From Candidatus Aquidulcis sp. (GTDB taxonomy: Bacteria; Chloroflexota; Anaerolineae; UBA4142), in contig DYJA01000006.1 of the NCBI GenBank assembly GCA_020723345.1, positions 62,001 to 126,000 on the forward strand: 64,000 nucleotides of DNA, written 5' to 3'. Below, piece after piece: positions 1 through 64,000 of this stretch. The notes under the pieces were generated by a model that was not told the origin of the DNA, searched no databases, and saw only the letters and a list, made by a program, of their open reading frames with translations. The position numbers and the translations under genes are program-made. Numbering within the stretch: position 1 is the stretch's first letter; every line of letters begins with the position of its first letter.

Positions 1-45
1 AGCGCGGTGTTTTACGATACCAAAGTCAAAGTGGTCAAGGCGTAG
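1..45 (+). CDS. C-terminal end of a protein, possibly a molybdopterin oxidoreductase
   Basis: Only the last 14 residues are present, ending FYDTKVKVVKA and a TAG stop. Molybdopterin oxidoreductases of the polysulfide-reductase type often end in a similar FxDxxVxVxK stretch, and the next genes (FmdE-like protein, moaA) fit molybdoenzyme metabolism. The fragment is too short for a firm call. Confidence 0.35.
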   Translation, partial: SAVFYDTKVKVVKA

Positions 46-54
46 GTGGAAAAA

Positions 55-91
55 GACCTGTCAGGTTTTCGCGCAAGCGACCTGACAGGTC
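55..91 (+). terminator. Hairpin after the first gene
   Basis: A perfect 12-bp inverted repeat (55-66 with 80-91) has a 13-nt loop and starts 9 bases after the stop codon. There is no T-run, so it may be an mRNA 3'-end stabiliser rather than a strict intrinsic terminator. It resembles the gene-end hairpins at 2088 and 17079. Confidence 0.5.
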
Positions 92-103
92 GCGTTGACG
101 ATC

Positions 104-349
104 ATGAACCAACTATCGCGTCGCGAGCTCTTTCGATTTGTCACACAGCCAATCCGGCGCGTCGGAGCAAGCGAGAAACGCGCGCACGCGCTCGCCGCGC
201 TCACGCGCGTCGACGCTCCTCCGTCGCAGCAATGCGCGCGCTGTTACGCGCCGTTTGATGCGGCAGTGGACGAAACGTTCTGCCCGACGTGTCGCGCGAA
301 CGACGCCAAGAATCGCGAACTGATACGCGCGCTGACGAAAGACTCCTAG
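104..349 (+). CDS. Small zinc-ribbon protein of unknown function
   Basis: About 81 residues. The N-terminus is basic with an RRELFRF stretch. The second half holds CARC and CPTC separated by about 12 residues, which fits a four-cysteine zinc ribbon. I chose ATG at 104; TTG at 95 is an alternative, and neither has a clear ribosome binding site. It lies between a possible molybdoenzyme and an FmdE-like gene, so an accessory role in molybdoenzyme assembly is conceivable, but no family is recognised. Confidence 0.5.
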   Translation: MNQLSRRELFRFVTQPIRRVGASEKRAHALAALTRVDAPPSQQCARCYAPFDAAVDETFCPTCRANDAKNRELIRALTKDS

Positions 350-398
350 TTCGCTTTGCCAGTCTCACGACTGGCAATTTTGTTGCGGAGAAACAACG

Positions 399-1070
399 AT
401 GCAAGATTTACAAGACCTGCTCGCGCAGTCCGCGCGTCAACATCGCAATCATCTGTGTCCGCGCCAAGTGCTTGGTGTGCGGATGGGCATGTATGCCGCT
501 GAACTCTTTGATCTCGTTTTGCCTCAAACCGACAAACGATTGCTTGCGTTTGTCGAAACCGATGGCTGTCTCGTGGATGGTATCACGGCGGCGACTGGCT
601 GCGCCGTAGGACATCGCACGTTGCGCGTGATGGATTACGGAAAAAGCGCGGCGACGTTCGTAGACACGCTCACCGAACGCGCGATGCGAATCGCCCCCAC
701 GCGCGAGTCGCGTACGCGCGCGCTCGCCTACGCGCCGGATGCCCCAGATCGATGGCACGCGCAACTTGAAGCGTACCAGGTGATGCCAACCGCCGGACTT
801 TTGCGCGCCGGCCCGGTGTTCCTGACAGTTTCACTCAAAGCGATGATCAGTCATCACGGTCGGCGGATTGTTTGCGAGCAATGTGGCGAAGACATCATCA
901 ACGAACGCCAAACGCACGCGAACGGGAAAATACTCTGCCGCGCCTGCGCCTTTGGAGCATACTATCAAGTTGCAGAAAGCGCAGATCAAAACTATCTCCG
1001 TTTGACACAACCGCGAGAACGCGGTACACTATTGCTAGATCATGCAAGACTCTTTTGGGCGAACGATTGA
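399..1070 (+). CDS. FmdE-like protein with C-terminal zinc ribbon
   Basis: A 223-residue protein resembling FmdE (formylmethanofuran dehydrogenase subunit E family). The N-terminal half has the family's CPRQVLGVRMG stretch, then a VETDGCLVDGI segment and a CAVGHRTL segment with conserved Cys/His. The C-terminus has a CEQCG...CRAC zinc ribbon. Many bacterial FmdE proteins sit beside molybdenum enzymes and are not true methanofuran enzymes, so the exact role is unknown. The ATG has a good GGAGAA site 7 bases upstream. The 3' end overlaps moaA by 29 bases and also contains the moaA promoter. Confidence 0.75.
   Translation: MQDLQDLLAQSARQHRNHLCPRQVLGVRMGMYAAELFDLVLPQTDKRLLAFVETDGCLVDGITAATGCAVGHRTLRVMDYGKSAATFVDTLTERAMRIAPTRESRTRALAYAPDAPDRWHAQLEAYQVMPTAGLLRAGPVFLTVSLKAMISHHGRRIVCEQCGEDIINERQTHANGKILCRACAFGAYYQVAESADQNYLRLTQPRERGTLLLDHARLFWAND
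1002..1030 (+). promoter_or_regulatory. Sigma-70-type promoter of moaA, inside the upstream gene
   Basis: TTGACA at 1002-1007 and TACACT at 1025-1030 are separated by 17 bases. Transcription would start near 1037, only about 5 bases before the moaA ATG, so the transcript may be leaderless. No Shine-Dalgarno sequence precedes the ATG. Confidence 0.75.
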
Positions 1071-2082
1071 CTATCTCCGAATTTCAGTCACCGAGGCGTG
1101 CAACTTCCGCTGCGTCTACTGCGCGCCGAATGGGCACGTTGCGCCGCAAACCTCGCCGCTGACGGTGGAAGAAATCGAGCGCGTCGCGCGCGCGGCAGTC
1201 GCGCTCGGCGTCAGCAAGATCCGTCTGACCGGCGGCGAGCCGCTGCTCCGCCGCGATATCGTCGAGATCGTGCGCGCGGTCGCGTCGGTCCAAGGTGTGC
1301 GCGATCTCGCGTTGACGACGAACGGCTTTTTGCTCGCGCGCCTCGCGCGCGAACTGGCGAACGCCGGACTGAACCGCGTCAACATCTCGCTGGACACGCT
1401 GCGCCGCGAACGTTTCGCGCAAATTACGGGCGTTCGCGCGATTTCGCCGACTGGCACAAGTGAGGCGCAACCGGAAAGGCAGGCAGGCGAAAGCGCGCGA
1501 CAAGACGCGTTCGACGCGGTGTGGGCGGGCATTCGCGCGGCGGAGGACGCCGGACTCGCGCCGGTCAAGATCAACGTCGTCGCGCTGCGCGGCATCAACG
1601 ACGACGAGTTTGAAGATTTCGCGCGGCTCACGCTCACGCATCCCTGGCACGTGCGCTTTATCGAACTGATGCCGGTCGGCGCGAACGACGCGGCGCGCGA
1701 GTTGTTCAATCGCCATTTCATTTCCGCCGACGAATTGATCGCGCGCTTGCCCGAACTCGCGCAAAGCGACGCGCCGCGTGGCAATGGACCCGCGCGCACG
1801 TATCGCCTACCGGGCGCGGAAACCACTATCGGTTTCATCACACCGGCGAGCGAGCATTTCTGTAACGCGTGCAATCGAATCCGCGTGACCGCACACGGCG
1901 CGGTGTGCGCGTGTCTGTTCGGCAGCAACCAGATGGATTTGCGCCAAGTGCTGTGCGAAAACGTCAACGAGAATGCGCTGCAAGAATTACTCGCGCGCGC
2001 GATCGGCTCCAAGCCAGAACAGCATCCCTCCGGCGATGACTTTGCGATTCACGTCCAAGCGATGTCGAAGATCGGCGGATGA
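1042..2082 (+). CDS. moaA: GTP 3',8-cyclase MoaA
   Basis: A radical SAM enzyme that, with MoaC, turns GTP into cyclic pyranopterin monophosphate, the first step of molybdenum cofactor synthesis. The N-terminal 4Fe-4S ligands are Cys20, Cys24 and Cys27 (CNFRCVYC). The C-terminal cluster motif CNACNRIRV with a third Cys about 13 residues later is present, and the protein ends in the functional Gly-Gly tail. About 20-25 extra residues lie between the ITG strand and the DAVWAGI helix (about residues 133-157), encoded near 1435-1512. The gene has its own promoter and no ribosome binding site. It lies beside a possible molybdoenzyme and an FmdE-like gene. Confidence 0.96.
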   Translation: MQDSFGRTIDYLRISVTEACNFRCVYCAPNGHVAPQTSPLTVEEIERVARAAVALGVSKIRLTGGEPLLRRDIVEIVRAVASVQGVRDLALTTNGFLLARLARELANAGLNRVNISLDTLRRERFAQITGVRAISPTGTSEAQPERQAGESARQDAFDAVWAGIRAAEDAGLAPVKINVVALRGINDDEFEDFARLTLTHPWHVRFIELMPVGANDAARELFNRHFISADELIARLPELAQSDAPRGNGPARTYRLPGAETTIGFITPASEHFCNACNRIRVTAHGAVCACLFGSNQMDLRQVLCENVNENALQELLARAIGSKPEQHPSGDDFAIHVQAMSKIGG

Positions 2083-2087
2083 CTTTT

Positions 2088-2120
2088 AGACCCGAAGGGT
2101 TTACGAAACCCTTCGGGTCT
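2088..2120 (+). terminator. Intrinsic terminator after moaA
   Basis: A perfect 15-bp stem (2088-2102 with 2106-2120) with a 3-nt loop starts 5 bases after the stop codon. The core word ACCCGAAGGGTTT resembles the ACCCGACAGGTTT core of the hairpin at 17079. Confidence 0.8.
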
Positions 2121-2143
2121 TTGTCGTAGAAACATCAACCATC

Positions 2144-2872
2144 GTGGACTTGAATTCTTTCGGCGTCGTATTCACCATCTTCCTCGCCATCTTCACGCAA
2201 AGTCTAACCGGGTTCGGCACCGGGCTGGTCTCGATGGCGCTCTTGCCTGCGCTCGTCGGAATTCGCGAATCCGCGCCGCTCGTCGCGTTGACGGCGGGGA
2301 CTTTGGAATTGGCGTTAGTCATTCGCTATCGCGATACCTTGAACGTGCAATCGGTCTGGCGATTGTTGCTCGCCGCGCTCGTCGGCATTCCGCTGGGAAT
2401 TGTTTTGCTGCGAAATTTGGACGAAAGAGTTGTGCTTACGTTCCTGGGAATTATTCTCGTCGGATATCCGGTGTACGCATTGTTCAATCCCCACTTGCCA
2501 AAACTCGACGGCAGACCGTGGCCCTATCTTTTCGGTTTCGTCGCGGGACTTTTGGGCGGCGCGTACAACACATCGGGACCGCCGGTGATTATTTACGGCG
2601 ACAGCCATCGCTGGTCGCCCGCCGAATTCAAAGCGAACTTGCAGGGTTTCTTTTTGCTCAACGATGCGCTCGTGATCGCGAGTCACGCGCTCAATGGCAA
2701 TCTGACTTCCTGGGTCTGGCAAACTTACCTGATGACGATCCCGGGAATCGCGTTTGGCATGATCGGCGGACTCGCGCTCAGCCGATTCATCAACCCGGCG
2801 ACCTTTCGCAAAATCGTGTTGGCACTCTTGATCGTTCTGGGTCTGCGAATGATCGCGAGTGTATTGATCTGA
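2144..2872 (+). CDS. TSUP-family membrane permease (TauE/SafE-like)
   Basis: A 242-residue polytopic inner-membrane protein with about seven to eight hydrophobic segments. The two halves repeat the TSUP signature: an N-terminal FTQSLTGFGTGLVS loop and a mid-protein GGAYNTSGPPVIIY loop. The family moves sulfonates, sulfite or other organic anions across the membrane; the substrate here cannot be told. The GTG start lacks an obvious ribosome binding site. The gene stands alone between the moaA terminator and the peptidase promoter. Confidence 0.85.
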   Translation: MDLNSFGVVFTIFLAIFTQSLTGFGTGLVSMALLPALVGIRESAPLVALTAGTLELALVIRYRDTLNVQSVWRLLLAALVGIPLGIVLLRNLDERVVLTFLGIILVGYPVYALFNPHLPKLDGRPWPYLFGFVAGLLGGAYNTSGPPVIIYGDSHRWSPAEFKANLQGFFLLNDALVIASHALNGNLTSWVWQTYLMTIPGIAFGMIGGLALSRFINPATFRKIVLALLIVLGLRMIASVLI

Positions 2873-2896
2873 CTTTTCATCACGGCACAAATCCTA

Positions 2897-2925
2897 TTGT
2901 GCGACGCCGTCTCGCGCGTTATGAT
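2897..2925 (+). promoter_or_regulatory. Promoter of the M28 peptidase gene
   Basis: TTGTGC at 2897-2902 and TATGAT at 2920-2925 with a 17-bp spacer. The -10 box ends 7 bases before the ATG at 2933, which implies a leaderless mRNA. Confidence 0.6.
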
Positions 2926-2932
2926 TTCGGCG

Positions 2933-4603
2933 ATGCGACATTCGACTACTTGGATTCGGCGCGTCATTCTGCTGTTGAGTTTGTGGGCGTTGAGCGCCGG
3001 AATTGCCCACGCGACGCAAGGTATCGACGCGCCCGTCCTCGCGCGCGCCGAAATGACCGGCGCGTCAACGCCGACTCTCCCGACGTACGCGCTCTTGCGC
3101 GACGCAAACAATCGCGATTACGCGCTCGTCGTCGCGTCGCTGAGCCAATTGCAGCAAAGCGGTACGACTTTTCGCGTGCTCAACGCGAACGCGTCGCGCG
3201 CCAGCGATTTCATCATCGCGCGGGAACGCCGCGCGGGCGCGCGAGCGCAAGCCGCGCAGCAATTTTCTGTGCTGTACGACGATGGTCGGCAAATCGTCGC
3301 GCGCCTCCCGTTCGCGCAAGCCGACGCGCTGTCCGCGCTCGGATTTTCGCTTCAGCGGCTCGACGACGCACCGATAGTTTTTCGCGCCGCGCCGGCTCTG
3401 CGCGCGCCGCGCGTTTTCCTGCCCGATCCAAACGTCGCCGCGATGATCGCGCAGGTGCAATCGAGCACCGTGTCGGACTACACCGCGCAACTCAGCGGCG
3501 AAACCCCGGCAACCATCGGCGGCGCGCCGTACACGATCGCCTCACGTCACACCAATTCTGGAACGCACATTCAAAAAGCCACGCAGTACGTCTATGAACG
3601 AATGCAGACGCTCGGCTTGACGACGAGTTATCACAATTGGAGCGCGTGCGGCATTTCGAATCGCAATGTGATCGGCGAGAAAATCGGCGCGACGCGTCCA
3701 AGCGAAATCGTGCTCGTCGTCGCGCACTTGGACGATCAACCCTCCATCACTTATGCGCCCGGCGCGGACGACAACGCGAGCGGTTCGGTCGGCGTGTTGA
3801 TCGCGGCGGAAATTTTGCGCCAATATAATTTCGAGCGGACACTGCGATTCGTTTTTTTCACTGGCGAAGAGCAAGGATTGTGCGGCAGCAATCGGTACGC
3901 CAGCGATGTATCCGGTCAAAACATCGTCGCAGTCCACAACCTGGATATGATCGCGTGGAACGCGGTGAATGGTCCCACACTGCGCTTGCACACACGCGCG
4001 AGCGATCCCGGTTATTCCAGCGATCTCGTGATCGCTAACACATTCGTCAACGTCGTCAGCGCGTACGGCTTGAGCGGCAATCTTTCGCCGATTGTCGATC
4101 CAGACAGCATCGGCTTTAGCGATCACGCATCGTTTTGGGCGCGCGGTTTTCCTGCGATTTTGGCAATCGAAGACGACGTGAGCGATTTCAACGCGTACTA
4201 TCACACGACGAACGATCGCTTGGCGCGGCTTGATCTCACATATTTTACCAATTTTGTCAAGGCATCGGTCGGCACCGTCGCGCATCTCGCGCTGCCGCTG
4301 ACCGAGACCGGCGTTTTGCGCGGCACGGTCTCGGACGCGGCGACGCTGCTCCCACTTCCCAACGCGTGGGTGCAAGCGACCTGGGAGTCAAGTTCCACGT
4401 TTACGCAAACGAATGCGAGCGGCGTGTACACTTTCACTTTACCGGTCGCGACGTACAGTGTGACCGCTTCCGCGCCGCGCTATGTATTCCAAACCGCGAC
4501 GGGCATCGTCGTCACGACGACGATCACGACGACGCGCGACCTTTCGCTCACACCGGCATCGCAAATCATTTTCGCGCCGCGCATCAGCAAAAATGCGCCG
4601 TAG
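2933..4603 (+). CDS. Secreted M28-family zinc aminopeptidase with a C-terminal carboxypeptidase-regulatory-like domain
   Basis: A 556-residue exported protein. Residues 1-28 form a signal peptide (basic start, hydrophobic core, cleavage after GIAHA). The catalytic M28 domain shows the zinc-binding and catalytic motifs in order: AHLDDQP, GADDNASGS, FFTGEEQGLCGS, NLDMIAWN and SDHASFWARG. After it comes a Greek-key carboxypeptidase-regulatory-like domain (GVLRGTVSDAATLLPLPNAWV), common in secreted peptidases. It probably trims peptides outside the cell. I chose ATG 2933 because it begins the signal peptide and sits one base after the predicted transcription start. Confidence 0.88.
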   Translation: MRHSTTWIRRVILLLSLWALSAGIAHATQGIDAPVLARAEMTGASTPTLPTYALLRDANNRDYALVVASLSQLQQSGTTFRVLNANASRASDFIIARERRAGARAQAAQQFSVLYDDGRQIVARLPFAQADALSALGFSLQRLDDAPIVFRAAPALRAPRVFLPDPNVAAMIAQVQSSTVSDYTAQLSGETPATIGGAPYTIASRHTNSGTHIQKATQYVYERMQTLGLTTSYHNWSACGISNRNVIGEKIGATRPSEIVLVVAHLDDQPSITYAPGADDNASGSVGVLIAAEILRQYNFERTLRFVFFTGEEQGLCGSNRYASDVSGQNIVAVHNLDMIAWNAVNGPTLRLHTRASDPGYSSDLVIANTFVNVVSAYGLSGNLSPIVDPDSIGFSDHASFWARGFPAILAIEDDVSDFNAYYHTTNDRLARLDLTYFTNFVKASVGTVAHLALPLTETGVLRGTVSDAATLLPLPNAWVQATWESSSTFTQTNASGVYTFTLPVATYSVTASAPRYVFQTATGIVVTTTITTTRDLSLTPASQIIFAPRISKNAP

Positions 4604-4618
4604 GATTGGGTGTTGGCG

Positions 4619-4647
4619 TTGACGCTGTTTTTCTTCTCTGCTATAAT
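4619..4647 (+). promoter_or_regulatory. Promoter of the response-regulator gene
   Basis: TTGACG at 4619-4624, a 17-bp spacer and a perfect TATAAT at 4642-4647. The leader is about 30 bases and carries a GAGGAGAAA ribosome binding site before ATG 4684. Confidence 0.8.
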
Positions 4648-4683
4648 CTGGGCCGAAGAGCGACGTTACGCGAGGAGAAACTT

Positions 4684-5385
4684 ATGCGACCCGCAAAAAT
4701 TCTAGTCGTGGACGACGAACCGCATCTCGTCAAACTCGTGCGGTCGAATCTGGAAGCGCTGCATTACAAAGTGCTTGCCGCGTTGGACGGACCCAGCGGC
4801 TTGGCGATGGTCGAGAAAGAAGGCGTCGATCTCGTCATTCTCGACATTATGCTGCCGGGGATGGACGGCTTTGACGTGCTGCAAAAAATCCGCGAGTTTT
4901 CGTCGGTGCCGGTGATCATGCTGACCGCAAAAGATCAGGACGTCGACATCGTCAAGGGCTTGCGACTGGGCGCGGACGATTATGTGAAAAAACCATTCAG
5001 CGTTCACGAATTGCTCGCGCGCGTCGAAGCAGTCTTGCGGCGCGCCGCGCCGAGCGACGAAGTGCAAGCGCGCCCGCCCTTCGTCTGCGACGATTTTACG
5101 ATGGACTTTCAGCAGCGGCGCGTGACTGTGCGCGGCAAAGACATTCGGATGGGACCCACCGAATATCGACTCCTCGCGCAACTCGTGCAAAACGCCGGGC
5201 GCGTGATGCTCCACGCCGATTTGCTCCGCAAAGTGTGGGGACCCGAGTACGGCAACGAGACGGAATATCTGCGCGTCTACGTCAGTTATCTCCGCAACAA
5301 AATCGAAGAAGATCCGGCGAACCCCAAATATATTTTGACCGAACACGGCGTCGGATACATGTTCAAGCGACCGGAAGGCAGTTAG
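4684..5385 (+). CDS. OmpR/PhoB-family response regulator
   Basis: A 233-residue two-domain transcription regulator. The receiver domain (about residues 1-115) has the acidic pair in VVDDE, the phosphorylated Asp in VILDIMLPGMDG, Thr in MLTAKD and Lys in VKKPF. The winged-helix DNA-binding domain (about 130-230) has the TEYRLLAQL and RVYVSYLRNKIE signatures. No kinase gene is adjacent; the hybrid kinase at 6533-9562 carries its own receivers, so the partner is unknown. It is a single-gene unit with its own promoter and terminator. Confidence 0.93.
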   Translation: MRPAKILVVDDEPHLVKLVRSNLEALHYKVLAALDGPSGLAMVEKEGVDLVILDIMLPGMDGFDVLQKIREFSSVPVIMLTAKDQDVDIVKGLRLGADDYVKKPFSVHELLARVEAVLRRAAPSDEVQARPPFVCDDFTMDFQQRRVTVRGKDIRMGPTEYRLLAQLVQNAGRVMLHADLLRKVWGPEYGNETEYLRVYVSYLRNKIEEDPANPKYILTEHGVGYMFKRPEGS

Positions 5386-5393
5386 ATGAAAAG

Positions 5394-5417
5394 GGCAGGC
5401 GTTGCGCCTGCCTTTTT
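5394..5417 (+). terminator. Intrinsic terminator after the response regulator
   Basis: An 8-bp G+C-rich stem (5394-5401 with 5405-5412), a 3-nt loop and five T residues lie 8 bases after the stop codon. Confidence 0.9.
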
Positions 5418-5432
5418 GCATGCTCGCCATTT

Positions 5433-5461
5433 TTGACAGTTTGCTCCGAGTACGCTATAAT
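5433..5461 (+). promoter_or_regulatory. Consensus promoter of the fur-rubrerythrin operon
   Basis: A perfect TTGACA (5433-5438), a 17-bp spacer and a perfect TATAAT (5456-5461). A strong promoter of this kind suggests that the unit is controlled mainly by repression. Confidence 0.9.
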
Positions 5462-5469
5462 CAATAATG

Positions 5470-5485
5470 ATTCCAATTAAGGAAT
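5470..5485 (+). promoter_or_regulatory. Probable Fur/PerR operator
   Basis: The palindrome ATTCC-AATTAA-GGAAT begins 8 bases after the -10 box and covers the likely transcription start. The position and A+T-rich dyad fit autorepression by the Fur-family protein encoded next. The sequence is not the textbook Fur or PerR box, so specificity is inferred from position. Confidence 0.6.
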
Positions 5486-5494
5486 TGTTTCAAA

Positions 5495-5935
5495 ATGCCG
5501 AAAGATCGCGTCGCCGAGTTTTCTGAAGGATTGCGCCAAGCCGGTCTGCGCCTGACTGCGCCGCGGCTCGCCATTTGCCGCGCGCTCGCCGACAATACGT
5601 CGCACCCAACCGCCGTGCAGTTGCACACGCAATTGCGCGACGAATTTCCGACGCTCAGTCTGGCAACCGTGTACAGCACGCTCAACACGCTCGCCTCTCT
5701 CGGTTTGGTTCACGAATTAGGAAACGCCGGCGACGGGCAAAAACACTACGACCCCTTTACGACGCCGCACGCGAATTTGATTTGTACGCGCTGCCACCAG
5801 ATTCGCGATCTGGCTGACCGCGCGCTGCAAACCGTCAGCCAGCGCGTCGCCGAACAATCGGGGTACCAGATTCAAGGAGCGCGCATCGTCTACTACGGCG
5901 TATGCCCGGCGTGCGCTAAACGCCGCGTACGATAG
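5495..5935 (+). CDS. Fur-family metalloregulator, probably PerR-like
   Basis: A 146-residue protein with an N-terminal winged helix (GLRLTAPRLAICRAL, then SLATVYSTLNTLASLGLV) and a C-terminal metal-binding and dimerisation domain. The domain has CTRC (near residue 98) and CPAC (near 138), the structural zinc ligands, plus HANLIC and HYDPF with regulatory-metal histidines. Rubrerythrin follows 29 bases downstream, which points to peroxide sensing rather than iron uptake. The promoter carries a palindrome suited to autoregulation. No clear ribosome binding site precedes the ATG. Confidence 0.92.
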   Translation: MPKDRVAEFSEGLRQAGLRLTAPRLAICRALADNTSHPTAVQLHTQLRDEFPTLSLATVYSTLNTLASLGLVHELGNAGDGQKHYDPFTTPHANLICTRCHQIRDLADRALQTVSQRVAEQSGYQIQGARIVYYGVCPACAKRRVR

Positions 5936-5964
5936 AAAATTCACTCACCCAAGGAGGTCGAAAA

Positions 5965-6468
5965 ATGAGAGAAATGACGAAAGCCAACTTGTCTGCCGCG
6001 TTCGCCGGCGAGAGTCAGGCGCACATGAAATACCTGGCATTCGCCGACATCGCCGAGCGCGACGGATTCCCGAACGTCGCGCGCTTGTTCCGCGCCGCGT
6101 CGTTCGCCGAACAGATGCACGCGACGGCGCATTTGCGCGCGCTCAGCGGCATCGGCGAAACGGTCGCCAACCTCGAAGCCGCGATTGGCGGCGAGACGTT
6201 CGAAGTGAACGAAATGTACCCGGCGTACTCGGCGGTGGCGAAAACACAAGACGAAAAAGGCGCGATCCAAAGCATGGAGCGCGCGTTCGAGGCAGAAAAA
6301 GTCCACGCGCAACTGTACACGCGCGCGAAAGAATCTGCCGTCGCGAAAAAGGATTTCGATCTCAGCGCGATCTTCGTCTGCGAAGTGTGCGGCTGGACCG
6401 TCGAAGGCGCAGCGCCGGAGAAATGCCCGTTGTGCGGCGCGCCCGGAAAAAGATTCCGCAAGTTCTAA
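5965..6468 (+). CDS. rbr: Rubrerythrin
   Basis: A 167-residue non-haem iron protein that reduces hydrogen peroxide in anaerobes and microaerophiles. The N-terminal ferritin-like four-helix domain carries the diiron ligands in GESQAHMKY, SFAEQMHATAH and FEAEKVHAQ. The C-terminal rubredoxin domain has CEVCG and CPLCG, which ligate the electron-transfer iron. AAGGAGGT is an ideal ribosome binding site. It is co-transcribed with the Fur-family gene, which makes a simple peroxide-defence operon. Confidence 0.96.
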   Translation: MREMTKANLSAAFAGESQAHMKYLAFADIAERDGFPNVARLFRAASFAEQMHATAHLRALSGIGETVANLEAAIGGETFEVNEMYPAYSAVAKTQDEKGAIQSMERAFEAEKVHAQLYTRAKESAVAKKDFDLSAIFVCEVCGWTVEGAAPEKCPLCGAPGKRFRKF

Positions 6469-6474
6469 CCGCGC

Positions 6475-6534
6475 AAGGGCGAAGCATTTTTTGTCCTTCG
6501 ACTCCGCTCAGGATGCAAAAAATGTTTCGCCCTT
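6475..6534. repeat. REP-like palindromic repeat, copy A
   Basis: 19-base arms (6475-6493 with 6516-6534) with the core AAGGGCGAAGCATTTTT flank a loop containing CCTTCGACTCCGCTCAGGA. A second copy with the same arms lies at 49335-49408. The right edge supplies the TAA stop of the minus-strand kinase, and the element sits between two convergent genes, so it may also terminate both. Confidence 0.85.
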
Positions 6535-9500
6535 ACTTTTCCGCTGCGAGCGCCAAGCGGGTGCGCTCAAATTCCGCTTCCAACTCTGCGATCAAATCGG
6601 GCGCGGCAGTCAACTCGCCGGTTTTGCCCCGCGTTTCCAATTCCGCGCACACGCGCGCCAGCGCGCGCGCGCCAAGGCTGGCGCTGCTGCCTTTCAACGA
6701 GTGCGCCGCTTTGGCTAACTTGGCGGCATCGCGCTGCTCGACCGCTTGGCGAACGGCGGCAATCTTCGCTGGTGTTTCGCGGAGGAACAGGTCAATCAAT
6801 TCCCCGATGATGTCCGGACTACCGGGCGGTTGCAATTTGCGGAGCCGCGCAAGCGCCGTGGAGTCGATCGCCGGCTCGGCAACCGATTCGATTGGCGGGG
6901 ATTCGCTTGGAGTTTCTGGCAATGCGGTATGCGCTGCGCTCGGCATCTTCACCCAGTGACGCAACGCGGCGTAAAGCGTTTCCGGTTTAAGTGGTTTGGA
7001 AAGATAGTCGTCCATTCCCGCCGCGAGGCATTTTTCGCGTTCCCCCTGCAACGCGTGCGCCGTCAGCGCAATAATCGGCGTATGTCCCGTCGAATCTTCG
7101 CGCTGGCGAATCTCGCGCGTCGCTTCATAGCCATCCAACTCCGGCATTTGGCAATCCATCAGCACAAGCGCGTACGGCGCGCGCGCGAGCGCGTCGACGG
7201 CTTCGCGTCCATTGCCGACGACATCCACCGCATAGCCGCGCGTCTTGAGCATGAACACGGCAACTTGTTGATTCACCGCGTTATCTTCTGCCAGCAAAAT
7301 TCGAATATTGCGCCCTTCATCTTTGCCCGATTGAACGTCCGGCGCGCGTGTTTCCACCGGCGCGGAAGATACTCCCATGACGTTGCTCAGACAATCGTAT
7401 AGTTCGGACTGACGAACCGGTTTGACCAACGCGGCATCCAAGCCCATTTCCCGGATCGTTTCGACGTTGCCAATGTGTCCCAGCGAAGTCAGCAAAATCA
7501 GCCGGGATGATCCAATTGTCGAATCCGCGCGAATCGCGCGCGCGAGTTCAACTCCATCCATGCCGGGCATTTCCATATCGAGCAGCACGACGTCAAATCG
7601 TTCTTGACTCGTCGCAGAACGCATCACGTCCAATGCCTCGGAACCACTCGCCACACATCGCGGACGCATGCGCCAGGCAACCACCTGTCGCTCCAAGACC
7701 ATTCGATTCGTCGCATTGTCGTCGACGATGAGAACGTGTCTGCCTTGCAAATTGAGAACGGGATTTATTTCTTTCGGCGTGGCGGCAATTCCTTTTTCGA
7801 GCACGACGGTAAACTCAAACGTGCTGCCTTGTCCCAGCGCGCTCTCGATTTTGATTTGCCCGCCCATCATCTCGACCAAACGATTCGAAATGGCAAGTCC
7901 CAGACCGGTGCCGCCATACTTGCGCGTCGTCGAAGCGTCGGCTTGCGTGAATGGTTTGAACAAGCGCGCTTGTTGTTCCGACGAAATACCGATCCCAGTA
8001 TCTTTGACCAAGAAACGCATCGTCACGCGTCCATCGGTAATGTCTCGGCACTCGGCGCGCAACTCGATCTCGCCGCGCTCGGTGAACTTGAGCGCGTTGC
8101 CAACCAGGTTAGTGAGCACCTGCCCCAAGCGAAAGGAATCGCCGCGCACCGCCGGCGGCACGCGCGGACAAACCGCGACGATCATCTCCAATCCTTTGCG
8201 TTGCGCGCGTTCGGCGAAGAGCGCGCCGATATTTTCGACCACTTGCCGCAAATCGAAATCGGCAGTTTCCAAGTCCAGCTTGCCGGCTTCAATCTTGGAG
8301 AAATCGAGAATGTCGTTGATGATCGCCAACAAGTTCTCGCCGGAAAAGCGGATCGTTTCGGCGAACTGGCGCTGCTGCGCGGTCAACGGGGTGTCGAGGA
8401 GCAAACCGGTCATGCCGATCACGCCGTTCATCGGAGTGCGAATCTCGTGACTCATCGCCGCCAGGAACGCCGATTTGGCGCGGTCGGCAGATTCGGCTTG
8501 CTCGCGCGCGCGCACCTGTTCGCTGATATCGTGATACATCGCGAGCATCCCGACGTGCTCTCCGGCGACGATGACCGGCACCGCGAAAATTTCGGCGTCG
8601 ATCGGCGTGCCATCTTTGCGATAGCGTCGCCCAAGCCGATGCACCGCGATGCCCTGCATCGCCGTCTCGGTAATGTTGCGCGCCTCCGCGCGCGCGGCAT
8701 CGTTGGCGACGAGCGCATCCAGATCGCGCCCCAGTACTTGCTCGCGCGGATAGCCGAAGAGTTGTTCGAAAGCCGGGTTGCACGACGCGATCCGCTTTTG
8801 CATGTCGAGCGTTACGATCGCGACCGGGCTATGCGCGACCAGCGATTCGAGAAATTGTTTTTGGCGCGCGAGTTCCAATTCGGCTTGTTTGCGCTCGGTA
8901 ATGTCGAGGATCATCGAAAAGTACCCGATGGCTGAACCCTGCTGGTCGAATTGCGGCACGAGTGAGACGACATGGAAATGTTCGGTTTTGTCCGGGTAGA
9001 TTACGCTCCGCTCCATCGTCACGCGTTCGCCGCGAAATAAGCGCGCGTAGGATGCTTCGGACGCGCGCCATGCTTGCTCGCCGATGACGTCGCGCACATG
9101 TTTGCCGATCATCTGTTCGGCGTCCATGCCCACCCACTTCGCATACGCTTTGTTGGCGAACAAGTAGCGGAAATCGCGATCCACATGCGCGAGCAGTCCC
9201 GGAATGTTCGTGGTCACGATTTCCAATTCTTCGCGGCTCTGTTGGAGCGCGAGTTCGACTTGATCGCGTTCGGCGATGTACTGTTCCAGTTGCTCATTCG
9301 CGAGCGCCAATTCGCGCGACCGCTCCGCGATCTGGCGCGCCATTTGATCGCGTTCGGCGATGTACTGTTCCAGTTGCACATTCGCAAGCACCAATTCGCG
9401 CGACTGTTCCGCGAGCTGGCGCGCCATTTGATCGCGACGCTTGCCGCTCCCGTGGGCGAATCCGCCCAAGAGCGTAGCAACTACTGAAAAACAAAAACCC

Positions 9501-9562
9501 ACGATGACGCCCAACCACACATGTCGCTGGGCGCAATTGACTCCTTGCGTATCTTCTTGCAT
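6533..9562 (-). CDS. Hybrid sensor histidine kinase (PAS-PAS-HisKA-HATPase-REC-REC-HPt)
   Basis: A 1009-residue phosphorelay kinase of BarA/TorS type. Order: one membrane segment (about 16-34), a coiled coil with a tandem 28-residue repeat, two PAS domains (about 100-340), HisKA with His372 in MSHEIRTPMN, the ATPase domain (DTGIGI, GTGLGLAI), receiver 1 (Asp662), receiver 2 (Asp803) and a C-terminal HPt domain (His954 in AAHSLKGSS). All phosphorelay residues are present. The start at 9562 is preceded by GAGGAA; a longer start at 9616 lacks one. There is no periplasmic loop, so the signal is probably sensed by the cytoplasmic PAS domains. No output regulator is adjacent. Confidence 0.95.
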   Translation of the reverse strand: MQEDTQGVNCAQRHVWLGVIVGFCFSVVATLLGGFAHGSGKRRDQMARQLAEQSRELVLANVQLEQYIAERDQMARQIAERSRELALANEQLEQYIAERDQVELALQQSREELEIVTTNIPGLLAHVDRDFRYLFANKAYAKWVGMDAEQMIGKHVRDVIGEQAWRASEASYARLFRGERVTMERSVIYPDKTEHFHVVSLVPQFDQQGSAIGYFSMILDITERKQAELELARQKQFLESLVAHSPVAIVTLDMQKRIASCNPAFEQLFGYPREQVLGRDLDALVANDAARAEARNITETAMQGIAVHRLGRRYRKDGTPIDAEIFAVPVIVAGEHVGMLAMYHDISEQVRAREQAESADRAKSAFLAAMSHEIRTPMNGVIGMTGLLLDTPLTAQQRQFAETIRFSGENLLAIINDILDFSKIEAGKLDLETADFDLRQVVENIGALFAERAQRKGLEMIVAVCPRVPPAVRGDSFRLGQVLTNLVGNALKFTERGEIELRAECRDITDGRVTMRFLVKDTGIGISSEQQARLFKPFTQADASTTRKYGGTGLGLAISNRLVEMMGGQIKIESALGQGSTFEFTVVLEKGIAATPKEINPVLNLQGRHVLIVDDNATNRMVLERQVVAWRMRPRCVASGSEALDVMRSATSQERFDVVLLDMEMPGMDGVELARAIRADSTIGSSRLILLTSLGHIGNVETIREMGLDAALVKPVRQSELYDCLSNVMGVSSAPVETRAPDVQSGKDEGRNIRILLAEDNAVNQQVAVFMLKTRGYAVDVVGNGREAVDALARAPYALVLMDCQMPELDGYEATREIRQREDSTGHTPIIALTAHALQGEREKCLAAGMDDYLSKPLKPETLYAALRHWVKMPSAAHTALPETPSESPPIESVAEPAIDSTALARLRKLQPPGSPDIIGELIDLFLRETPAKIAAVRQAVEQRDAAKLAKAAHSLKGSSASLGARALARVCAELETRGKTGELTAAPDLIAELEAEFERTRLALAAEK

Positions 9563-9604
9563 CAATATCCGTTCCTCTAATCCACACACTTTCTTGCACG
9601 CGTA

Positions 9605-9633
9605 ATCATACAACAAGGCGGCAAGAGAAACAA
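9605..9633 (-). promoter_or_regulatory. Candidate promoter of the hybrid kinase gene
   Basis: On the minus strand TTGTTT (9628-9633), a 17-bp spacer and TATGAT (9605-9610). The leader is about 35 bases. Confidence 0.5.
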
Positions 9634-9723
9634 TCCGATTTCAGTACCATGAATTGTGAGTGTGCGCGCGACACATCACTTGTCGCGCCGACCAGCCACG
9701 CGCGATAGAATCTGTTTGCCACC

Positions 9724-10062
9724 TTGCTGGAAGACCGGTACGCCGATCAAATCGCTCGCGTCGTACTGTTCGGCTCCAAGGCGCGCGGCGATTTCGACGC
9801 GGAATCTGACTTGGACGTATTTGTTCTGGTCAAGAGCGCTGATTGGCATCTGCAGGACCAGATCGCCACGCTCAGTTCCCCGATTTCACTCAAATACAAC
9901 ACACTCCTCTCCCCCAAAGTTGTTGGACCTTCGCTTTATCGTCGCATGCGAAGTTTGCGCTCTTTCTTTTTGCAAAACGTTTCCAAAGAAGGCGTGAATC
10001 TATGGACCAAGCCGCTCGCGAAGCGATTCACCAAGACATTGCCAACAGTCACGACGAACTAG
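9724..10062 (+). CDS. MNT-family nucleotidyltransferase (MntA-like antitoxin), probably decayed at both ends
   Basis: Contains the minimal nucleotidyltransferase signature VVLFGSKARGDFDAESDLDV, with the GSxxRG turn and the D-x-D metal ligands. Such proteins are antitoxins that AMPylate a HEPN-domain RNase. The only usable start is TTG at 9724, because an in-frame TAG lies at 9706; family members usually have a few more residues before the EDRY helix. A TAGAAT at 9706-9711 could still drive a nearly leaderless mRNA. The C-terminus runs past the usual end into the overlapping HEPN start. The partner is only a fragment. Confidence 0.7.
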   Translation: MLEDRYADQIARVVLFGSKARGDFDAESDLDVFVLVKSADWHLQDQIATLSSPISLKYNTLLSPKVVGPSLYRRMRSLRSFFLQNVSKEGVNLWTKPLAKRFTKTLPTVTTN

Positions 10063-10091
10063 AGGCGGTGGGCGCACTCACCAAAAAATAA
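10002..10091 (+). pseudogene. N-terminal fragment of a HEPN-domain toxin
   Basis: Twenty-nine residues starting MDQAAREAIHQDIANSHDEL and ending LTKK. This matches the first helix of HEPN proteins that follow MNT genes with an overlapping start, but the rest, including the RxxxxH catalytic motif, is missing. It is followed at once by a terminator hairpin. The toxin is therefore lost, and the pair is a remnant. Confidence 0.65.
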
Positions 10092-10099
10092 ACGAGCCG

Positions 10100-10131
10100 T
10101 CGGCGAGGTCAAGTACCTCGCCGATTTTTTT
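10100..10131 (+). terminator. Intrinsic terminator
   Basis: A 10-bp stem (10100-10109 with 10115-10124), a 5-nt loop and seven T residues. It separates the MNT/HEPN remnant from the restriction gene. Confidence 0.9.
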
Positions 10132-10134
10132 CGC

Positions 10135-10163
10135 TTGACCATTTGACCGCGCCGTGATACACT
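10135..10163 (+). promoter_or_regulatory. Promoter of the first restriction-modification operon
   Basis: TTGACC (10135-10140) and TACACT (10158-10163) with a 17-bp spacer. The leader of about 35 bases ends in a GGGGG ribosome binding site before ATG 10205. Confidence 0.7.
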
Positions 10164-10204
10164 AGCGCGCGGTCGAATTCTGCAATCCTATTCCTGGGGG
10201 CACC

Positions 10205-11170
10205 ATGTCCATTCTCAAAAAGAAACCTGCTCTCGATGACTTTATCACGACCTGTTCGCCGCTCTACAAAATCCCTGAACTCGAGCAATCGATGCGACAG
10301 CGCGTCGAGGATATTGTGAGAGATTTGCTTGCGTTCGAACCAGAAGCCGACCCGACAAAAAATCTCACGCGGTTTCTTCAAAAGGATCCCAACTTTTTAG
10401 GCGTTTTGCTTGCTCTGACTAACCTGTCTCAAGAAAAGTTTTTACGGATTCTCACGGCGGAACGATTCGCACAGGGTGACTTTGGCAAGGAATGGAACGC
10501 CGATCAGGTCTTCAACAAAATGAAACGGGGCGCGGTATTCGCGGAACGGATCGCGCGGTTATTTTTGGAAGGTCGTAACAGTGACGTGTTGGTACGCCAA
10601 GTCGCAGATTTCTATCTGGCGCAACTGTCCCTGCCGCAGAACTGGGATACCGTGATCCGTGATCGCAGTGTGATAGAAAACGTAGTACGTAAGAAACTTA
10701 CGGGTGAATACATCGACCAAAAAGGCGAAGCGATTGAAGCGCTGATTCGTTCGAGATTAGACTTGCTCCACGACACCTACGGCGTGGAACACGAGCACGG
10801 GCAGGTAAAGTTTCTTGGCAAGGAAGTAGATCATGCTATCCCCTCCTGCGAAAACCCATTCGTACTGGTGATGGCGTCATACATGGAAACGACATCCAGC
10901 AGCCAAACCGCGCGCGCGAATGAACAGCAAGCGATGTACCAAAAAGTAATCGGCGAAAACGTGCGTTACGGGATCAAACGCGTGTTTGTCAATGTGGTCG
11001 ATGGCGCAGGATGGCTTGCGCGCCGTTCAGATTTGCGAAAATTATTCGACGGCTGCGATTATTGCCTGAATTTGAACACACTTGATCAACTTGAGCCGAT
11101 CATTTGTCGGTATGTGTCCGCCAAATTCTTCAAGGATCGAACACGCCCTACAGTTGAATTGGAGAAATAG
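10205..11170 (+). CDS. Type II restriction endonuclease, DpnII/MboI-like
   Basis: A 321-residue protein paired with a DNA methyltransferase one base downstream. The C-terminal third follows the DpnII/MboI pattern: an acidic residue in EVDHA (Asp209), a strand, an SSSQTARANEQ helix start, then FVNVVDGAGWLARRSDL and CLNLNTL, which parallel the FxWxTDGxGW and NL elements. The usual catalytic Glu of the ExN/ExK strand appears as Met223-Ala-Ser225, with Glu228 nearby as a possible substitute. The recognition site is not deducible with certainty; GATC would be the family default. The upstream promoter serves both genes. Confidence 0.7.
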   Translation: MSILKKKPALDDFITTCSPLYKIPELEQSMRQRVEDIVRDLLAFEPEADPTKNLTRFLQKDPNFLGVLLALTNLSQEKFLRILTAERFAQGDFGKEWNADQVFNKMKRGAVFAERIARLFLEGRNSDVLVRQVADFYLAQLSLPQNWDTVIRDRSVIENVVRKKLTGEYIDQKGEAIEALIRSRLDLLHDTYGVEHEHGQVKFLGKEVDHAIPSCENPFVLVMASYMETTSSSQTARANEQQAMYQKVIGENVRYGIKRVFVNVVDGAGWLARRSDLRKLFDGCDYCLNLNTLDQLEPIICRYVSAKFFKDRTRPTVELEK

Positions 11171-11171
11171 A

Positions 11172-12146
11172 ATGCGCAAGGATTTCTTGAACCAAGTTAT
11201 CGAAGGTGATTGCCTCAAAATCCTAAAGCAAATTGCGGATGACAGCGTAGATGTTTGCTTTGCGGATCCGCCGTTCAATTTGGATAAAAAATATACAGCG
11301 TATCAAGATCACCGACCCACTGACGAATATCTATTTTGGTGCGAACAGTGGCTGCACGAACTCGTGCGGATAACCAAGCCGACCGGTTCGATCTTTGTTC
11401 ACAATATTCCGCGTTGGCTAACTTACTACGCCGCGATTCTTAACAAGTTCGCGTATTTTCGTCATTGGGTCGCCTGGGATGCCATGAGCGCGCCTTTGGG
11501 CAAGACGCTGCTGCCCGCGCACTATGGAATTCTTTTCTACACCAAGCAACCCAAGGATTACAAATTCTATGACGTGCGCGCGCCGCACAAACGCTGCCGG
11601 GTCTGCAATGAGTTCATTAAGGATTATGGGGGGAAAAAAGATCAGATGCACGCGTTTGGTTATCTGATCAGCGATGTCTGGACTGACATCCACCGGATTC
11701 GTCACTCGGTTCGCCGCGATGAACATCCTTGCCAGCTTCCCGTGCCTTTGCTTGAGCGAGTTATCTTGATGAGTTCGGATCCTGGGGATGTGATCTTGGA
11801 TCCGTTTCTCGGCACCGGTACGACGGCAGTCGCCGCAAAGGCGTTGGGCAGGCATTTTGTCGGGATTGACCTTGATCCTGAATATGTCCAAATTGCGCGC
11901 GACAAGATCGCGCAAACCGAGCCCAGTCGTTGGAATGGATTTTACGTTTCTTATTTTCTAGGGAAATTGCAAAGCATCCGCGATGTGGATGCGGCAAAGA
12001 TGTTTCCGCCGCAACTGACTTCGACCGAAAAGAAACGCCTGCGGGCAAATGGACTACATACTCCCCTACCAGTTGCAACTCTAACTCCGCAACTCCTGGA
12101 AAAACGCTCGGGGTATGCCGCGCGGGCTGCAAAGGCAAAAAAATAA
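11172..12146 (+). CDS. N6-adenine/N4-cytosine DNA methyltransferase, beta class
   Basis: A 324-residue SAM-dependent methyltransferase. The catalytic DPPF motif is at residues 32-35, and the SAM-binding FLGTGTT motif comes much later (near 215), the order of the beta class. A CRVCNEF segment in the middle may bind zinc. I chose ATG 11172, with GGAGAA 6 bases upstream, over an earlier in-frame start that would lie deep inside the restriction gene. The two genes are separated by one base and probably translated together. Confidence 0.88.
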   Translation: MRKDFLNQVIEGDCLKILKQIADDSVDVCFADPPFNLDKKYTAYQDHRPTDEYLFWCEQWLHELVRITKPTGSIFVHNIPRWLTYYAAILNKFAYFRHWVAWDAMSAPLGKTLLPAHYGILFYTKQPKDYKFYDVRAPHKRCRVCNEFIKDYGGKKDQMHAFGYLISDVWTDIHRIRHSVRRDEHPCQLPVPLLERVILMSSDPGDVILDPFLGTGTTAVAAKALGRHFVGIDLDPEYVQIARDKIAQTEPSRWNGFYVSYFLGKLQSIRDVDAAKMFPPQLTSTEKKRLRANGLHTPLPVATLTPQLLEKRSGYAARAAKAKK

Positions 12147-12167
12147 TGACTCAACTGGGAGAGAGAT

Positions 12168-13556
12168 ATGCCAACGTCTGAATTCGATCTCATCATCATC
12201 GGCGGGGGACCCGGCGGCTACGTCGCCGCGATTCGCGCCGCGCAATTGGGACAACGCGTCGCGCTCGTCGAACGCGATAACCTGGGCGGCACCTGTTTGA
12301 ACTGGGGCTGCATTCCGACAAAAGCGTTGCTGAAAAACGCGAGCGTCGTCGAAACGATCAAGCACGCGAACGATTTCGGCATCCAAATCGAAAAATTCTC
12401 CGCCGATTTCGGCAAGGCGATTGACCGCAGCCGCGTCGTTTCAAACCGCCTAGTCAAAGGCGTCGAATTCTTGATGAAGAAGAACAAAATCGAAGTGGTC
12501 AAAGGCGAGGCGATGCTGACCGCGCGCGATCGCGTCGAGGTCAAGCCCGACGGGCGCGCGCTCACCGCGAAAAATATCATCATCGCGACCGGCGCGCGTC
12601 CGGTTTCGATCCCCGGTTTGCCGATTGACGGCAAGTCGGTCATCACATCGCGCGAGGCGTTGGAACTGCGCGAACTGCCGTCGCCCATCGTCATCGTCGG
12701 CGCGGGACCGATCGGGATGGAATTTGCGTACATCTATCGCGCGTACGGCGCGAAAGTGACGGTGATCGAAATGCTGCCGCATCTCCTGCCGCGCGAAGAC
12801 GCGGAAGTGAGCGCCGAGGTCGAAAAAGCGGTCAAGAAACTAGAGATCAGTTTCCGCGTCAGCACCAAAGTCGAAAGCGCGGCGAAAATCGGCGACACGG
12901 TGCGCCTGCGCGTTTCGAGCGATGGACAAGTGGAAGAGATCGGCGCGCAGAAAGTGCTGGTCGCGATTTCGGTGCGCCCGAACAGCGAGAACCTGGGTCT
13001 CGACGCGCTCGGCGTCGAGATGGAACGCGGCGCGATCAAAGTGAACGACGCGATGCAGACGAACGTGCCGGGCATTTACGCGATCGGCGACGTGACGATG
13101 AAACTGCCGCTCGCGCATGTCGCGTCGCATCAAGGAATTATCGCGGCAGAAACGCTCGCGGGCAAGGAAACGCATCCGTTGAATTTGAACAACGTGCCGC
13201 GCTGCACGTACTGCGCGCCGCAGGTCGCGTCGCTCGGTTTGACTGAAGCGCAGGCGAAAGAGCAAGGACTTGATTATCGTGTCGGCAAGTTTCCGTTCCG
13301 CGCGAACGGCAAGGCGCTCGGCATCAACGAGTACGACGGGTTCGTCAAACTCGTCGTCGACAAAAAGTACGGCGAAATTCTCGGCGCGCATTTGGTTGGA
13401 CCCGAAGTGACGGATTTGACCGGCGAACTGTCGCTCGCGAAATCGGCGGAACTGACGCCGCTGGAAATCGCGCACGCGGTTCACGCACATCCGACACTGA
13501 CGGAAGTGATCGCGGAAGCCGCGCTGGACGCGATGGGGCAAGTAATTCATATTTGA
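12168..13556 (+). CDS. lpdA: Dihydrolipoyl dehydrogenase
   Basis: A 462-residue FAD flavoprotein that reoxidises dihydrolipoamide of 2-oxoacid dehydrogenase or glycine-cleavage complexes with NAD+. Motifs: the N-terminal FAD Rossmann GGGPGGYVAA, the redox disulfide CLNWGC, a second NAD-binding GAGPIGMEFA, the FAD loop YAIGDV, and the C-terminal catalytic HAHPTLTE. GGGAGAG precedes the ATG. No E1 or E2 genes are near, so the parent complex lies elsewhere. Confidence 0.95.
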   Translation: MPTSEFDLIIIGGGPGGYVAAIRAAQLGQRVALVERDNLGGTCLNWGCIPTKALLKNASVVETIKHANDFGIQIEKFSADFGKAIDRSRVVSNRLVKGVEFLMKKNKIEVVKGEAMLTARDRVEVKPDGRALTAKNIIIATGARPVSIPGLPIDGKSVITSREALELRELPSPIVIVGAGPIGMEFAYIYRAYGAKVTVIEMLPHLLPREDAEVSAEVEKAVKKLEISFRVSTKVESAAKIGDTVRLRVSSDGQVEEIGAQKVLVAISVRPNSENLGLDALGVEMERGAIKVNDAMQTNVPGIYAIGDVTMKLPLAHVASHQGIIAAETLAGKETHPLNLNNVPRCTYCAPQVASLGLTEAQAKEQGLDYRVGKFPFRANGKALGINEYDGFVKLVVDKKYGEILGAHLVGPEVTDLTGELSLAKSAELTPLEIAHAVHAHPTLTEVIAEAALDAMGQVIHI

Positions 13557-13579
13557 AGTTGGAAGTCGGAGGTTGGAAA

Positions 13580-14191
13580 TTGGACGCCGAGATTCGCGTA
13601 ACATTCATGCGGCACGGGCGCGCGCAGCATCACACCGACGGCAAACACGGCGGGCATTACGACTCGGCGTTGACCGAGTTGGGCAAATCGCAAGTACGCG
13701 CGCGCGCGTTGACTTGGCAGGCGGAAGGCGTGCGCTTTGATTGCATCGTCGCGAGCACGTTGCAGCGCGCGCTGACCTCCGCGCAAATCATCGGCGAAAT
13801 TCTTGGCGCGCCGGTCGAGACGGATACGGATTGGATGGAAATGGATAACGGTCCGCTTGCCGGGATGTCGCGCGAGGTCGCGTTGGCGCGCTATCCCAAA
13901 CCCGCGTTCCGCAATCCGTACGAACCGTTCTGCGGATCGGGCGAGAGCGACTGGGAATTGCATTGCCGCGCGGCGCGCGCCGTCGAACACGTCGTGCGGC
14001 GCGGCGCGGGGAATTATCTCGTCATCGCGCACGGCGGCATTCTGAACGCGGCAATGCGAACGATTGTCGGCGCGCAACCCACGGTGAATCGGCAAGGCAT
14101 CTGGTTCGCATTCGGCGATACGGGTTACGCGCGGACGGCGTACGAGCCGACGCAGCATCAATGGTTGCTTGAAGAGTTGCGAACGAGTTGA
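13580..14191 (+). CDS. Histidine phosphatase family protein
   Basis: A 203-residue member of the phosphoglycerate-mutase-like (histidine phosphatase) superfamily. The catalytic RHG is in VTFMRHGRA, a second Arg in STLQRAL, the proton-donor acid in the METDTDWMEMDNG region, and the second catalytic His in IAHGG. The substrate is unknown. TTG at 13580 has GGAGG 7 bases upstream; the ATG at 13607 would cut into the first strand. The preceding bases are a low-complexity word repeat (13556-13579). Confidence 0.85.
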   Translation: MDAEIRVTFMRHGRAQHHTDGKHGGHYDSALTELGKSQVRARALTWQAEGVRFDCIVASTLQRALTSAQIIGEILGAPVETDTDWMEMDNGPLAGMSREVALARYPKPAFRNPYEPFCGSGESDWELHCRAARAVEHVVRRGAGNYLVIAHGGILNAAMRTIVGAQPTVNRQGIWFAFGDTGYARTAYEPTQHQWLLEELRTS

Positions 14192-14226
14192 TCTCCAATC
14201 TCTAATCTCTACACTACAAGGAATCT

Positions 14227-15606
14227 ATGACACAACGCATCGCGATCATCGGCGGCGGATTTGCAGGTATGACCGCCGCGTACGAACTGGGCAAACTGGG
14301 CTATCAAACGTTTTTGTTCGAACGAATGTCGGAACTGGGCGGACTCGCGGGCACGTTTCCAATCGAAGGGACGCGGCTCGAACGCGGGTACCATCATTGG
14401 TTCACGAGCGACACGCACATCGTCGCGCAGATGGAAGAACTGGGATTGGGCGACCGCGTGCAGTGGATCGCGTCCAAGACCGGCTGGTTCGAGCAGGGAA
14501 AAATCCGGAACTTTGTCTCGCCAATCGATTTGCTGCGCCTCGACACGATCCCATTTGTAGATCGCGTGCGGCTGGGGATGGCAGTCGCGTACCTCACGTA
14601 TTTACAGTCGAGCAAGAACAACCTTGCCAAGTACGAAAAAATCACCGCGATGGAGTGGTGGAAAAAATACGGCGGGCGCAACGCGTGGGACAAGGTATGG
14701 AGTCCGATGTTTCGCGGCAAGTTCGGCGCGGAAGCCGAAAACATTTCGATGGTGTACATCTGGTACAAGATCGTCCTGCGGATCGGTTCGCGCAAAGGGA
14801 TGACGAAAGAGGCGCTCGGCTACCCACGCGGCTCGTTCCAAGTGTTGATCGACGCGCTCGAAAACGCGATCAAGAAACAGGGTGGCAAAATTTTTCTTGG
14901 CGCGACGGTGAAACGCGTCGTCGTGGAAAACGGCGTCGCGCGCGGGTTGCAGTTGGCGGAGGATGTGATGACGCGCGTAGGGGCGCAATTGAATTGCGCC
15001 CCCACAGAATCGTTTGCGCCGTTTGACCGCGTCATTTGCACCGCGCCGTCGTTCGCCGCGCTCAAGATCGTCAACGAATTTCCGCCGGAGTACGTCGCCA
15101 AAATGAACGCGGCGAAATATATGGCGGCGGTACTCGTCATTCTGAAACTGAAAAAGTCGTTGTCGCCGATTTACTGGCTGAACATCGCCGACCGCACGAT
15201 TCCATTCGTCGCGACCATCGAGCAAACGAATTTAATTCCGCCCGAAGTGTACAACAACAAGCGTATTTTGTACGTGTCGAATTATCTCGCGCCTTCCAGT
15301 CCGTACTTTCAAATGTCGCGCGATGAGTTGTTCAACGCGTACGTGCCGCACTTGCAAAAAATCAATCCGCAGTTTTCGCCGGATTGGGTCGAAGAGTTTT
15401 GGCATTTCAAGGAAGCCGCCGCGCAGCCGATCATGCCGCTGAATTATTCCAAGCTGATTCCAGACTATCGCACGCCGATTCGCAATTTGTATCTCGCAAA
15501 CACGACGCAAATCTATCCCGAAGATCGCGGCACGAATTACTCGGTGCGGTTGGGACAGGAGATTGCAAAGATGGTGAATCAAGATGTAAAGACCGGGGGC
15601 AAATAG
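14227..15606 (+). CDS. NAD(P)/FAD-dependent oxidoreductase (phytoene-desaturase / protoporphyrinogen-oxidase fold)
   Basis: A 459-residue flavoprotein with the N-terminal FAD-binding GGGFAGMTAAYEL, the ELGGLAGTF motif of amine oxidases and desaturases, and the C-terminal FAD contact NLYLANTTQIYPEDRGTNY. Related proteins are often near glycan or isoprenoid genes, but the substrate cannot be told. Residues around 249-259 (RVGAQLNCAPT) are encoded by a perfect 11-bp-arm palindrome at 14980-15002, which appears to be an in-frame repeat insertion in a surface loop before the DRVICTAPS strand. Confidence 0.85.
   Translation: MTQRIAIIGGGFAGMTAAYELGKLGYQTFLFERMSELGGLAGTFPIEGTRLERGYHHWFTSDTHIVAQMEELGLGDRVQWIASKTGWFEQGKIRNFVSPIDLLRLDTIPFVDRVRLGMAVAYLTYLQSSKNNLAKYEKITAMEWWKKYGGRNAWDKVWSPMFRGKFGAEAENISMVYIWYKIVLRIGSRKGMTKEALGYPRGSFQVLIDALENAIKKQGGKIFLGATVKRVVVENGVARGLQLAEDVMTRVGAQLNCAPTESFAPFDRVICTAPSFAALKIVNEFPPEYVAKMNAAKYMAAVLVILKLKKSLSPIYWLNIADRTIPFVATIEQTNLIPPEVYNNKRILYVSNYLAPSSPYFQMSRDELFNAYVPHLQKINPQFSPDWVEEFWHFKEAAAQPIMPLNYSKLIPDYRTPIRNLYLANTTQIYPEDRGTNYSVRLGQEIAKMVNQDVKTGGK
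14978..15005 (+). repeat. Palindromic repeat inserted in frame in the flavoprotein gene
   Basis: Arms GGGGCGCAATT (14980-14990) and AATTGCGCCCC (14992-15002) with a single central base. It is read through as VGAQLNCAPT. The design matches the TAGGGCAAA palindrome at 55048 and the TAGGACAAA palindrome at 41306. Confidence 0.8.
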
Positions 15607-15638
15607 AACACGTAGCCGTGAACGGACTGTGAATTGGT

Positions 15639-15667
15639 TTTACAATTCAGCCCAAACGAAGTAAAAT
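15639..15667 (+). promoter_or_regulatory. Promoter of the 15.7 kb toxin-antitoxin pair
   Basis: TTTACA (15639-15644), a 17-bp spacer and TAAAAT (15662-15667). A GAGAGGAG site precedes the ATG at 15696. Confidence 0.6.
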
Positions 15668-15695
15668 AGACGGCGCATAGAAAGAGAGGAGACAA

Positions 15696-15968
15696 ATGAT
15701 GGTGACGATTCGAGGTATTTATGACGGCAAGAACATCAGAGTATTGCCCAGCGAGCCAGTTCCTGTCGCGCATCGCCAAGTGCCTGTTGCCATCATCTTC
15801 TTGGAAGACGTAACGAACACAGACCAAATCCGCCGGTTACAAATCGAAATTGCCCAGCGGATGCGAACCGCACGAGCGGGCATGTTACCTTTGGGCGCCA
15901 GCGTGAAAGACTTGGTGGAGCAAGGTCGTGAGCGAAAGTCATTGTCATCGACGCATCGGTTGCCCTGA
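15696..15968 (+). CDS. Antitoxin-like protein upstream of a PIN toxin
   Basis: A 90-residue protein. The first half is a short beta domain (MVTIRGIYDGKNIRVLPSEP) typical of small antitoxins paired with PIN or RelE toxins, followed by a helical tail (LQIEIAQRMRTARAGM) that would clamp the toxin. The downstream PIN gene overlaps its end. The natural C-terminus may be earlier (near DLVEQGRE): if the extra base in the A-run at 15935-15937 is a mutation, the last residues are frameshift product. Confidence 0.65.
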   Translation: MMVTIRGIYDGKNIRVLPSEPVPVAHRQVPVAIIFLEDVTNTDQIRRLQIEIAQRMRTARAGMLPLGASVKDLVEQGRERKSLSSTHRLP

Positions 15969-16387
15969 AACGGCGGCTACGCGACGAAGACGCAACCGAG
16001 CAGGCAGATGCTCTGCTTGATGATTACTTGGCGGGGAAATCACAATTGCTCACGGTCACTTTGTTCGATTACGAAATCGCGAACGCGTTCAGAGTGGCAG
16101 TAGTTATGGGACGGATGAGCGAAGATGCGGCGAACGCGGCTCTCGCCGATTTTCAACAGTACCGCATTGAGCGTTACGATTTTCGAGAAATCCACGGTCT
16201 TGCATTTCGATTGGCTTGTCAACATCAACGATCTGTTTACGATAGCGCCTACATGGCGTTGGCGCAATCCAAGCAACTGTGGTTTTTCACAGGCGATAGA
16301 CGACTGTTCAACGCGGTAGAGAAAACACTACCGTGGGTCAAATGGATTGGTGATTATCAATTTGCCGTTATTCCAGAGCCGAGTTAA
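15928..16387 (+). pseudogene. PIN-domain (VapC-like) toxin, frameshifted at its start
   Basis: The frame that is open from 15932 encodes a full PIN RNase: VIVIDASVALK with the first catalytic Asp, FDYEIANAF with the Glu, YDSAYMALA and FFTGDRRLF with the later Asp residues. No ATG, GTG or TTG occurs before the first strand. The GTG at 15928 would start MSEVIVIDAS exactly if one A were removed from the AAA at 15935-15937. So the gene is inactivated by a 1-base insertion, starts at ATT 15941, starts late at 16028 without the first catalytic Asp, or contains a sequencing error. Confidence 0.7.
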
Positions 16388-16454
16388 TAAGCGCGAGGTA
16401 ACATTGCATCACGCAGAGCGATGGGAAACTCTGCGCCGCGCGCATGGAGACCGG

Positions 16455-17075
16455 ATGCCCAAATTTTCAATCTTCGTTATGAGCGGCGCGCTCTTTCTTT
16501 TCGCCTGCACGCGCGCGCCACTCACCAGTGAAGCGATTATCCCACCGTCAACTCCTCCCGTGAATGCAACGGTCGCCGCGCTGTCAACTGACGTCGCGCG
16601 CAACAGTACGATGGTCGCGTATCTCGCGACAGTCGTGTGGGCGCAACGCGCGGGGACACTGACGCCGGTCGGTTTCGTACCGCCGCCAACGCCGTGGTGG
16701 ACGCCGACGCCGAACCCGACTGCACTGCCATCGTTTTCGCCCATCGACTTTCGTCGCTCCGGCGGAATCGTCGGCTTGAACGATCAGTTGACAATCGACG
16801 ACAAGGGGCGCGCTAAATTGACGCGCCGCACCGGCACTTTCGAATTTGAATTGACGCAAGACGAACTCGCGCGGTTGCGCTTGGGTTTGCGCGACGCGAA
16901 TTTCGCAGCGATCCCAGGAGACTCGCGGCGCAAGCCATTCCTCGTGCCGGACGAAATTTCGTACGTGATTGTGTATCAAAGCCACACCGTAGCAACCTCC
17001 GACACCGCGATTCCAGAGCAATTGCAACCGGTAATTCAAATGTTGAATGGGATCGTAGACGCAAGAGGCAAATAA
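16455..17075 (+). CDS. Lipoprotein with Pro/Thr-rich stalk
   Basis: A 206-residue protein with a short lipoprotein signal peptide and lipobox LFAC (Cys18). A Pro/Thr-rich linker (PTPWWTPTPNPT) of the style common in this window leads into a C-terminal domain of unknown family that contains LTIDDKGRAKLTRRTG and FELTQDELARL. The latter resembles phosphate-binding or protease-inhibitor-like modules only in a general way. ATG 16455 has GGAGA upstream and begins the signal peptide. It is monocistronic and ends at a strong terminator. Confidence 0.65.
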   Translation: MPKFSIFVMSGALFLFACTRAPLTSEAIIPPSTPPVNATVAALSTDVARNSTMVAYLATVVWAQRAGTLTPVGFVPPPTPWWTPTPNPTALPSFSPIDFRRSGGIVGLNDQLTIDDKGRAKLTRRTGTFEFELTQDELARLRLGLRDANFAAIPGDSRRKPFLVPDEISYVIVYQSHTVATSDTAIPEQLQPVIQMLNGIVDARGK

Positions 17076-17078
17076 GTA

Positions 17079-17114
17079 GACCCGACAGGTTTCGCGAAAC
17101 CTGTCGGGTCTTTT
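17079..17114 (+). terminator. Loop-less perfect terminator palindrome
   Basis: A perfect 32-base palindrome (17079-17110; 16-bp arms, no separate loop) is followed by TTTT. The core ACCCGACAGGTTT is close to the hairpins at 55 and 2088. Confidence 0.85.
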
Positions 17115-17182
17115 CTAACAAGGTTCTAACACACCCCATCGAATCCTTATGCTCGCTTAACCTCAATTGCATTACAATCGTT

Positions 17183-17208
17183 CTTTGGATGTGCTGTCGC
17201 ATCCAAAG
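17183..17208 (+). promoter_or_regulatory. Leader hairpin upstream of korA
   Basis: A perfect 9-bp stem (17183-17191 with 17200-17208) with an 8-nt loop starts 5 bases after a TACAAT (17173-17178) that may be the -10 box. It could be a 5'-end mRNA stabiliser or an attenuator; no T-run follows. Confidence 0.45.
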
Positions 17209-17249
17209 AATCATTCTGAATTTCTTTGTGATGAGTGCAAAGGAGAAAC

Positions 17250-19130
17250 ATGCTCACCAACAACATGACGATCAAGATCGGTGGCGAAGCCGGTCAAGGG
17301 ATGGACACCAGCGGCGCGGGCTTTGCGCGCGCGCTGGTTCGCTCCGGGTTACACATCTTTGCAAATTCCGATTTTATGAGCCGCATCCGCGGCGGCTATA
17401 ATTTCTATCAACTCCGCGTCAGCGCCGCGCCGGTCTACGCGCCGGATCGCGTGACGCATCTCCTCCTCGCGTTCAGCCGAGACGCGATCACGCAAACGCT
17501 GAACGAAATCGCGCCCGGCGGCGCGATCCTCCACGATGCTTCGATCAAGATCGATCCGGGGCTCCTTGCCGAGCGTCGAATCCAGTCGTTTGCCTTTCCA
17601 TTCGAAGCAAAAGCGCTTGAGATCGGACGCGCGGCGGGAATGGACCCCAAGCGCGCGAAACTGATGACGAACACCGCCGCGCTCGGCGCGACGGTTGCAG
17701 TCACCGGTTTTCCATTTGAACGGATTGCCGAAGTGATCACGGAAAACTTTGGTAAGAAAAAAGGATCCGCGATCGCGGAAGCCAATCTGACGATGGCGCG
17801 CTGGGCATTCGACGAAGCGACACAGTACGCCGAGCGATTCGAATGGAAGTTGATTCCGCCAACGAACGGCGATAACCGCATGATCCTCAACGGCAATCAA
17901 GCCATCGGTCTCGGCGCGCTTGCCGCGGGTTGCAAATTCATCAGCGCGTACCCGATGACGCCCGCGACTTCGATCATCGAATTTTTGACCGCGCAGTCCA
18001 AACGCTTCAACGTGGTGACGAAGCAAACCGAAGACGAACTCGCCGCGATTCTGTACGCGATTGGCGTCAACCAAGTCGGCGTGCGCGCGATGACGGCGAC
18101 TTCGGGCGGCGGCTTGTCGCTGATGGTCGAAGCACTCGGGATGGCGGGCATGACCGAAACGCCGCTCGTCGTCGTAGATTCGCAGCGACCGGGTCCATCG
18201 ACCGGGATGCCGACGCGCACCGGACAAGGCGATTTGCTTTTCGTTATGCACGCGTCGCAAGACGAATTCCCGCGCATCGTAATCGCGCCCGGCGGCGTCG
18301 AGTCGTGTTACGCCGACACCGCGCGCGCGTTCAACCTCGCCGAGAAATATCAATGCCCCGTGTTGATTCTCACCGACGCGTTTCAGGCGTTCGCCGCGCG
18401 TTCCGTCGGCGTGGAAGAATTACCATTTGAGGAATTTCAAATCGATCGCGGCAAAACGCTGACGGATGAAGAACTTGCGAAACTGCAACCCGGCGAATAC
18501 AAACGCTACGCGCTCAGCGACGACGGCATCTCGCCGCGCGCGATCCCCGGTCATCCGAACGCGGTGTACACGGCGACGAGCGACGAGCATACCGAGTCCG
18601 GTCGCATCGAAGACGAGGACCCGGCGAACCGGATCGCGCAGCACGAAAAGCGAATGCAAAAAATCGAAACGCTGAAGCAGGAAATGCGAATGCCGGAATG
18701 GTACGGGCGCGCCAACGCGCCGATTACGTTGATGGGCTGGGGCTCAACGCGCTATGCGATTCGCGAAGCAGTTGATCTGTTGAACGCGCGCGGCATCCCA
18801 GCGAACGCGCTGCATTTTGTCGACATTTATCCGCTCGACGAAACGCGTCTGGAAAAAGAACTGGCGCAGGCGCGGTACCTGATCGACGTGGAAGGCAATT
18901 ACACCGCGCAACTCGCCCAAGTCGTGCGCGGGTACACCGGTCGCGCGGTGAACGACAAGATTCTCAAGTACGATGGTCGTCCATTCACCGGCGCGGAAAT
19001 CGCGGTCGCGGTCGCGCAAATCGCGCAAGAGAAAGCCGCGCAAGTCAAACCGCGAACGGTGCCGCACAACGGACACGGCGAAGCCGCGCCGGTGACGTCG
19101 GAAATCGTCGAACCGCTTGCGGTTGTGTGA
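17250..19130 (+). CDS. korA: 2-oxoacid:ferredoxin oxidoreductase, fused gamma-alpha subunit
   Basis: A 626-residue subunit of a CoA-acylating 2-oxoglutarate/2-oxoacid:ferredoxin oxidoreductase. The N-terminal gamma domain (about 1-190) starts IKIGGEAGQGMDTSG. The alpha domain (about 215-630) has GNQAIGLGALAAGC, SAYPMTPAT, a conserved EDE and GPSTGMPTRTGQGDL. With the beta subunit (22971-23870) it makes acyl-CoA and reduced ferredoxin from 2-oxoacids. There is no separate delta ferredoxin subunit nearby. AAAGGAG precedes ATG 17250. The alpha and beta genes are 3.8 kb apart with four unrelated genes between. Confidence 0.93.
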   Translation: MLTNNMTIKIGGEAGQGMDTSGAGFARALVRSGLHIFANSDFMSRIRGGYNFYQLRVSAAPVYAPDRVTHLLLAFSRDAITQTLNEIAPGGAILHDASIKIDPGLLAERRIQSFAFPFEAKALEIGRAAGMDPKRAKLMTNTAALGATVAVTGFPFERIAEVITENFGKKKGSAIAEANLTMARWAFDEATQYAERFEWKLIPPTNGDNRMILNGNQAIGLGALAAGCKFISAYPMTPATSIIEFLTAQSKRFNVVTKQTEDELAAILYAIGVNQVGVRAMTATSGGGLSLMVEALGMAGMTETPLVVVDSQRPGPSTGMPTRTGQGDLLFVMHASQDEFPRIVIAPGGVESCYADTARAFNLAEKYQCPVLILTDAFQAFAARSVGVEELPFEEFQIDRGKTLTDEELAKLQPGEYKRYALSDDGISPRAIPGHPNAVYTATSDEHTESGRIEDEDPANRIAQHEKRMQKIETLKQEMRMPEWYGRANAPITLMGWGSTRYAIREAVDLLNARGIPANALHFVDIYPLDETRLEKELAQARYLIDVEGNYTAQLAQVVRGYTGRAVNDKILKYDGRPFTGAEIAVAVAQIAQEKAAQVKPRTVPHNGHGEAAPVTSEIVEPLAVV

Positions 19131-19131
19131 A

Positions 19132-19680
19132 ATGCAAACCTTCATCGCGCTGTTTCGCGGCATCAACGTCGGCGGCAATACCATTTTGCCGATGCGCGAC
19201 CTGGCAAAAGTACTCGAAGGGTTGGGATTGAAGAATGTCAAGACCTATATCCAAAGCGGCAACGCAGTTTTGCAAAGCCCGTCGGCAAACGCGGCAGAAC
19301 TTGCGCGGAAGATAACCACAGCAATCGAGAAAGAGTGCGGCATCGCACCACAAGTGCTCTTGCTTGGATTCAAGGAACTCCACGCCGCGATTACCGCGAA
19401 CCCGTTTCCGCAAGGCGAGCGCGATCCGAAATCGCTCCACTTGTTTTTCTTGGATTCCATTCCGCGCAAACCGGATTTGGCGACGCTCGAAAGCATCCAG
19501 ACAGAGCGCGAACAATTCAAACTGATCAAGCAGGTGTTCTATCTCCACGCGCCGGATGGGATCGGGCGTTCCAAGCTTGCCGCGAAAGTAGAAAAGGCGT
19601 TAGGCGTGACAGTCACGGCGCGCAACTGGCGAACGGTCAATGCGCTCGCGTCCATCGCGGCAGCGGCCGCTGAAAAATGA
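19132..19680 (+). CDS. DUF1697 family protein
   Basis: A 182-residue protein with the DUF1697 hallmarks: the N-terminal FIALFRGINVGG, MRDLAK, TYIQSGNAVLQS, and the C-terminal GRSKLAAKVEKALGVTVTARNWRTVNAL. The biochemical role is not established; the family is found as a single cytoplasmic protein in many bacteria. It starts one base after the korA stop codon, so it is co-transcribed with korA. Confidence 0.9.
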   Translation: MQTFIALFRGINVGGNTILPMRDLAKVLEGLGLKNVKTYIQSGNAVLQSPSANAAELARKITTAIEKECGIAPQVLLLGFKELHAAITANPFPQGERDPKSLHLFFLDSIPRKPDLATLESIQTEREQFKLIKQVFYLHAPDGIGRSKLAAKVEKALGVTVTARNWRTVNALASIAAAAAEK

Positions 19681-19731
19681 TCAGGCAGACGCGTCAGGCG
19701 CAAGAAAATCCAAACGACTGAGGTGTAGATC

Positions 19732-21138
19732 GTGACAACTCAAAAATCCAAATCAAATAACTCATCGACGCTTTCCATCGCCCAACTCCGCGCCGAACTG
19801 AAAGGTCAAGTGATCGCGCCGGACGACGCCGCGTACGACGCGGCGCGCACCGTTTTCGTCGGTGGCATTGATCGCCGCCCCGCTGCCATCGTCCGGGTCG
19901 CGGATGCGGAGGATGTTTCCCGCGTCGTCGCGTTGGCGCGCGCAACCGGATTGGAACTTGCCATTCGCAGCGGCGGTCACAGCGGCGCGGGTCACAGCGT
20001 CACCGAAGGCGGAATCGTGTTGAGTCTTGCCGATATGCGCGCCTTGCAGATCGACGCGCCAGCGCGCACCGCCTGGGTTGAGACAGGTTTGACGGCGGGA
20101 GAATATACGAACGCCGCGAGCGCGTACGGCTTGGCAACCGGGTTCGGCGACACCGGCTCGGTTGGGATCGGCGGCATCACGCTGGGCGGCGGCATCGGTT
20201 ACCTCGTCCGCAAACATGGACTCACGATCGACGATCTGCTTGCCGCCGAGATTGTAACTGCCGATGGCGAGCGTTTGCGCGTGGATGCCAAATCGCACCC
20301 CGATCTCTTTTGGGCAATTCGCGGCGGCGGCGGCAACTTTGGCGTCGCGACCCGTTTTCAATTCCGATTGCACCCGTTGGAAACGATCTTCGGCGGGATG
20401 CTGATTCTTCCGGCAACGCCGGATGTGATCGCGTCATTCATCGCCGAAGCGGAAAGCGCGCCCGACGAACTCTCGACCATCGCCAATGTCATGGCTGCGC
20501 CGCCGATGCCATTTTTGCCCGCCGAGGTTCACGGCAAGTTGATCGTGATGGCGATGCTGGTTTATGCGGGCGATGTTGCAGCGGGCGAGCGCGCCGTCGC
20601 GCCGTTCCGCGCGCTGGCTACGCCGATGGCGGATATGCTCCGTCCGATGCGCTATCCGGAAATGTATCCGCCCGAGGACAACACGTACCACCCGAAGGTC
20701 GCGGCGCGCACGATGTTCGTCGATGCGATTGATCGCCGCGCCGCGGAAACGATCATCGAGTATCTCCGAAATTCTGACGCGACGATGCGCGTGGCGCAAC
20801 TGCGCGTGCTCGGCGGCGCGATGGCGCGCGTTCCCGCCGATGCGACTGCGTTCGCGCACCGCGCGAGCCGGATCATGGTCAATGTTGCGGCGTTCTACGA
20901 GGGTCCCGATCGCGCCGCGCGCGAAGCGTGGGTGACTGACTTGGCGGCGGCGCTGCGTCAAAACGACGCGGGCGTGTACGTCAATTTTCTCGGCGACGAA
21001 GGCGCGGCGCGCGTTCGCGCGGCATATCCCGGCGGAACCTGGGATCGGCTTGCCGCGATCAAGCGGCGCTACGATCCGACCAATCTCTTTCGGCTCAACC
21101 AGAACATTCCGCCCGCGAGTGGTGGCGTGAGGGATTAG
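19732..21138 (+). CDS. FAD-binding oxidoreductase, VAO/berberine-bridge-enzyme type
   Basis: A 468-residue flavoprotein. The PCMH FAD domain has IRSGGHSGAGHS, whose His normally carries covalent FAD. The second covalent Cys of bicovalent enzymes (GxCxxxG) is Ser here (TGSVGIGG), so a single covalent link is predicted. GGGGGNFGVATRFQF and a C-terminal BBE segment (FLGDEGAARVRAAYPG, YDPTNLFRLNQNI) complete the fold. The family oxidises sugars or alcohols; the substrate is unknown. The start is GTG at 19732 with GAGGT upstream. It interrupts the kor gene pair. Confidence 0.9.
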   Translation: MTTQKSKSNNSSTLSIAQLRAELKGQVIAPDDAAYDAARTVFVGGIDRRPAAIVRVADAEDVSRVVALARATGLELAIRSGGHSGAGHSVTEGGIVLSLADMRALQIDAPARTAWVETGLTAGEYTNAASAYGLATGFGDTGSVGIGGITLGGGIGYLVRKHGLTIDDLLAAEIVTADGERLRVDAKSHPDLFWAIRGGGGNFGVATRFQFRLHPLETIFGGMLILPATPDVIASFIAEAESAPDELSTIANVMAAPPMPFLPAEVHGKLIVMAMLVYAGDVAAGERAVAPFRALATPMADMLRPMRYPEMYPPEDNTYHPKVAARTMFVDAIDRRAAETIIEYLRNSDATMRVAQLRVLGGAMARVPADATAFAHRASRIMVNVAAFYEGPDRAAREAWVTDLAAALRQNDAGVYVNFLGDEGAARVRAAYPGGTWDRLAAIKRRYDPTNLFRLNQNIPPASGGVRD

Positions 21139-21174
21139 TACTATCCAATGAAATCGTTGGACAAAAAACAAAAT

Positions 21175-21380
21175 TGATGAATCGCCAAGACGCCAAGAAC
21201 GCAAAGGAAAAAAATATATCTTCGCGACCTTTGTGTCTTTGCGGTTCAAATAGAGTAGACATTATCGGAAATAAACCCAATCCAGAATTTGGACACAGAT
21301 TAACACTGATTAACACTGATCTCTAGGTTTTCAATCTGTGTGCATCTGTGTTTATCAGTGTCCAAAATTATTGCCGATAA
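21175..21380. repeat. Composite word-repeat hairpins in a gene-free stretch
   Basis: Two imperfect hairpins fill most of the 268-base gap. The first (about 21178-21248) pairs CCAAGAACGCAAAGG with CCTTTGTGTCTTTGCGG. The second has nested perfect ends TTATCGG/CCGATAA (21262/21374) and TTTGGACAC/GTGTCCAAA (21288/21358). Its arms repeat ATTAACACTG-like 10-base words. Confidence 0.75.
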
Positions 21381-21406
21381 AGTCTAGTATATGTCGCAGG
21401 AGCAAA

Positions 21407-21934
21407 ATGACGCGGAATATGAAAAGCAACCAGAGCGATGCGCGAGAGAACACTCTCCCGAAACTCGCGCAGCCCGCTCAGCAGAAGGACACGCACAAAT
21501 CCACCAAGAGCACCACCGCGATCGGTATCAAGTCCGGGAGATTCACGAACGAGGAAAAAGCTGCGATGAGGGAGCGCGTCAAGGAGCTGAAGGCGGATAA
21601 GGCGGACGGGGAAAGCGCCGTGCTCGCGAAGATCGCCGAGATGCCGGAACCGGATCGCTCTATGGCAAAGCGGATCCATGCGATCATCAAAGCCAGCACG
21701 CCAGCCCTCTCGCCGAAAACCTGGTACGGGATGCCCGCGTATGCCAAAGACGGCAAGGTCGTCTGCTTCTTCCAAAGCGCGCAAAAGTTCAAATCGAGGT
21801 ACGCGACGTTTGGCTTCAGCGACACGGCGAACCTCGATGAAGGCGCCATGTGGGCGACCTCCTTCGCGCTGAAGGAGTTGACTGCCACCGAAGAGGCACG
21901 GATTGGCGCGCTCGTGAAGAAAGCGGTGAGCTGA
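21407..21934 (+). CDS. DUF1801 (YdhG-like) family protein
   Basis: A 175-residue protein. The N-terminus is Lys/Gln/Thr-rich and probably disordered (about 1-40). The middle is helical with charged residues. The C-terminal alpha/beta domain has the DUF1801 pattern: [20 protein letters not shown], then [13 protein letters not shown] and [11 protein letters not shown]. The function is unknown; the fold is iron-chaperone-like. AGGAG lies 4 bases before the ATG. A word-repeat hairpin ends just upstream. Confidence 0.8.
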
Positions 21935-21998
21935 GAACTGATCTCGCCGCTAGTCCGCTTCCCAGGCGGGATCGTCTGGGATTGATAGACGAGGAGAT

Positions 21999-22943
21999 AT
22001 GATGATGCGAAAAATCACACCGCATTTGTGGTTCGACAAAGAAGCGAAAGAAGCAGCCAAGCTTTACACTTCCATTTTCGCCAATTCCAAGATCACGAAC
22101 ATAACGACGCTCCATGAGGTTCCAAGTCCGACGGGAGATAGCGCTATCGTCTCGTTCGAACTGAGGGGGCAACCGTTTATGGCGATCAGCGCGGGACCAC
22201 TTTTCAAATTCAATCCATCGGTATCGTTCATCGTCAATTTCGATCCGTCACGCGAACGTGATGCGAGAGAAAATATTGATGCCGTGTGGAACAAGTTGTC
22301 GCCGGGCGGTACGGTCTTGATGCCGCTCCAGGAATATCCGTTCAGCAAGCGCTACGGCTGGATGCAGGACAAATACGGAGTCTCGTGGCAACTGATTCTA
22401 ACCAATCCTGAAGGTGAGGAACGACCCGAAATTGTGCCGTCGCTCTTGTTTGTGGGAGCAGTCTGCGGCAAGGCGGAAGAAGCCATCAACTTTTATCTCT
22501 CCGTCTTCAAAGACGCGCCATTCGACGCCGCTCGACGTGGATCAAAAATGGGCGCGATCATGCGCTACGGCGCAGGACAAGAGCCGGAAAAAGAAGGAAC
22601 GGTGATGTTCGCTGACTTTAAGCTCTTGGGCACTTGGTTTGCCGCGATGGAGAGCGCGCGAGAACACCAGTTTGCGTTCAACGAAGCGATATCGCTTTTG
22701 ATCCCCTGCGAGACGCAAGCGGAAATCGATTATTACTGGGACAAGCTCTCCGCCGATCCGCAGGCAGAGCAGTGCGGATGGCTCAAAGACAAGTACGGCG
22801 TTTCGTGGCAAGTCTCGCCGACCGCGCTGGACGAAATGCTGACGAAGGGTACGCCCGAACAAATCGCGCGCGTCACCAAAGCGTTCCTGCCGATGAAGAA
22901 ATTCGATCTTGCGAAGTTGAGGGAAGCATATGAGGGGAAATAA
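21999..22943 (+). CDS. Duplicated VOC-superfamily protein (PhnB / 3-demethylubiquinone methyltransferase-like)
   Basis: A 314-residue protein made of two homologous VOC domains. Each has the LWF/LLF-...-A-x-x-FYxxxF start and an ending in [13 protein letters not shown] or [13 protein letters not shown]. The Pfam family is named after 3-demethylubiquinone-9 3-methyltransferase, but most members are of unknown function and bind metal or small molecules in the VOC barrel. GAGGAGA precedes a run of three ATG codons; I used the first. Confidence 0.85.
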
Positions 22944-22970
22944 AAGTATTGTCCCAAAGGAGCAATTCCA

Positions 22971-23870
22971 ATGATTGACACAACTATTCCAACCGAATTC
23001 CAATTGACACCCAAAGCGTACGACGGCGAACGCGAGATCACCTGGTGTCCCGGCTGCGGCGATTTCGGCATTATCGCCGGAGTAAAACAGGCACTCGCGC
23101 AATTGCAAATCCCACCGCACCAAGCGTACTTTGTCAGCGGCATCGGCTGCGGATCGAAATTGCCGGACTATGTTAAATCGAACGGCTATCTCAGTTTGCA
23201 CGGACGCTCGCTGCCGATCGCGCAAGGCGTCAAACTCGCGAATCACGATTTGAAAGTGATCGTCACGGTCGGCGACGGCGACGGGTACGGCATCGGCGTG
23301 GGGCATTTCGTTCACGCCTTGCGCCGCAATTCCGACATCACGATGATCGTCGAAGACAACAAGGTGTACGCGCTAACGAAAGGTCAGTACTCGCCCGCGA
23401 GTACCAAGGGCTGGGTTTCTTCGACGACGCCGGATGGTTCCATCGAAACCGAATTCAATCCGGTGATGGCGGCGATTGCCGGCGGCGCAACGTTCGTCGC
23501 GCGCACGTTCTCCGGCGATCCCAAACACATGGCGCAAACTTTCGCCAAAGCGATTCAGCACAAAGGATTCGCGCTCGTCGACGTTTTGCAAGTGTGCGTC
23601 GTCTACAATCACGTCAACACGACCGAATGGTACCGCCCGCGCGTCTACAAACTCGACGACGACGCGAATTACAATCCGCGCGATTACCCCGCGGCGATGC
23701 AAAAGGCGCAAGAGTGGGACGACAAAATTCCCATCGGCGTGCTCTATCTAGATGACCGACCGACGTACGAAAGCCAGGTTGCCGCGCTGACAAATCGCGC
23801 GCTGGTCAAACAGCCGCTCGCTGGGTACAGCAAAGAAACGTGGGACGAATTTCGCAAGTCGGTGATGTAG
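22971..23870 (+). CDS. korB: 2-oxoacid:ferredoxin oxidoreductase, beta subunit
   Basis: A 299-residue thiamine-diphosphate-binding subunit. WCPGCGDFG (cluster ligands CxxC), GIGCGSK, the TPP-Mg motif GDGDGYGIG and NKVYALTKGQYSPAS are all family signatures. It pairs with the gamma-alpha subunit at 17250-19130. The intervening DUF1697, flavoprotein, DUF1801 and VOC genes run in the same direction, so a single long transcript is possible. AAAGGAG precedes the ATG. It is followed by a word-repeat hairpin and the Mrp ATPase. Confidence 0.94.
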   Translation: MIDTTIPTEFQLTPKAYDGEREITWCPGCGDFGIIAGVKQALAQLQIPPHQAYFVSGIGCGSKLPDYVKSNGYLSLHGRSLPIAQGVKLANHDLKVIVTVGDGDGYGIGVGHFVHALRRNSDITMIVEDNKVYALTKGQYSPASTKGWVSSTTPDGSIETEFNPVMAAIAGGATFVARTFSGDPKHMAQTFAKAIQHKGFALVDVLQVCVVYNHVNTTEWYRPRVYKLDDDANYNPRDYPAAMQKAQEWDDKIPIGVLYLDDRPTYESQVAALTNRALVKQPLAGYSKETWDEFRKSVM

Positions 23871-23872
23871 AA

Positions 23873-23933
23873 GCGTGTTGCGTGTTGCGTGAATCGCGAA
23901 TGTGAATACAATACGCATCACGTATCACGCATC
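23873..23933. repeat. 7-nt word-repeat hairpin after korB
   Basis: The left arm is GCGTGTT twice plus GCGTGAA (from 23873). The right arm is ACGCATC, ACGTATC, ACGCATC (23913-23933). The word period is exactly 7. It starts 2 bases after the korB stop and ends just before the ribosome binding site of the Mrp gene. Confidence 0.8.
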
Positions 23934-23945
23934 CCGGAGTAACGA

Positions 23946-25034
23946 ATGATCACTGAACAACAAGTTCTCACCGCGCTCGGCAAAGTACAAGAACCAGAAC
24001 TTCATCGCGATCTGGTGACCTTGAAAATGATCAAGGACATCAAGATTCAAAACGACGCGGTGGATTTTACGATTGTGTTGACGACGCCCGCGTGTCCTTT
24101 GCGGAATCAGATCGAAACAGAAGCGCGCGCCGCCGTCGCGAAAATCGGCGCAAAGCAAGTCAACATCAAGTTCGATGCGAGTGTGCCGAGCGACGCGCGC
24201 ATCACCAGTCAGATCAACATTCCCGTCAAATCCACGATTGCCGTCGCAAGCGGCAAGGGCGGCGTCGGCAAGACGACCGTGTCGGTCAATCTTGCCGTCG
24301 CGCTCGCACAAACTGGCGCAAAAGTCGGGCTGATGGATGGCGATGTCTACGGTCCCAACATTCCGATTATGATGGGCATCAACGAGCCGCCGAAATCGAT
24401 CGGCGAACGCATCATCCCGCTCGAAGCATACGGCGTGAAATTGATGTCCATGGGTTTTCTCGTTCCGCCTGATCAAGCCGTGATTTGGCGCGGTCCGATG
24501 CTGCACAGCGCGGTGCGCCAATTTCTTACCGACGTCGAATGGGGCGAACTCGATTATCTCGTGATCGATCTGCCGCCCGGCACCGGTGACGTGCAGATTT
24601 CGCTCGCGCAATCGGTGCCGCTGACGGGCGGCGTCGTCGTCGCGACGCCGCAGGATGTCGCGCTCGCGGATGTGGTCAAAGGAATTACGATGTTTCGGCG
24701 TTTGGAAGTGCCGGTGCTCGGCGTCGTCGAAAACATGTCGTACTTTTTGTGTCCGCACTGCCACGCGCGCACCGATATTTTCGCGCACGGCGGCGCGCAA
24801 AAAATGGCGGAGCAAATCGGCGTGCCCTTCCTCGGCGAAATTCCGCTCGACGTCGCGATTCGCGTCGGCGGCGATAGCGGCAAGCCGGTCACCGCGGTCA
24901 ATCCCGATTCGGCGTACGCGCGTCCGTTCAAGACGCTCGCGCAATCAGTCGCCGCGGCGGTCAGCGTACTAAACGTGAAAGCGGCGCAAAGTGAGTTGAT
25001 GGCGGGGGCGAATATTCCGGTGATGAAACGGTAG
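23946..25034 (+). CDS. mrp: Mrp/NBP35-family iron-sulfur carrier ATPase
   Basis: A 362-residue P-loop ATPase that carries or assembles iron-sulfur clusters. The N-terminal DUF59/MIP18 domain (about 1-90) has TLKMIKDI and TTPACPL. The ATPase domain has the deviant Walker [32 protein letters not shown] and the CPHC pair (CxxC) that bridges the cluster. Its place after korB fits a supply of clusters to ferredoxin-linked enzymes. It ends at a strong bidirectional terminator. Confidence 0.95.
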
Positions 25035-25035
25035 A

Positions 25036-25078
25036 AAATCAGAGACCAGGTTCCTTGGAGAAACCTGGTCTCTGATTT
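25036..25078. terminator. Bidirectional terminator between convergent genes
   Basis: A perfect 17-bp stem (25036-25052 with 25062-25078) with a 9-nt loop, bounded by A and T runs on each side. It sits exactly between the mrp stop and the lipid-kinase stop. Confidence 0.92.
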
Positions 25079-26026
25079 CTACATCAACACACGCAACCGC
25101 CTCGGCAGTATTTCAATCTCCGCGCGCCGCGCGCCGATAAACGGAATCTCGCCGTCCGATTCGATGACAAGCGGATCTGGGGATTCGATCACGACACGCG
25201 AGGATTTCACGTACTTGACGCGCGGATCGAAAACGTGTGTGCCTTGCATCACCTTCGGCAAGAGCGACAAGATGCCGATGCGCCCTAATCCCTCCGCGAT
25301 CATCACATCGAACAGTCCATCGTCGTGAAGCGCGTTCGGCGCGACCCAGAACCCGCCGCCAATGCAGCGCCCGTTCGCGACGGCGATCATCGTGCTAGGT
25401 TGCTCGACGCGCGTGTTGTCCAATTCTACCTTGACGCGCGGCACCGCATATTTCACGAGCGTCTTGAAAACCGCCGCGAGGTACATCGGTAGACCTTGCA
25501 GAAATCGAAAGTCGTGCGCGTGCATCGCGGCGTTTGCGCCAAAGCCGGTATCGAGACAGTTGACGAAATAATGCGTCGCGGCGAAATGCGGCGCGGGATG
25601 ATCCGCGCCGATTCGTCCGACATCGACGGTGCGCGTCTTGCCCGCGAGAATTTGCTGCACGCCGATGCGCCAATCCGCGCGTTTGCCGGTCGGCACGACG
25701 CCGAGTTGCGGCGCAAATGATTTGACGAAATCGTTCCCCGAGCCGACGGATATTATACCGAGCGAGCCGCTCGGTCCACCGTTTGACGCGCGCAGCATCC
25801 CGTTGACGATTTCGTTCACCGTGCCGTCGCCGCCGACAGAGATGAGCGTTTCGTAGTCGCTGCGTTTCGCGTCCTCGGCGATTTTGACCGCCGTGCGCGG
25901 CGCGGTCGTCTGCGCGAGATCGAAAGCGAGTCCGCCTTCGCGCAGCGCGATTTCGATTTGCCGCCACACTTTTTCGCCGTTGCCATGTCCCGAAAGCGGA
26001 TTCAAGATCACCAGGGTCTTCGACAT
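25079..26026 (-). CDS. Diacylglycerol/lipid kinase family protein
   Basis: A 315-residue DagK-like (YegS/DgkB) kinase. The ATP-binding motif GGDGTVNEIVNG and the upstream NPLSGHGNG, together with SVGSGNDF, are the family signatures. The C-terminal beta-sandwich holds GGGFWVAPNALHDDGLFDV and the DGE motif (ESDGEIP). It phosphorylates diacylglycerol or a related membrane lipid. I chose ATG 26026, which follows a GGAGG site; a longer reading frame upstream overlaps a promoter and lacks one. Confidence 0.92.
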   Translation of the reverse strand: MSKTLVILNPLSGHGNGEKVWRQIEIALREGGLAFDLAQTTAPRTAVKIAEDAKRSDYETLISVGGDGTVNEIVNGMLRASNGGPSGSLGIISVGSGNDFVKSFAPQLGVVPTGKRADWRIGVQQILAGKTRTVDVGRIGADHPAPHFAATHYFVNCLDTGFGANAAMHAHDFRFLQGLPMYLAAVFKTLVKYAVPRVKVELDNTRVEQPSTMIAVANGRCIGGGFWVAPNALHDDGLFDVMIAEGLGRIGILSLLPKVMQGTHVFDPRVKYVKSSRVVIESPDPLVIESDGEIPFIGARRAEIEILPRRLRVLM

Positions 26027-26070
26027 TGTGCCTCCGACTGAATAAACCCCATCGGCGTTTGCGCGGCGCG

Positions 26071-26099
26071 TTGACAACGCGATGGCGGCGGATTATACT
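26071..26099 (+). promoter_or_regulatory. Promoter of the SAM hydroxide adenosyltransferase gene
   Basis: Perfect TTGACA (26071-26076), a 17-bp spacer and TATACT (26094-26099). The leader carries a word-repeat hairpin at 26111-26167. Confidence 0.8.
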
Positions 26100-26110
26100 T
26101 GGAAATGGGG

Positions 26111-26167
26111 ATTGGGCAATCAGGCAATTAGGCAACCAGTTGACCAATTGACTGATTGCTGATTGCC
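26111..26167. repeat. 8-nt word-repeat hairpin in a leader
   Basis: The left arm repeats GGCAATCA, GGCAATTA, GGCAACCA. The right arm ends CTGATTGCTGATTGCC. It is an imperfect long hairpin in the 5' untranslated region, about 10 bases after the -10 box. Confidence 0.75.
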
Positions 26168-26183
26168 CGACTACAGAGTGACT

Positions 26184-26975
26184 ATGAATCGCATCATCAC
26201 ACTGACAACCGACTTTGGCACGCGCGATGGATTCGTCGGCGTGATGAAAGGCGTCATCCTCAGCATCAATCCGCAGGCAGTTATCGTCGACATCACACAC
26301 GATATCGCGCCGCAAAACATCGAGCAAGGCGCGTTTTTGTTTGCAAATGCCGCGCGCTATTTTCCCGCGAACGCGATTCACGTCGTCGTCGTCGATCCGG
26401 GCGTCGGCAGCGCGCGCCGCGCCATCGCGATGCAAATCGGCGAAACATTTTTCGTCGCGCCAGATAACGGCGTGCTCACTTACGCAACACGCAATACGCA
26501 ACACGACATTCGCGTCGTACACCTCACCAACTCCAAGTACTGGTTGCCGCGCGTCTCCGCCACTTTTCACGGTCGAGACATCTTCGCGCCGGTCGCCGCG
26601 CATCTGTCGCTGGGCGTGCCGCTCGACGCGCTGGGCGAGCCGATGGACGATTGGGTGAAACTGTCGGCGTGCGCGAACGCGGCGCGGCTGGGCGAAGAAG
26701 TTGTCGGGCGCGTCGTCCACATCGATCGTTTTGGCAACGCGATCACAAACATCGGCGAAGAATTGCTTGCGGGAATGGATCGCGCGCGCGTCGTCGTCCG
26801 CGTTGGCGCGCACGCGTTGCGCGGCATCAAAGCGACGTACGCGTCCGCCGCGCCGGGCGAAGCCGTCGCGCTGATTTCGTCGTCGTGGCATGTGGAAATT
26901 GCGGTGCGCGACGGAAATGCCGCGCAAAAACTGGGATTGCAAATCGGAGACGAAATCGTAGTCAGTCCAGAATAA
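26184..26975 (+). CDS. SAM hydroxide adenosyltransferase (DUF62 family)
   Basis: A 263-residue enzyme that hydrolyses S-adenosylmethionine to adenosine and methionine, a relative of fluorinase and chlorinase. Signatures: TLTTDFGTRDGFVG, VVVDPGVGSARR, FVAPDNGVLT, FHGRDIFAPVAAHL and HIDRFGNAITNI. No halogenase-specific insertion is evident, so the hydrolase role is preferred. Residues 100-107 (TRNTQHD and neighbours) are encoded by a 7/9-base word repeat (26482-26505) shared with intergenic hairpins. ATG 26184 has only a weak ribosome binding site. Confidence 0.92.
   Translation: MNRIITLTTDFGTRDGFVGVMKGVILSINPQAVIVDITHDIAPQNIEQGAFLFANAARYFPANAIHVVVVDPGVGSARRAIAMQIGETFFVAPDNGVLTYATRNTQHDIRVVHLTNSKYWLPRVSATFHGRDIFAPVAAHLSLGVPLDALGEPMDDWVKLSACANAARLGEEVVGRVVHIDRFGNAITNIGEELLAGMDRARVVVRVGAHALRGIKATYASAAPGEAVALISSSWHVEIAVRDGNAAQKLGLQIGDEIVVSPE
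26482..26505 (+). repeat. Word repeat inside the SAM hydroxide adenosyltransferase gene
   Basis: ACGCAACACGCAATACGC here matches the reverse complement of the hairpin arm at 23873-23891 in 17 of 18 positions. Inside this conserved gene it encodes part of the loop after APDNGVLT. Confidence 0.65.
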
Positions 26976-26978
26976 AAA

Positions 26979-27008
26979 TCAGGACTGGCGTCTGAACGCT
27001 AGTCCTGA
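26979..27008. terminator. Terminator hairpin between convergent genes
   Basis: A 13-bp stem with one mismatch (26979-26991 with 26996-27008) and a 4-nt loop, preceded by AAAAA. It probably serves the minus-strand gene as well. Confidence 0.75.
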
Positions 27009-27029
27009 CCTCCAGCAAAAGTCGCCGCG

Positions 27030-28139
27030 CTACGGTTTGGGCGGCACCGTCGGACAAGGAACACGCGCGGATGCGCTGTTGCGCGGATTGGGCGCGCCCA
27101 CTGTGAAATCTTCCGCGTTGCTGCGCGTGTCTTTGCAGCCATTGTTCAAACGCAAGATGCCCGCTGTGTTGGTCCCCGCAGGCGCAGTTCCCCAGCCCAG
27201 GAAAAAGTCGGCTTCGCCATAGCCCATCAAATCGACGATGTTCGTCAGCACCCCCGGTAGACAAGGATTCTTGCCGCCGTTACAGCCGAGCGGCGCGCTG
27301 GTGTTGACGAGCGCAATCTTACCCTCTGTCGCGCTGAGCGCGATTGGAGTTGGGTCGATCACATCGGGATTCGGCAGCGGACTCGTTCCCGCGTTCCCGC
27401 GCGCTTCCTGGATCAACAAATACTGCCCCGGCGCGAGAGAGATATTGGGGAGTTCGGTGATCAGGGTTGCGCCTGCGCCAAAATTGCTTGTGCCGGACGC
27501 GCTCGCGTACTGCAAGGACCATCCGGCTAACGAGATCGTCGTCGTGCCGCGATTGAACAGTTCGATAAAGTCGTGAGTAAAAATAGCGCCGGTGTTTCCG
27601 CCGCCGCCATACACTTGACTAATGACGATATCGGATGGCGGCGCCGGTTTGGCGCTAGGTTCCCGCGCCGCGGGGCTCGCGGTTGCAGTCCGAGATGTTC
27701 CAATGCCCAATTGTTGTCCTGTGTACGCGAGTCTAACCTGCAATCCTTGAACAGTCAGTTTAGCCGGGTAAAGAATACTATCTTCCGAAATATCCTGATT
27801 AGCAATAAACACGCTCAAGCAAAAAAGAAGAACCAGCGCCGCAGCAAATCCGCCGGCGAAGGAAAGAGCGCGAGGACGAAAATTAAAAGCAATCCGTGAT
27901 TGGCGCGGCGCCGGGCGCAGACGAGTGTCGAGCGCTTTCGCCCGCGCCAAGGCACGCGGCGGAGGATCGACCGAATCGTCCGTCCGCAGGCAAGATCGCA
28001 CCACTTGAAAACGCGCGATTGTCTTGGCGCATCTCGGGCAGGATCGCAGATGCTCTTCTAATTCCACTGTCCGCTCATTCGTCAATTGGTTCGCCAAATA
28101 GTCGAGCAAATCATCGTAGGAGAATGGGTGTATGTTCAT
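27030..28139 (-). CDS. Transmembrane anti-sigma factor with a lamin-tail ectodomain
   Basis: A 369-residue protein. The N-terminal cytoplasmic domain has the zinc-binding anti-sigma motif His30-x3-Cys34-x2-Cys37 (HLRSCPRC). One membrane helix spans about 92-112. After a Pro/Ala/Ser linker, a lamin-tail domain (about 168-360) begins SDIVISQVYGGGGNTG and includes HDFIELFNRG, LAGWSLQYAS and APGQYLLI. The LTD is extracellular and commonly binds surfaces, DNA or nucleases; here it would be the sensor. ATG 28139 has AGGA upstream. The sigma factor lies 66 bases upstream in the same operon. Confidence 0.85.
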   Translation of the reverse strand: MNIHPFSYDDLLDYLANQLTNERTVELEEHLRSCPRCAKTIARFQVVRSCLRTDDSVDPPPRALARAKALDTRLRPAPRQSRIAFNFRPRALSFAGGFAAALVLLFCLSVFIANQDISEDSILYPAKLTVQGLQVRLAYTGQQLGIGTSRTATASPAAREPSAKPAPPSDIVISQVYGGGGNTGAIFTHDFIELFNRGTTTISLAGWSLQYASASGTSNFGAGATLITELPNISLAPGQYLLIQEARGNAGTSPLPNPDVIDPTPIALSATEGKIALVNTSAPLGCNGGKNPCLPGVLTNIVDLMGYGEADFFLGWGTAPAGTNTAGILRLNNGCKDTRSNAEDFTVGAPNPRNSASARVPCPTVPPKP

Positions 28140-28205
28140 CTGAATTCCTATGATTGTCTCTCTGATCAAGTAGAGAGAGTAAATCCGCCGCAAAATACAT
28201 TCTGA

Positions 28206-28757
28206 TCAGGAGTCGAGATCAATCCCCATCTCGAGCAAAATGACTTCGAGTTTTCTTAGGCAACGTCCACGCGTGGGACCAATACTTCCAGCGGGCATTT
28301 GAAACCGCCGCGCGAGTTCTTCGTAACTTGGGGCTGGGTCCTCGAGAAATATCGCCTTGATTAGTTCGCGACAGGGCGAACCCAGGCGCTCCAACGCTTG
28401 GTGAATGTAGTGCTGTCGTTCCCAGCGCTGGATCATTTCGGGCAGAGAACCGGAAGGGTCTTCCGTATTCTCATCCAGTTCAAGAGGAGAGCGGAATTTT
28501 TTGCAATAGAGGATGGATTCGCGACGAGTGATCGTAATGAGCCAAGCCACGACCGCTTTGGGATCGCGTAAATGGTCTAGCTGGCGGAAAACAATCGTGA
28601 AGACATTCTGGAATACTTCATCTGCACTATCGACGTCGAGTCCATATCGATGGGGAATCGAATAGACCAGCCGCCCGTAGCGATCAACGAACTCGTCCCA
28701 GGCACCCGGGTTTCCCTTCTTGCAAGCCTGAATGAGTGCAGATTCGGTTTGAGGCAT
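28206..28757 (-). CDS. ECF-type RNA polymerase sigma factor
   Basis: A 183-residue sigma-70-family protein. Region 2 spans about 10-85 (DEFVDRYGRLVYSIPHRYG, DADEVFQNVFTIVFRQLDHL). Region 4 spans about 120-175 (LGSPCRELIKAIFLEDPAPSYEELARRF), where a helix-turn-helix would read the -35 box. It has no other domain and is followed by its predicted membrane anti-sigma partner. Its own promoter is a perfect housekeeping match, so basal expression is sigma-A driven rather than strictly autoregulated. Confidence 0.92.
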   Translation of the reverse strand: MPQTESALIQACKKGNPGAWDEFVDRYGRLVYSIPHRYGLDVDSADEVFQNVFTIVFRQLDHLRDPKAVVAWLITITRRESILYCKKFRSPLELDENTEDPSGSLPEMIQRWERQHYIHQALERLGSPCRELIKAIFLEDPAPSYEELARRFQMPAGSIGPTRGRCLRKLEVILLEMGIDLDS

Positions 28758-28778
28758 ATTTCTGTGGCGTTTGTCAGG

Positions 28779-28807
28779 ATTATAGGACACTCCGGTCACT
28801 CTGTCAA
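28779..28807 (-). promoter_or_regulatory. Consensus promoter of the sigma/anti-sigma operon
   Basis: On the minus strand TTGACA (28802-28807), a 17-bp spacer and TATAAT (28779-28784). It is divergent from the hrcA promoter; the two -35 boxes are 12 bases apart. Confidence 0.88.
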
Positions 28808-28819
28808 CGCCGGAGGGGC

Positions 28820-28848
28820 TTGACAAGCCGCTTTTTTGGTGGTATATT
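28820..28848 (+). promoter_or_regulatory. Promoter of hrcA
   Basis: TTGACA (28820-28825), a 17-bp spacer and TATATT (28843-28848), immediately followed by the CIRCE operator. Confidence 0.88.
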
Positions 28849-28849
28849 C

Positions 28850-28876
28850 TTGGCACTCGCATGTTGAGAGTGCTAA
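28850..28876 (+). promoter_or_regulatory. CIRCE operator
   Basis: TTGGCACTC-N9-GAGTGCTAA matches the CIRCE consensus (TTAGCACTC-N9-GAGTGCTAA) with one difference. It starts 2 bases after the -10 box, so HrcA bound here would block transcription initiation of its own operon. Confidence 0.96.
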
Positions 28877-28897
28877 CGCAAGAACTCGGTCAAATTT

Positions 28898-29923
28898 ATG
28901 GTAGACTTGACAGAACGTCAGCGCAGAACGCTCGCTTTTGTCGTGCGTGAATACGTCGAAACTGCCCAGCCCGTCGGTTCCGAAACGCTGGTGCGGAAGC
29001 GCGGCTTGCACGTCAGTTCCGCGACGATTCGCAACGAACTCGCCGCGCTCGAAGAGATGGGTTATCTGATGCACCCGCACACCTCGGCGGGGCGCGTGCC
29101 GACCGAAAAGGGCTATCGCTATTTTGTCGAGACGCTGATGGAGGAATTCGAACTGCCGCCCGTCGAGCAGCGGATGATTCGCCATCAGTTTCATCAAGTC
29201 ACGCTCGACGTGGATCAGTGGATGCGACTCGCCGCGGCGGTGCTCGCGCGCGCGTCGCGCAACACCGCGCTCGTCACCGCGCCGCTTTCGACATCGTGCC
29301 GCTTCAAGCATTTGCAACTCGTCTCGATCAGCGATCAGGTCGCGCTGCTCGTCGTCGTTTTGCAAGACGGCGCGGTCAAACAGCAGATGCTCGCGATCGC
29401 GCAACCGATCGCGCCGGAAGAATTGACGCGCGCGTCGAATCGCCTGAACGATCATCTCGCGGGCTTGAATCTCGATCAGATTCGCGCGCTCGCGTTATCG
29501 CTTTCCGCGTTTGAAAACGATGTGCTGCGGATCGTCGCGAACTTGATGCGCCAAATCGACGAGCGCACGTCGCACGATGTTTATCGCGACGGGATTATGG
29601 ACATTTTGCGCCAGCCCGAATTTTCGGCGATTGATCGGATGCAGGCGCTGCTCGAAATGCTCGAACAGCGCACCGTGCTCGAAGGAATGTTGAGCGAACT
29701 CGCGCCCGAGCGCGGCGTCCAAGTCGTCATCGGCGGCGAGAGCCAACGCGACGAGATGAGCGATTACAGCATGGTGCTGACGCGTTACGGCTTGCCCGGC
29801 GAAGCGAGCGGCATCGTCGGCGTGCTGGGTCCGCTGCGGATGCACTATGCGCGCACGATTGGCGTGGTGCGCTACGTTTCGAGTCTGCTGGATGATTTGA
29901 TGGGGAGGATGTATGGGAGGTAA
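28898..29923 (+). CDS. hrcA: Heat-inducible transcription repressor HrcA
   Basis: A 341-residue repressor of class I heat-shock genes. The N-terminal winged helix includes LTERQRRTLAFVVREYVETAQPVGS (the conserved stretch up to PVGS), SSATIRNELAALEEMGYL and HPHTSAGRVPTEKGYRYFV. The C-terminal GAF-like domain has GILGP-like GIVGVLGPLRMHYARTIGVV. It binds the CIRCE element directly upstream. GrpE and DnaK lie 2.4 kb downstream after an island of small genes. Confidence 0.96.
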   Translation: MVDLTERQRRTLAFVVREYVETAQPVGSETLVRKRGLHVSSATIRNELAALEEMGYLMHPHTSAGRVPTEKGYRYFVETLMEEFELPPVEQRMIRHQFHQVTLDVDQWMRLAAAVLARASRNTALVTAPLSTSCRFKHLQLVSISDQVALLVVVLQDGAVKQQMLAIAQPIAPEELTRASNRLNDHLAGLNLDQIRALALSLSAFENDVLRIVANLMRQIDERTSHDVYRDGIMDILRQPEFSAIDRMQALLEMLEQRTVLEGMLSELAPERGVQVVIGGESQRDEMSDYSMVLTRYGLPGEASGIVGVLGPLRMHYARTIGVVRYVSSLLDDLMGRMYGR

Positions 29924-30182
29924 GTCACTTGAAAAAACTAATCTCAGAATTGACAAGACCGCGCTCTCGACCGCGCCGCTTTTCGACGACTCGGACATCA
30001 AAGCGTACTGGCTCGCGCAGACGCCGCGCGCACGGTTGCGCCATATCGAAATTCTGCGACGGATAAACTATGGACATCGAACTACCGCCCGACTTCAAAG
30101 AATTCTTGAGATTGCTCAACGTCAATCTACGTCACTTGAAAATCAACAAGAAAGCCAGCGGAAGGCACAAGGATTTGGATGA
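29913..30182 (+). CDS. Small protein upstream of a nucleotidyltransferase remnant
   Basis: An 89-residue open frame overlapping the hrcA end. The central part (TALSTAPLFDDSDIKAYWLA, then RHIEILRRINYGHRTTARL) resembles the short conserved proteins that precede AbiEii/DUF6036-type nucleotidyltransferase genes. Its last 20 or so residues (after LQRILEIAQ) read through the neighbouring remnant in another frame and are probably not original. The gene may be a leftover antitoxin-like component. Confidence 0.5.
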   Translation: MGGKSLEKTNLRIDKTALSTAPLFDDSDIKAYWLAQTPRARLRHIEILRRINYGHRTTARLQRILEIAQRQSTSLENQQESQRKAQGFG

Positions 30183-30201
30183 CTTGGAGCATCTGCCGTG
30201 A
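30070..30201 (+). pseudogene. Internally deleted nucleotidyltransferase (AbiEii/DUF6036-like) remnant
   Basis: A 43-residue frame joins a typical N-terminus (MDIELPPDFKEFLRLLNVN) directly to a typical C-terminus (LRHLKINKKASGRHKDLDDL). From memory of this family, full-length members carry about 100 or more residues between these two segments, including the GG-xx-A nucleotidyltransferase core and the DxD metal site. All of that is absent, so this is a deletion remnant. Confidence 0.6.
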
Positions 30202-30302
30202 GGTAGACGCGTCACCTCTTTGAGGACGAGAAATCGCGCCTGATGTAGCGTGAGTAGACCATACGCAGTTTTACAGAACAAACCAACGGAAGGAGAACCA
30301 TC

Positions 30303-30584
30303 ATGCCAAGAGAAGCCAATCTGTTTGAACAAACAGGTGGTAGCGCGCTTGAGGGGTATTTCTTACTCAAGGCAGGCGGGGGTAACATACCACCACGTTG
30401 GATTGACAATGCCAGAGCGTCCCGCAAAGGGAGACACAAAGGAGTTGCACAGGTACTCAAGAAAGCACACTGGGGCGAAATTACCACGCTACGTGACTGG
30501 GAAGAGGCATACGAAAAAGAGTGCTTCTACAACGGAATACGAATCCTCTTTGAACTCGAACGTGACGGCAAGTCTAATCGTTGA
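30303..30584 (+). CDS. Hypothetical protein
   Basis: A 93-residue soluble protein with no recognised domain. It begins MPREANLFEQTGGSALEGYF and is rich in charged residues towards the C-terminus. GGAAGGAGAA upstream is a strong ribosome binding site, which supports real expression. It lies in the accessory island between hrcA and grpE, and is less C+G-rich than its neighbours. Confidence 0.5.
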   Translation: MPREANLFEQTGGSALEGYFLLKAGGGNIPPRWIDNARASRKGRHKGVAQVLKKAHWGEITTLRDWEEAYEKECFYNGIRILFELERDGKSNR

Positions 30585-30629
30585 AGGCAAAGATTCGTGC
30601 GCGCAAGTCAATCTTGTGGAGGATTACAA

Positions 30630-30935
30630 ATGGATATTGATACTCTTGCCAAGGGAATCGGACTTTTCAGTTCTGCGATTACTGCGCTGAGGCAAGCCAT
30701 AGAATTGATGCCCGATGGTTCTAAAAAGAGTGAAGCGGTAGCAGCACTACAACGGGCGGAGCGGGCGTTCAAAATCGCTGAAGCTGAAACCGCGAAGAAA
30801 CTTGACTATGAACTTTGCCACAAGCACTTCCCGCCAGAAATAATGCTTTCGGGGGATGACACAACTTGGAAGTGTCCAATCTGCGGGAATGAGAAATTCA
30901 CAGGGCTACAAGTTGGATCCATACCATTATCTTGA
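30630..30935 (+). CDS. Small helical protein with zinc-ribbon end
   Basis: A 101-residue protein. The first 60 residues are helical and Ala-rich (ALQRAERAFKIAEAETAKKL). The C-terminal part has CPICG and an earlier Cys/His (ELCHKHFP), which could form a zinc ribbon. GGAGG lies 8 bases before ATG 30630. It is co-directional with, and 45 bases from, the preceding hypothetical gene; both belong to the accessory island. The 171 bases after it hold no recognisable feature. Confidence 0.55.
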   Translation: MDIDTLAKGIGLFSSAITALRQAIELMPDGSKKSEAVAALQRAERAFKIAEAETAKKLDYELCHKHFPPEIMLSGDDTTWKCPICGNEKFTGLQVGSIPLS

Positions 30936-31106
30936 TGATCCACTGTGTGGTTTGCATGCCCAGATATATCGCGTAGCATCACATCGCCCCGCGCGCGGCT
31001 TTTCGGCATCGTCAGTTGGCGTTGGTGTCAACGAATGTCGCACGAATAAACGAATAGCGCGCGCGGGCAAGATTCGTTGACACCGAGTTACAAGGAGAGA
31101 AACGAA

Positions 31107-31334
31107 ATGGCAATTGCGAATATTACGCTACCACTTGATACTCAAACTGCACGACTTTATACGAACGCATCTTCTGAAGACAAAAAGAAGTTGCGCCTGC
31201 TCTTGAGTTTATGGATGCGCGAGTTCGCCGCGTCTCCGCGCCCGCTCAAGGTGGTGATGGACGAAATTAGCGAGAAAGCGCAAGCGCGTGGTCTGACGCC
31301 CGAAATCTTGGAGTCGCTCCTCAATGCCAACTGA
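31107..31334 (+). CDS. Antitoxin of a PIN toxin pair
   Basis: A 75-residue protein that starts with a beta strand (IANITLPLDTQTARLYTNAS) and continues with helices (LRLLLSLWMREFA), ending in a flexible tail (GLTPEILESLLNAN). This is the layout of small antitoxins that precede COG1569-type PIN toxins. The toxin ATG overlaps the last codons by 11 bases, so the two are translationally coupled. Confidence 0.75.
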   Translation: MAIANITLPLDTQTARLYTNASSEDKKKLRLLLSLWMREFAASPRPLKVVMDEISEKAQARGLTPEILESLLNAN

Positions 31335-31767
31335 CTTGCGCTTCGTCTTCGACACCAGCGCGATTGTCAGCGCGGTGCTGCTGAAACATTCCGTCGTGCG
31401 TCAGGCGTTCGACCAAGCCATCGCGCAAGGCAAGTTGTTGGTGTCGCAGGCAACCGTTGATGAAGCGAACGAAGTTTTGCGCCGCAAAGGTTTCGACAAA
31501 TACGTACTTGAGGAAGAACGGATCGAGTTCGTCACTGCGTTGGTACGGGACGCGATTCTGGTAGAAATCACGGAACAAATACGCGCGTGCCGCGATCCGA
31601 AAGACGACAAATTCTTGGAATTGGCAGTGTGCGGTAATGCCGCATGTATCGTCAGTGGCGATGATGATTTGATCTCGCTCCATCCTTTTCGAGGAATACC
31701 CATCGTGACGCCGCGCCAGTTCTTGGATGATGCGTGGAAGAAAGCGACGGATGGGACGCAGAAATGA
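31324..31767 (+). CDS. PIN-domain RNase toxin (COG1569 family)
   Basis: A 147-residue PIN-fold toxin. The first catalytic Asp is in FVFDTSAIVSAVL, a Glu in VDEANEVLRR, and the C-terminal acids are in CRDPKDDKFLELA and IVSGDDDLI. Such toxins cut specific tRNA or rRNA sites until bound by the antitoxin. It overlaps the antitoxin gene upstream and the BrnT-like gene downstream (4 bases), so four small genes form one operon. Confidence 0.85.
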   Translation: MPTDLRFVFDTSAIVSAVLLKHSVVRQAFDQAIAQGKLLVSQATVDEANEVLRRKGFDKYVLEEERIEFVTALVRDAILVEITEQIRACRDPKDDKFLELAVCGNAACIVSGDDDLISLHPFRGIPIVTPRQFLDDAWKKATDGTQK

Positions 31768-32048
31768 AACCCACCTTTCAATGGGATGAGGAAAAAGCCA
31801 AAGCGAATCTTCGCGCGCACAAAGTCAGTTTTGAGGAAGGCGAAACAATTTTCAGCGACCCATTCTCAATCACGATACCTGACCCTGATCATTCCATTGA
31901 CGAGGAACGCTACATTGACATTGGCATTTCCGACAAAGGTCGGTTGCTCGTCGTGTCCTACACGGAACGCGGAACAGACACACGGATAATCAGTTGCCGC
32001 AAGGCAACTCCAACTGAACGGAGAATCTATGAAAAAAGAAACAACTAA
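31764..32048 (+). CDS. BrnT-family ribonuclease toxin
   Basis: A 94-residue protein with all BrnT landmarks: FQWDEEKAKANLRAHKVSFEE at the start (catalytic Asp/Lys/His area), FSDPFSITIPD, ERYIDIGIS, GRLLVVSYTERG and RIISCRKATPTERRIYE at the end. BrnT is a RelE-fold RNase controlled by BrnA. The partner encoded next overlaps by 20 bases and is not a canonical BrnA (see there). Confidence 0.9.
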   Translation: MKPTFQWDEEKAKANLRAHKVSFEEGETIFSDPFSITIPDPDHSIDEERYIDIGISDKGRLLVVSYTERGTDTRIISCRKATPTERRIYEKRNN

Positions 32049-32340
32049 AGGTACTCAGACGGCAAAGGTACTAAATGAAATGCGCGCCGAGTACGATTTC
32101 ACAGGTGGAGTGCGCGGCAAACACTATCACGCTCTGCAGGGCGGGTACACGATTACCATTCATAAGGTAGACGGCTCAACTGTCGTCAAAGAGGTCAAGC
32201 CCGCAAAAGGCGCGGTCATTTTGGAGCCAGATGTCCAAAAGTATTTTCCAGACTCGGACTCGGTCAACGTCGCGTTACGCTCTCTGATTCGACTCATTCC
32301 CGCTCAGCGGAAAAATTTCGCAAAAAAGCACGGAGCATAG
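32029..32340 (+). CDS. Non-canonical antitoxin partner of BrnT
   Basis: A 103-residue protein. The N-terminal part (MRAEYDFTGGVRGKHYHALQ) plus a beta hairpin (YTITIHKVDGST) leads to EPDVQKYFPDSDSVNVALRSL, where the last segment looks like a ribbon-helix-helix-type dimerisation and DNA-binding end. Proteins starting with this YDFTGGVRGKHY block are commonly encoded after BrnT-like genes. Its start lies inside the BrnT gene. It would bind BrnT and repress the operon. Confidence 0.7.
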   Translation: MKKETTKGTQTAKVLNEMRAEYDFTGGVRGKHYHALQGGYTITIHKVDGSTVVKEVKPAKGAVILEPDVQKYFPDSDSVNVALRSLIRLIPAQRKNFAKKHGA

Positions 32341-32365
32341 ACGCAATCATATCGGAGGCAAAATA

Positions 32366-32923
32366 ATGACAGACGAAGTTGTAAAAGAAGAATCGCAAGA
32401 AGAAAAACCACAGGAGGAAATCAAACCGCAGGCGGCGGAATTGCCAGACGATCCGACGGAACTGAAAAAATTGTTGCTGCAAGAGCGCGACAAATCGGCG
32501 GAGTATTTAGATAACTGGCGACGCGCGGCGGCGGATTTTTCCAACTACAAAAAGCGCGCCGAAAAAGACAATACCGAATTCGCCAAGTTCGCGAACACCG
32601 CGCTCATCGCGCGCTTGCTGCCCGTGCTGGACGATTTCGACCGCGCGTTCCAAACGATTCCCGACAATCTGCGCGCGCTGACGTGGGTGGATGGCATCGT
32701 CTTGATCGCGCGCAAGATGGCGGCGATGCTGGAAGCGGAAGGATTGAAACCGATTGACGCGCTGAACAAGCCGTTCGATCCAAACTTTCACGAAGCAGTC
32801 ATCCACGAAGAAAGCGACAAAGATGAAGACGGCACGGTGATCGCGGAATTGCAGCGCGGCTACAAACTGAATGACCGCGTCATTCGCCCGACGATGGTGA
32901 AGGTGGCGAAGAAGAAGACGTGA
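32366..32923 (+). CDS. grpE: Nucleotide exchange factor GrpE
   Basis: A 185-residue co-chaperone. The acidic disordered N-terminus is followed by a long coiled coil ([20 protein letters not shown]), the hallmark NYKKRAEKD, and a C-terminal beta domain with [10 protein letters not shown] and [17 protein letters not shown]. It releases ADP from DnaK. It lies 86 bases upstream of dnaK, separated by a word-repeat hairpin. Confidence 0.95.
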
Positions 32924-32924
32924 A

Positions 32925-32971
32925 ACGTGATGCGTGTTGCGTGAAAACGGATCACGTATCACGCATCACGT
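32925..32971. repeat. 7-nt word-repeat hairpin between grpE and dnaK
   Basis: Left ACGTGATGCGTGTTGCGTGA and right ATCACGTATCACGCATCACG pair imperfectly. The words are the same as in the hairpin at 23873. The right arm ends about 40 bases before the dnaK start, so it may modulate processing between the two genes. Confidence 0.75.
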
Positions 32972-33009
32972 CGTCGCATAAACATGACAATTTACAAGGA
33001 GCAATAACC

Positions 33010-34920
33010 ATGGCTACAAAATCCAAAATTGTAGGAATTGATCTCGGCACAACCAACTCGGTGGTCGCGGTGATGGAAGGCGGCGAGCCAGTCGTCATCC
33101 CCACGGCGGAAGGAGCGCGCTTGCTGCCCTCCGTCGTCGCGATTACGAAAACGGGTGAGCGACTGGTGGGTCAAGTTGCGAAACGCCAGGCGATCACGAA
33201 TCCCGAGAATACGATTTTTTCGATCAAGCGTTTGATGGGACGCAAGTTCACCGACGCCGAAGTGCAAAAGGCGCGCAAGGTCTTGCCATACAAAATCGTC
33301 GAAGCGAAAAACGGCGATGCCTGGGTCGAACTCGCGGGCAATCCGTACTCGCCGCAACAAATCTCGGCGATGATTCTCGGCAAGTTGAAAGCGGACGCGG
33401 AAGCGTACCTGGGCGAGACAGTGACCCAGGCGGTCATCACCGTCCCTGCGTATTTTAACGACTCGCAGCGCCAGGCAACGAAAGAGGCGGGTAAAATTGC
33501 AGGACTCGAAGTGCTCCGCATCATCAACGAACCGACCGCGTCGTCGCTGGCGTACGGACTCGACAAGAAAAAAGACGAGACGATTGCGGTGTACGATTTC
33601 GGCGGCGGCACGTTCGACATTTCGATCCTGTCACTCGGCGAAGGCGTGTTCGAAGTGAAATCCACCAACGGCGACACGTTCCTCGGCGGTGACGATCTCG
33701 ATCAGCGGATCATCCAATGGATCGTGGACGAGTTTCGCAAAGAATCGGGGATCGATTTGAGCAAGGATCGGATGGCGCTGCAACGCTTGAAGGAAGCCGC
33801 CGAAAAAGCCAAGATCGAACTTTCGACTGTGATGCAGAGCGAGATCAACTTGCCGTTCATCACCGCCGACGCGTCGGGACCCAAGCACTTGACGATGACG
33901 CTGACGCGCGCGAAGCTGGAGCAACTCGTCGGCGATCTCATCGAAAATTCGCTGAATCCCGTCAAGCGCGCGATGGAAGACGCCAAGCTGTCGCCGTCGA
34001 ACATTGATGAAGTCGTGTTGGTCGGCGGGCAGACGCGTATGCCGATGATGCAACAAGTCGTGCAAAAATATTTCGGCAAAGAACCGCACAAGGGGATCAA
34101 CCCCGACGAAGTCGTTGCGGTCGGCGCGGCGATTCAGGCGGGCGTACTCGGCGGCGAAGTGAAAGATATTTTGCTGCTCGACGTGACGCCGTTGACGCTC
34201 GGCATCGAAACGCTGGGGCAAGTGATGACGCCGCTGATCGATCGCAACACGACGATCCCATACAAAAAGACGCAAACTTTTTCGACGGCGGCGGATGGAC
34301 AGACCCAGGTCGAAGTCCACGTCCTGCAAGGCGAACGCCCGATGGCGCCCGACAACAAGACGCTCGGTCGCTTTATCCTTGATGGCATTCCGCCCGCGCC
34401 GCGCGGGATGCCGCAAATCGAAGTGACGTTCGACATCGACGCGGACGGCATCTTGCACGTCAGCGCGAAAGACAAGGCGACGAGTCGCGAACAGAAAATC
34501 ACCATCACCGCTTCGTCGGGTTTGAACAAAGACGAAGTGGACAAGATGGTGAAAGAGGCGCAAAAATTCGCGGACGAGGATCGCAAGCGCAAAGAAGAAA
34601 CCGAAATTCGAATCGGCGCGGAGCAGGCGATCTACCAATCGGAAAAAATGCTGCGCGATCTTGGCGACAAGGTTCCCGCCGACATCAAAAGTCAGGTCGA
34701 AGAGAAGATCAACGCGTTGAAAAACGTGAAGGACAGCCGCGATCCGCAAGAGGTCAAACGCGCGACCGAAGACCTCGCGCAGACCTTGCAAAAGATCGGC
34801 GAGCGGATGTATCAGCAGACCGGCGGCGCGGGCACGCCTCCACCGCCCGGCGAAGAACCGCCGCAGGGTCCGAAGGGATCAGACACGGTGGACGGCGAGT
34901 TTCGCGAAGTGAAAGAGTGA
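33010..34920 (+). CDS. dnaK: Molecular chaperone DnaK (Hsp70)
   Basis: A 636-residue Hsp70. The ATPase domain (about 1-385) starts [19 protein letters not shown] and has [14 protein letters not shown] and [10 protein letters not shown]. The linker is [17 protein letters not shown]. The substrate domain and C-terminal lid follow (to about 600), with a Gly/Pro-rich tail ending in an acidic EFREVKE. ATG 33010 has AAGGAG upstream. No dnaJ follows; a terminator and a toxin-antitoxin pair come next. Confidence 0.98.
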
Positions 34921-34937
34921 TCAGTGAACAGTGAAAG

Positions 34938-34970
34938 CATCGGGGTTGAGTGATTCTCAGTCCCGATGTT
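34938..34970 (+). terminator. Terminator after dnaK
   Basis: An imperfect 13-bp stem (34938-34950 with 34956-34968). The left arm CATCGGGGTTGAG is identical to an arm of the terminator at 35618. Confidence 0.7.
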
Positions 34971-34991
34971 TGTTGTACGAAAATCGCGCGA

Positions 34992-35020
34992 TTGACTTGG
35001 ACTTGACTTTGTCCTATACT
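34992..35020 (+). promoter_or_regulatory. Promoter of the 35 kb toxin-antitoxin pair
   Basis: TTGACT (34992-34997), a 17-bp spacer and TATACT (35015-35020). A second TTGACT at 35003 is too close to serve. Confidence 0.7.
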
Positions 35021-35042
35021 ATCGCTAGCGAGGTATCGGAAC

Positions 35043-35336
35043 ATGACGACTCAAACCAGAACCGACTATATCAAAGCGATTGCTGAAATCGGGGCGACCA
35101 TGTCGCCTGCGCGCTTGGTTCAACTGTACGAGTACGCGCTTTTTCTCAGATCACAGCCCTTGCCGCCAGAGGATCCAGAACAGGTCGCTGTAGACGAAGC
35201 GCGGTGGGATGTGCAATTCGCTGCAACCGATGACGCCAAACTGGCTGAACTGGTGGCGTCTGTCGAAGCCGAAATCAACGCAGGCAAAACACTGCCGATG
35301 TTCAACGAACGCGGCGAATTCATCGAGCACAAATGA
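35043..35336 (+). CDS. Antitoxin-like protein upstream of a RelE-like toxin
   Basis: A 97-residue protein. The N-terminal part is helical and carries ATMSPARLVQLYEYALFLRS, a stretch common in small proteins that precede ParE/RelE-like toxins. The C-terminal tail contains WDVQFAATDDAKLAELVASVE, the usual TA antitoxin segment with DxxF-x-D-x-L that neutralises the toxin. Its stop codon overlaps the toxin start (ATGA). Confidence 0.7.
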   Translation: MTTQTRTDYIKAIAEIGATMSPARLVQLYEYALFLRSQPLPPEDPEQVAVDEARWDVQFAATDDAKLAELVASVEAEINAGKTLPMFNERGEFIEHK

Positions 35337-35596
35337 ATTCGCGCACGACGTTTTCTTTTTGGAGACATTATTGGGCGTTGGCGCCGGATGTACAGCGCCG
35401 CGCGCGCCAAGCATACAAATTGTGGTGCGAAAATCCAGCGCACCCCAGTCTGCATTTCAAGCGCGTGAAGGAGAGCCAACCGCTCTATTCGGTTCGGATC
35501 GGTTTGGCGCATCGAGCCGTTGGATTGCTCAAAGGCGATACGATCACTTGGTTTTGGATAGGCGATCATGATGAATATGATCGGTTAATCAAATAG
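35333..35596 (+). CDS. RelE/ParE-superfamily toxin
   Basis: An 87-residue protein with the RelE fold pattern: the helical start RTTFSFWRHYWALAPDVQRRARQ (in part), HPSLHFKRVKESQPLYSVRIG and LAHRAVGLLKGDTITWFWIGDHDEYD. Arg and His residues near the end are suited to RNA cleavage. It overlaps its antitoxin by 4 bases and is followed by a strong terminator. Confidence 0.82.
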   Translation: MNSRTTFSFWRHYWALAPDVQRRARQAYKLWCENPAHPSLHFKRVKESQPLYSVRIGLAHRAVGLLKGDTITWFWIGDHDEYDRLIK

Positions 35597-35617
35597 TTGA
35601 ATGATTTGCGTCGCAAG

Positions 35618-35656
35618 ACATCGGGGTTGAGAATGAATCTCAACCCCGATGTTTTT
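35618..35656. terminator. Bidirectional terminator
   Basis: A perfect 15-bp stem (35618-35632 with 35638-35652), a 5-nt loop and a T-run. It lies between convergent genes. The arm word CATCGGGGTTGAG also occurs in the dnaK terminator. Confidence 0.92.
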
Positions 35657-36353
35657 ATCGCGTCGTGCGCTGAAACGTCAGCAAGTACACCACAAACCGA
35701 TTCTTCGGTGGCAAGCCCATCCCCGCGACCTTGTCGCTCGGCAAACCATCCACTGTCACGGCAAACACGCCGAGCGTGCCCCACGGCGGATAGTGATTGA
35801 TGTCGAGCGGAAAATTCGCCGAGTACTCTGGCGCGGGTTTGTCCTCGGTGACGATGACGACGCGCTCCGCGGGTTCCCACGTCACATTGACGCGCTGTCC
35901 GACGATGCGATTGCCCCCTTCGTCGAGCACGTTGACGAAGATGTGATGCTTGCCCTGGTTTTCTTTTTCGTCCCAGAAATCCGCGCGCGTCAATCGCCAG
36001 TACGCCTGACCTGGGACAACTGTCGCGGGAATGTAGCGCACATTCAACTGATCGAGCCGCGCATCCCAGATCGACGGCGCGAGCGTCGCGGCAGGCGCGG
36101 CTTTGGTCGCGGTGCGCGTCGGCGCGCGTGGCGGAGTTGCCGCGCGCGTGGGCAGCGGCGTGAACGTCGCCGACGGCGCGGGCGTACGTGTCGCGGTTGG
36201 CTCAAGCGAAGGAACGACGACAATCGTCGTCACGATGACTCGGGGAGTTGGAGTTGGCGCGGGGGTAGAATCGAGAGCGGGCGGCGCGCAACTGGCGAGC
36301 GCAATACTGAATGCTGCGACAACCCAAATCGGGGTGAAATGTTGTCTTGTCAC
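35655..36353 (-). CDS. Lipoprotein with Thr/Pro-rich stalk
   Basis: A 232-residue protein. Lipobox LASC (Cys22) ends a short signal peptide. A stalk rich in Thr, Pro and Ala (about 25-90) is followed by a beta-rich domain (RLDQLNVRYIPATV, GQAYWRLTRADFWDE, FVNVLDEGGNRIVGQRV) resembling Ig-like or big-like extracellular modules. The GTG start overlaps the stop of the MazF-like gene (GTGA), so a surface lipoprotein is translationally coupled to a toxin-antitoxin pair, an odd arrangement. Confidence 0.7.
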   Translation of the reverse strand: MTRQHFTPIWVVAAFSIALASCAPPALDSTPAPTPTPRVIVTTIVVVPSLEPTATRTPAPSATFTPLPTRAATPPRAPTRTATKAAPAATLAPSIWDARLDQLNVRYIPATVVPGQAYWRLTRADFWDEKENQGKHHIFVNVLDEGGNRIVGQRVNVTWEPAERVVIVTEDKPAPEYSANFPLDINHYPPWGTLGVFAVTVDGLPSDKVAGMGLPPKNRFVVYLLTFQRTTR

Positions 36354-36700
36354 AATCCAAGGCAGTACGAAACAGCAGTCTCGATCTTCCCCAGAACTTC
36401 ATCGGTAACCCAACCAGCGGCTGTTTCGGGAAATCGTTTTGGATCCAACGAGCGAATTTGAAAGCACAGGAACACAGTCTCCATCGACATTCCACTTTCC
36501 TCTGGCAATACGCGAACGTTCGTCGGGTAATCGCGCGAGACGTTCTCTCCTTTGGTGCCAACAACCACCGTTACCACGAGCGGCAACTGGTTGATCTCAT
36601 CTATGGAGAGGACGAGTACAGGTCTTTGCCCCGCTTGTTCGCGACCCTTCACAGGATTCAAGTTGACAAAGTAAATCTCTCCCCGCCGAATTGGCATCAT
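36350..36700 (-). CDS. MazF/PemK-family endoribonuclease toxin
   Basis: A 116-residue protein. The N-terminal RRGEIYFVNLNPVKGREQAGQ holds the GxE-x-R core, RPVLVLS follows, and later RVLPEESGMSMETVFLCFQIRSLD covers the conserved Thr and dimer strand. MazF toxins cut mRNA or other RNA at short motifs. Its start overlaps the antitoxin stop (4 bases), and its stop overlaps the lipoprotein start. Confidence 0.9.
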   Translation of the reverse strand: MMPIRRGEIYFVNLNPVKGREQAGQRPVLVLSIDEINQLPLVVTVVVGTKGENVSRDYPTNVRVLPEESGMSMETVFLCFQIRSLDPKRFPETAAGWVTDEVLGKIETAVSYCLGL

Positions 36701-36948
36701 TCCTCCGCCAATCCATCTGCTTCTGTCACTACGAATTCTTGATCAATCTTCTGCAACTCCATCCGAATCTGCGGATCGGATGCCATCGCGATGAGTTGGT
36801 CTTTAGAGGCGGGATGATCCCGTGGGGCAATTTTCGTTGAACCTTCTCGCAAACGATGAGCCAATTGCTCGATCAGCCACAATTGCTCCTGCCGCGACAA
36901 CTGACTGATCGTTTCCTCAACTTGATTCAACACGGCTGAACGCATCAT
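36697..36948 (-). CDS. MazE-like antitoxin
   Basis: An 83-residue protein with a helical N-terminal half (LNQVEETISQLSRQEQLWLIEQLA) and an acidic flexible C-terminus (QKIDQEFVVTEADGLAEE), which would thread across the MazF dimer. It lacks the AbrB-type swapped hairpin, so it belongs to a different antitoxin type than E. coli MazE. The gene is preceded by its own promoter and a GGAGTGGAAG site. Confidence 0.75.
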   Translation of the reverse strand: MMRSAVLNQVEETISQLSRQEQLWLIEQLAHRLREGSTKIAPRDHPASKDQLIAMASDPQIRMELQKIDQEFVVTEADGLAEE

Positions 36949-36966
36949 CTTCCACTCCTTGCCAAG

Positions 36967-36995
36967 ATTCTAGCATTGAACGATTGCCGTGTCAA
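36967..36995 (-). promoter_or_regulatory. Promoter of the MazEF-lipoprotein operon
   Basis: On the minus strand a perfect TTGACA (36990-36995), a 17-bp spacer and TAGAAT (36967-36972). Confidence 0.82.
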
Positions 36996-37028
36996 TTGAC
37001 GCAGAATTTTTCCACTGTTCCCCCAAAC

Positions 37029-37057
37029 TTGCCTCTCCCCGCGTATCGCGCTATATT
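37029..37057 (+). promoter_or_regulatory. Promoter of the ABC exporter operon
   Basis: TTGCCT (37029-37034), a 17-bp spacer and TATATT (37052-37057). Transcription would start about 2 bases before the ATG at 37066, another candidate leaderless mRNA. Confidence 0.6.
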
Positions 37058-37065
37058 GAGCGCGT

Positions 37066-38877
37066 ATGCAAAACACAATGCGAATGTCGCGCGCGAAAAC
37101 ACCCACCTTGCCTGCGCCGCTTCCACTGCCCAAACCGAATTCGTTGCGCGTGTTGTTCCGTTGCATGGGTTATCTGCGACCGTACTGGAAGATGACACTC
37201 GGCGCATATCTCGCGCTCGTCGGCATCAACGCGCTCGCGCTCGCGATTCCGCAGTTCATCCGTTGGATTGTGGATCGCGGCATCGGCGGCAAAGACACGC
37301 AGTTGCTTTTCGGCTCCGTCGCCGCGCTCCTGGGCTTGACGCTCGTCAAAGGCGTGCTGACATTTTGGCAAGGGCGTTGGTCGGAGCAAGCGTCGCAGAA
37401 TGTCGCGTACGATCTGCGAAACGCGATGCACCGCCAACTTGCCGCGCTGTCGTTTTCGTACCACGACCGCACCGAAACGGGCCAGGTCTTGTCGCGCGCG
37501 GTGCAGGACGTTGACCGCGTCCGCTTTGTCACGGGGCGCGCGTTCTTGCGCCTGACCGACGGCATCGTCTTGATGCTGGGCAGCGCGGCGATGCTCCTCT
37601 GGATGAATCCGCGCCTTGCGCTCCTCGCGCTCGCGACGCTGCCTTTTCTCGCGCACCGCGCGTTTCACCTGGGGCGGCGATTGCGCCCGCTTTCGCTCGC
37701 GGTGCAGCAACAACTCGCGGTGCTGACGACGCGGCTCGAACAGAACTTGCGCGGCGCGCGCGTCGTCAAAGCGTTCGCGCAAGAGGATGCCGAAATCGCG
37801 CGGTTCGATCACGAGAACACACGTTGGTTCGATCTCTCGGTCAGCGCGTCGCGCCTGCAAGCGATCAACGAACCACTCATCAATTTCATCGCGAATTTGA
37901 GTACCGTCATCATCATTTGGTACGGCGGATTGCTTGTCCTTCAAGGACAATTGACGCTCGGCGAACTCGTTTCGTTCACGACGTATCTCGCGCAGTTGGC
38001 ATTGCCGGTGCGCCGCCTGGGACAGATCGTCCCCGCGCTCGCGATTGCCGCCGCCGCAGGCACGCGCATCTTTGAAATTCTCGACGCGCAATCGGAAGTC
38101 CGCGACGCGCCGGACGCGATTCCCTTGCCGCCCGCGCGCGGACACGTTCGATTCGAAAATGTTTCGTTTGCGTATTTTCGCCGCCATCGCGTTCTCGACA
38201 ACATCACATTCGACGCGCAGCCGGGTCAGGTCATCGCGCTGCTCGGCACAACAGGATCGGGCAAGTCAACGATTATCAATTTGATTCCGCGTTTCTACGA
38301 CGCGACCGAAGGACGCATCACGATTGACGGCTACGACCTGCGCCGCGTCACGCTCAATTCGCTGCGCGATCAGATCGGCATCGTGTTGCAAGAGACGATG
38401 CTGTTCGCGACGACGCTGCGCGAAAACATCGCGTTCGGTCGTCCCGCCGCGCGCGAGGACGAAATGATCGAAGCGGCGCGCGCGGCGCAGGCGCACGATT
38501 TCATCATCGAAACGCCGCACGGGTATGATACGCTCGTCGGCGAGCGCGGCATCACGCTTTCGGGCGGACAGCGCCAGCGCGTCGCGATTGCGCGCGCGTT
38601 GCTCAAAGACCCGCGCATCTTGATTCTCGACGATGCAACATCGAGCGTGGACACGGAAACGGAACAACTGATCCAAAAAGCGTTGGAGCGATTGATGCGC
38701 GGGCGCACGTCGTTCATCATCGCGCAGCGGCTCTCCACGCTGCGAATGGCGGATTCGATTTTGGTTTTGGAAAAAGGGCGCATCGCCGCGCGCGGCACGC
38801 ACGAAGAATTACTCCGTACGTCGGGACTGTACGCGGAAATTTATCAACAACAACTGAAAGGAAAGGATGAAGGATAA
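37066..38877 (+). CDS. ABC exporter, degenerate-site subunit (TMD-NBD half-transporter)
   Basis: A 603-residue half-transporter: six membrane helices (about 35-330) then an NBD. Walker A is GTTGSGKST (near residue 394), the signature LSGGQ is canonical, but the catalytic Glu after Walker B is Asp523 (ILDDATS) and the switch His is Gln554 (IIAQRLS). This is the degenerate partner of a heterodimeric exporter such as TM287/288 or BmrCD. The second subunit (38953-40860) carries the complementary deviation. The substrate is probably a drug, lipid or peptide; it cannot be told from sequence. Confidence 0.93.
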   Translation: MQNTMRMSRAKTPTLPAPLPLPKPNSLRVLFRCMGYLRPYWKMTLGAYLALVGINALALAIPQFIRWIVDRGIGGKDTQLLFGSVAALLGLTLVKGVLTFWQGRWSEQASQNVAYDLRNAMHRQLAALSFSYHDRTETGQVLSRAVQDVDRVRFVTGRAFLRLTDGIVLMLGSAAMLLWMNPRLALLALATLPFLAHRAFHLGRRLRPLSLAVQQQLAVLTTRLEQNLRGARVVKAFAQEDAEIARFDHENTRWFDLSVSASRLQAINEPLINFIANLSTVIIIWYGGLLVLQGQLTLGELVSFTTYLAQLALPVRRLGQIVPALAIAAAAGTRIFEILDAQSEVRDAPDAIPLPPARGHVRFENVSFAYFRRHRVLDNITFDAQPGQVIALLGTTGSGKSTIINLIPRFYDATEGRITIDGYDLRRVTLNSLRDQIGIVLQETMLFATTLRENIAFGRPAAREDEMIEAARAAQAHDFIIETPHGYDTLVGERGITLSGGQRQRVAIARALLKDPRILILDDATSSVDTETEQLIQKALERLMRGRTSFIIAQRLSTLRMADSILVLEKGRIAARGTHEELLRTSGLYAEIYQQQLKGKDEG

Positions 38878-38940
38878 CAACGGACAGATACTTTTGCTAT
38901 GTGGTCTGTCCGTTCAATCCGATCTTGTCCGTTGTCATCC
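38872..38940. repeat. Inverted repeat between the two ABC genes
   Basis: GGATAACAACGGACA (38872-38886) pairs with TGTCCGTTGTCATCC (38926-38940) in 14 of 15 positions, with an inner partial copy CTGTCCGTTCAATCC. The left arm contains the TAA stop of the first ABC gene. Confidence 0.8.
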
Positions 38941-38952
38941 TTTTGACTTGGT

Positions 38953-40860
38953 ATGTCTATTTCCATCGGCGCGGCTGCCGCGGGCATGGGACCGGGCGGC
39001 GCAATTGAACGGTTTGGCGAACACCGCGCGGATCGCGCGTTCGATCTCTACATCGCGACGCGGCTGCTGGCGTACTTGCGTCCACACTGGCGACGGATGC
39101 TTGCCGCGCTCGCGCTCGTGCTCGTCTCGTCGGCGTTGACGCTGAGCGCGCCGTACCTCATCAAGATCGCGATTGATGAAAACATCGCGCGCGGCGACGC
39201 GGCGGGGCTGACGCAAGTCGCGCTACTGCTCGCGGGCGTTTTCGTCGGCACGTATCTGACGACTGCCGCGCTGCAATATTTGTTGTCCTGGGTCGGGCAG
39301 CAAGTTTTGGCGACGCTGCGCGCGCAACTCTTTCGCCATTTGCAACTCCTTCCGCTCGGCTATCACGACACGCACATCGTCGGCGTGACGATTTCGCGCG
39401 TCATCAACGACGTGTCGGTGATCAACGATTTGCTTTCGCAAGGCGTAGTCACGTTTGCGGGCGACGCGGTTGTGCTGATCGGCATTGTCGGCGTGATGCT
39501 TTCGATGAGTCCGCGGCTCGCGCTGATTACGTTTTGCGTTTTGCCGCTGATGATTTTGGCGACGTGGCTTTTTGCGCGCCAAGCCCAGGTCGCGTTTCGC
39601 CAAACGCGCGCGCGGATCGCCGCGGTCGTCGGCGATTTGGCGGAGAACATCAGCGGGATGCGCGTGATTCAAGCGTTCGCGCAAGAAGAAACGTCGCTGG
39701 AACATTTCGACGAAGTGAATCGCGCGAACCGCGACGCGCACGTCGCCGCGATGACACTGTCGTTCATCTTTCTGCCAACCGTCGAGTTCCTGGGAATTCT
39801 TGCGACCGGCATCGTGTTGTGGTTCGGCGGACTCGCGGTGATCGGCGATGAATTGACGCTCGGCGTCGTCGTCGCGTTTCTCGCGTACGTCACGCGTTTT
39901 TTTCAGCCGATTCAAGAACTGAGTCAACTCTACACGACGATGCAAGCCGCGATGGCGGGCGGCGAACGCGTTTTGGAATTGCTCGACACGCGACCTGACG
40001 TTTGCGACGCGTCGAACGCGCCGGAGATGCCGCCGATTGTCGGACGCGTCGAGTTGGCGCGCGTCTCGTTCGCGTATCGCAGTATTGAGCATCCGTCCAT
40101 TTCTGCCACAGAGGACACAGAGAACACAGAGGAAAAATCTTTCTCTGTGCCCTCTGTGTTCCCTGTGGCTCCAAATTACGTTCTGCGCGATGTGAACCTC
40201 GTCGTCGAACCCGGTCAAACCGTCGCGCTCGTCGGACCGACCGGCGCGGGCAAAACGTCGATCGCGAATCTCATCGCGCGTTTGTACGACGTGACCGCCG
40301 GCGCGGTGCTGATCGACGGCAACAACGTGCGCCAGGTCGCGCAACGATCGTTGCGCCGACAAACCGGCATCGTCCCGCAAGAGCCGTTCTTGTTCGCGGG
40401 TACGATTGCGGACAACATTCGCTTCGGTCATCTCGACGCGACGCCGCGCGAAATCGTAGACGCGGCGCGTTTGGCGAACGCGCACGAATTCATCGCCGCG
40501 CTGCCCGACGGCTATGCAACCGCGATTCAAGAGGGCGGCGTGAATTTGTCGGTGGGACAGCGCCAACTGATTTGCATCGCGCGCGCAGTGCTGGCGAATC
40601 CGCGCATCCTGATTCTCGACGAAGCGACCGCGAGCGTGGACACGCTGACCGAAATGTTGATTCAAGACGCGCTCGCGCGTTTGCTTGCGGGGCGGACTGC
40701 CATCGTGATCGCGCATCGCCTCAGCACGATCCGCAACGCGGATTTGATCTGCGTCGTGAATGACGGCTGCATCGTCGAGCGCGGGCGGCACGAAGAATTA
40801 CTCGCGCAAGGCGGTTTGTATCGGCAGTTGTACGAGCGGCAGTTTGTGGAGAGTCAATGA
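38953..40860 (+). CDS. ABC exporter, catalytic subunit (TMD-NBD half-transporter)
   Basis: A 635-residue half-transporter with a short N-terminal extension, six membrane helices and an NBD. Walker A GPTGAGKTS, catalytic Glu (ILDEATAS) and switch His (VIAHRLS) are intact, whereas the signature is LSVGQ (532-536) instead of LSGGQ. This complements the degenerate first subunit, so one ATP site is active and one is not. A 27-residue insertion between FAYRSIEH and YVLRDVNL (about residues 380-407) is encoded by an imperfect palindrome at 40105-40169. Confidence 0.94.
   Translation: MSISIGAAAAGMGPGGAIERFGEHRADRAFDLYIATRLLAYLRPHWRRMLAALALVLVSSALTLSAPYLIKIAIDENIARGDAAGLTQVALLLAGVFVGTYLTTAALQYLLSWVGQQVLATLRAQLFRHLQLLPLGYHDTHIVGVTISRVINDVSVINDLLSQGVVTFAGDAVVLIGIVGVMLSMSPRLALITFCVLPLMILATWLFARQAQVAFRQTRARIAAVVGDLAENISGMRVIQAFAQEETSLEHFDEVNRANRDAHVAAMTLSFIFLPTVEFLGILATGIVLWFGGLAVIGDELTLGVVVAFLAYVTRFFQPIQELSQLYTTMQAAMAGGERVLELLDTRPDVCDASNAPEMPPIVGRVELARVSFAYRSIEHPSISATEDTENTEEKSFSVPSVFPVAPNYVLRDVNLVVEPGQTVALVGPTGAGKTSIANLIARLYDVTAGAVLIDGNNVRQVAQRSLRRQTGIVPQEPFLFAGTIADNIRFGHLDATPREIVDAARLANAHEFIAALPDGYATAIQEGGVNLSVGQRQLICIARAVLANPRILILDEATASVDTLTEMLIQDALARLLAGRTAIVIAHRLSTIRNADLICVVNDGCIVERGRHEELLAQGGLYRQLYERQFVESQ
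40105..40169 (+). repeat. 9-nt word-repeat hairpin inserted in frame in the ABC ATPase gene
   Basis: Left arm CCACAGAGGACACAGAGAAC and onward, right arm TCTGTGCCCTCTGTGTTCCC and onward, with about 27 of 31 positions pairing. It encodes SATEDTENTEEKSFSVPSVF, residues absent from related NBDs. The insertion is a multiple of three and sits directly after the A-loop Tyr, a surface position. Confidence 0.85.
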
Positions 40861-40900
40861 GCCAATGAGCCAAAGTTGGTTTGGCATATTTGACGCGCGG

Positions 40901-40929
40901 TTGTCAAATCACCTAACCCAGGATATAAT
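40901..40929 (+). promoter_or_regulatory. Promoter of the secretion-like operon
   Basis: TTGTCA (40901-40906), a 17-bp spacer and TATAAT (40924-40929). The leader contains three GGCGGTC 7-base words (40948-40970) and an AAGGAG site before ATG 40989. Confidence 0.8.
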
Positions 40930-40988
40930 CACCCACGGCAAAATTCGCGGCGGTCGGCGGTCGGCGGTCGCGTTTGCAAGGAGCAACT

Positions 40989-41306
40989 ATGGGCGGTCTC
41001 CTCCAGAAAATTCTCGAAGGCAACTTTACATCGCCGCTGACGTTCGTCTTTATCATTTTTACGCTGCTCGCGTTTTATTTTCTCGTGCGGCTCGCGTGGA
41101 TTTTCTTTGTGCGCGGCGACGAGTTCGCGGAAAGCGCGGAAGGCAGGCGTCAGACGAAAAACACGGTGCGCCTGCTGGTCATTTGCATTTTCATCGCGCT
41201 CTTCAGCGGCTTTGTGTTTGAGTTCGTCCGCATTGGACGCGACGCGGTCGCCGCGAGCGCGCCCAACGCGGCGCGAGGATTTTTCGATTGGCTGTTGGGC
41301 AAGTAG
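40989..41306 (+). CDS. Small two-helix membrane protein of the secretion-like operon
   Basis: A 105-residue protein with two hydrophobic segments (about 17-37 and 56-78) and short charged ends. Size and topology resemble VirB2/VirB3-type small subunits of type IV secretion systems, but no specific signature is seen. AAGGAG precedes the ATG. Its TAG stop lies at the edge of a perfect palindrome that also encodes part of the next gene's N-terminus. Confidence 0.6.
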   Translation: MGGLLQKILEGNFTSPLTFVFIIFTLLAFYFLVRLAWIFFVRGDEFAESAEGRRQTKNTVRLLVICIFIALFSGFVFEFVRIGRDAVAASAPNAARGFFDWLLGK

Positions 41307-42394
41307 GACAAATTTGCAAATTTGTCCGACAAGCGAAATACAAAATCATCGCGTTTTCGTTCGTCGCGCTCGTCGCGCTCAGCATCGCCACGCCCATCGC
41401 GCACGCGCAAGGACCGACACCGCCGACCAGCGCCGATAAATTTGTCACGATTGCGCAACTCATCCTCGACACCCTGCAAGGCAGAACGACGCTGGGCGCG
41501 GACGCGCTGTTCGAGCAGGCAAAACAAGCCGCGACGAATCTGCTCGGCGCGCCGAACGCCGATTTATTTTTCCTCGATTTCGGCAACCCGAATCTGCCGC
41601 TCAATCAATTCGCGGCGACGGTCGCGCGCAACTTGCTGTTGCTCACGCCGCTGTACGCGCTGGGCTATCTCGCTTTGCTCGTGTACGGCGTGTGGAAAGA
41701 ACGCCCGATTCCGAATCCGATTTTGTACGCTGCGCTCGTCGCCGGCGTCATGTTTTTTCTCGCCGCGTTCGCGTTCATCACGCAAGGAATGAGCGAACTG
41801 GGTCGCGCGATGGCGACGGCGGTCGGCGGCGCGGGCAGCGCGATGTTTGCGCGCGCGACCTTGCTCGACACGATCATTCGTATCCTCGTCGCGCTGCAAC
41901 GCAACGGCGGCATCCTTTCAATTTTCGCGCTGCTGATCGCGATGGTCGAAATGATTATCATTCTGATTCAACTCGCGTATCGCGGCATCACGCTCGCGAT
42001 CTGGCGATTGATCGGCGTGTTGCTGATTCCGCTTTCCGTTTTGCTCGAAGGCGCGACGCCGAAGACGGCGGGCAAGGTGCTGTCGGGATTTTTTGAAGCG
42101 TGGCTCGACATAGTTGGCAAGATCACGCTGCTCCTCATCGTCCTTGCGATTGCGAGCGCGGACGCGTTCGCGCAGCAAATCTGGCTAGTTCTGCCGGCGG
42201 GCTTGCTCGTCGTCATTTTCTCATGGGCGTTCTTCGGCTTGTTCTTCAAGTTGATTCGCGATTCCGTCGCGCGCGCGTGGGCGAATCTCGCGCCCGCAAG
42301 TGAGACCGAATCATCCGCACAAATTTCGGCGGCGGCGGAAGCGGCGCGCGCAAAAGAGATTGACGCCGAACGAAGAAAGATGTTGGAGGAATAG
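41288..42394 (+). CDS. VirB6/TrbL-like polytopic membrane protein
   Basis: A 368-residue protein with an N-terminal signal-like helix ending AHAQG, five or so further membrane helices (about 105-125, 135-160, 190-230, 240-260, 270-305) and a charged cytoplasmic tail. The layout matches VirB6/TrbL channel components of type IV secretion systems. The only start is TTG 41288 (GAGG upstream), inside the previous gene. The first 20 residues are encoded across the palindrome 41306-41327 (VGQICKFVRQ), so the start region looks remodelled by that repeat. Confidence 0.65.
   Translation: MAVGQVGQICKFVRQAKYKIIAFSFVALVALSIATPIAHAQGPTPPTSADKFVTIAQLILDTLQGRTTLGADALFEQAKQAATNLLGAPNADLFFLDFGNPNLPLNQFAATVARNLLLLTPLYALGYLALLVYGVWKERPIPNPILYAALVAGVMFFLAAFAFITQGMSELGRAMATAVGGAGSAMFARATLLDTIIRILVALQRNGGILSIFALLIAMVEMIIILIQLAYRGITLAIWRLIGVLLIPLSVLLEGATPKTAGKVLSGFFEAWLDIVGKITLLLIVLAIASADAFAQQIWLVLPAGLLVVIFSWAFFGLFFKLIRDSVARAWANLAPASETESSAQISAAAEAARAKEIDAERRKMLEE
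41306..41327 (+). repeat. Perfect palindrome overlapping a stop codon and a coding N-terminus
   Basis: GGACAAATTTG and CAAATTTGTCC form a 22-base perfect palindrome. The G of the upstream TAG stop is its first base, and the downstream frame reads through it. Confidence 0.85.
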
Positions 42395-42397
42395 TTC

Positions 42398-43405
42398 GTG
42401 GAAAAAACACGCGCGCCGCGAAATAGAACCGTGACACTCTCTGCAAAAGAAATGGGCTTGTACGAAAAGCATTTGGTAAAACTATCGGACTCCACACAAC
42501 TGCAAGGCATCGAAAACAGAACGATCAACCAGGATTTGTTCGAGATTCTGGACTGGTTGCCAACCGCGTTCGTCGACCTCCTATTTATTGATCCACCATA
42601 CAATCTGACCAAGTCTTTTAACGGAACTGAGTTCAAGGCACGTTCTCTCGACGAATATCACCAATGGTTTGCGGAGTGGTTTCCTAAATTATTGCCGACC
42701 CTCAAGCCAACGGCGTCCGTTTACGTTTGTGGCGATTGGCGGTCTTCGACGGCGATTCATCAAGTAATGGCAAAGCATCTCATCGTCCAGAATCGAATTA
42801 CTTGGGAACGCGAAAAAGGGCGCGGCGCAAAAACAAATTGGAAAAATTGCAGCGAAGATATTTGGTTCGGCACCATTTCAGAAGATTACTTTTTCGACGT
42901 GGACGCGGTAAAACTCAAACGGCGCGTGATTGCTCCGTACACCGATTCGGAGGGCAATCCGAAAGATTGGGAAAAGAATGAAATCGGAAATCACCGCCTA
43001 ACGCATCCATCAAATGTCTGGACGGATCTGACCGTGCCGTTCTGGTCAATGCCAGAAAATACGGATCACCCGACTCAAAAACCCGAGAAACTCTTGGCGA
43101 AAATAATCCTCGCTAGTTCTCGTCCCAACGATCTTGTCTTCGACCCATTCCTGGGTTCGGGAACGACCTCTGTAGTTGCCAAAAAATTTGGGAGAAGATT
43201 TGTCGGCGTTGAGATCGACACAACGTATTGCTGTCTTGCCGAGAAACGCCTGGCAATGGCTGACCGCGACAAAACCATTCAGGGTTACGCTGACGGCATC
43301 TTCTGGGAACGCAATACACTTCAGGATTACAAACGGAGCAGCGACAGGACTGCGACGAACGCAATGCCGCTGTTCGATAGAATCGTTGCGGAGAGGAAAC
43401 GATGA
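42398..43405 (+). CDS. Adenine-specific DNA methyltransferase, beta class
   Basis: A 335-residue SAM-dependent N6-adenine methyltransferase (N6_N4_Mtase fold). The catalytic DPPY is at 65-68 and the SAM motif DPFLGSGTTS comes near 250, the beta-class order. RITWEREKGRGAK and HPTQKPEKLLAK are typical of type II enzymes. The GTG start has TTGGAGGAA upstream and follows the VirB6-like gene by 3 bases. The endonuclease start overlaps its end by 4 bases. Confidence 0.9.
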   Translation: MEKTRAPRNRTVTLSAKEMGLYEKHLVKLSDSTQLQGIENRTINQDLFEILDWLPTAFVDLLFIDPPYNLTKSFNGTEFKARSLDEYHQWFAEWFPKLLPTLKPTASVYVCGDWRSSTAIHQVMAKHLIVQNRITWEREKGRGAKTNWKNCSEDIWFGTISEDYFFDVDAVKLKRRVIAPYTDSEGNPKDWEKNEIGNHRLTHPSNVWTDLTVPFWSMPENTDHPTQKPEKLLAKIILASSRPNDLVFDPFLGSGTTSVVAKKFGRRFVGVEIDTTYCCLAEKRLAMADRDKTIQGYADGIFWERNTLQDYKRSSDRTATNAMPLFDRIVAERKR

Positions 43406-44067
43406 TCCCGAGTCGAATCTTTCGCACACTACAGCACAAGCGAATCGAAAAAGCGATTGTCGCGTTGCTTAATTCCCGACCCGACCCTTTATCGGCGCGT
43501 ACGGTTTTGAGCACCCGCGCGATAGGCGATGCGATCCAGACGATTCTATCGGAGAAATTTCAATCCCTGTTGGGCGGTTCGATTGCCGAGTATTCGTCCA
43601 CATTCGCGCGGCGCGCAATGGCGGATCTGGCGTTCACCGACCGCGACGGTTTCTATTACGTCGTTGACGTGAAGACGCATCACTTGGAAACGCACTTTAA
43701 CATGCCGAACTTTACTTCGGTTGAACGGCTCGTGCGATTCTACGAGGACGACAAGAATTATTTTGTCGTGCTGATGGTCAAGTACGTTATTCAGGGAACT
43801 CGCGTGGCTGTGAAGAAAGCGCATTTTGTTCCAATGGAGTTTCTTTCTTGGGATTGCTTGACGATTGGGGCATTGGGCTGGGGGCAAATTCAAATCGCAA
43901 ACGCCAATATCGTCAACCTCAACGAAGGTTACTCTCGAAGAAAATGGATGCTTGAACTATGCGATGTTATGCTTGAGTTCTACCCAAAAGAGATTGGAAA
44001 AATCCGCGAGCGATTAGATTATTTCAAACGCGTCAAGCGCCATTGGGAAACCAAGAGCGAAAGTTGA
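43402..44067 (+). CDS. PD-(D/E)XK type II restriction endonuclease
   Basis: A 221-residue nuclease paired with the preceding methyltransferase. The active site is Asp75 (MADLAF) followed 14 residues later by Asp89-Val-Lys91 (VVDVKTH), a spacing close to that of EcoRV and HincII. NFTSVERLVRFYEDD and YFVVLMVKY follow. The recognition site cannot be read from sequence. Its stop abuts the ATG of the VirB4-like gene, so the cassette is part of the secretion-like operon. Confidence 0.8.
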   Translation: MIPSRIFRTLQHKRIEKAIVALLNSRPDPLSARTVLSTRAIGDAIQTILSEKFQSLLGGSIAEYSSTFARRAMADLAFTDRDGFYYVVDVKTHHLETHFNMPNFTSVERLVRFYEDDKNYFVVLMVKYVIQGTRVAVKKAHFVPMEFLSWDCLTIGALGWGQIQIANANIVNLNEGYSRRKWMLELCDVMLEFYPKEIGKIRERLDYFKRVKRHWETKSES

Positions 44068-46533
44068 ATGGCTAAATCTCCCCGCCCCATCTTCCTCACC
44101 CGCCTCTGGGCGTTCCTAAATTATCGCACGACGCTGGGCTTGACCTGGCTCGAACTGCTGACCGCGAGCGGCGTCGGCTTGCTCCTCGTCTGGGTCGGCT
44201 TGCACGATTGGATCGGCTTGCCGATTTTCGGACCGCTCGCGCTGTACCTTTTCCTTGCGGGCTTTTACCGCGAACTGCAAATCCCGGTTGCGTGGTTGCG
44301 CGCGCTGTACTACGCGCTCTTCAAACCGCTCGACATCCAACCCGCGCCGCGCCGAAAAGTCTACGCGCTCGTAATTCTTCTCGCCGCGATTCTCATTGTC
44401 ATCGCGCTTGCTGCGCTCGACTGGCGCGTCGGCGCGCTCGGCGCGCTCGCGCTACTCGCCGCGCTCGTCGTCTTTTGGACAATTCACGACCGCGAAACGC
44501 GAGGCGGCAAACTGAATTTGCGCGCAGTCGCGTCGCGCGTGCCGATCCAAGCGATCCTCGACGACGGGCAAATCGTCCATCCCGATGGCACGCATGCGCG
44601 TGTTTCGATCATCACGCTCGCGCGCAGCGCGTACAAACCCGCGCTCCAAGCCGTTGACATCGCGCACACGCTCACGAAATTTCTCGCGTACCTCGCGCAA
44701 CGCGAAGAAGGCGGCTTGCCAATCAAACTTTTCTGGCTGACCGATTACCACTTGGGTCAACTCGATTTGGCGGGACGCGACGATGTGGACGCGCAATATT
44801 TACAGGAACTCCGCGCGCTCGCGGAATCGGGCGCGCGCAAAGCGCGCGTCATCATCACCGGCATCGTGTACCCCACGCAAATCGAGACGCAAGTCCGCGA
44901 ATGGCTCGCGCAACTCGATTTCACGCTTGCGCCGCTCGGCGCGTTCGCGGTCGAGTCGCTCGCGCGGATGTTGTTCGGCGGTGAAAGTTTTCTCGGTCAG
45001 ATTCAGCAAGCGACGCTGAAACACGACGGCGATTTGCCGCGCGTCGCGTATCGCAATTTCATTCCAGAGCAAATGAGTTTCGGCGCGCAACTGCAAACGA
45101 ATCGCAACGTACTGAATGTCACGCGCGTCAACACGCCGTTTCCCGAGGCGCGCGACGCGCTGATGCGCGCGCTGCAAGCGGTGGATGGCATGTTGACGAT
45201 CACCCTGACTCCTCTGCCGCGCGGCACGTCGGCGACAGAATTGCGCGGACGATTGCTTGCCGCACGCGTCCCTGGTTTGGGTCGCGCGAAACAAGCGCGC
45301 ACGCTCCGCGAGACGCTGATGAAACTCGAAGACCGTCGCGCGCTCGAATATCTTTTCGACGCGCAGACGCACCTGATCACCTGGGGGCGCGACGAGCGCG
45401 ACGCGCAGAAAAACCAAAACTTGGCGAACGCGTATCTCACCGCGCTTGAACTCACGCCGCTAACGAATCGCGCGCTCGACTCGCTGGATGTGTGGCTGCC
45501 GGTGCTGTCCGTGCCGCGCCGCGCGAATCGTTTCACGCGCGCGATCGATTGGATCGCATTGCCGCCGCACGCGCTGAGTCAACGTCTACTGACGACCGAA
45601 GCGATCACGACGCTCGCGCAGGAAGAAGGGAGCGACGTTTTTCTCGCGGACGCGCGCGATCGCATTTTGCTTGGGCGGAGCGTGGACATCGGCAAAGAGG
45701 GTTTGCGGTACGTGGACTTTCGTTCGGACACGGGACCCGTTTTGCTCGTCAGCGATCAGGGCGGCGGCAAAACGTCGTCGCTGATCGTCTGGTTCATTTT
45801 GCGGTTGCAACTGCTCAAGTACAAAATCGTCGCCGTGAATTTGAAATACTCGATGCGGATGCAAGCCGCCATCGAAAAAAGCGGCGGCATCGTTTTGCAT
45901 CCACACGACGAACTCGGTTTGTTTGAGCGACAGACGCGCGACGCGCTATTTTCAAATCGCGCGGTGCTGTATCAACCTGTGAAAGGCACGCGCCCGTTTG
46001 CGATTGCGGACGATCCGTGCTTGCGCGCGTTCGCGAAAGTATTTTACGAAGAGTGGCTGCCGCGTCGCGACACGCCCGCCGCGCTCGTCGTCGACGAGAT
46101 TCATCGCCTGATGCCGAAGGACGCGCCGCTCTCCGCGAACGCGGCGGAAACCGCGACGTTGATCGCGGAAGCGTTCAAGGATTGGGCGGAGCGCAAACTC
46201 GTCATCGCGGCAGCGACGCAAACAGTGCGCGATTTGTTGGGGAGCAATCTGGGAATCGCGCTGCAAAAATTTCGCGCCGTCGCGTACTTTCAAGTCGGTC
46301 CTGAAGACCGCGCGATGTTGATCGAAAAGGGGTACACGCCCGCGCTCATCGACGAAATCATCGGTGCGCGGCGACGCCCGCGTGGTTTTTGCGTGCTCGT
46401 GATGCCTGACGGTTTTTACACGACGATCAAGATTTTGGTGACCCAGGATGAGAAAGAAATCATTCAGCGGCTCGACGTGGAGGAAACCTCGGACACCACG
46501 CCGCAGCTAGTTTTCGATCAGAGGGGCGCGTGA
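44068..46533 (+). CDS. VirB4/TraC-like ATPase with N-terminal membrane domain
   Basis: An 821-residue protein. The N-terminus has about four hydrophobic segments (15-70 and 95-145), like a PrgI module fused to VirB4. A linker domain (about 150-500) is unlike known families by eye. The RecA-like ATPase domain has Walker A DQGGGKTS (Lys568) and Walker B ALVVDEIHR (Asp676, Glu677), then ATQTVRDLLGSNLG and a FQVGPEDRA segment. It would energise a membrane machine with the VirB6-like protein. No relaxase or coupling protein is in view. Confidence 0.7.
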   Translation: MAKSPRPIFLTRLWAFLNYRTTLGLTWLELLTASGVGLLLVWVGLHDWIGLPIFGPLALYLFLAGFYRELQIPVAWLRALYYALFKPLDIQPAPRRKVYALVILLAAILIVIALAALDWRVGALGALALLAALVVFWTIHDRETRGGKLNLRAVASRVPIQAILDDGQIVHPDGTHARVSIITLARSAYKPALQAVDIAHTLTKFLAYLAQREEGGLPIKLFWLTDYHLGQLDLAGRDDVDAQYLQELRALAESGARKARVIITGIVYPTQIETQVREWLAQLDFTLAPLGAFAVESLARMLFGGESFLGQIQQATLKHDGDLPRVAYRNFIPEQMSFGAQLQTNRNVLNVTRVNTPFPEARDALMRALQAVDGMLTITLTPLPRGTSATELRGRLLAARVPGLGRAKQARTLRETLMKLEDRRALEYLFDAQTHLITWGRDERDAQKNQNLANAYLTALELTPLTNRALDSLDVWLPVLSVPRRANRFTRAIDWIALPPHALSQRLLTTEAITTLAQEEGSDVFLADARDRILLGRSVDIGKEGLRYVDFRSDTGPVLLVSDQGGGKTSSLIVWFILRLQLLKYKIVAVNLKYSMRMQAAIEKSGGIVLHPHDELGLFERQTRDALFSNRAVLYQPVKGTRPFAIADDPCLRAFAKVFYEEWLPRRDTPAALVVDEIHRLMPKDAPLSANAAETATLIAEAFKDWAERKLVIAAATQTVRDLLGSNLGIALQKFRAVAYFQVGPEDRAMLIEKGYTPALIDEIIGARRRPRGFCVLVMPDGFYTTIKILVTQDEKEIIQRLDVEETSDTTPQLVFDQRGA

Positions 46534-47213
46534 GAACTCGAAAGGATTTTTTCGCGGTTTTCGTACTTTTCGCGGTTTTCGCGCTCACGTGTCCGTTGCT
46601 CGGTTCATTGCTTGGCGGCACAACGCCCGCGACGATTGGCGCGTTCGTCGCGCCTGCGACACTAACGCTCACTCCAACCGCAACACCATCGGCAACTTCA
46701 ACCGTTACGCGCACGCCGACAGTTACGCCGACACTTGCGCCAACCGAAACGCCGACGATCACGCCGCAGCCGCGCGTCTATCTTTTACCATTGCGCCGCG
46801 TCTTTTCCGTTGGGCAAGCGCAGCCGCAAACTGACGCGCCGTTTCTGTTGTACGAAACCGGGAGCGATCAGTTTCAATTGATCGGTCAGCAGGGGACGAA
46901 TGTTCGCTTGCAAACGCTCGATGGACGAATGAATTTTTGGACGGCGCGTGAAAACATTTCGACGATTCCGCCTGTCGCGCCGGAGTACGATTACAGCGCG
47001 CGCGGCAAAACCGCGCGGCTCGCGTCGTCAGGATTTGTGTGCCTGCGCAGCGAGATGCCCGCGCCGGTGTTCAGCATTTGCCAGCCGCAACCTGGCTTTT
47101 CGTCGGCGCGCGTGATCGCCAAGATTACCGCGGGGCATATCGTTTTCTATCTTGTCGAGATCAACGGCAAGAATTATTTCGCGCCGACTGAAGTCGTCGC
47201 GTCGATTTCGTAG
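46530..47213 (+). CDS. Exported protein with Thr/Pro stalk and SH3-like domain
   Basis: A 227-residue protein. An N-terminal hydrophobic segment (about 8-30) is a signal anchor. A Thr/Pro-rich stalk (about 40-80, mostly TPT repeats) carries two small beta modules (LLYETGSDQFQLIGQQGTNV and FSSARVIAKITAGHIVFYLV in part) of bacterial SH3-like appearance. GTG 46530 overlaps the VirB4-like stop (GTGA). It is the last gene of the operon and could be its surface-exposed part. Confidence 0.65.
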   Translation: MRTRKDFFAVFVLFAVFALTCPLLGSLLGGTTPATIGAFVAPATLTLTPTATPSATSTVTRTPTVTPTLAPTETPTITPQPRVYLLPLRRVFSVGQAQPQTDAPFLLYETGSDQFQLIGQQGTNVRLQTLDGRMNFWTARENISTIPPVAPEYDYSARGKTARLASSGFVCLRSEMPAPVFSICQPQPGFSSARVIAKITAGHIVFYLVEINGKNYFAPTEVVASIS

Positions 47214-47244
47214 AAACGGTACGACAGGCAACGGATAAAAGAAG

Positions 47245-47273
47245 AAACGGACGGGAAAGTTCCCCGTCCGTTT
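47245..47273. terminator. Bidirectional terminator
   Basis: An 11-bp stem (47245-47255 with 47263-47273), a 7-nt loop and flanking A and T runs. It lies between the secretion-like operon and the minus-strand ricT gene. Confidence 0.9.
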
Positions 47274-47275
47274 TT

Positions 47276-48127
47276 CTAATCCTCTTCATCCGCCGATGCG
47301 TCGACATTCGTACTCGCGCGCGCGGCGGCGACCAACTTGACGTGGTCGATGGTGAACGTCGCGTTCACGCCGTCTTCGAGTTGCACGGTGACGTTCTCCT
47401 TCAGCACACTGCGCGCGATGACGCGTCCTTGCCCGCGCTCCGTGACGACGGTGTCGCCCACACGCGGCACGCGCCCGCGCGCGGCTTGGTACGTCGGCTG
47501 TTCGTACGCGAGACAGCACAGCGGTCGTCCGCATAAACCGGTCGCCGCGTTCGGTCCGAGCGGCATGTCCTGATCTTTCGCCATCTTGATCGTGGCTTTG
47601 GGAAAATCGCCGAGGAAACGTTCGCAGCAAATCTCGCGCCCGCACGGCGACAGACCGCCGACGAGTTTCGCGCGGTCGCGCGGACCGATCTGCCACAACT
47701 CGACGCGCGCGGGAAAAACGGCGGCGAGGTCTTTGACGAGCGCGCGAAAATCGACGCGTCCTTCCGCGACAAAATAAAACGTCAGATGACTGCCGTCGAA
47801 GTTGTACTCCGCGGTCAGCAACTTCATCGGCAGACTGTGTTTTTCGACCTGGGCGCGGCATTGCGTGAGCGCCTCGCACTCGCGCAATTTGAGTTGCTGC
47901 CACTGCGTCAAGTCAAATGAAGTTGCGCGGCGAAGAATCGGGCGCATCTGCGCGTCGCTCGGAGTCGTTTGCGATGGCGGAACGATCACGCGCGCGGCTT
48001 CGCGGCATTTGTCGGTATCGATGATGACGTATTCGTTGACGCTCAAGTCTTCGAATCCCGTCGCGTCGTAGTAAACGAGTTGCGGCACGCGCCTCACGCG
48101 CAAGCCAGCAACGGTACGGGCAGGCAT
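47276..48127 (-). CDS. ricT: PSP1-domain protein RicT (YaaT)
   Basis: A 283-residue PSP1-superfamily protein. The centre holds FYFVAEGRVDFRALVKDLA, VELWQIGPRDRAKLVGG, CGREICCERFL and GLCGRPLCCLAYE, the Cys-rich signatures of RicT/YaaT. In Bacillus, RicT with RicA and RicF holds 4Fe-4S clusters and modulates RNase Y and phosphorelay. The C-terminal KOW-like end (RVPRVGDTVVTERGQGRVI) is specific to this clade. The holB-ricT order is conserved in Gram-positives and Chloroflexota. AGGAG precedes the start. Confidence 0.92.
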   Translation of the reverse strand: MPARTVAGLRVRRVPQLVYYDATGFEDLSVNEYVIIDTDKCREAARVIVPPSQTTPSDAQMRPILRRATSFDLTQWQQLKLRECEALTQCRAQVEKHSLPMKLLTAEYNFDGSHLTFYFVAEGRVDFRALVKDLAAVFPARVELWQIGPRDRAKLVGGLSPCGREICCERFLGDFPKATIKMAKDQDMPLGPNAATGLCGRPLCCLAYEQPTYQAARGRVPRVGDTVVTERGQGRVIARSVLKENVTVQLEDGVNATFTIDHVKLVAAARASTNVDASADEED

Positions 48128-48149
48128 GACAAACTCCTATGTGAACAGG

Positions 48150-48240
48150 ATAGTGCAATAGTTGGTTAGTGCAATGGTTTGATAGTTCAGCCGCATTTCG
48201 TTGCGACAAGCCAACTATCGCACCATCGCACTATTGAACT
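48150..48240. repeat. Word-repeat hairpin between holB and ricT
   Basis: Left AGTGCAATAGTTGG and AGTGCAATGG, right CCAACTATCGCACCATCGCACTATTG. It fills the 111-base spacer within the operon and touches the holB stop codon. Confidence 0.7.
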
Positions 48241-49297
48241 ATTTTCCTGGTAGATTTAACAGCAACACTTCCAGCGCGAGGCGCGCGTTGACGTTTTGCG
48301 TCAAATAGCGCGCGGTCGCGCGCACGGCTTGCAACGTGCTTTGCGCCTGCTCCAGCGAAAAGCGGTTGGCGTGATCGCGCAGCGCGTCTTCGCGGTCGAC
48401 GTTCGTAATACGCGAGCCATCACCATTTTGGACGAGGACTACATCGCGCCACCACCCCAGCCAAGTTTCGAGCAACTCGGGCAAGTCGTCGTTTTTTTTC
48501 GCGAGACCTTCGGCGCGCACCAAGCGTTCGGCGCGTCCTTCGGCGAGCGCGCCGTTCAACTCGTCGAGATATTGATTGCGCGCGTCAAGCAGCGCGCGAT
48601 TTTCGTGTGCGCGCACCGCCCAGCCCAATCGTCCCGCCGATAGCCGCGCGAGCAAGCGCGCGGATTCGGGATCGGCGCGCCACTTGTCGATCAGCGCGGT
48701 CTCGATGTGCGCGGGCGCGAGCGGTCGCAACGCAAAGACCTGACAACGCGACGCAATCGTCGGCAAGAGGAGACTCGCGTCACGCGCGGTGAGAATCAAG
48801 CGCGTGTGCCGCGGCGGCTCTTCGAGCGTTTTCAAAAACGCGTTCGCCGCTTCCTCGTTCGCTTCTTCAAACCGCCGCAGGATGACGATTTTCCAACGTC
48901 CCTCGAACGGCGCGCGCGAAACATCGTGTTGGAGCGCGCGCACTTGATCGATTTTCAGAATGCGGCGTTCCCAATCATTTGCGCGCGGCGGCGCGGGCGG
49001 CGATTTTTCGTCGAACTTGTAGCCGACGGGCACCCCTTCGACGATCTGCACGTCGGGATGACGGTCGCGCGCGATTTTCTGGCACGTCAGGCATTGACCG
49101 CACGGACGCGCTTCACTCGTACACTGTAACGCCTGCGCGAGTTTGCGCGCCAACATCGTCTTGCCGATGGCATGGGGTCCCGTGAACAAGTACGCGTGCG
49201 CGGCGCGCTCGGTCGCGACACTGCGCGCGAGCGCGCGGATCGCCCAGTCGTGTCCGATCAAGGCCCAGTCTTCTCGAATGTCTACGCGCGCGGTCAC
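48239..49297 (-). CDS. holB: DNA polymerase III delta' subunit
   Basis: A 352-residue AAA+ clamp-loader subunit. Walker A-like GPHAIGKTM, the zinc module CTSEARPCGQCLTC, and sensor-type FEEANEEAANAFLKTLEEPP and TIASRCQVFALRPL are seen. It loads the beta clamp together with tau/gamma and delta. The GTG start at 49297 coincides with the predicted transcription start: the -10 TACAAT ends 7 bases upstream, and there is no ribosome binding site. It heads an operon with ricT. Confidence 0.94.
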   Translation of the reverse strand: MTARVDIREDWALIGHDWAIRALARSVATERAAHAYLFTGPHAIGKTMLARKLAQALQCTSEARPCGQCLTCQKIARDRHPDVQIVEGVPVGYKFDEKSPPAPPRANDWERRILKIDQVRALQHDVSRAPFEGRWKIVILRRFEEANEEAANAFLKTLEEPPRHTRLILTARDASLLLPTIASRCQVFALRPLAPAHIETALIDKWRADPESARLLARLSAGRLGWAVRAHENRALLDARNQYLDELNGALAEGRAERLVRAEGLAKKNDDLPELLETWLGWWRDVVLVQNGDGSRITNVDREDALRDHANRFSLEQAQSTLQAVRATARYLTQNVNARLALEVLLLNLPGK

Positions 49298-49303
49298 GCT
49301 TAT

Positions 49304-49332
49304 ATTGTATCACGATTGGACAAGCGCGCCAA
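49304..49332 (-). promoter_or_regulatory. Promoter of holB-ricT
   Basis: On the minus strand TTGGCG (49327-49332), a 17-bp spacer and TACAAT (49304-49309), predicting a leaderless holB mRNA. Confidence 0.65.
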
Positions 49333-49334
49333 AT

Positions 49335-49408
49335 GTAAGGGCGAAGCATTTTTCGCCTTTCGATGGTGTTGCACTTTGCTCAGGATGCGAAAAATGCTTC
49401 GCCCCTAC
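49335..49408. repeat. REP-like palindromic repeat, copy B
   Basis: 22-base arms (49335-49356 with 49387-49408) share the AAGGGCGAAGCATTTTT core with the copy at 6475. The loop is partly conserved (CTCAGGATGC). It lies between holB and the LysM gene's terminator. Confidence 0.85.
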
Positions 49409-49421
49409 CCATGGCTGGAAA

Positions 49422-49453
49422 AAATACGCGCCCCATTCTCGGGGCGCGTATTT
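49422..49453. terminator. Terminator after the LysM gene
   Basis: A perfect 13-bp stem (49422-49434 with 49441-49453), a 6-nt loop and flanking A/T runs. Confidence 0.9.
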
Positions 49454-49470
49454 CTGCTGAGAGCGCGTCG

Positions 49471-50514
49471 CTATAGACGCGGGCGAAATTCAACTTCGGC
49501 GTGACCGCCGCGCAATTCTACATCGGCGTAGATGTTAAGCCCAAGCGGGATCACGCGCCAGACGCCGGAGCACGAATGCGCGAATTCGACGACGTACGGT
49601 CCGCGCTCGGGCTTGGTGCCGGTGTACTTGGCTTCGCTGATCCAACTGCCATCCGGCGTCGCGACGACGACGGGCCAGTCAGTTTTGCCGACGACGGTCG
49701 CGGCAAGCGAGCACGGTCCGGCGCCGACGGTGTTCGAAGTCAGCACCGCTTCCCAAGTATTCGCGTATGGATTTGGAATGACTGGCGCGCCAGCGATCGG
49801 CGGCGCGATCACCGTCGGTGCGACGGGCGCGGACTGGACGACGACGGGCGGATTGCCCGGCGGCGGAATGTAGAGCGACGGCAACGGACTGTACGCGACT
49901 TGTTGACCGGCTTGTGGCTGACTAGCGGGAATGTACAATTTCTGTCCCGACCAAATGAACGATGGATTGGAAAGTTTATTCGCGATCTGAATCGAGTACG
50001 GCGTGGAGCGATAGCGCGTCGCGATGGACGCCAGATAATCGCCGGGGCGAACGATGTGATACACGTTGTGCGGCAGCGGTTGCGCGACCGGCGCGGGTGC
50101 AGCATACCCTGGAATTTTCAAAACCTGCCCCACGTAAATCCAGTAGTTGTACAAACCATTCGCCTGCATCACCGCGCCGACCGTCGTGCCATGCCGCGTG
50201 GCGATGGAGAAAAGCGTATCGTTCTGCTGCACGACGTACATCGTCGGCTTGAGCGGTCCCGGCAGCGAACCGTTTGGAATAATCAAACGTTGTCCGATGA
50301 AGACAAAATCGGGATTGCGAAGATTGTTCGCCTGCATGATCGCGTGAACGGTCGTGCCGTGGCGCGTGGCGATGGAATACAACGTGTCGCCCCAGCCGAC
50401 GACATGAACGAAAGGTTGACCGGCAAAGGCGCTACTTGCGCCGACAAACAGGGTACTCCACACGATGCCGAGAAAAAGTAGCTTGGTTAGAAATAGATGC
50501 CGACAATTTCGCAT
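49471..50514 (-). CDS. Secreted protein with three LysM domains
   Basis: A 347-residue exported protein. A signal peptide (cleavage near AFAGQ, about residue 32) is followed by three LysM domains (about 38-82, 91-135 and 152-196), each with the HVVGWGDTLYSIATRHGTT-like start and a GQ-x-L-x-IP end. LysM binds peptidoglycan or other GlcNAc polymers. A Pro-rich linker leads to a C-terminal beta domain (about 250-347) of unknown type with VEFAHSCSGVWRVIPLG. GAGGAGGT precedes ATG 50514. It follows a small HTH gene in the same direction. Confidence 0.88.
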   Translation of the reverse strand: MRNCRHLFLTKLLFLGIVWSTLFVGASSAFAGQPFVHVVGWGDTLYSIATRHGTTVHAIMQANNLRNPDFVFIGQRLIIPNGSLPGPLKPTMYVVQQNDTLFSIATRHGTTVGAVMQANGLYNYWIYVGQVLKIPGYAAPAPVAQPLPHNVYHIVRPGDYLASIATRYRSTPYSIQIANKLSNPSFIWSGQKLYIPASQPQAGQQVAYSPLPSLYIPPPGNPPVVVQSAPVAPTVIAPPIAGAPVIPNPYANTWEAVLTSNTVGAGPCSLAATVVGKTDWPVVVATPDGSWISEAKYTGTKPERGPYVVEFAHSCSGVWRVIPLGLNIYADVELRGGHAEVEFRPRL

Positions 50515-50525
50515 TAGACCTCCTC

Positions 50526-50852
50526 TCACTGGCGGCGCGCCGCGCGCGGTTTGGGCGGGCGTTTCGACGAGGGGGCGGGGCGCGCCGCGCCGGTTTTCTC
50601 GACGCGGCTCACGCGCGGGCGCGCCGCGCGCGCAGATGGCTTTTCGATTTCGATCTCCGCCAACTCTTCTTCCGTTTCGATTTCACGCGCTTTGAGAAAT
50701 TGCTCCAGGTCGGTTCGGCGAACGCGATAACTCCCCATCAGTTTCACCGCTTTGAGTTTCCGCAATTGAATGTAACGGCGTACCGTAAAGGGAGTAAAGC
50801 CAAGCAGTTCGGCTACTTCGTTTGTGTTCAAAAGCTCACGTCTTAACGCCAA
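50526..50852 (-). CDS. Excisionase/MerR-type helix-turn-helix protein with basic tail
   Basis: A 108-residue DNA-binding protein. Residues 8-55 form a winged HTH of the excisionase (HTH_17) type: LNTNEVAELLGFTPFTVRRY, then LMGSYRVRRTDLEQFL. The tail is acidic, then strongly basic and Pro/Ala/Arg-rich, unusual for an excisionase and more like a chromosomal regulator. The TTG start has GAGGT upstream. The gene precedes the LysM protein by 11 bases and probably shares its transcript. Confidence 0.82.
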   Translation of the reverse strand: MALRRELLNTNEVAELLGFTPFTVRRYIQLRKLKAVKLMGSYRVRRTDLEQFLKAREIETEEELAEIEIEKPSARAARPRVSRVEKTGAARPAPSSKRPPKPRAARRQ

Positions 50853-50887
50853 ACTACACCTCGCTTCATCTTGCTCACTCTTGCTAC

Positions 50888-50916
50888 ATTTTACAACATT
50901 TCGCGCCGGATGTCAA
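50888..50916 (-). promoter_or_regulatory. Promoter of the HTH-LysM operon
   Basis: On the minus strand perfect TTGACA (50911-50916), a 17-bp spacer and TAAAAT (50888-50893). Confidence 0.82.
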
Positions 50917-50948
50917 TATCTTATGCAACTGCGCTACCTATGACAAAT

Positions 50949-50995
50949 GAAACGTGAAACGTGAGGCACTGTTCTTGCCTCACGTTTCACGTTTC
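50949..50995. repeat. Perfect 20-bp hairpin of 7-nt words
   Basis: GAAACGTGAAACGTGAGGCA (50949-50968) pairs perfectly with 50976-50995, with a 7-nt loop. The arms repeat the 7-base word GAAACGT/ACGTTTC. It lies just downstream of the minus-strand gene at 51011 and could terminate it. Confidence 0.9.
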
Positions 50996-51010
50996 ACGCA
51001 TCACGCTGGG

Positions 51011-51718
51011 TCACGCCTTTTTCGCCCGTTCCACCTTCTGCGCGATCATCTGCCCGATGATCTTGGACGCTTCCTCGACCGTCGCTTCGCCAAGCGGATG
51101 TTTGAACGCGCCGACGAAAACCGCATCCAGCCCTTGCAGCACCTCGGCTTCGGTGCCGCCGTGCCGCTCGCGGTACATTTCGATCAGCTTGTTGCGCTGA
51201 TTCGCCGACATTAGCGGTGCGCGGCGCGGTGCGCGTTCTTTTTCGGCGCTGGGCGCGCTCGTCGCGCGCGCGATGTCTTCCGCGCTCGCCAAGCCCGCGC
51301 CGGGCAGCAAACCGTACCCCATCGCCGCGAGCGCGCGCCCGATCGCGGAGGTCTCCGCGACTTCCCACGGAAATTCGCGTTCGGCGTGCGCGCCGCCTTT
51401 CTTGCGGCTCGTCGCGATGCCGTGCCGCGTGCCGTAGATTTCGCTCGTCACGGTGACCTGGAGCGTGAGTTGTTCTGGATTGTCGAGCAAAACTTTCGGT
51501 TCGTGAAAGTCCAGCCGCTTGCTTTGCTTGCGATGATCCTCGTTCGCCATCGCGAGTTTGCCGTCCACCGCCATGTACGCGTGCTCGACCGCTTGCCATT
51601 CATCGCCGACTTTGCGCCGCGATTCCAGAACGACGACGTAATCGGCAAAGTCTTCGTGCTTGACCGCGCCCACATCGCGCGCTTTGCGACAGAGCGCGAG
51701 AATTTCTTCGCGTGTCAT
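51011..51718 (-). CDS. Phage-recombination-like protein (possible ssDNA-annealing family)
   Basis: A 235-residue soluble protein. A beta-rich N-terminal half (YVVVLESRRKVGDEWQAVEH, LTLQVTVTSEIYGTRHG) leads to EVAETSAIGRALAAMGYG. The ETSAxGRALAxxGYG helix is characteristic of phage ERF/Rad52-like annealing proteins and related DNA-metabolism proteins. The C-terminus (SANQRNKLIEMYRERHGGTE onward) resembles the tail seen in several phage proteins. No other phage gene is near. GGAGGAGA precedes the ATG. Confidence 0.5.
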   Translation of the reverse strand: MTREEILALCRKARDVGAVKHEDFADYVVVLESRRKVGDEWQAVEHAYMAVDGKLAMANEDHRKQSKRLDFHEPKVLLDNPEQLTLQVTVTSEIYGTRHGIATSRKKGGAHAEREFPWEVAETSAIGRALAAMGYGLLPGAGLASAEDIARATSAPSAEKERAPRRAPLMSANQRNKLIEMYRERHGGTEAEVLQGLDAVFVGAFKHPLGEATVEEASKIIGQMIAQKVERAKKA

Positions 51719-51739
51719 TTTTCTCCTCCTTCACTCAAA

Positions 51740-53323
51740 CTAGCGCGGACGCGAAATTCTGAAATAGTCGAAATCGGCGTTGATCTGATCAACGTCCCAA
51801 TTCGCAACTTGCAACACACCAACTTGCACATCCGACTGGAGATCCAACTCCGTGCTGCCCATCTGTTGCCACGCCTTGTTCGGCTCGCGCCACCATGCCG
51901 TAAACTGATTGCCAACGCGTTGCACGCGCAACTCGACGCGCGTCGCGTTTGTTGGCGCGGCGTCTCCAATCAACCCGTCTCCTTCTTTCACAAACGAGAC
52001 ATTACTTCCGATTGGCGCAAGTCCGCCGAAACCGCGTTCCAGACGCAGGAAATTGTCGTCATCCTGGTAAATGAGAATGCCGGCACCCTGATAGTGCTTG
52101 GTCGGATTGAACTCGACCAACGTCTCGACAATAAAGTTGCCGTTGACGGATCGCAGCAGGCGCGGCGCGTCGTAATTGCCCACCCACATATCGTTGCCAT
52201 CGGGAGTAGACAGGCGGAGGAAACCGGAGCGCGCTTTCACATTGTGCGACGAACCGCCGGTTGGGTCTGTCCACACCCATTTGGAATCGAGCGTTCCATT
52301 AAACTCATCGGCGAACAACGGCGCGCCGGCGGCAAGCGTTGCTTGGGGCGCGACCGTACTTGGTTTTCCAGCGACTGTCGGTTTGACGCTCGGCGAGGGC
52401 TTGGCGATCACGGAGGGCTTGCCGCCGGGGATCGTCGGGACGCCCGGCACCTGCATTACATTCTCCGGCGGCTTGATCGCGATCGCCGCGTTGATATCGT
52501 ACAATTCTCTTTCGACGTAGGTGATCTCGGAACCATCCGATTTGGTCGCGCCGCCCAGCGCGGCTTGGAACAGCATGCCGAAGAGGTTGCCCTCGATCTC
52601 ACCTTTCTCGCGCAGGACCACCGGCGGCAGACCGGGTTGATTGGCGATGCACATTTCGCCTTTGACGTTGAAAGTCATTTTGGTCGCCGGTCGGTTCTGG
52701 ATCGCGGGAATCGTAATCGTCACTTTGCCGGAATAAGAGTGCTTTTTGCAGCGAATGCCGCTGACCGTGTCATCGCCCAGCGCTTGCACTTTGACATCCT
52801 GCTCCGGCAGGTAACTCTCAGGCAGCGCTGACGCGCTCGGGCTCTGGCTGGCGGACGATTCGATCCAATTGCCGCCCATCTTCACCCAAACTTTGTCGCC
52901 AATCGAAATCGTCTCTAACGCTTGCGCGCCTTCGCCCATGACGATGTGTTGCGAGGGTGGATTCTTGATCCATTCCATCGTCAATCGCATTGGCTCGGGT
53001 TTCGTACCATCTTTCTTGCGCACTTCCATCAATATGCGCGCCCGATAACTGTTCAACTCGGATGGATCGGTGACTTTGCCGAAGGGTGTGTCGCGTCCTC
53101 CCGTCGGCGTGACCGGTTTGCTGACGGCAGTCGGTTGCTGCGCGGCGGTAGTCGGTTGCGCCGACGCAACAGTCGCCGGCGCGCTCGAGGGTTGAGTCGG
53201 CTGCGCTTGTGTGACGCCGCTGCTCGGTAAAAACGTGGAGAGATCACATGCGAGGATTGCCGCACCCACAAACAGCGCGAGGAGGGGGAAAACCAAACAT
53301 CGGATCGCGAACCTGGATTCCAT
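51740..53323 (-). CDS. Large lipoprotein with LppX/LolA-like and concanavalin-like domains
   Basis: A 527-residue lipoprotein. Lipobox ILAC (Cys26) is followed by a Thr/Pro/Gln stalk. A middle domain (about 80-290) with LNSYRARILMEV, ETISIGDKVWVKMGGNW and HSYSGKV resembles LppX/LolA-type carriers of lipids. A second Pro-rich linker joins a C-terminal beta-sandwich (about 340-527: FADEFNGTLDSKWVW, GNFIVETLVEFNPTKHYQGAG, NWDVDQINADFDYFRI) of DUF1349/LamG type, which often binds carbohydrate. It is probably anchored outside the membrane. Confidence 0.78.
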   Translation of the reverse strand: MESRFAIRCLVFPLLALFVGAAILACDLSTFLPSSGVTQAQPTQPSSAPATVASAQPTTAAQQPTAVSKPVTPTGGRDTPFGKVTDPSELNSYRARILMEVRKKDGTKPEPMRLTMEWIKNPPSQHIVMGEGAQALETISIGDKVWVKMGGNWIESSASQSPSASALPESYLPEQDVKVQALGDDTVSGIRCKKHSYSGKVTITIPAIQNRPATKMTFNVKGEMCIANQPGLPPVVLREKGEIEGNLFGMLFQAALGGATKSDGSEITYVERELYDINAAIAIKPPENVMQVPGVPTIPGGKPSVIAKPSPSVKPTVAGKPSTVAPQATLAAGAPLFADEFNGTLDSKWVWTDPTGGSSHNVKARSGFLRLSTPDGNDMWVGNYDAPRLLRSVNGNFIVETLVEFNPTKHYQGAGILIYQDDDNFLRLERGFGGLAPIGSNVSFVKEGDGLIGDAAPTNATRVELRVQRVGNQFTAWWREPNKAWQQMGSTELDLQSDVQVGVLQVANWDVDQINADFDYFRISRPR

Positions 53324-53474
53324 AGAGTCATCCTTTCATTGAGAACGCCGCGGCAATCCGGACCGCCGCGCGCAGGTTGGGCATTGCGAGCGCGTCTTCA
53401 CCGAGTTCAGACTCGGCGCCTGAGGGCAACCATCGCCAAACGCACAGTGTCCGTCGAAGGATCACGCTGGAAAA

Positions 53475-54389
53475 TCAAGGCGGGGTCAAGAACCGAGCCA
53501 CTAGCGCGTGGATTTCAATGTCGCATGGCTCGGCGAGATTATACCATTGAATCCGCGGGTCGTCCAACCGAAACCAACTGTACTGGTGATGCACAAAACG
53601 CCGCGTGTCGCGCTTGAGCACGCGAATCGCTTCGTCGCGCGCGCACTTGCCGTTCAAATACGTCGCGATCTGCCGATAGCCCAAGCCGCTCATCGCCGGC
53701 AAATCCGCCGAATAGCCGTGCGCGAGCAACGCGCGCACTTCCTCGATCAGTCCATCGGCGATCATCTGGTCGACCCGCGCGTCGATGCGCTCGTAAATCT
53801 GGTCGCGCGGCATCGTCAACCCGATCCGCAGGACGCGATAATTGGGCGCGTTCAGCGTCTGCAATGCGCTGATCGGCTTGCCCGCCGCTTCGCACACTTC
53901 GAGCGCGCGAATGATGCGTCGCTTGTTGCGCGGCTCGATCTTCGACGCGGCGAGCGGATCGCTCCGCTGCAAACGCGCGTACAAGATCGGCGCGTCCTCG
54001 CGTTCGAGTTCGGCGCGCCGTTCGGGATTCGGCGCGACCCGCGGAATGGACAATCCTTCCAACACCGCGCGCACGTACAGCCCCGTCCCACCGACGAGAA
54101 ACGGCACGTTGCCGCGCGCGTGAATGTGAGCAATCGTCGCGTACGCGAGATGTTGATACTCGGCCAGCGTGAACGGTTCGTCCGGATCGACGAGATCGAT
54201 CAGATGATGCGGTACGAGTTGCTGCTCCGCCGCGGTCGGCTTCGCCGTGCCGATGTCCATGCCGCGATACACTTGCCGCGAATCCGCCGAGACGATCTCG
54301 CCGCGAAATTCCTGCGCGAGTTGCAGCCCCAGCGCGCTCTTGCCGATGGCGGTGGGTCCCAGAATGGCGACGAGGGGTTTATCTGTCAT
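53475..54389 (-). CDS. miaA: tRNA dimethylallyltransferase
   Basis: A 304-residue enzyme that adds a dimethylallyl group to A37 of tRNAs reading UNN codons. The P-loop GPTAIGKSAL, the SADSRQVYRGMDIGTAKP block, FLVGGTGLYVRAV and the C-terminal GLGYRQI are all conserved. It is followed on the same strand by a lipoprotein gene and preceded by a word-repeat hairpin. Confidence 0.96.
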   Translation of the reverse strand: MTDKPLVAILGPTAIGKSALGLQLAQEFRGEIVSADSRQVYRGMDIGTAKPTAAEQQLVPHHLIDLVDPDEPFTLAEYQHLAYATIAHIHARGNVPFLVGGTGLYVRAVLEGLSIPRVAPNPERRAELEREDAPILYARLQRSDPLAASKIEPRNKRRIIRALEVCEAAGKPISALQTLNAPNYRVLRIGLTMPRDQIYERIDARVDQMIADGLIEEVRALLAHGYSADLPAMSGLGYRQIATYLNGKCARDEAIRVLKRDTRRFVHHQYSWFRLDDPRIQWYNLAEPCDIEIHALVARFLTPP

Positions 54390-54405
54390 GGATTCTTACC
54401 TGCGA

Positions 54406-54477
54406 CGCAAATTCGAAATTCAAAATTCGATTGCGCCCGCCAGGGTTTTGAATTACGAATTACGAATTTTGAATTAC
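54406..54477. repeat. 7-nt word-repeat hairpin between yraN and miaA
   Basis: Left AATTCGAAATTCAAAATTCG, right AATTACGAATTACGAATTTTG. The words repeat every 7 bases. The right edge supplies the stop end of the yraN gene. A cognate of this repeat occurs in frame inside mutS2 (56590). Confidence 0.8.
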
Positions 54478-54851
54478 TCTTCCACCGCGTTCTTGATCAC
54501 ATCCAATCGCGCGATCCGTCCTGCGCGATCCAATTCAATCGCGACCAGATCAACGCGCCACGCGTACTCTGCATATTCCGGGCGCGCCTGCAAAAATTCT
54601 TGCGCGACGGCGAGCAAGCGCGCGCGTTTGCGCGGCGTCAGCGATTCTTCCGGCGCGCCGGCCGCGCCGCCGCGCCGCGTTCGCACTTCGACAAATGCCA
54701 AGCCGTCGGCGTCCGTGGCGATCAAATCGATCTCGCCGCGCCGCGTTCGAAAATTGCGCGCGATAATTGCATAACCGCGTTGCTGCAACTCCAACGCCGC
54801 GACGCGTTCGCCGGAATCGCCTAGATTTTTGCGCGCGCGTGTGTTCGCCAT
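54474..54851 (-). CDS. yraN: YraN/UPF0102 family endonuclease-like protein
   Basis: A 125-residue protein with the UPF0102 core: GDSGERVAALELQQRGYAIIARNFRTRRGEIDLI, seen here as GERVAALELQQRGY, RTRRGEIDLIA and FVEVRTRR. The GEIDLI and FVEVK/R strand positions form a PD-(D/E)XK nuclease-like site. The role is not settled. ATG 54851 lies 8 bases after a TAGAAT box on the minus strand with no ribosome binding site, so it may also be leaderless, though its -35 box is weak. Confidence 0.9.
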   Translation of the reverse strand: MANTRARKNLGDSGERVAALELQQRGYAIIARNFRTRRGEIDLIATDADGLAFVEVRTRRGGAAGAPEESLTPRKRARLLAVAQEFLQARPEYAEYAWRVDLVAIELDRAGRIARLDVIKNAVEE

Positions 54852-54914
54852 CAAGGTTGATTCTACCACAAATCGCACCCGGAGGCGATTGGCGCGTCTA
54901 GCGGCACGCGCTGT

Positions 54915-54943
54915 TTGCCTGCGCGCGCTGACTGTGGTATACT
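54915..54943 (+). promoter_or_regulatory. Promoter of the small membrane protein and cvpA
   Basis: TTGCCT (54915-54920), a 17-bp spacer and TATACT (54938-54943). A GGAGGT ribosome binding site lies at 54951-54956. Confidence 0.75.
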
Positions 54944-54961
54944 TTTGCCGGGAGGTGTGCG

Positions 54962-55051
54962 GTGAAAATCTCGCGAACGTACATCGCAGTCATCGTTTTG
55001 CTCTTGCTGATCGGATTGATGGTGCTGGGCAAGTGCTTGGGAGGCACGTAG
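54962..55051 (+). CDS. Small single-helix membrane protein
   Basis: A 29-residue protein starting at GTG with GGAGGT 5 bases upstream and a good promoter. Residues 6-23 are a continuous hydrophobic helix (YIAVIVLLLLIGLMVLG), with a basic N-terminus (KISR) and a short C-terminal KCLGGT tail. It is one of the small membrane proteins often missed by gene callers. The TAG stop is part of a perfect palindrome (55048-55067). It precedes cvpA by 31 bases. Confidence 0.65.
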   Translation: MKISRTYIAVIVLLLLIGLMVLGKCLGGT

Positions 55052-55067
55052 GGCAAATTTGCCCTAC
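55048..55067. repeat. Perfect 20-base palindrome at a stop codon
   Basis: GTAGGGCAAA and TTTGCCCTAC form a perfect palindrome. Its TAG is the stop codon of the small membrane protein gene. It is related in design to the palindromes at 14980, 41306, 6475 and 49335. Confidence 0.85.
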
Positions 55068-55082
55068 CCAAGGGAGGCAACG

Positions 55083-62730: not shown

Positions 62731-64000
62731 ATGATGGTGGAACAACCGAAACTCGTTCTATCTCCCGCGCTCGCGCTCTTTTCGCTCTGGATCATTCTCT
62801 TCGTCTTGATCTTCACCGGCGGTTACGCGTTCAATTTTCTCGGCTTGCCCGCCGCCCCGATCCCAATTTTCATTTTTGTCTGCGCTGGATTTATCTTCGT
62901 CGCGCGCTGGGCGGCAACCACCGGACTGCGCGTCGCCGCCGACCGGCTCGAACTTGCCGGATTTCTGTTCGTGTCTATCGGCGCGTGGATTTATTTCATC
63001 GCACCGTCGCTGCCGACCTGGGTGCCGCCGTCGTATTCCGGCGATCCCGCGTTCCACTACATGTTCGCCGACAGTGTATTCACGACCGGACGAATAGTCA
63101 GCGACGATCCCGGCGGTCCGTCGCTAGTCGTCGCGACGTTCGCGGCGTGGCTGCGCGTCCCGCTTGTGCGCGTGCTACACCCGGTTGCGGCGTTGTGGCT
63201 CGCGCTCACCGCCGGGGCGATCTACGGAATCGCGTGCGCGCTCTTGCCCCCGCGCGCGGCATCCAAAGTGATCGCGCTGTTCGCGCCGTTCTACCTTTTT
63301 ATCGCGTGGGATTATTTTCCCGGACTGATTCTGGGCGCGAACTATTTTTTCACGCAAGCCGCCGGGCAACTTTTTGTCGTCGCGTTCGTGTGGCATCTCG
63401 TTGAATTCGTCAAGGTCGATCATCCGTTCCTCGATGCGTTCGTGATCGCGACGTTCGTCGCAGTGTGGGTCACGTACCAACTCTGGCTCCCCGTGCCCGC
63501 GTTGATGTTCGCGTGGGTGGGATGGCAAGGTTGGCGCGCGGGCGGCGCGGCGCGGCGGCGCGTGCTTCGCGCCGGACTGATCATCGCGGCGATCCTGGTT
63601 TTGTTCATGCTCGCCACGCGATTCACCGGCACGGAATTCATCCCATTCTTGGATCACTTCAAAGTGGACGGCGCGGTGATGGGACCCACACTCGCCGCGT
63701 TCGGCGGCGCGCTCATTCCACTCGCGTGCGTCGGCGTTTTGTTCGCGTGGCGCGAACGCCAAACGCAAATCGTCCTCGCGTTGCTCGCGGCGGCAATCAC
63801 ACTCACATTATTTTTGATCGCGCTGCACATCTTTTTCGGCGCAGGAAAATATTGGTACAACAAGTCGTTTTTCCTCTGGATTTTTCCGCTCGCGCTGCTG
63901 AGCGTCATCGCGATTGAGCGCGCGTATCAATGGTTTGCGCGCGTAGTCGCCACACGCGTCGTCTCGCCGACAGTCGGATTGATCGCGTTGGCAAGCGTCC
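62731..64000 (+). CDS. Polytopic membrane protein, GT-C glycosyltransferase-like, truncated by window end
   Basis: An open frame from ATG 62731 runs to the end of the window without a stop: 423 codons are visible. At least ten hydrophobic helices are present. After the second or third helix comes an acidic loop, SYSGDPAFHYMFADSVFTT, whose D-x-x-x-H-Y layout resembles the metal-binding loop of GT-C enzymes that use lipid-linked sugars (ArnT/PMT type). The C-terminus is missing. It starts 7 bases after trmO. Confidence 0.6.
   Translation, partial: MMVEQPKLVLSPALALFSLWIILFVLIFTGGYAFNFLGLPAAPIPIFIFVCAGFIFVARWAATTGLRVAADRLELAGFLFVSIGAWIYFIAPSLPTWVPPSYSGDPAFHYMFADSVFTTGRIVSDDPGGPSLVVATFAAWLRVPLVRVLHPVAALWLALTAGAIYGIACALLPPRAASKVIALFAPFYLFIAWDYFPGLILGANYFFTQAAGQLFVVAFVWHLVEFVKVDHPFLDAFVIATFVAVWVTYQLWLPVPALMFAWVGWQGWRAGGAARRRVLRAGLIIAAILVLFMLATRFTGTEFIPFLDHFKVDGAVMGPTLAAFGGALIPLACVGVLFAWRERQTQIVLALLAAAITLTLFLIALHIFFGAGKYWYNKSFFLWIFPLALLSVIAIERAYQWFARVVATRVVSPTVGLIALASV

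What the first reader, a model, noticed from the sequence alone, without database searches (positions are those of the whole stretch)
40901..47273. Type IV secretion-like operon of unusual composition
One promoter and one terminator bracket a small two-helix protein, a VirB6/TrbL-like channel protein, a methyltransferase-endonuclease cassette, a VirB4-like ATPase with N-terminal membrane helices and an exported Thr/Pro-stalk SH3-like protein. No relaxase, coupling protein or VirB8/9/10 is present. This may be a minimal monoderm DNA or protein translocator, or a defence-like membrane ATPase system. The tight overlaps (GTGA, ATGA, 0-3 base gaps) argue that all genes work together.
Basis: inference. 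Interest (0 to 1): 0.8.

Follow-up and report, generated by a model that had tools for sequence, protein, structure and literature searches.

The report
Chromosomal mini type IV secretion operon
A lineage of uncultured Chloroflexota bacteria carries, on its chromosome, a stripped-down relative of the machine that bacteria use for mating, inherited for a long time and with a slot in the middle where restriction-modification and other genes come and go; it probably moves DNA, but this has not been shown.

Summary
The operon is real. Its core is not the six genes listed, but three: a two-helix membrane protein (g1), a VirB6/TrbL-family membrane protein (g2) and a membrane-anchored VirB4-family ATPase (g5); an exported protein (g6) is often present. 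The core is syntenic in every related genome where it can be seen. It tracks a chromosomal gene tree, is under purifying selection, and was found only in one order of Anaerolineae (15 of 60 relatives; none elsewhere in the phylum sample, in plasmids or in viral contigs). Profile-profile comparison places g5 with VirB4 (94.6%, against HerA 1.1% and FtsK 0.1%) and g2 with VirB6 (85.9%). No relaxase of the main family and no convincing coupling protein were found. The methyltransferase-endonuclease pair is not part of the machine: it has a different composition, occurs free-standing on a viral contig, and sits in a variable slot that in relatives is empty or holds other restriction-modification, toxin-antitoxin or capsule-type genes. 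Best reading: a domesticated minimal type IV secretion system, resembling archaeal Ced/Ted, most likely for DNA exchange or import. Substrate and direction are inferred, not shown.

The parts
40901..40929 (+). Probable sigma-70 promoter, TTGTCA-17-TATAAT
   Evidence: 11 of 12 consensus positions; TATAAT-like boxes upstream of g1 in several relatives
40989..41306 (+). g1: 105-aa protein with two hydrophobic helices and a charged loop; core gene; pilin-like or VirB3-like role only suggested
   Evidence: Next to g2 wherever visible, mean column identity 81%; NCBIfam NF045849 'pilin-like conjugal transfer protein' E 7e-4, below its cut-off; profile comparison with VirB2 and VirB3 negative
41288..42394 (+). 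g2: polytopic membrane protein of the VirB6/TrbL family with a signal-peptide-like N terminus; core gene (start codon uncertain)
   Evidence: 4 of 9 orthologues hit Pfam TrbL/VirB6, best E 0.0018; hhalign to VirB6 profile 85.9%, E 5e-6, controls at most 0.6%
42398..43405 (+). Cargo: N6/N4 DNA methyltransferase in the variable slot
   Evidence: PF01555 E 1e-41; GC3 0.54 against 0.73 in g1, g2 and g5; 59% identical homologue in a free-standing pair on a viral contig
43402..44067 (+). Cargo: partner of the methyltransferase, probable restriction endonuclease (reads AD...VDVKTH, a possible PD-(D/E)XK site)
   Evidence: No family hit; 61% identical homologue directly behind the methyltransferase on viral contig L172; motif read
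44068..46533 (+). g5: VirB4-family ATPase with N-terminal membrane helices, Walker A (VSDQGGGKTS) and Walker B (ALVVDEIH); core gene
   Evidence: Foldseek: the only three matches at E below 1e-3 are TrwK/VirB4 of R388, along nearly the whole length (model of low confidence); hhalign to 15 VirB4: 94.6%, E 7e-8, 512 columns; motifs nearly invariant in 11 orthologues
46530..47213 (+). g6: exported bitopic protein with Thr/Pro linker and two conserved cysteines; accessory to the core
   Evidence: Found in 10 genomes and missing in 4 with downstream sequence; alignment A4
47245..47273 (.). Probable terminator, shared with the convergent gene
   Evidence: 13-pair inverted repeat with T-run

Best explanation
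The operon encodes a domesticated, chromosomal, minimal type IV secretion system core. g2 (VirB6 family) is the membrane channel. g5 (VirB4 family), anchored by its own N-terminal helices, is the ATPase that drives it, probably as a hexameric ring. g1 is a small membrane subunit (pilin or anchor), and g6 an exported accessory that may contact the cell surface or a partner cell. I think its substrate is most likely DNA, exchanged between related cells or imported, as in the archaeal Ced and Ted systems. The restriction-modification genes are exchangeable cargo in a slot between g2 and g5; they probably use the operon's promoter but are not part of the machine. Shown here: homology of g2 and g5, conserved synteny, purifying selection, restriction to one order, foreign cargo. 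Inferred: assembly, substrate, direction, the roles of g1 and g6.
For: VirB4 identity of g5; VirB6 identity of g2. Core synteny in all genomes where it is visible. g5 and ComEC identities correlate at r = 0.84, with the two families kept apart in both trees and g5 better conserved than ComEC (71% against 52%). dN/dS 0.06 to 0.34 in the core and g6. No PF03432 relaxase in 20 genomes. PF02534 coupling-protein matches are nearly all P-loop stretches of about 50-70 residues, in G000 inside a HerA-like gene. No homologue in plasmids or viral contigs. comEC beside the operon in two genomes, with a fragment on the same contig in a third. Domesticated, relaxase-less VirB2/VirB6/VirB4 systems that exchange DNA are known in archaea (PMC9905601, PMC11868833).
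Against: Nothing here shows that DNA is the substrate. The mostly relaxase-less chromosomal system of Patescibacteria is thought to serve functions other than conjugation (PMC12102498). g1 does not match VirB2 pilins by profile. comEC adjacency is not general. CedA and CedB sequences were not on hand, so orthology to Ced/Ted is untested. Both AlphaFold models were poor (pLDDT 45 and 50).
Confidence: 0.5

Rival explanations
1. The same minimal VirB6-VirB4 machine, but exporting proteins or building a surface appendage for cell contact, as proposed for the Patescibacteria system, rather than moving DNA.
For: Relaxase and coupling protein not found; g6 is exported with a Thr/Pro linker and a conserved cysteine pair; a chromosomal, mostly relaxase-less system in a phylum called sister to Chloroflexota is needed for epibiotic growth (PMC12102498).
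Against: No effector gene is linked to the core; in the window's family the slot is filled mainly by DNA-modification genes.
Confidence: 0.3
2. All six genes form one functional unit, a defence or DNA-filtering system in which restriction-modification is integral.
For: Tight gene junctions; restriction-modification genes of several kinds in the slot in 5 of 6 members of one family where the slot can be at least partly seen.
Against: The pair occurs alone on a viral contig; the slot is empty in two genomes and holds toxin-antitoxin or capsule-type genes in others; foreign composition.
Confidence: 0.08
3. The remains of an integrative conjugative element that have lost relaxase, coupling protein and integrase.
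For: Relaxase and coupling protein were not found; recognisable VirB4 genes are rare in the class.
Against: Purifying selection, conservation across two families, agreement with a chromosomal gene tree and no related mobile copies.
Confidence: 0.05
4. A HerA- or FtsK-type membrane ATPase system, unrelated to type IV secretion.
For: On the ATPase core alone the structural aligner scores HerA and VirB4 alike, Z 9.1 against 8.9.
Against: Full-length Foldseek and profile comparison favour VirB4 strongly, and g2 is VirB6-like.
Confidence: 0.05

Closest known systems
Ced and Ted DNA-exchange systems of archaea (PMC9905601, PMC11868833)
   Same: Chromosomal, relaxase-less set of a VirB6-like channel, a VirB4-like ATPase (about half of the archaeal ATPases have membrane helices) and small two-helix proteins
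   Different: A bacterium; pilin identity of g1 unproven; exported g6 and the cargo slot not described for Ced/Ted in the passages read; orthology untested
[quoted passage not shown]
   Same: Chromosomal, mostly relaxase-less, VirB4 and VirB6, in a monoderm phylum called sister to Chloroflexota
   Different: Patescibacteria also have PrgI/VirB3, TrsD, VirB2-like and often VirD4 genes; here none was recognised near the core
Mycoplasma ICE conjugation module (reviewed in PMC12857230)
   Same: Small membrane proteins, a VirB6-like protein and a VirB4; linked to transfer of chromosomal DNA; weak NCBIfam hits of g1 to its small proteins
   Different: Mobile element with VirD4; here chromosomal, with no clear VirD4
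Conjugative VirB4/VirB6 of R388 and similar plasmids
   Same: Same ATPase and channel families
   Different: No VirB5, VirB8-VirB11, VirD4 or relaxase recognised in the operon

Membership tests
Type IV secretion system | VirB4-family ATPase | tested here: met
   hhalign 94.6%, E 7e-8 over NTD and CTD, against HerA 1.1%, FtsK 0.1%, reversed control 0.4%; Foldseek top three TrwK/VirB4
Type IV secretion system | VirB6/TrbL-family channel protein | tested here: met
   hhalign 85.9%, E 5e-6, controls at most 0.6%; Pfam TrbL in 4 of 9 orthologues, best E 0.0018
Type IV secretion system | VirB2 pilin or VirB3/PrgI subunit | tested here: inconclusive
   NF045849 pilin-like E 7e-4 below cut-off; VirB2/VirB3/PrgI profile comparison no better than controls
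Type IV secretion system | VirB8/VirB9/VirB10 or analogues | tested here: inconclusive
   No family hit for g6 or any operon gene; VirB8 analogues in monoderms diverge strongly; not searched genome-wide
Conjugative element (ICE or plasmid) | Relaxase | tested here: not met
   PF03432 in 0 of 20 relatives, with a positive control genome; other relaxase families not searched
Conjugative element (ICE or plasmid) | Coupling protein VirD4/TcpA | tested here: inconclusive
   PF02534 matches only P-loop stretches in most genomes; one longer match in G418; TcpA not searched
Ced/Ted DNA-exchange system | Chromosomal, vertically kept VirB6-VirB4 pair without relaxase | tested here: met
Ced/Ted DNA-exchange system | Common descent with CedA/CedB or TedA/TedB | not tested
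   No Ced/Ted sequences on hand
Ced/Ted DNA-exchange system | DNA import or exchange, DNA-damage induction | not testable with these tools
   Needs a cultured relative or metatranscriptomes

The most novel reading that the evidence does not exclude
This is a domesticated bacterial counterpart of Ced: a chromosomal DNA-exchange machine whose operon keeps a built-in slot where restriction-modification modules are swapped, so that the cell checks incoming DNA with genes expressed together with the importer.
Probability: 0.13. Interest if true: 0.88.

Novelty: new variant of a known kind. Interest (0 to 1): 0.58.

Why it matters
Domesticated type IV secretion systems that serve the cell rather than a mobile element are known for few lineages (archaeal Ced/Ted, Patescibacteria). 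A three-gene core kept by an order of Chloroflexota would be among the smallest, would show what is essential (VirB6 plus VirB4), and makes it testable whether such lineages exchange chromosomal DNA. The cargo slot is an unusual case of restriction-modification and toxin-antitoxin genes repeatedly entering one position inside a conserved membrane-machine operon.

Tried and rejected
Direct HMM and PDB sequence searches gave no significant hit for g5 or g2 of the window. AlphaFold models were poor (pLDDT 45 and 50); the VIA-align hits of the g2 model were mostly generic helical matches, TrwI/VirB6 only at Z 4.8 with rmsd 11.8. A first hhalign with five F-type VirB4 gave only 21%; adding diverse VirB4 raised it to 94.6%. 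A VirB3/PrgI fusion at the N terminus of g5 was considered: PrgI hits are not significant. g1 as VirB2 pilin could not be confirmed. Single archaeal pNOB8 ATPases do not match the shallow g5 profile, which is not evidence against. The methyltransferase-endonuclease pair as part of the machine was rejected. Literature searches in the held library found no description of this operon in Chloroflexota.

Full report
What is there. The window lies on contig C119 of a 6.3-Mb assembly. Named relatives are uncultured Anaerolineae, Chloroflexota. Only the methyltransferase has a strong family hit (PF01555). Neither the ATPase nor g2 of the window has a significant hit by direct Pfam, NCBIfam, PADLOC, PHROG or PDB sequence search.

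Distribution. g5 homologues were found in 15 of 60 nearest relatives (the window's genome included), all in the window's family or order. Apart from the window's own genome there were none in a 400-genome sample of the phylum, and a profile search of 396 genomes of the class found only the same order. Profiles of g1 and g2 gave the same picture apart from weak short hits. Plasmids and viral contigs had no homologue. One same-genus genome (G400) and G408 lack the ATPase although they are 93-94% complete.

Core and slot. Where contigs allow it, g1 and g2 are always adjacent and g5 follows on the same strand; g6 is found in ten genomes and is missing in four with downstream sequence. Between g2 and g5 lies a slot of 88 to about 4000 bp. 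In the window's family it holds restriction-modification genes in five of six genomes where it is at least partly visible: the window pair, a different methyltransferase plus a 375-aa protein (G407), and an N6-methyltransferase/specificity protein shared by G402, G403 and G405 with different companions; it is empty in G411. In the sister family it is empty (G413) or holds DUF433/DUF5615 toxin-antitoxin genes, capsule-type NKWYS genes and small unknowns. The DUF433 assignment is read from the translation; DUF5615 and NKWYS are Pfam hits. The window pair has GC 0.49 and GC3 0.54-0.59, against 0.56-0.61 and 0.73-0.74 for g1, g2 and g5. A free-standing pair with 59% and 61% identity and the same tight overlapping order lies on viral contig L172, without core genes nearby.

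What the core is. For g5, Foldseek on a low-confidence model gave three matches below 1e-3, all TrwK/VirB4 of plasmid R388, aligned over almost the full length. On the ATPase core alone HerA and VirB4 tie. Profile-profile comparison against 15 diverse VirB4 gave 94.6%, E 7e-8, 512 columns through N- and C-terminal domains, with Walker A aligned; 21 HerA gave 1.1%, 19 FtsK 0.1%, reversed controls 0.4% or less. VirB4 subsets of similar or lower depth than the HerA set still gave 62% and 21%, so profile depth alone does not explain the difference. For g2, a ten-member VirB6/TrbL profile gave 85.9%, E 5e-6, 167 columns, with reversed, ABC-transporter and ComEC controls at 0.6% or below. Pfam TrbL/VirB6 hits four of nine orthologues, best E 0.0018. 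g1 gives a weak pilin-like NCBIfam hit (7e-4, below cut-off) that profile comparison with VirB2 does not support.

Inheritance and selection. The g5 tree separates the two families, pairs G402 with G407 and G413 with G417 as the ComEC tree does, and pairwise identities correlate at 0.84; mean identity is 71% for g5 and 52% for ComEC. dN/dS is 0.06-0.34 in the core genes and g6. So the core is chromosomal, mainly vertical and functional. Flanks differ between lineages; comEC stands beside the operon in G402 and G407, with a fragment on the same contig in G411, but not in the window's genome.

How it probably works. By the established roles of the families, g2 forms a membrane channel and g5 an ATPase ring bound to it and to the membrane by its own helices, which may stand in for VirB3. 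With no relaxase of the main family and no convincing coupling protein, plasmid-type conjugation is unlikely. The nearest functional parallels are Ced/Ted, which exchange chromosomal DNA with the same three kinds of part (PMC9905601, PMC11868833), and the Patescibacteria system (PMC12102498), whose substrate is unknown. I favour DNA because of the Ced/Ted parallel, and more weakly because of the DNA-modification cargo and occasional comEC neighbourhood. This step is inference.

Limits. All relatives are metagenome assemblies; several slots are cut by contig ends. The g5 profile is shallow (Neff 1.6). Ced/Ted and Patescibacteria proteins were not on hand for a tree. Relaxase was searched with one family only.

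Noticed in passing
L019 2100-4385; L028 4164-6452 (coordinates on its reverse complement); G411:C174:12729: comEC, the DNA-uptake channel gene, lies divergently next to g1 in G402 and G407, and a fragment lies on the same contig in G411.
   Followed up: partly
L046 1444-3291 (minus), G240:C199: A 616-aa VirB4-like protein with a Walker B but no visible Walker A in another Anaerolineae family.
   Followed up: no
L020 9420-9983; L023 9423-9983; L152 end: DUF433/DUF5615 toxin-antitoxin genes occupy the same slot in the sister family.
   Followed up: partly
L020 6642-8510; L021 8051-9921: Tandem NKWYS (capsule-type) genes in the same slot in two genomes.
   Followed up: no
L027 5402-7135: A large serine-recombinase-like gene (by its translation) upstream of the operon in G411, the family's genome with an empty slot.
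   Followed up: no
L172 2009-3657: Free-standing pair of the window's methyltransferase and endonuclease on a 106-kb viral contig; the methyltransferase also has a 58% identical relative in a Prevotella record.
   Followed up: yes
window 47276-49297 (minus): PSP1/YaaT-like and DNA polymerase III delta'-like genes, side by side as known from Bacillus holB-yaaT, lie convergently downstream (identified from the translations only).
   Followed up: no
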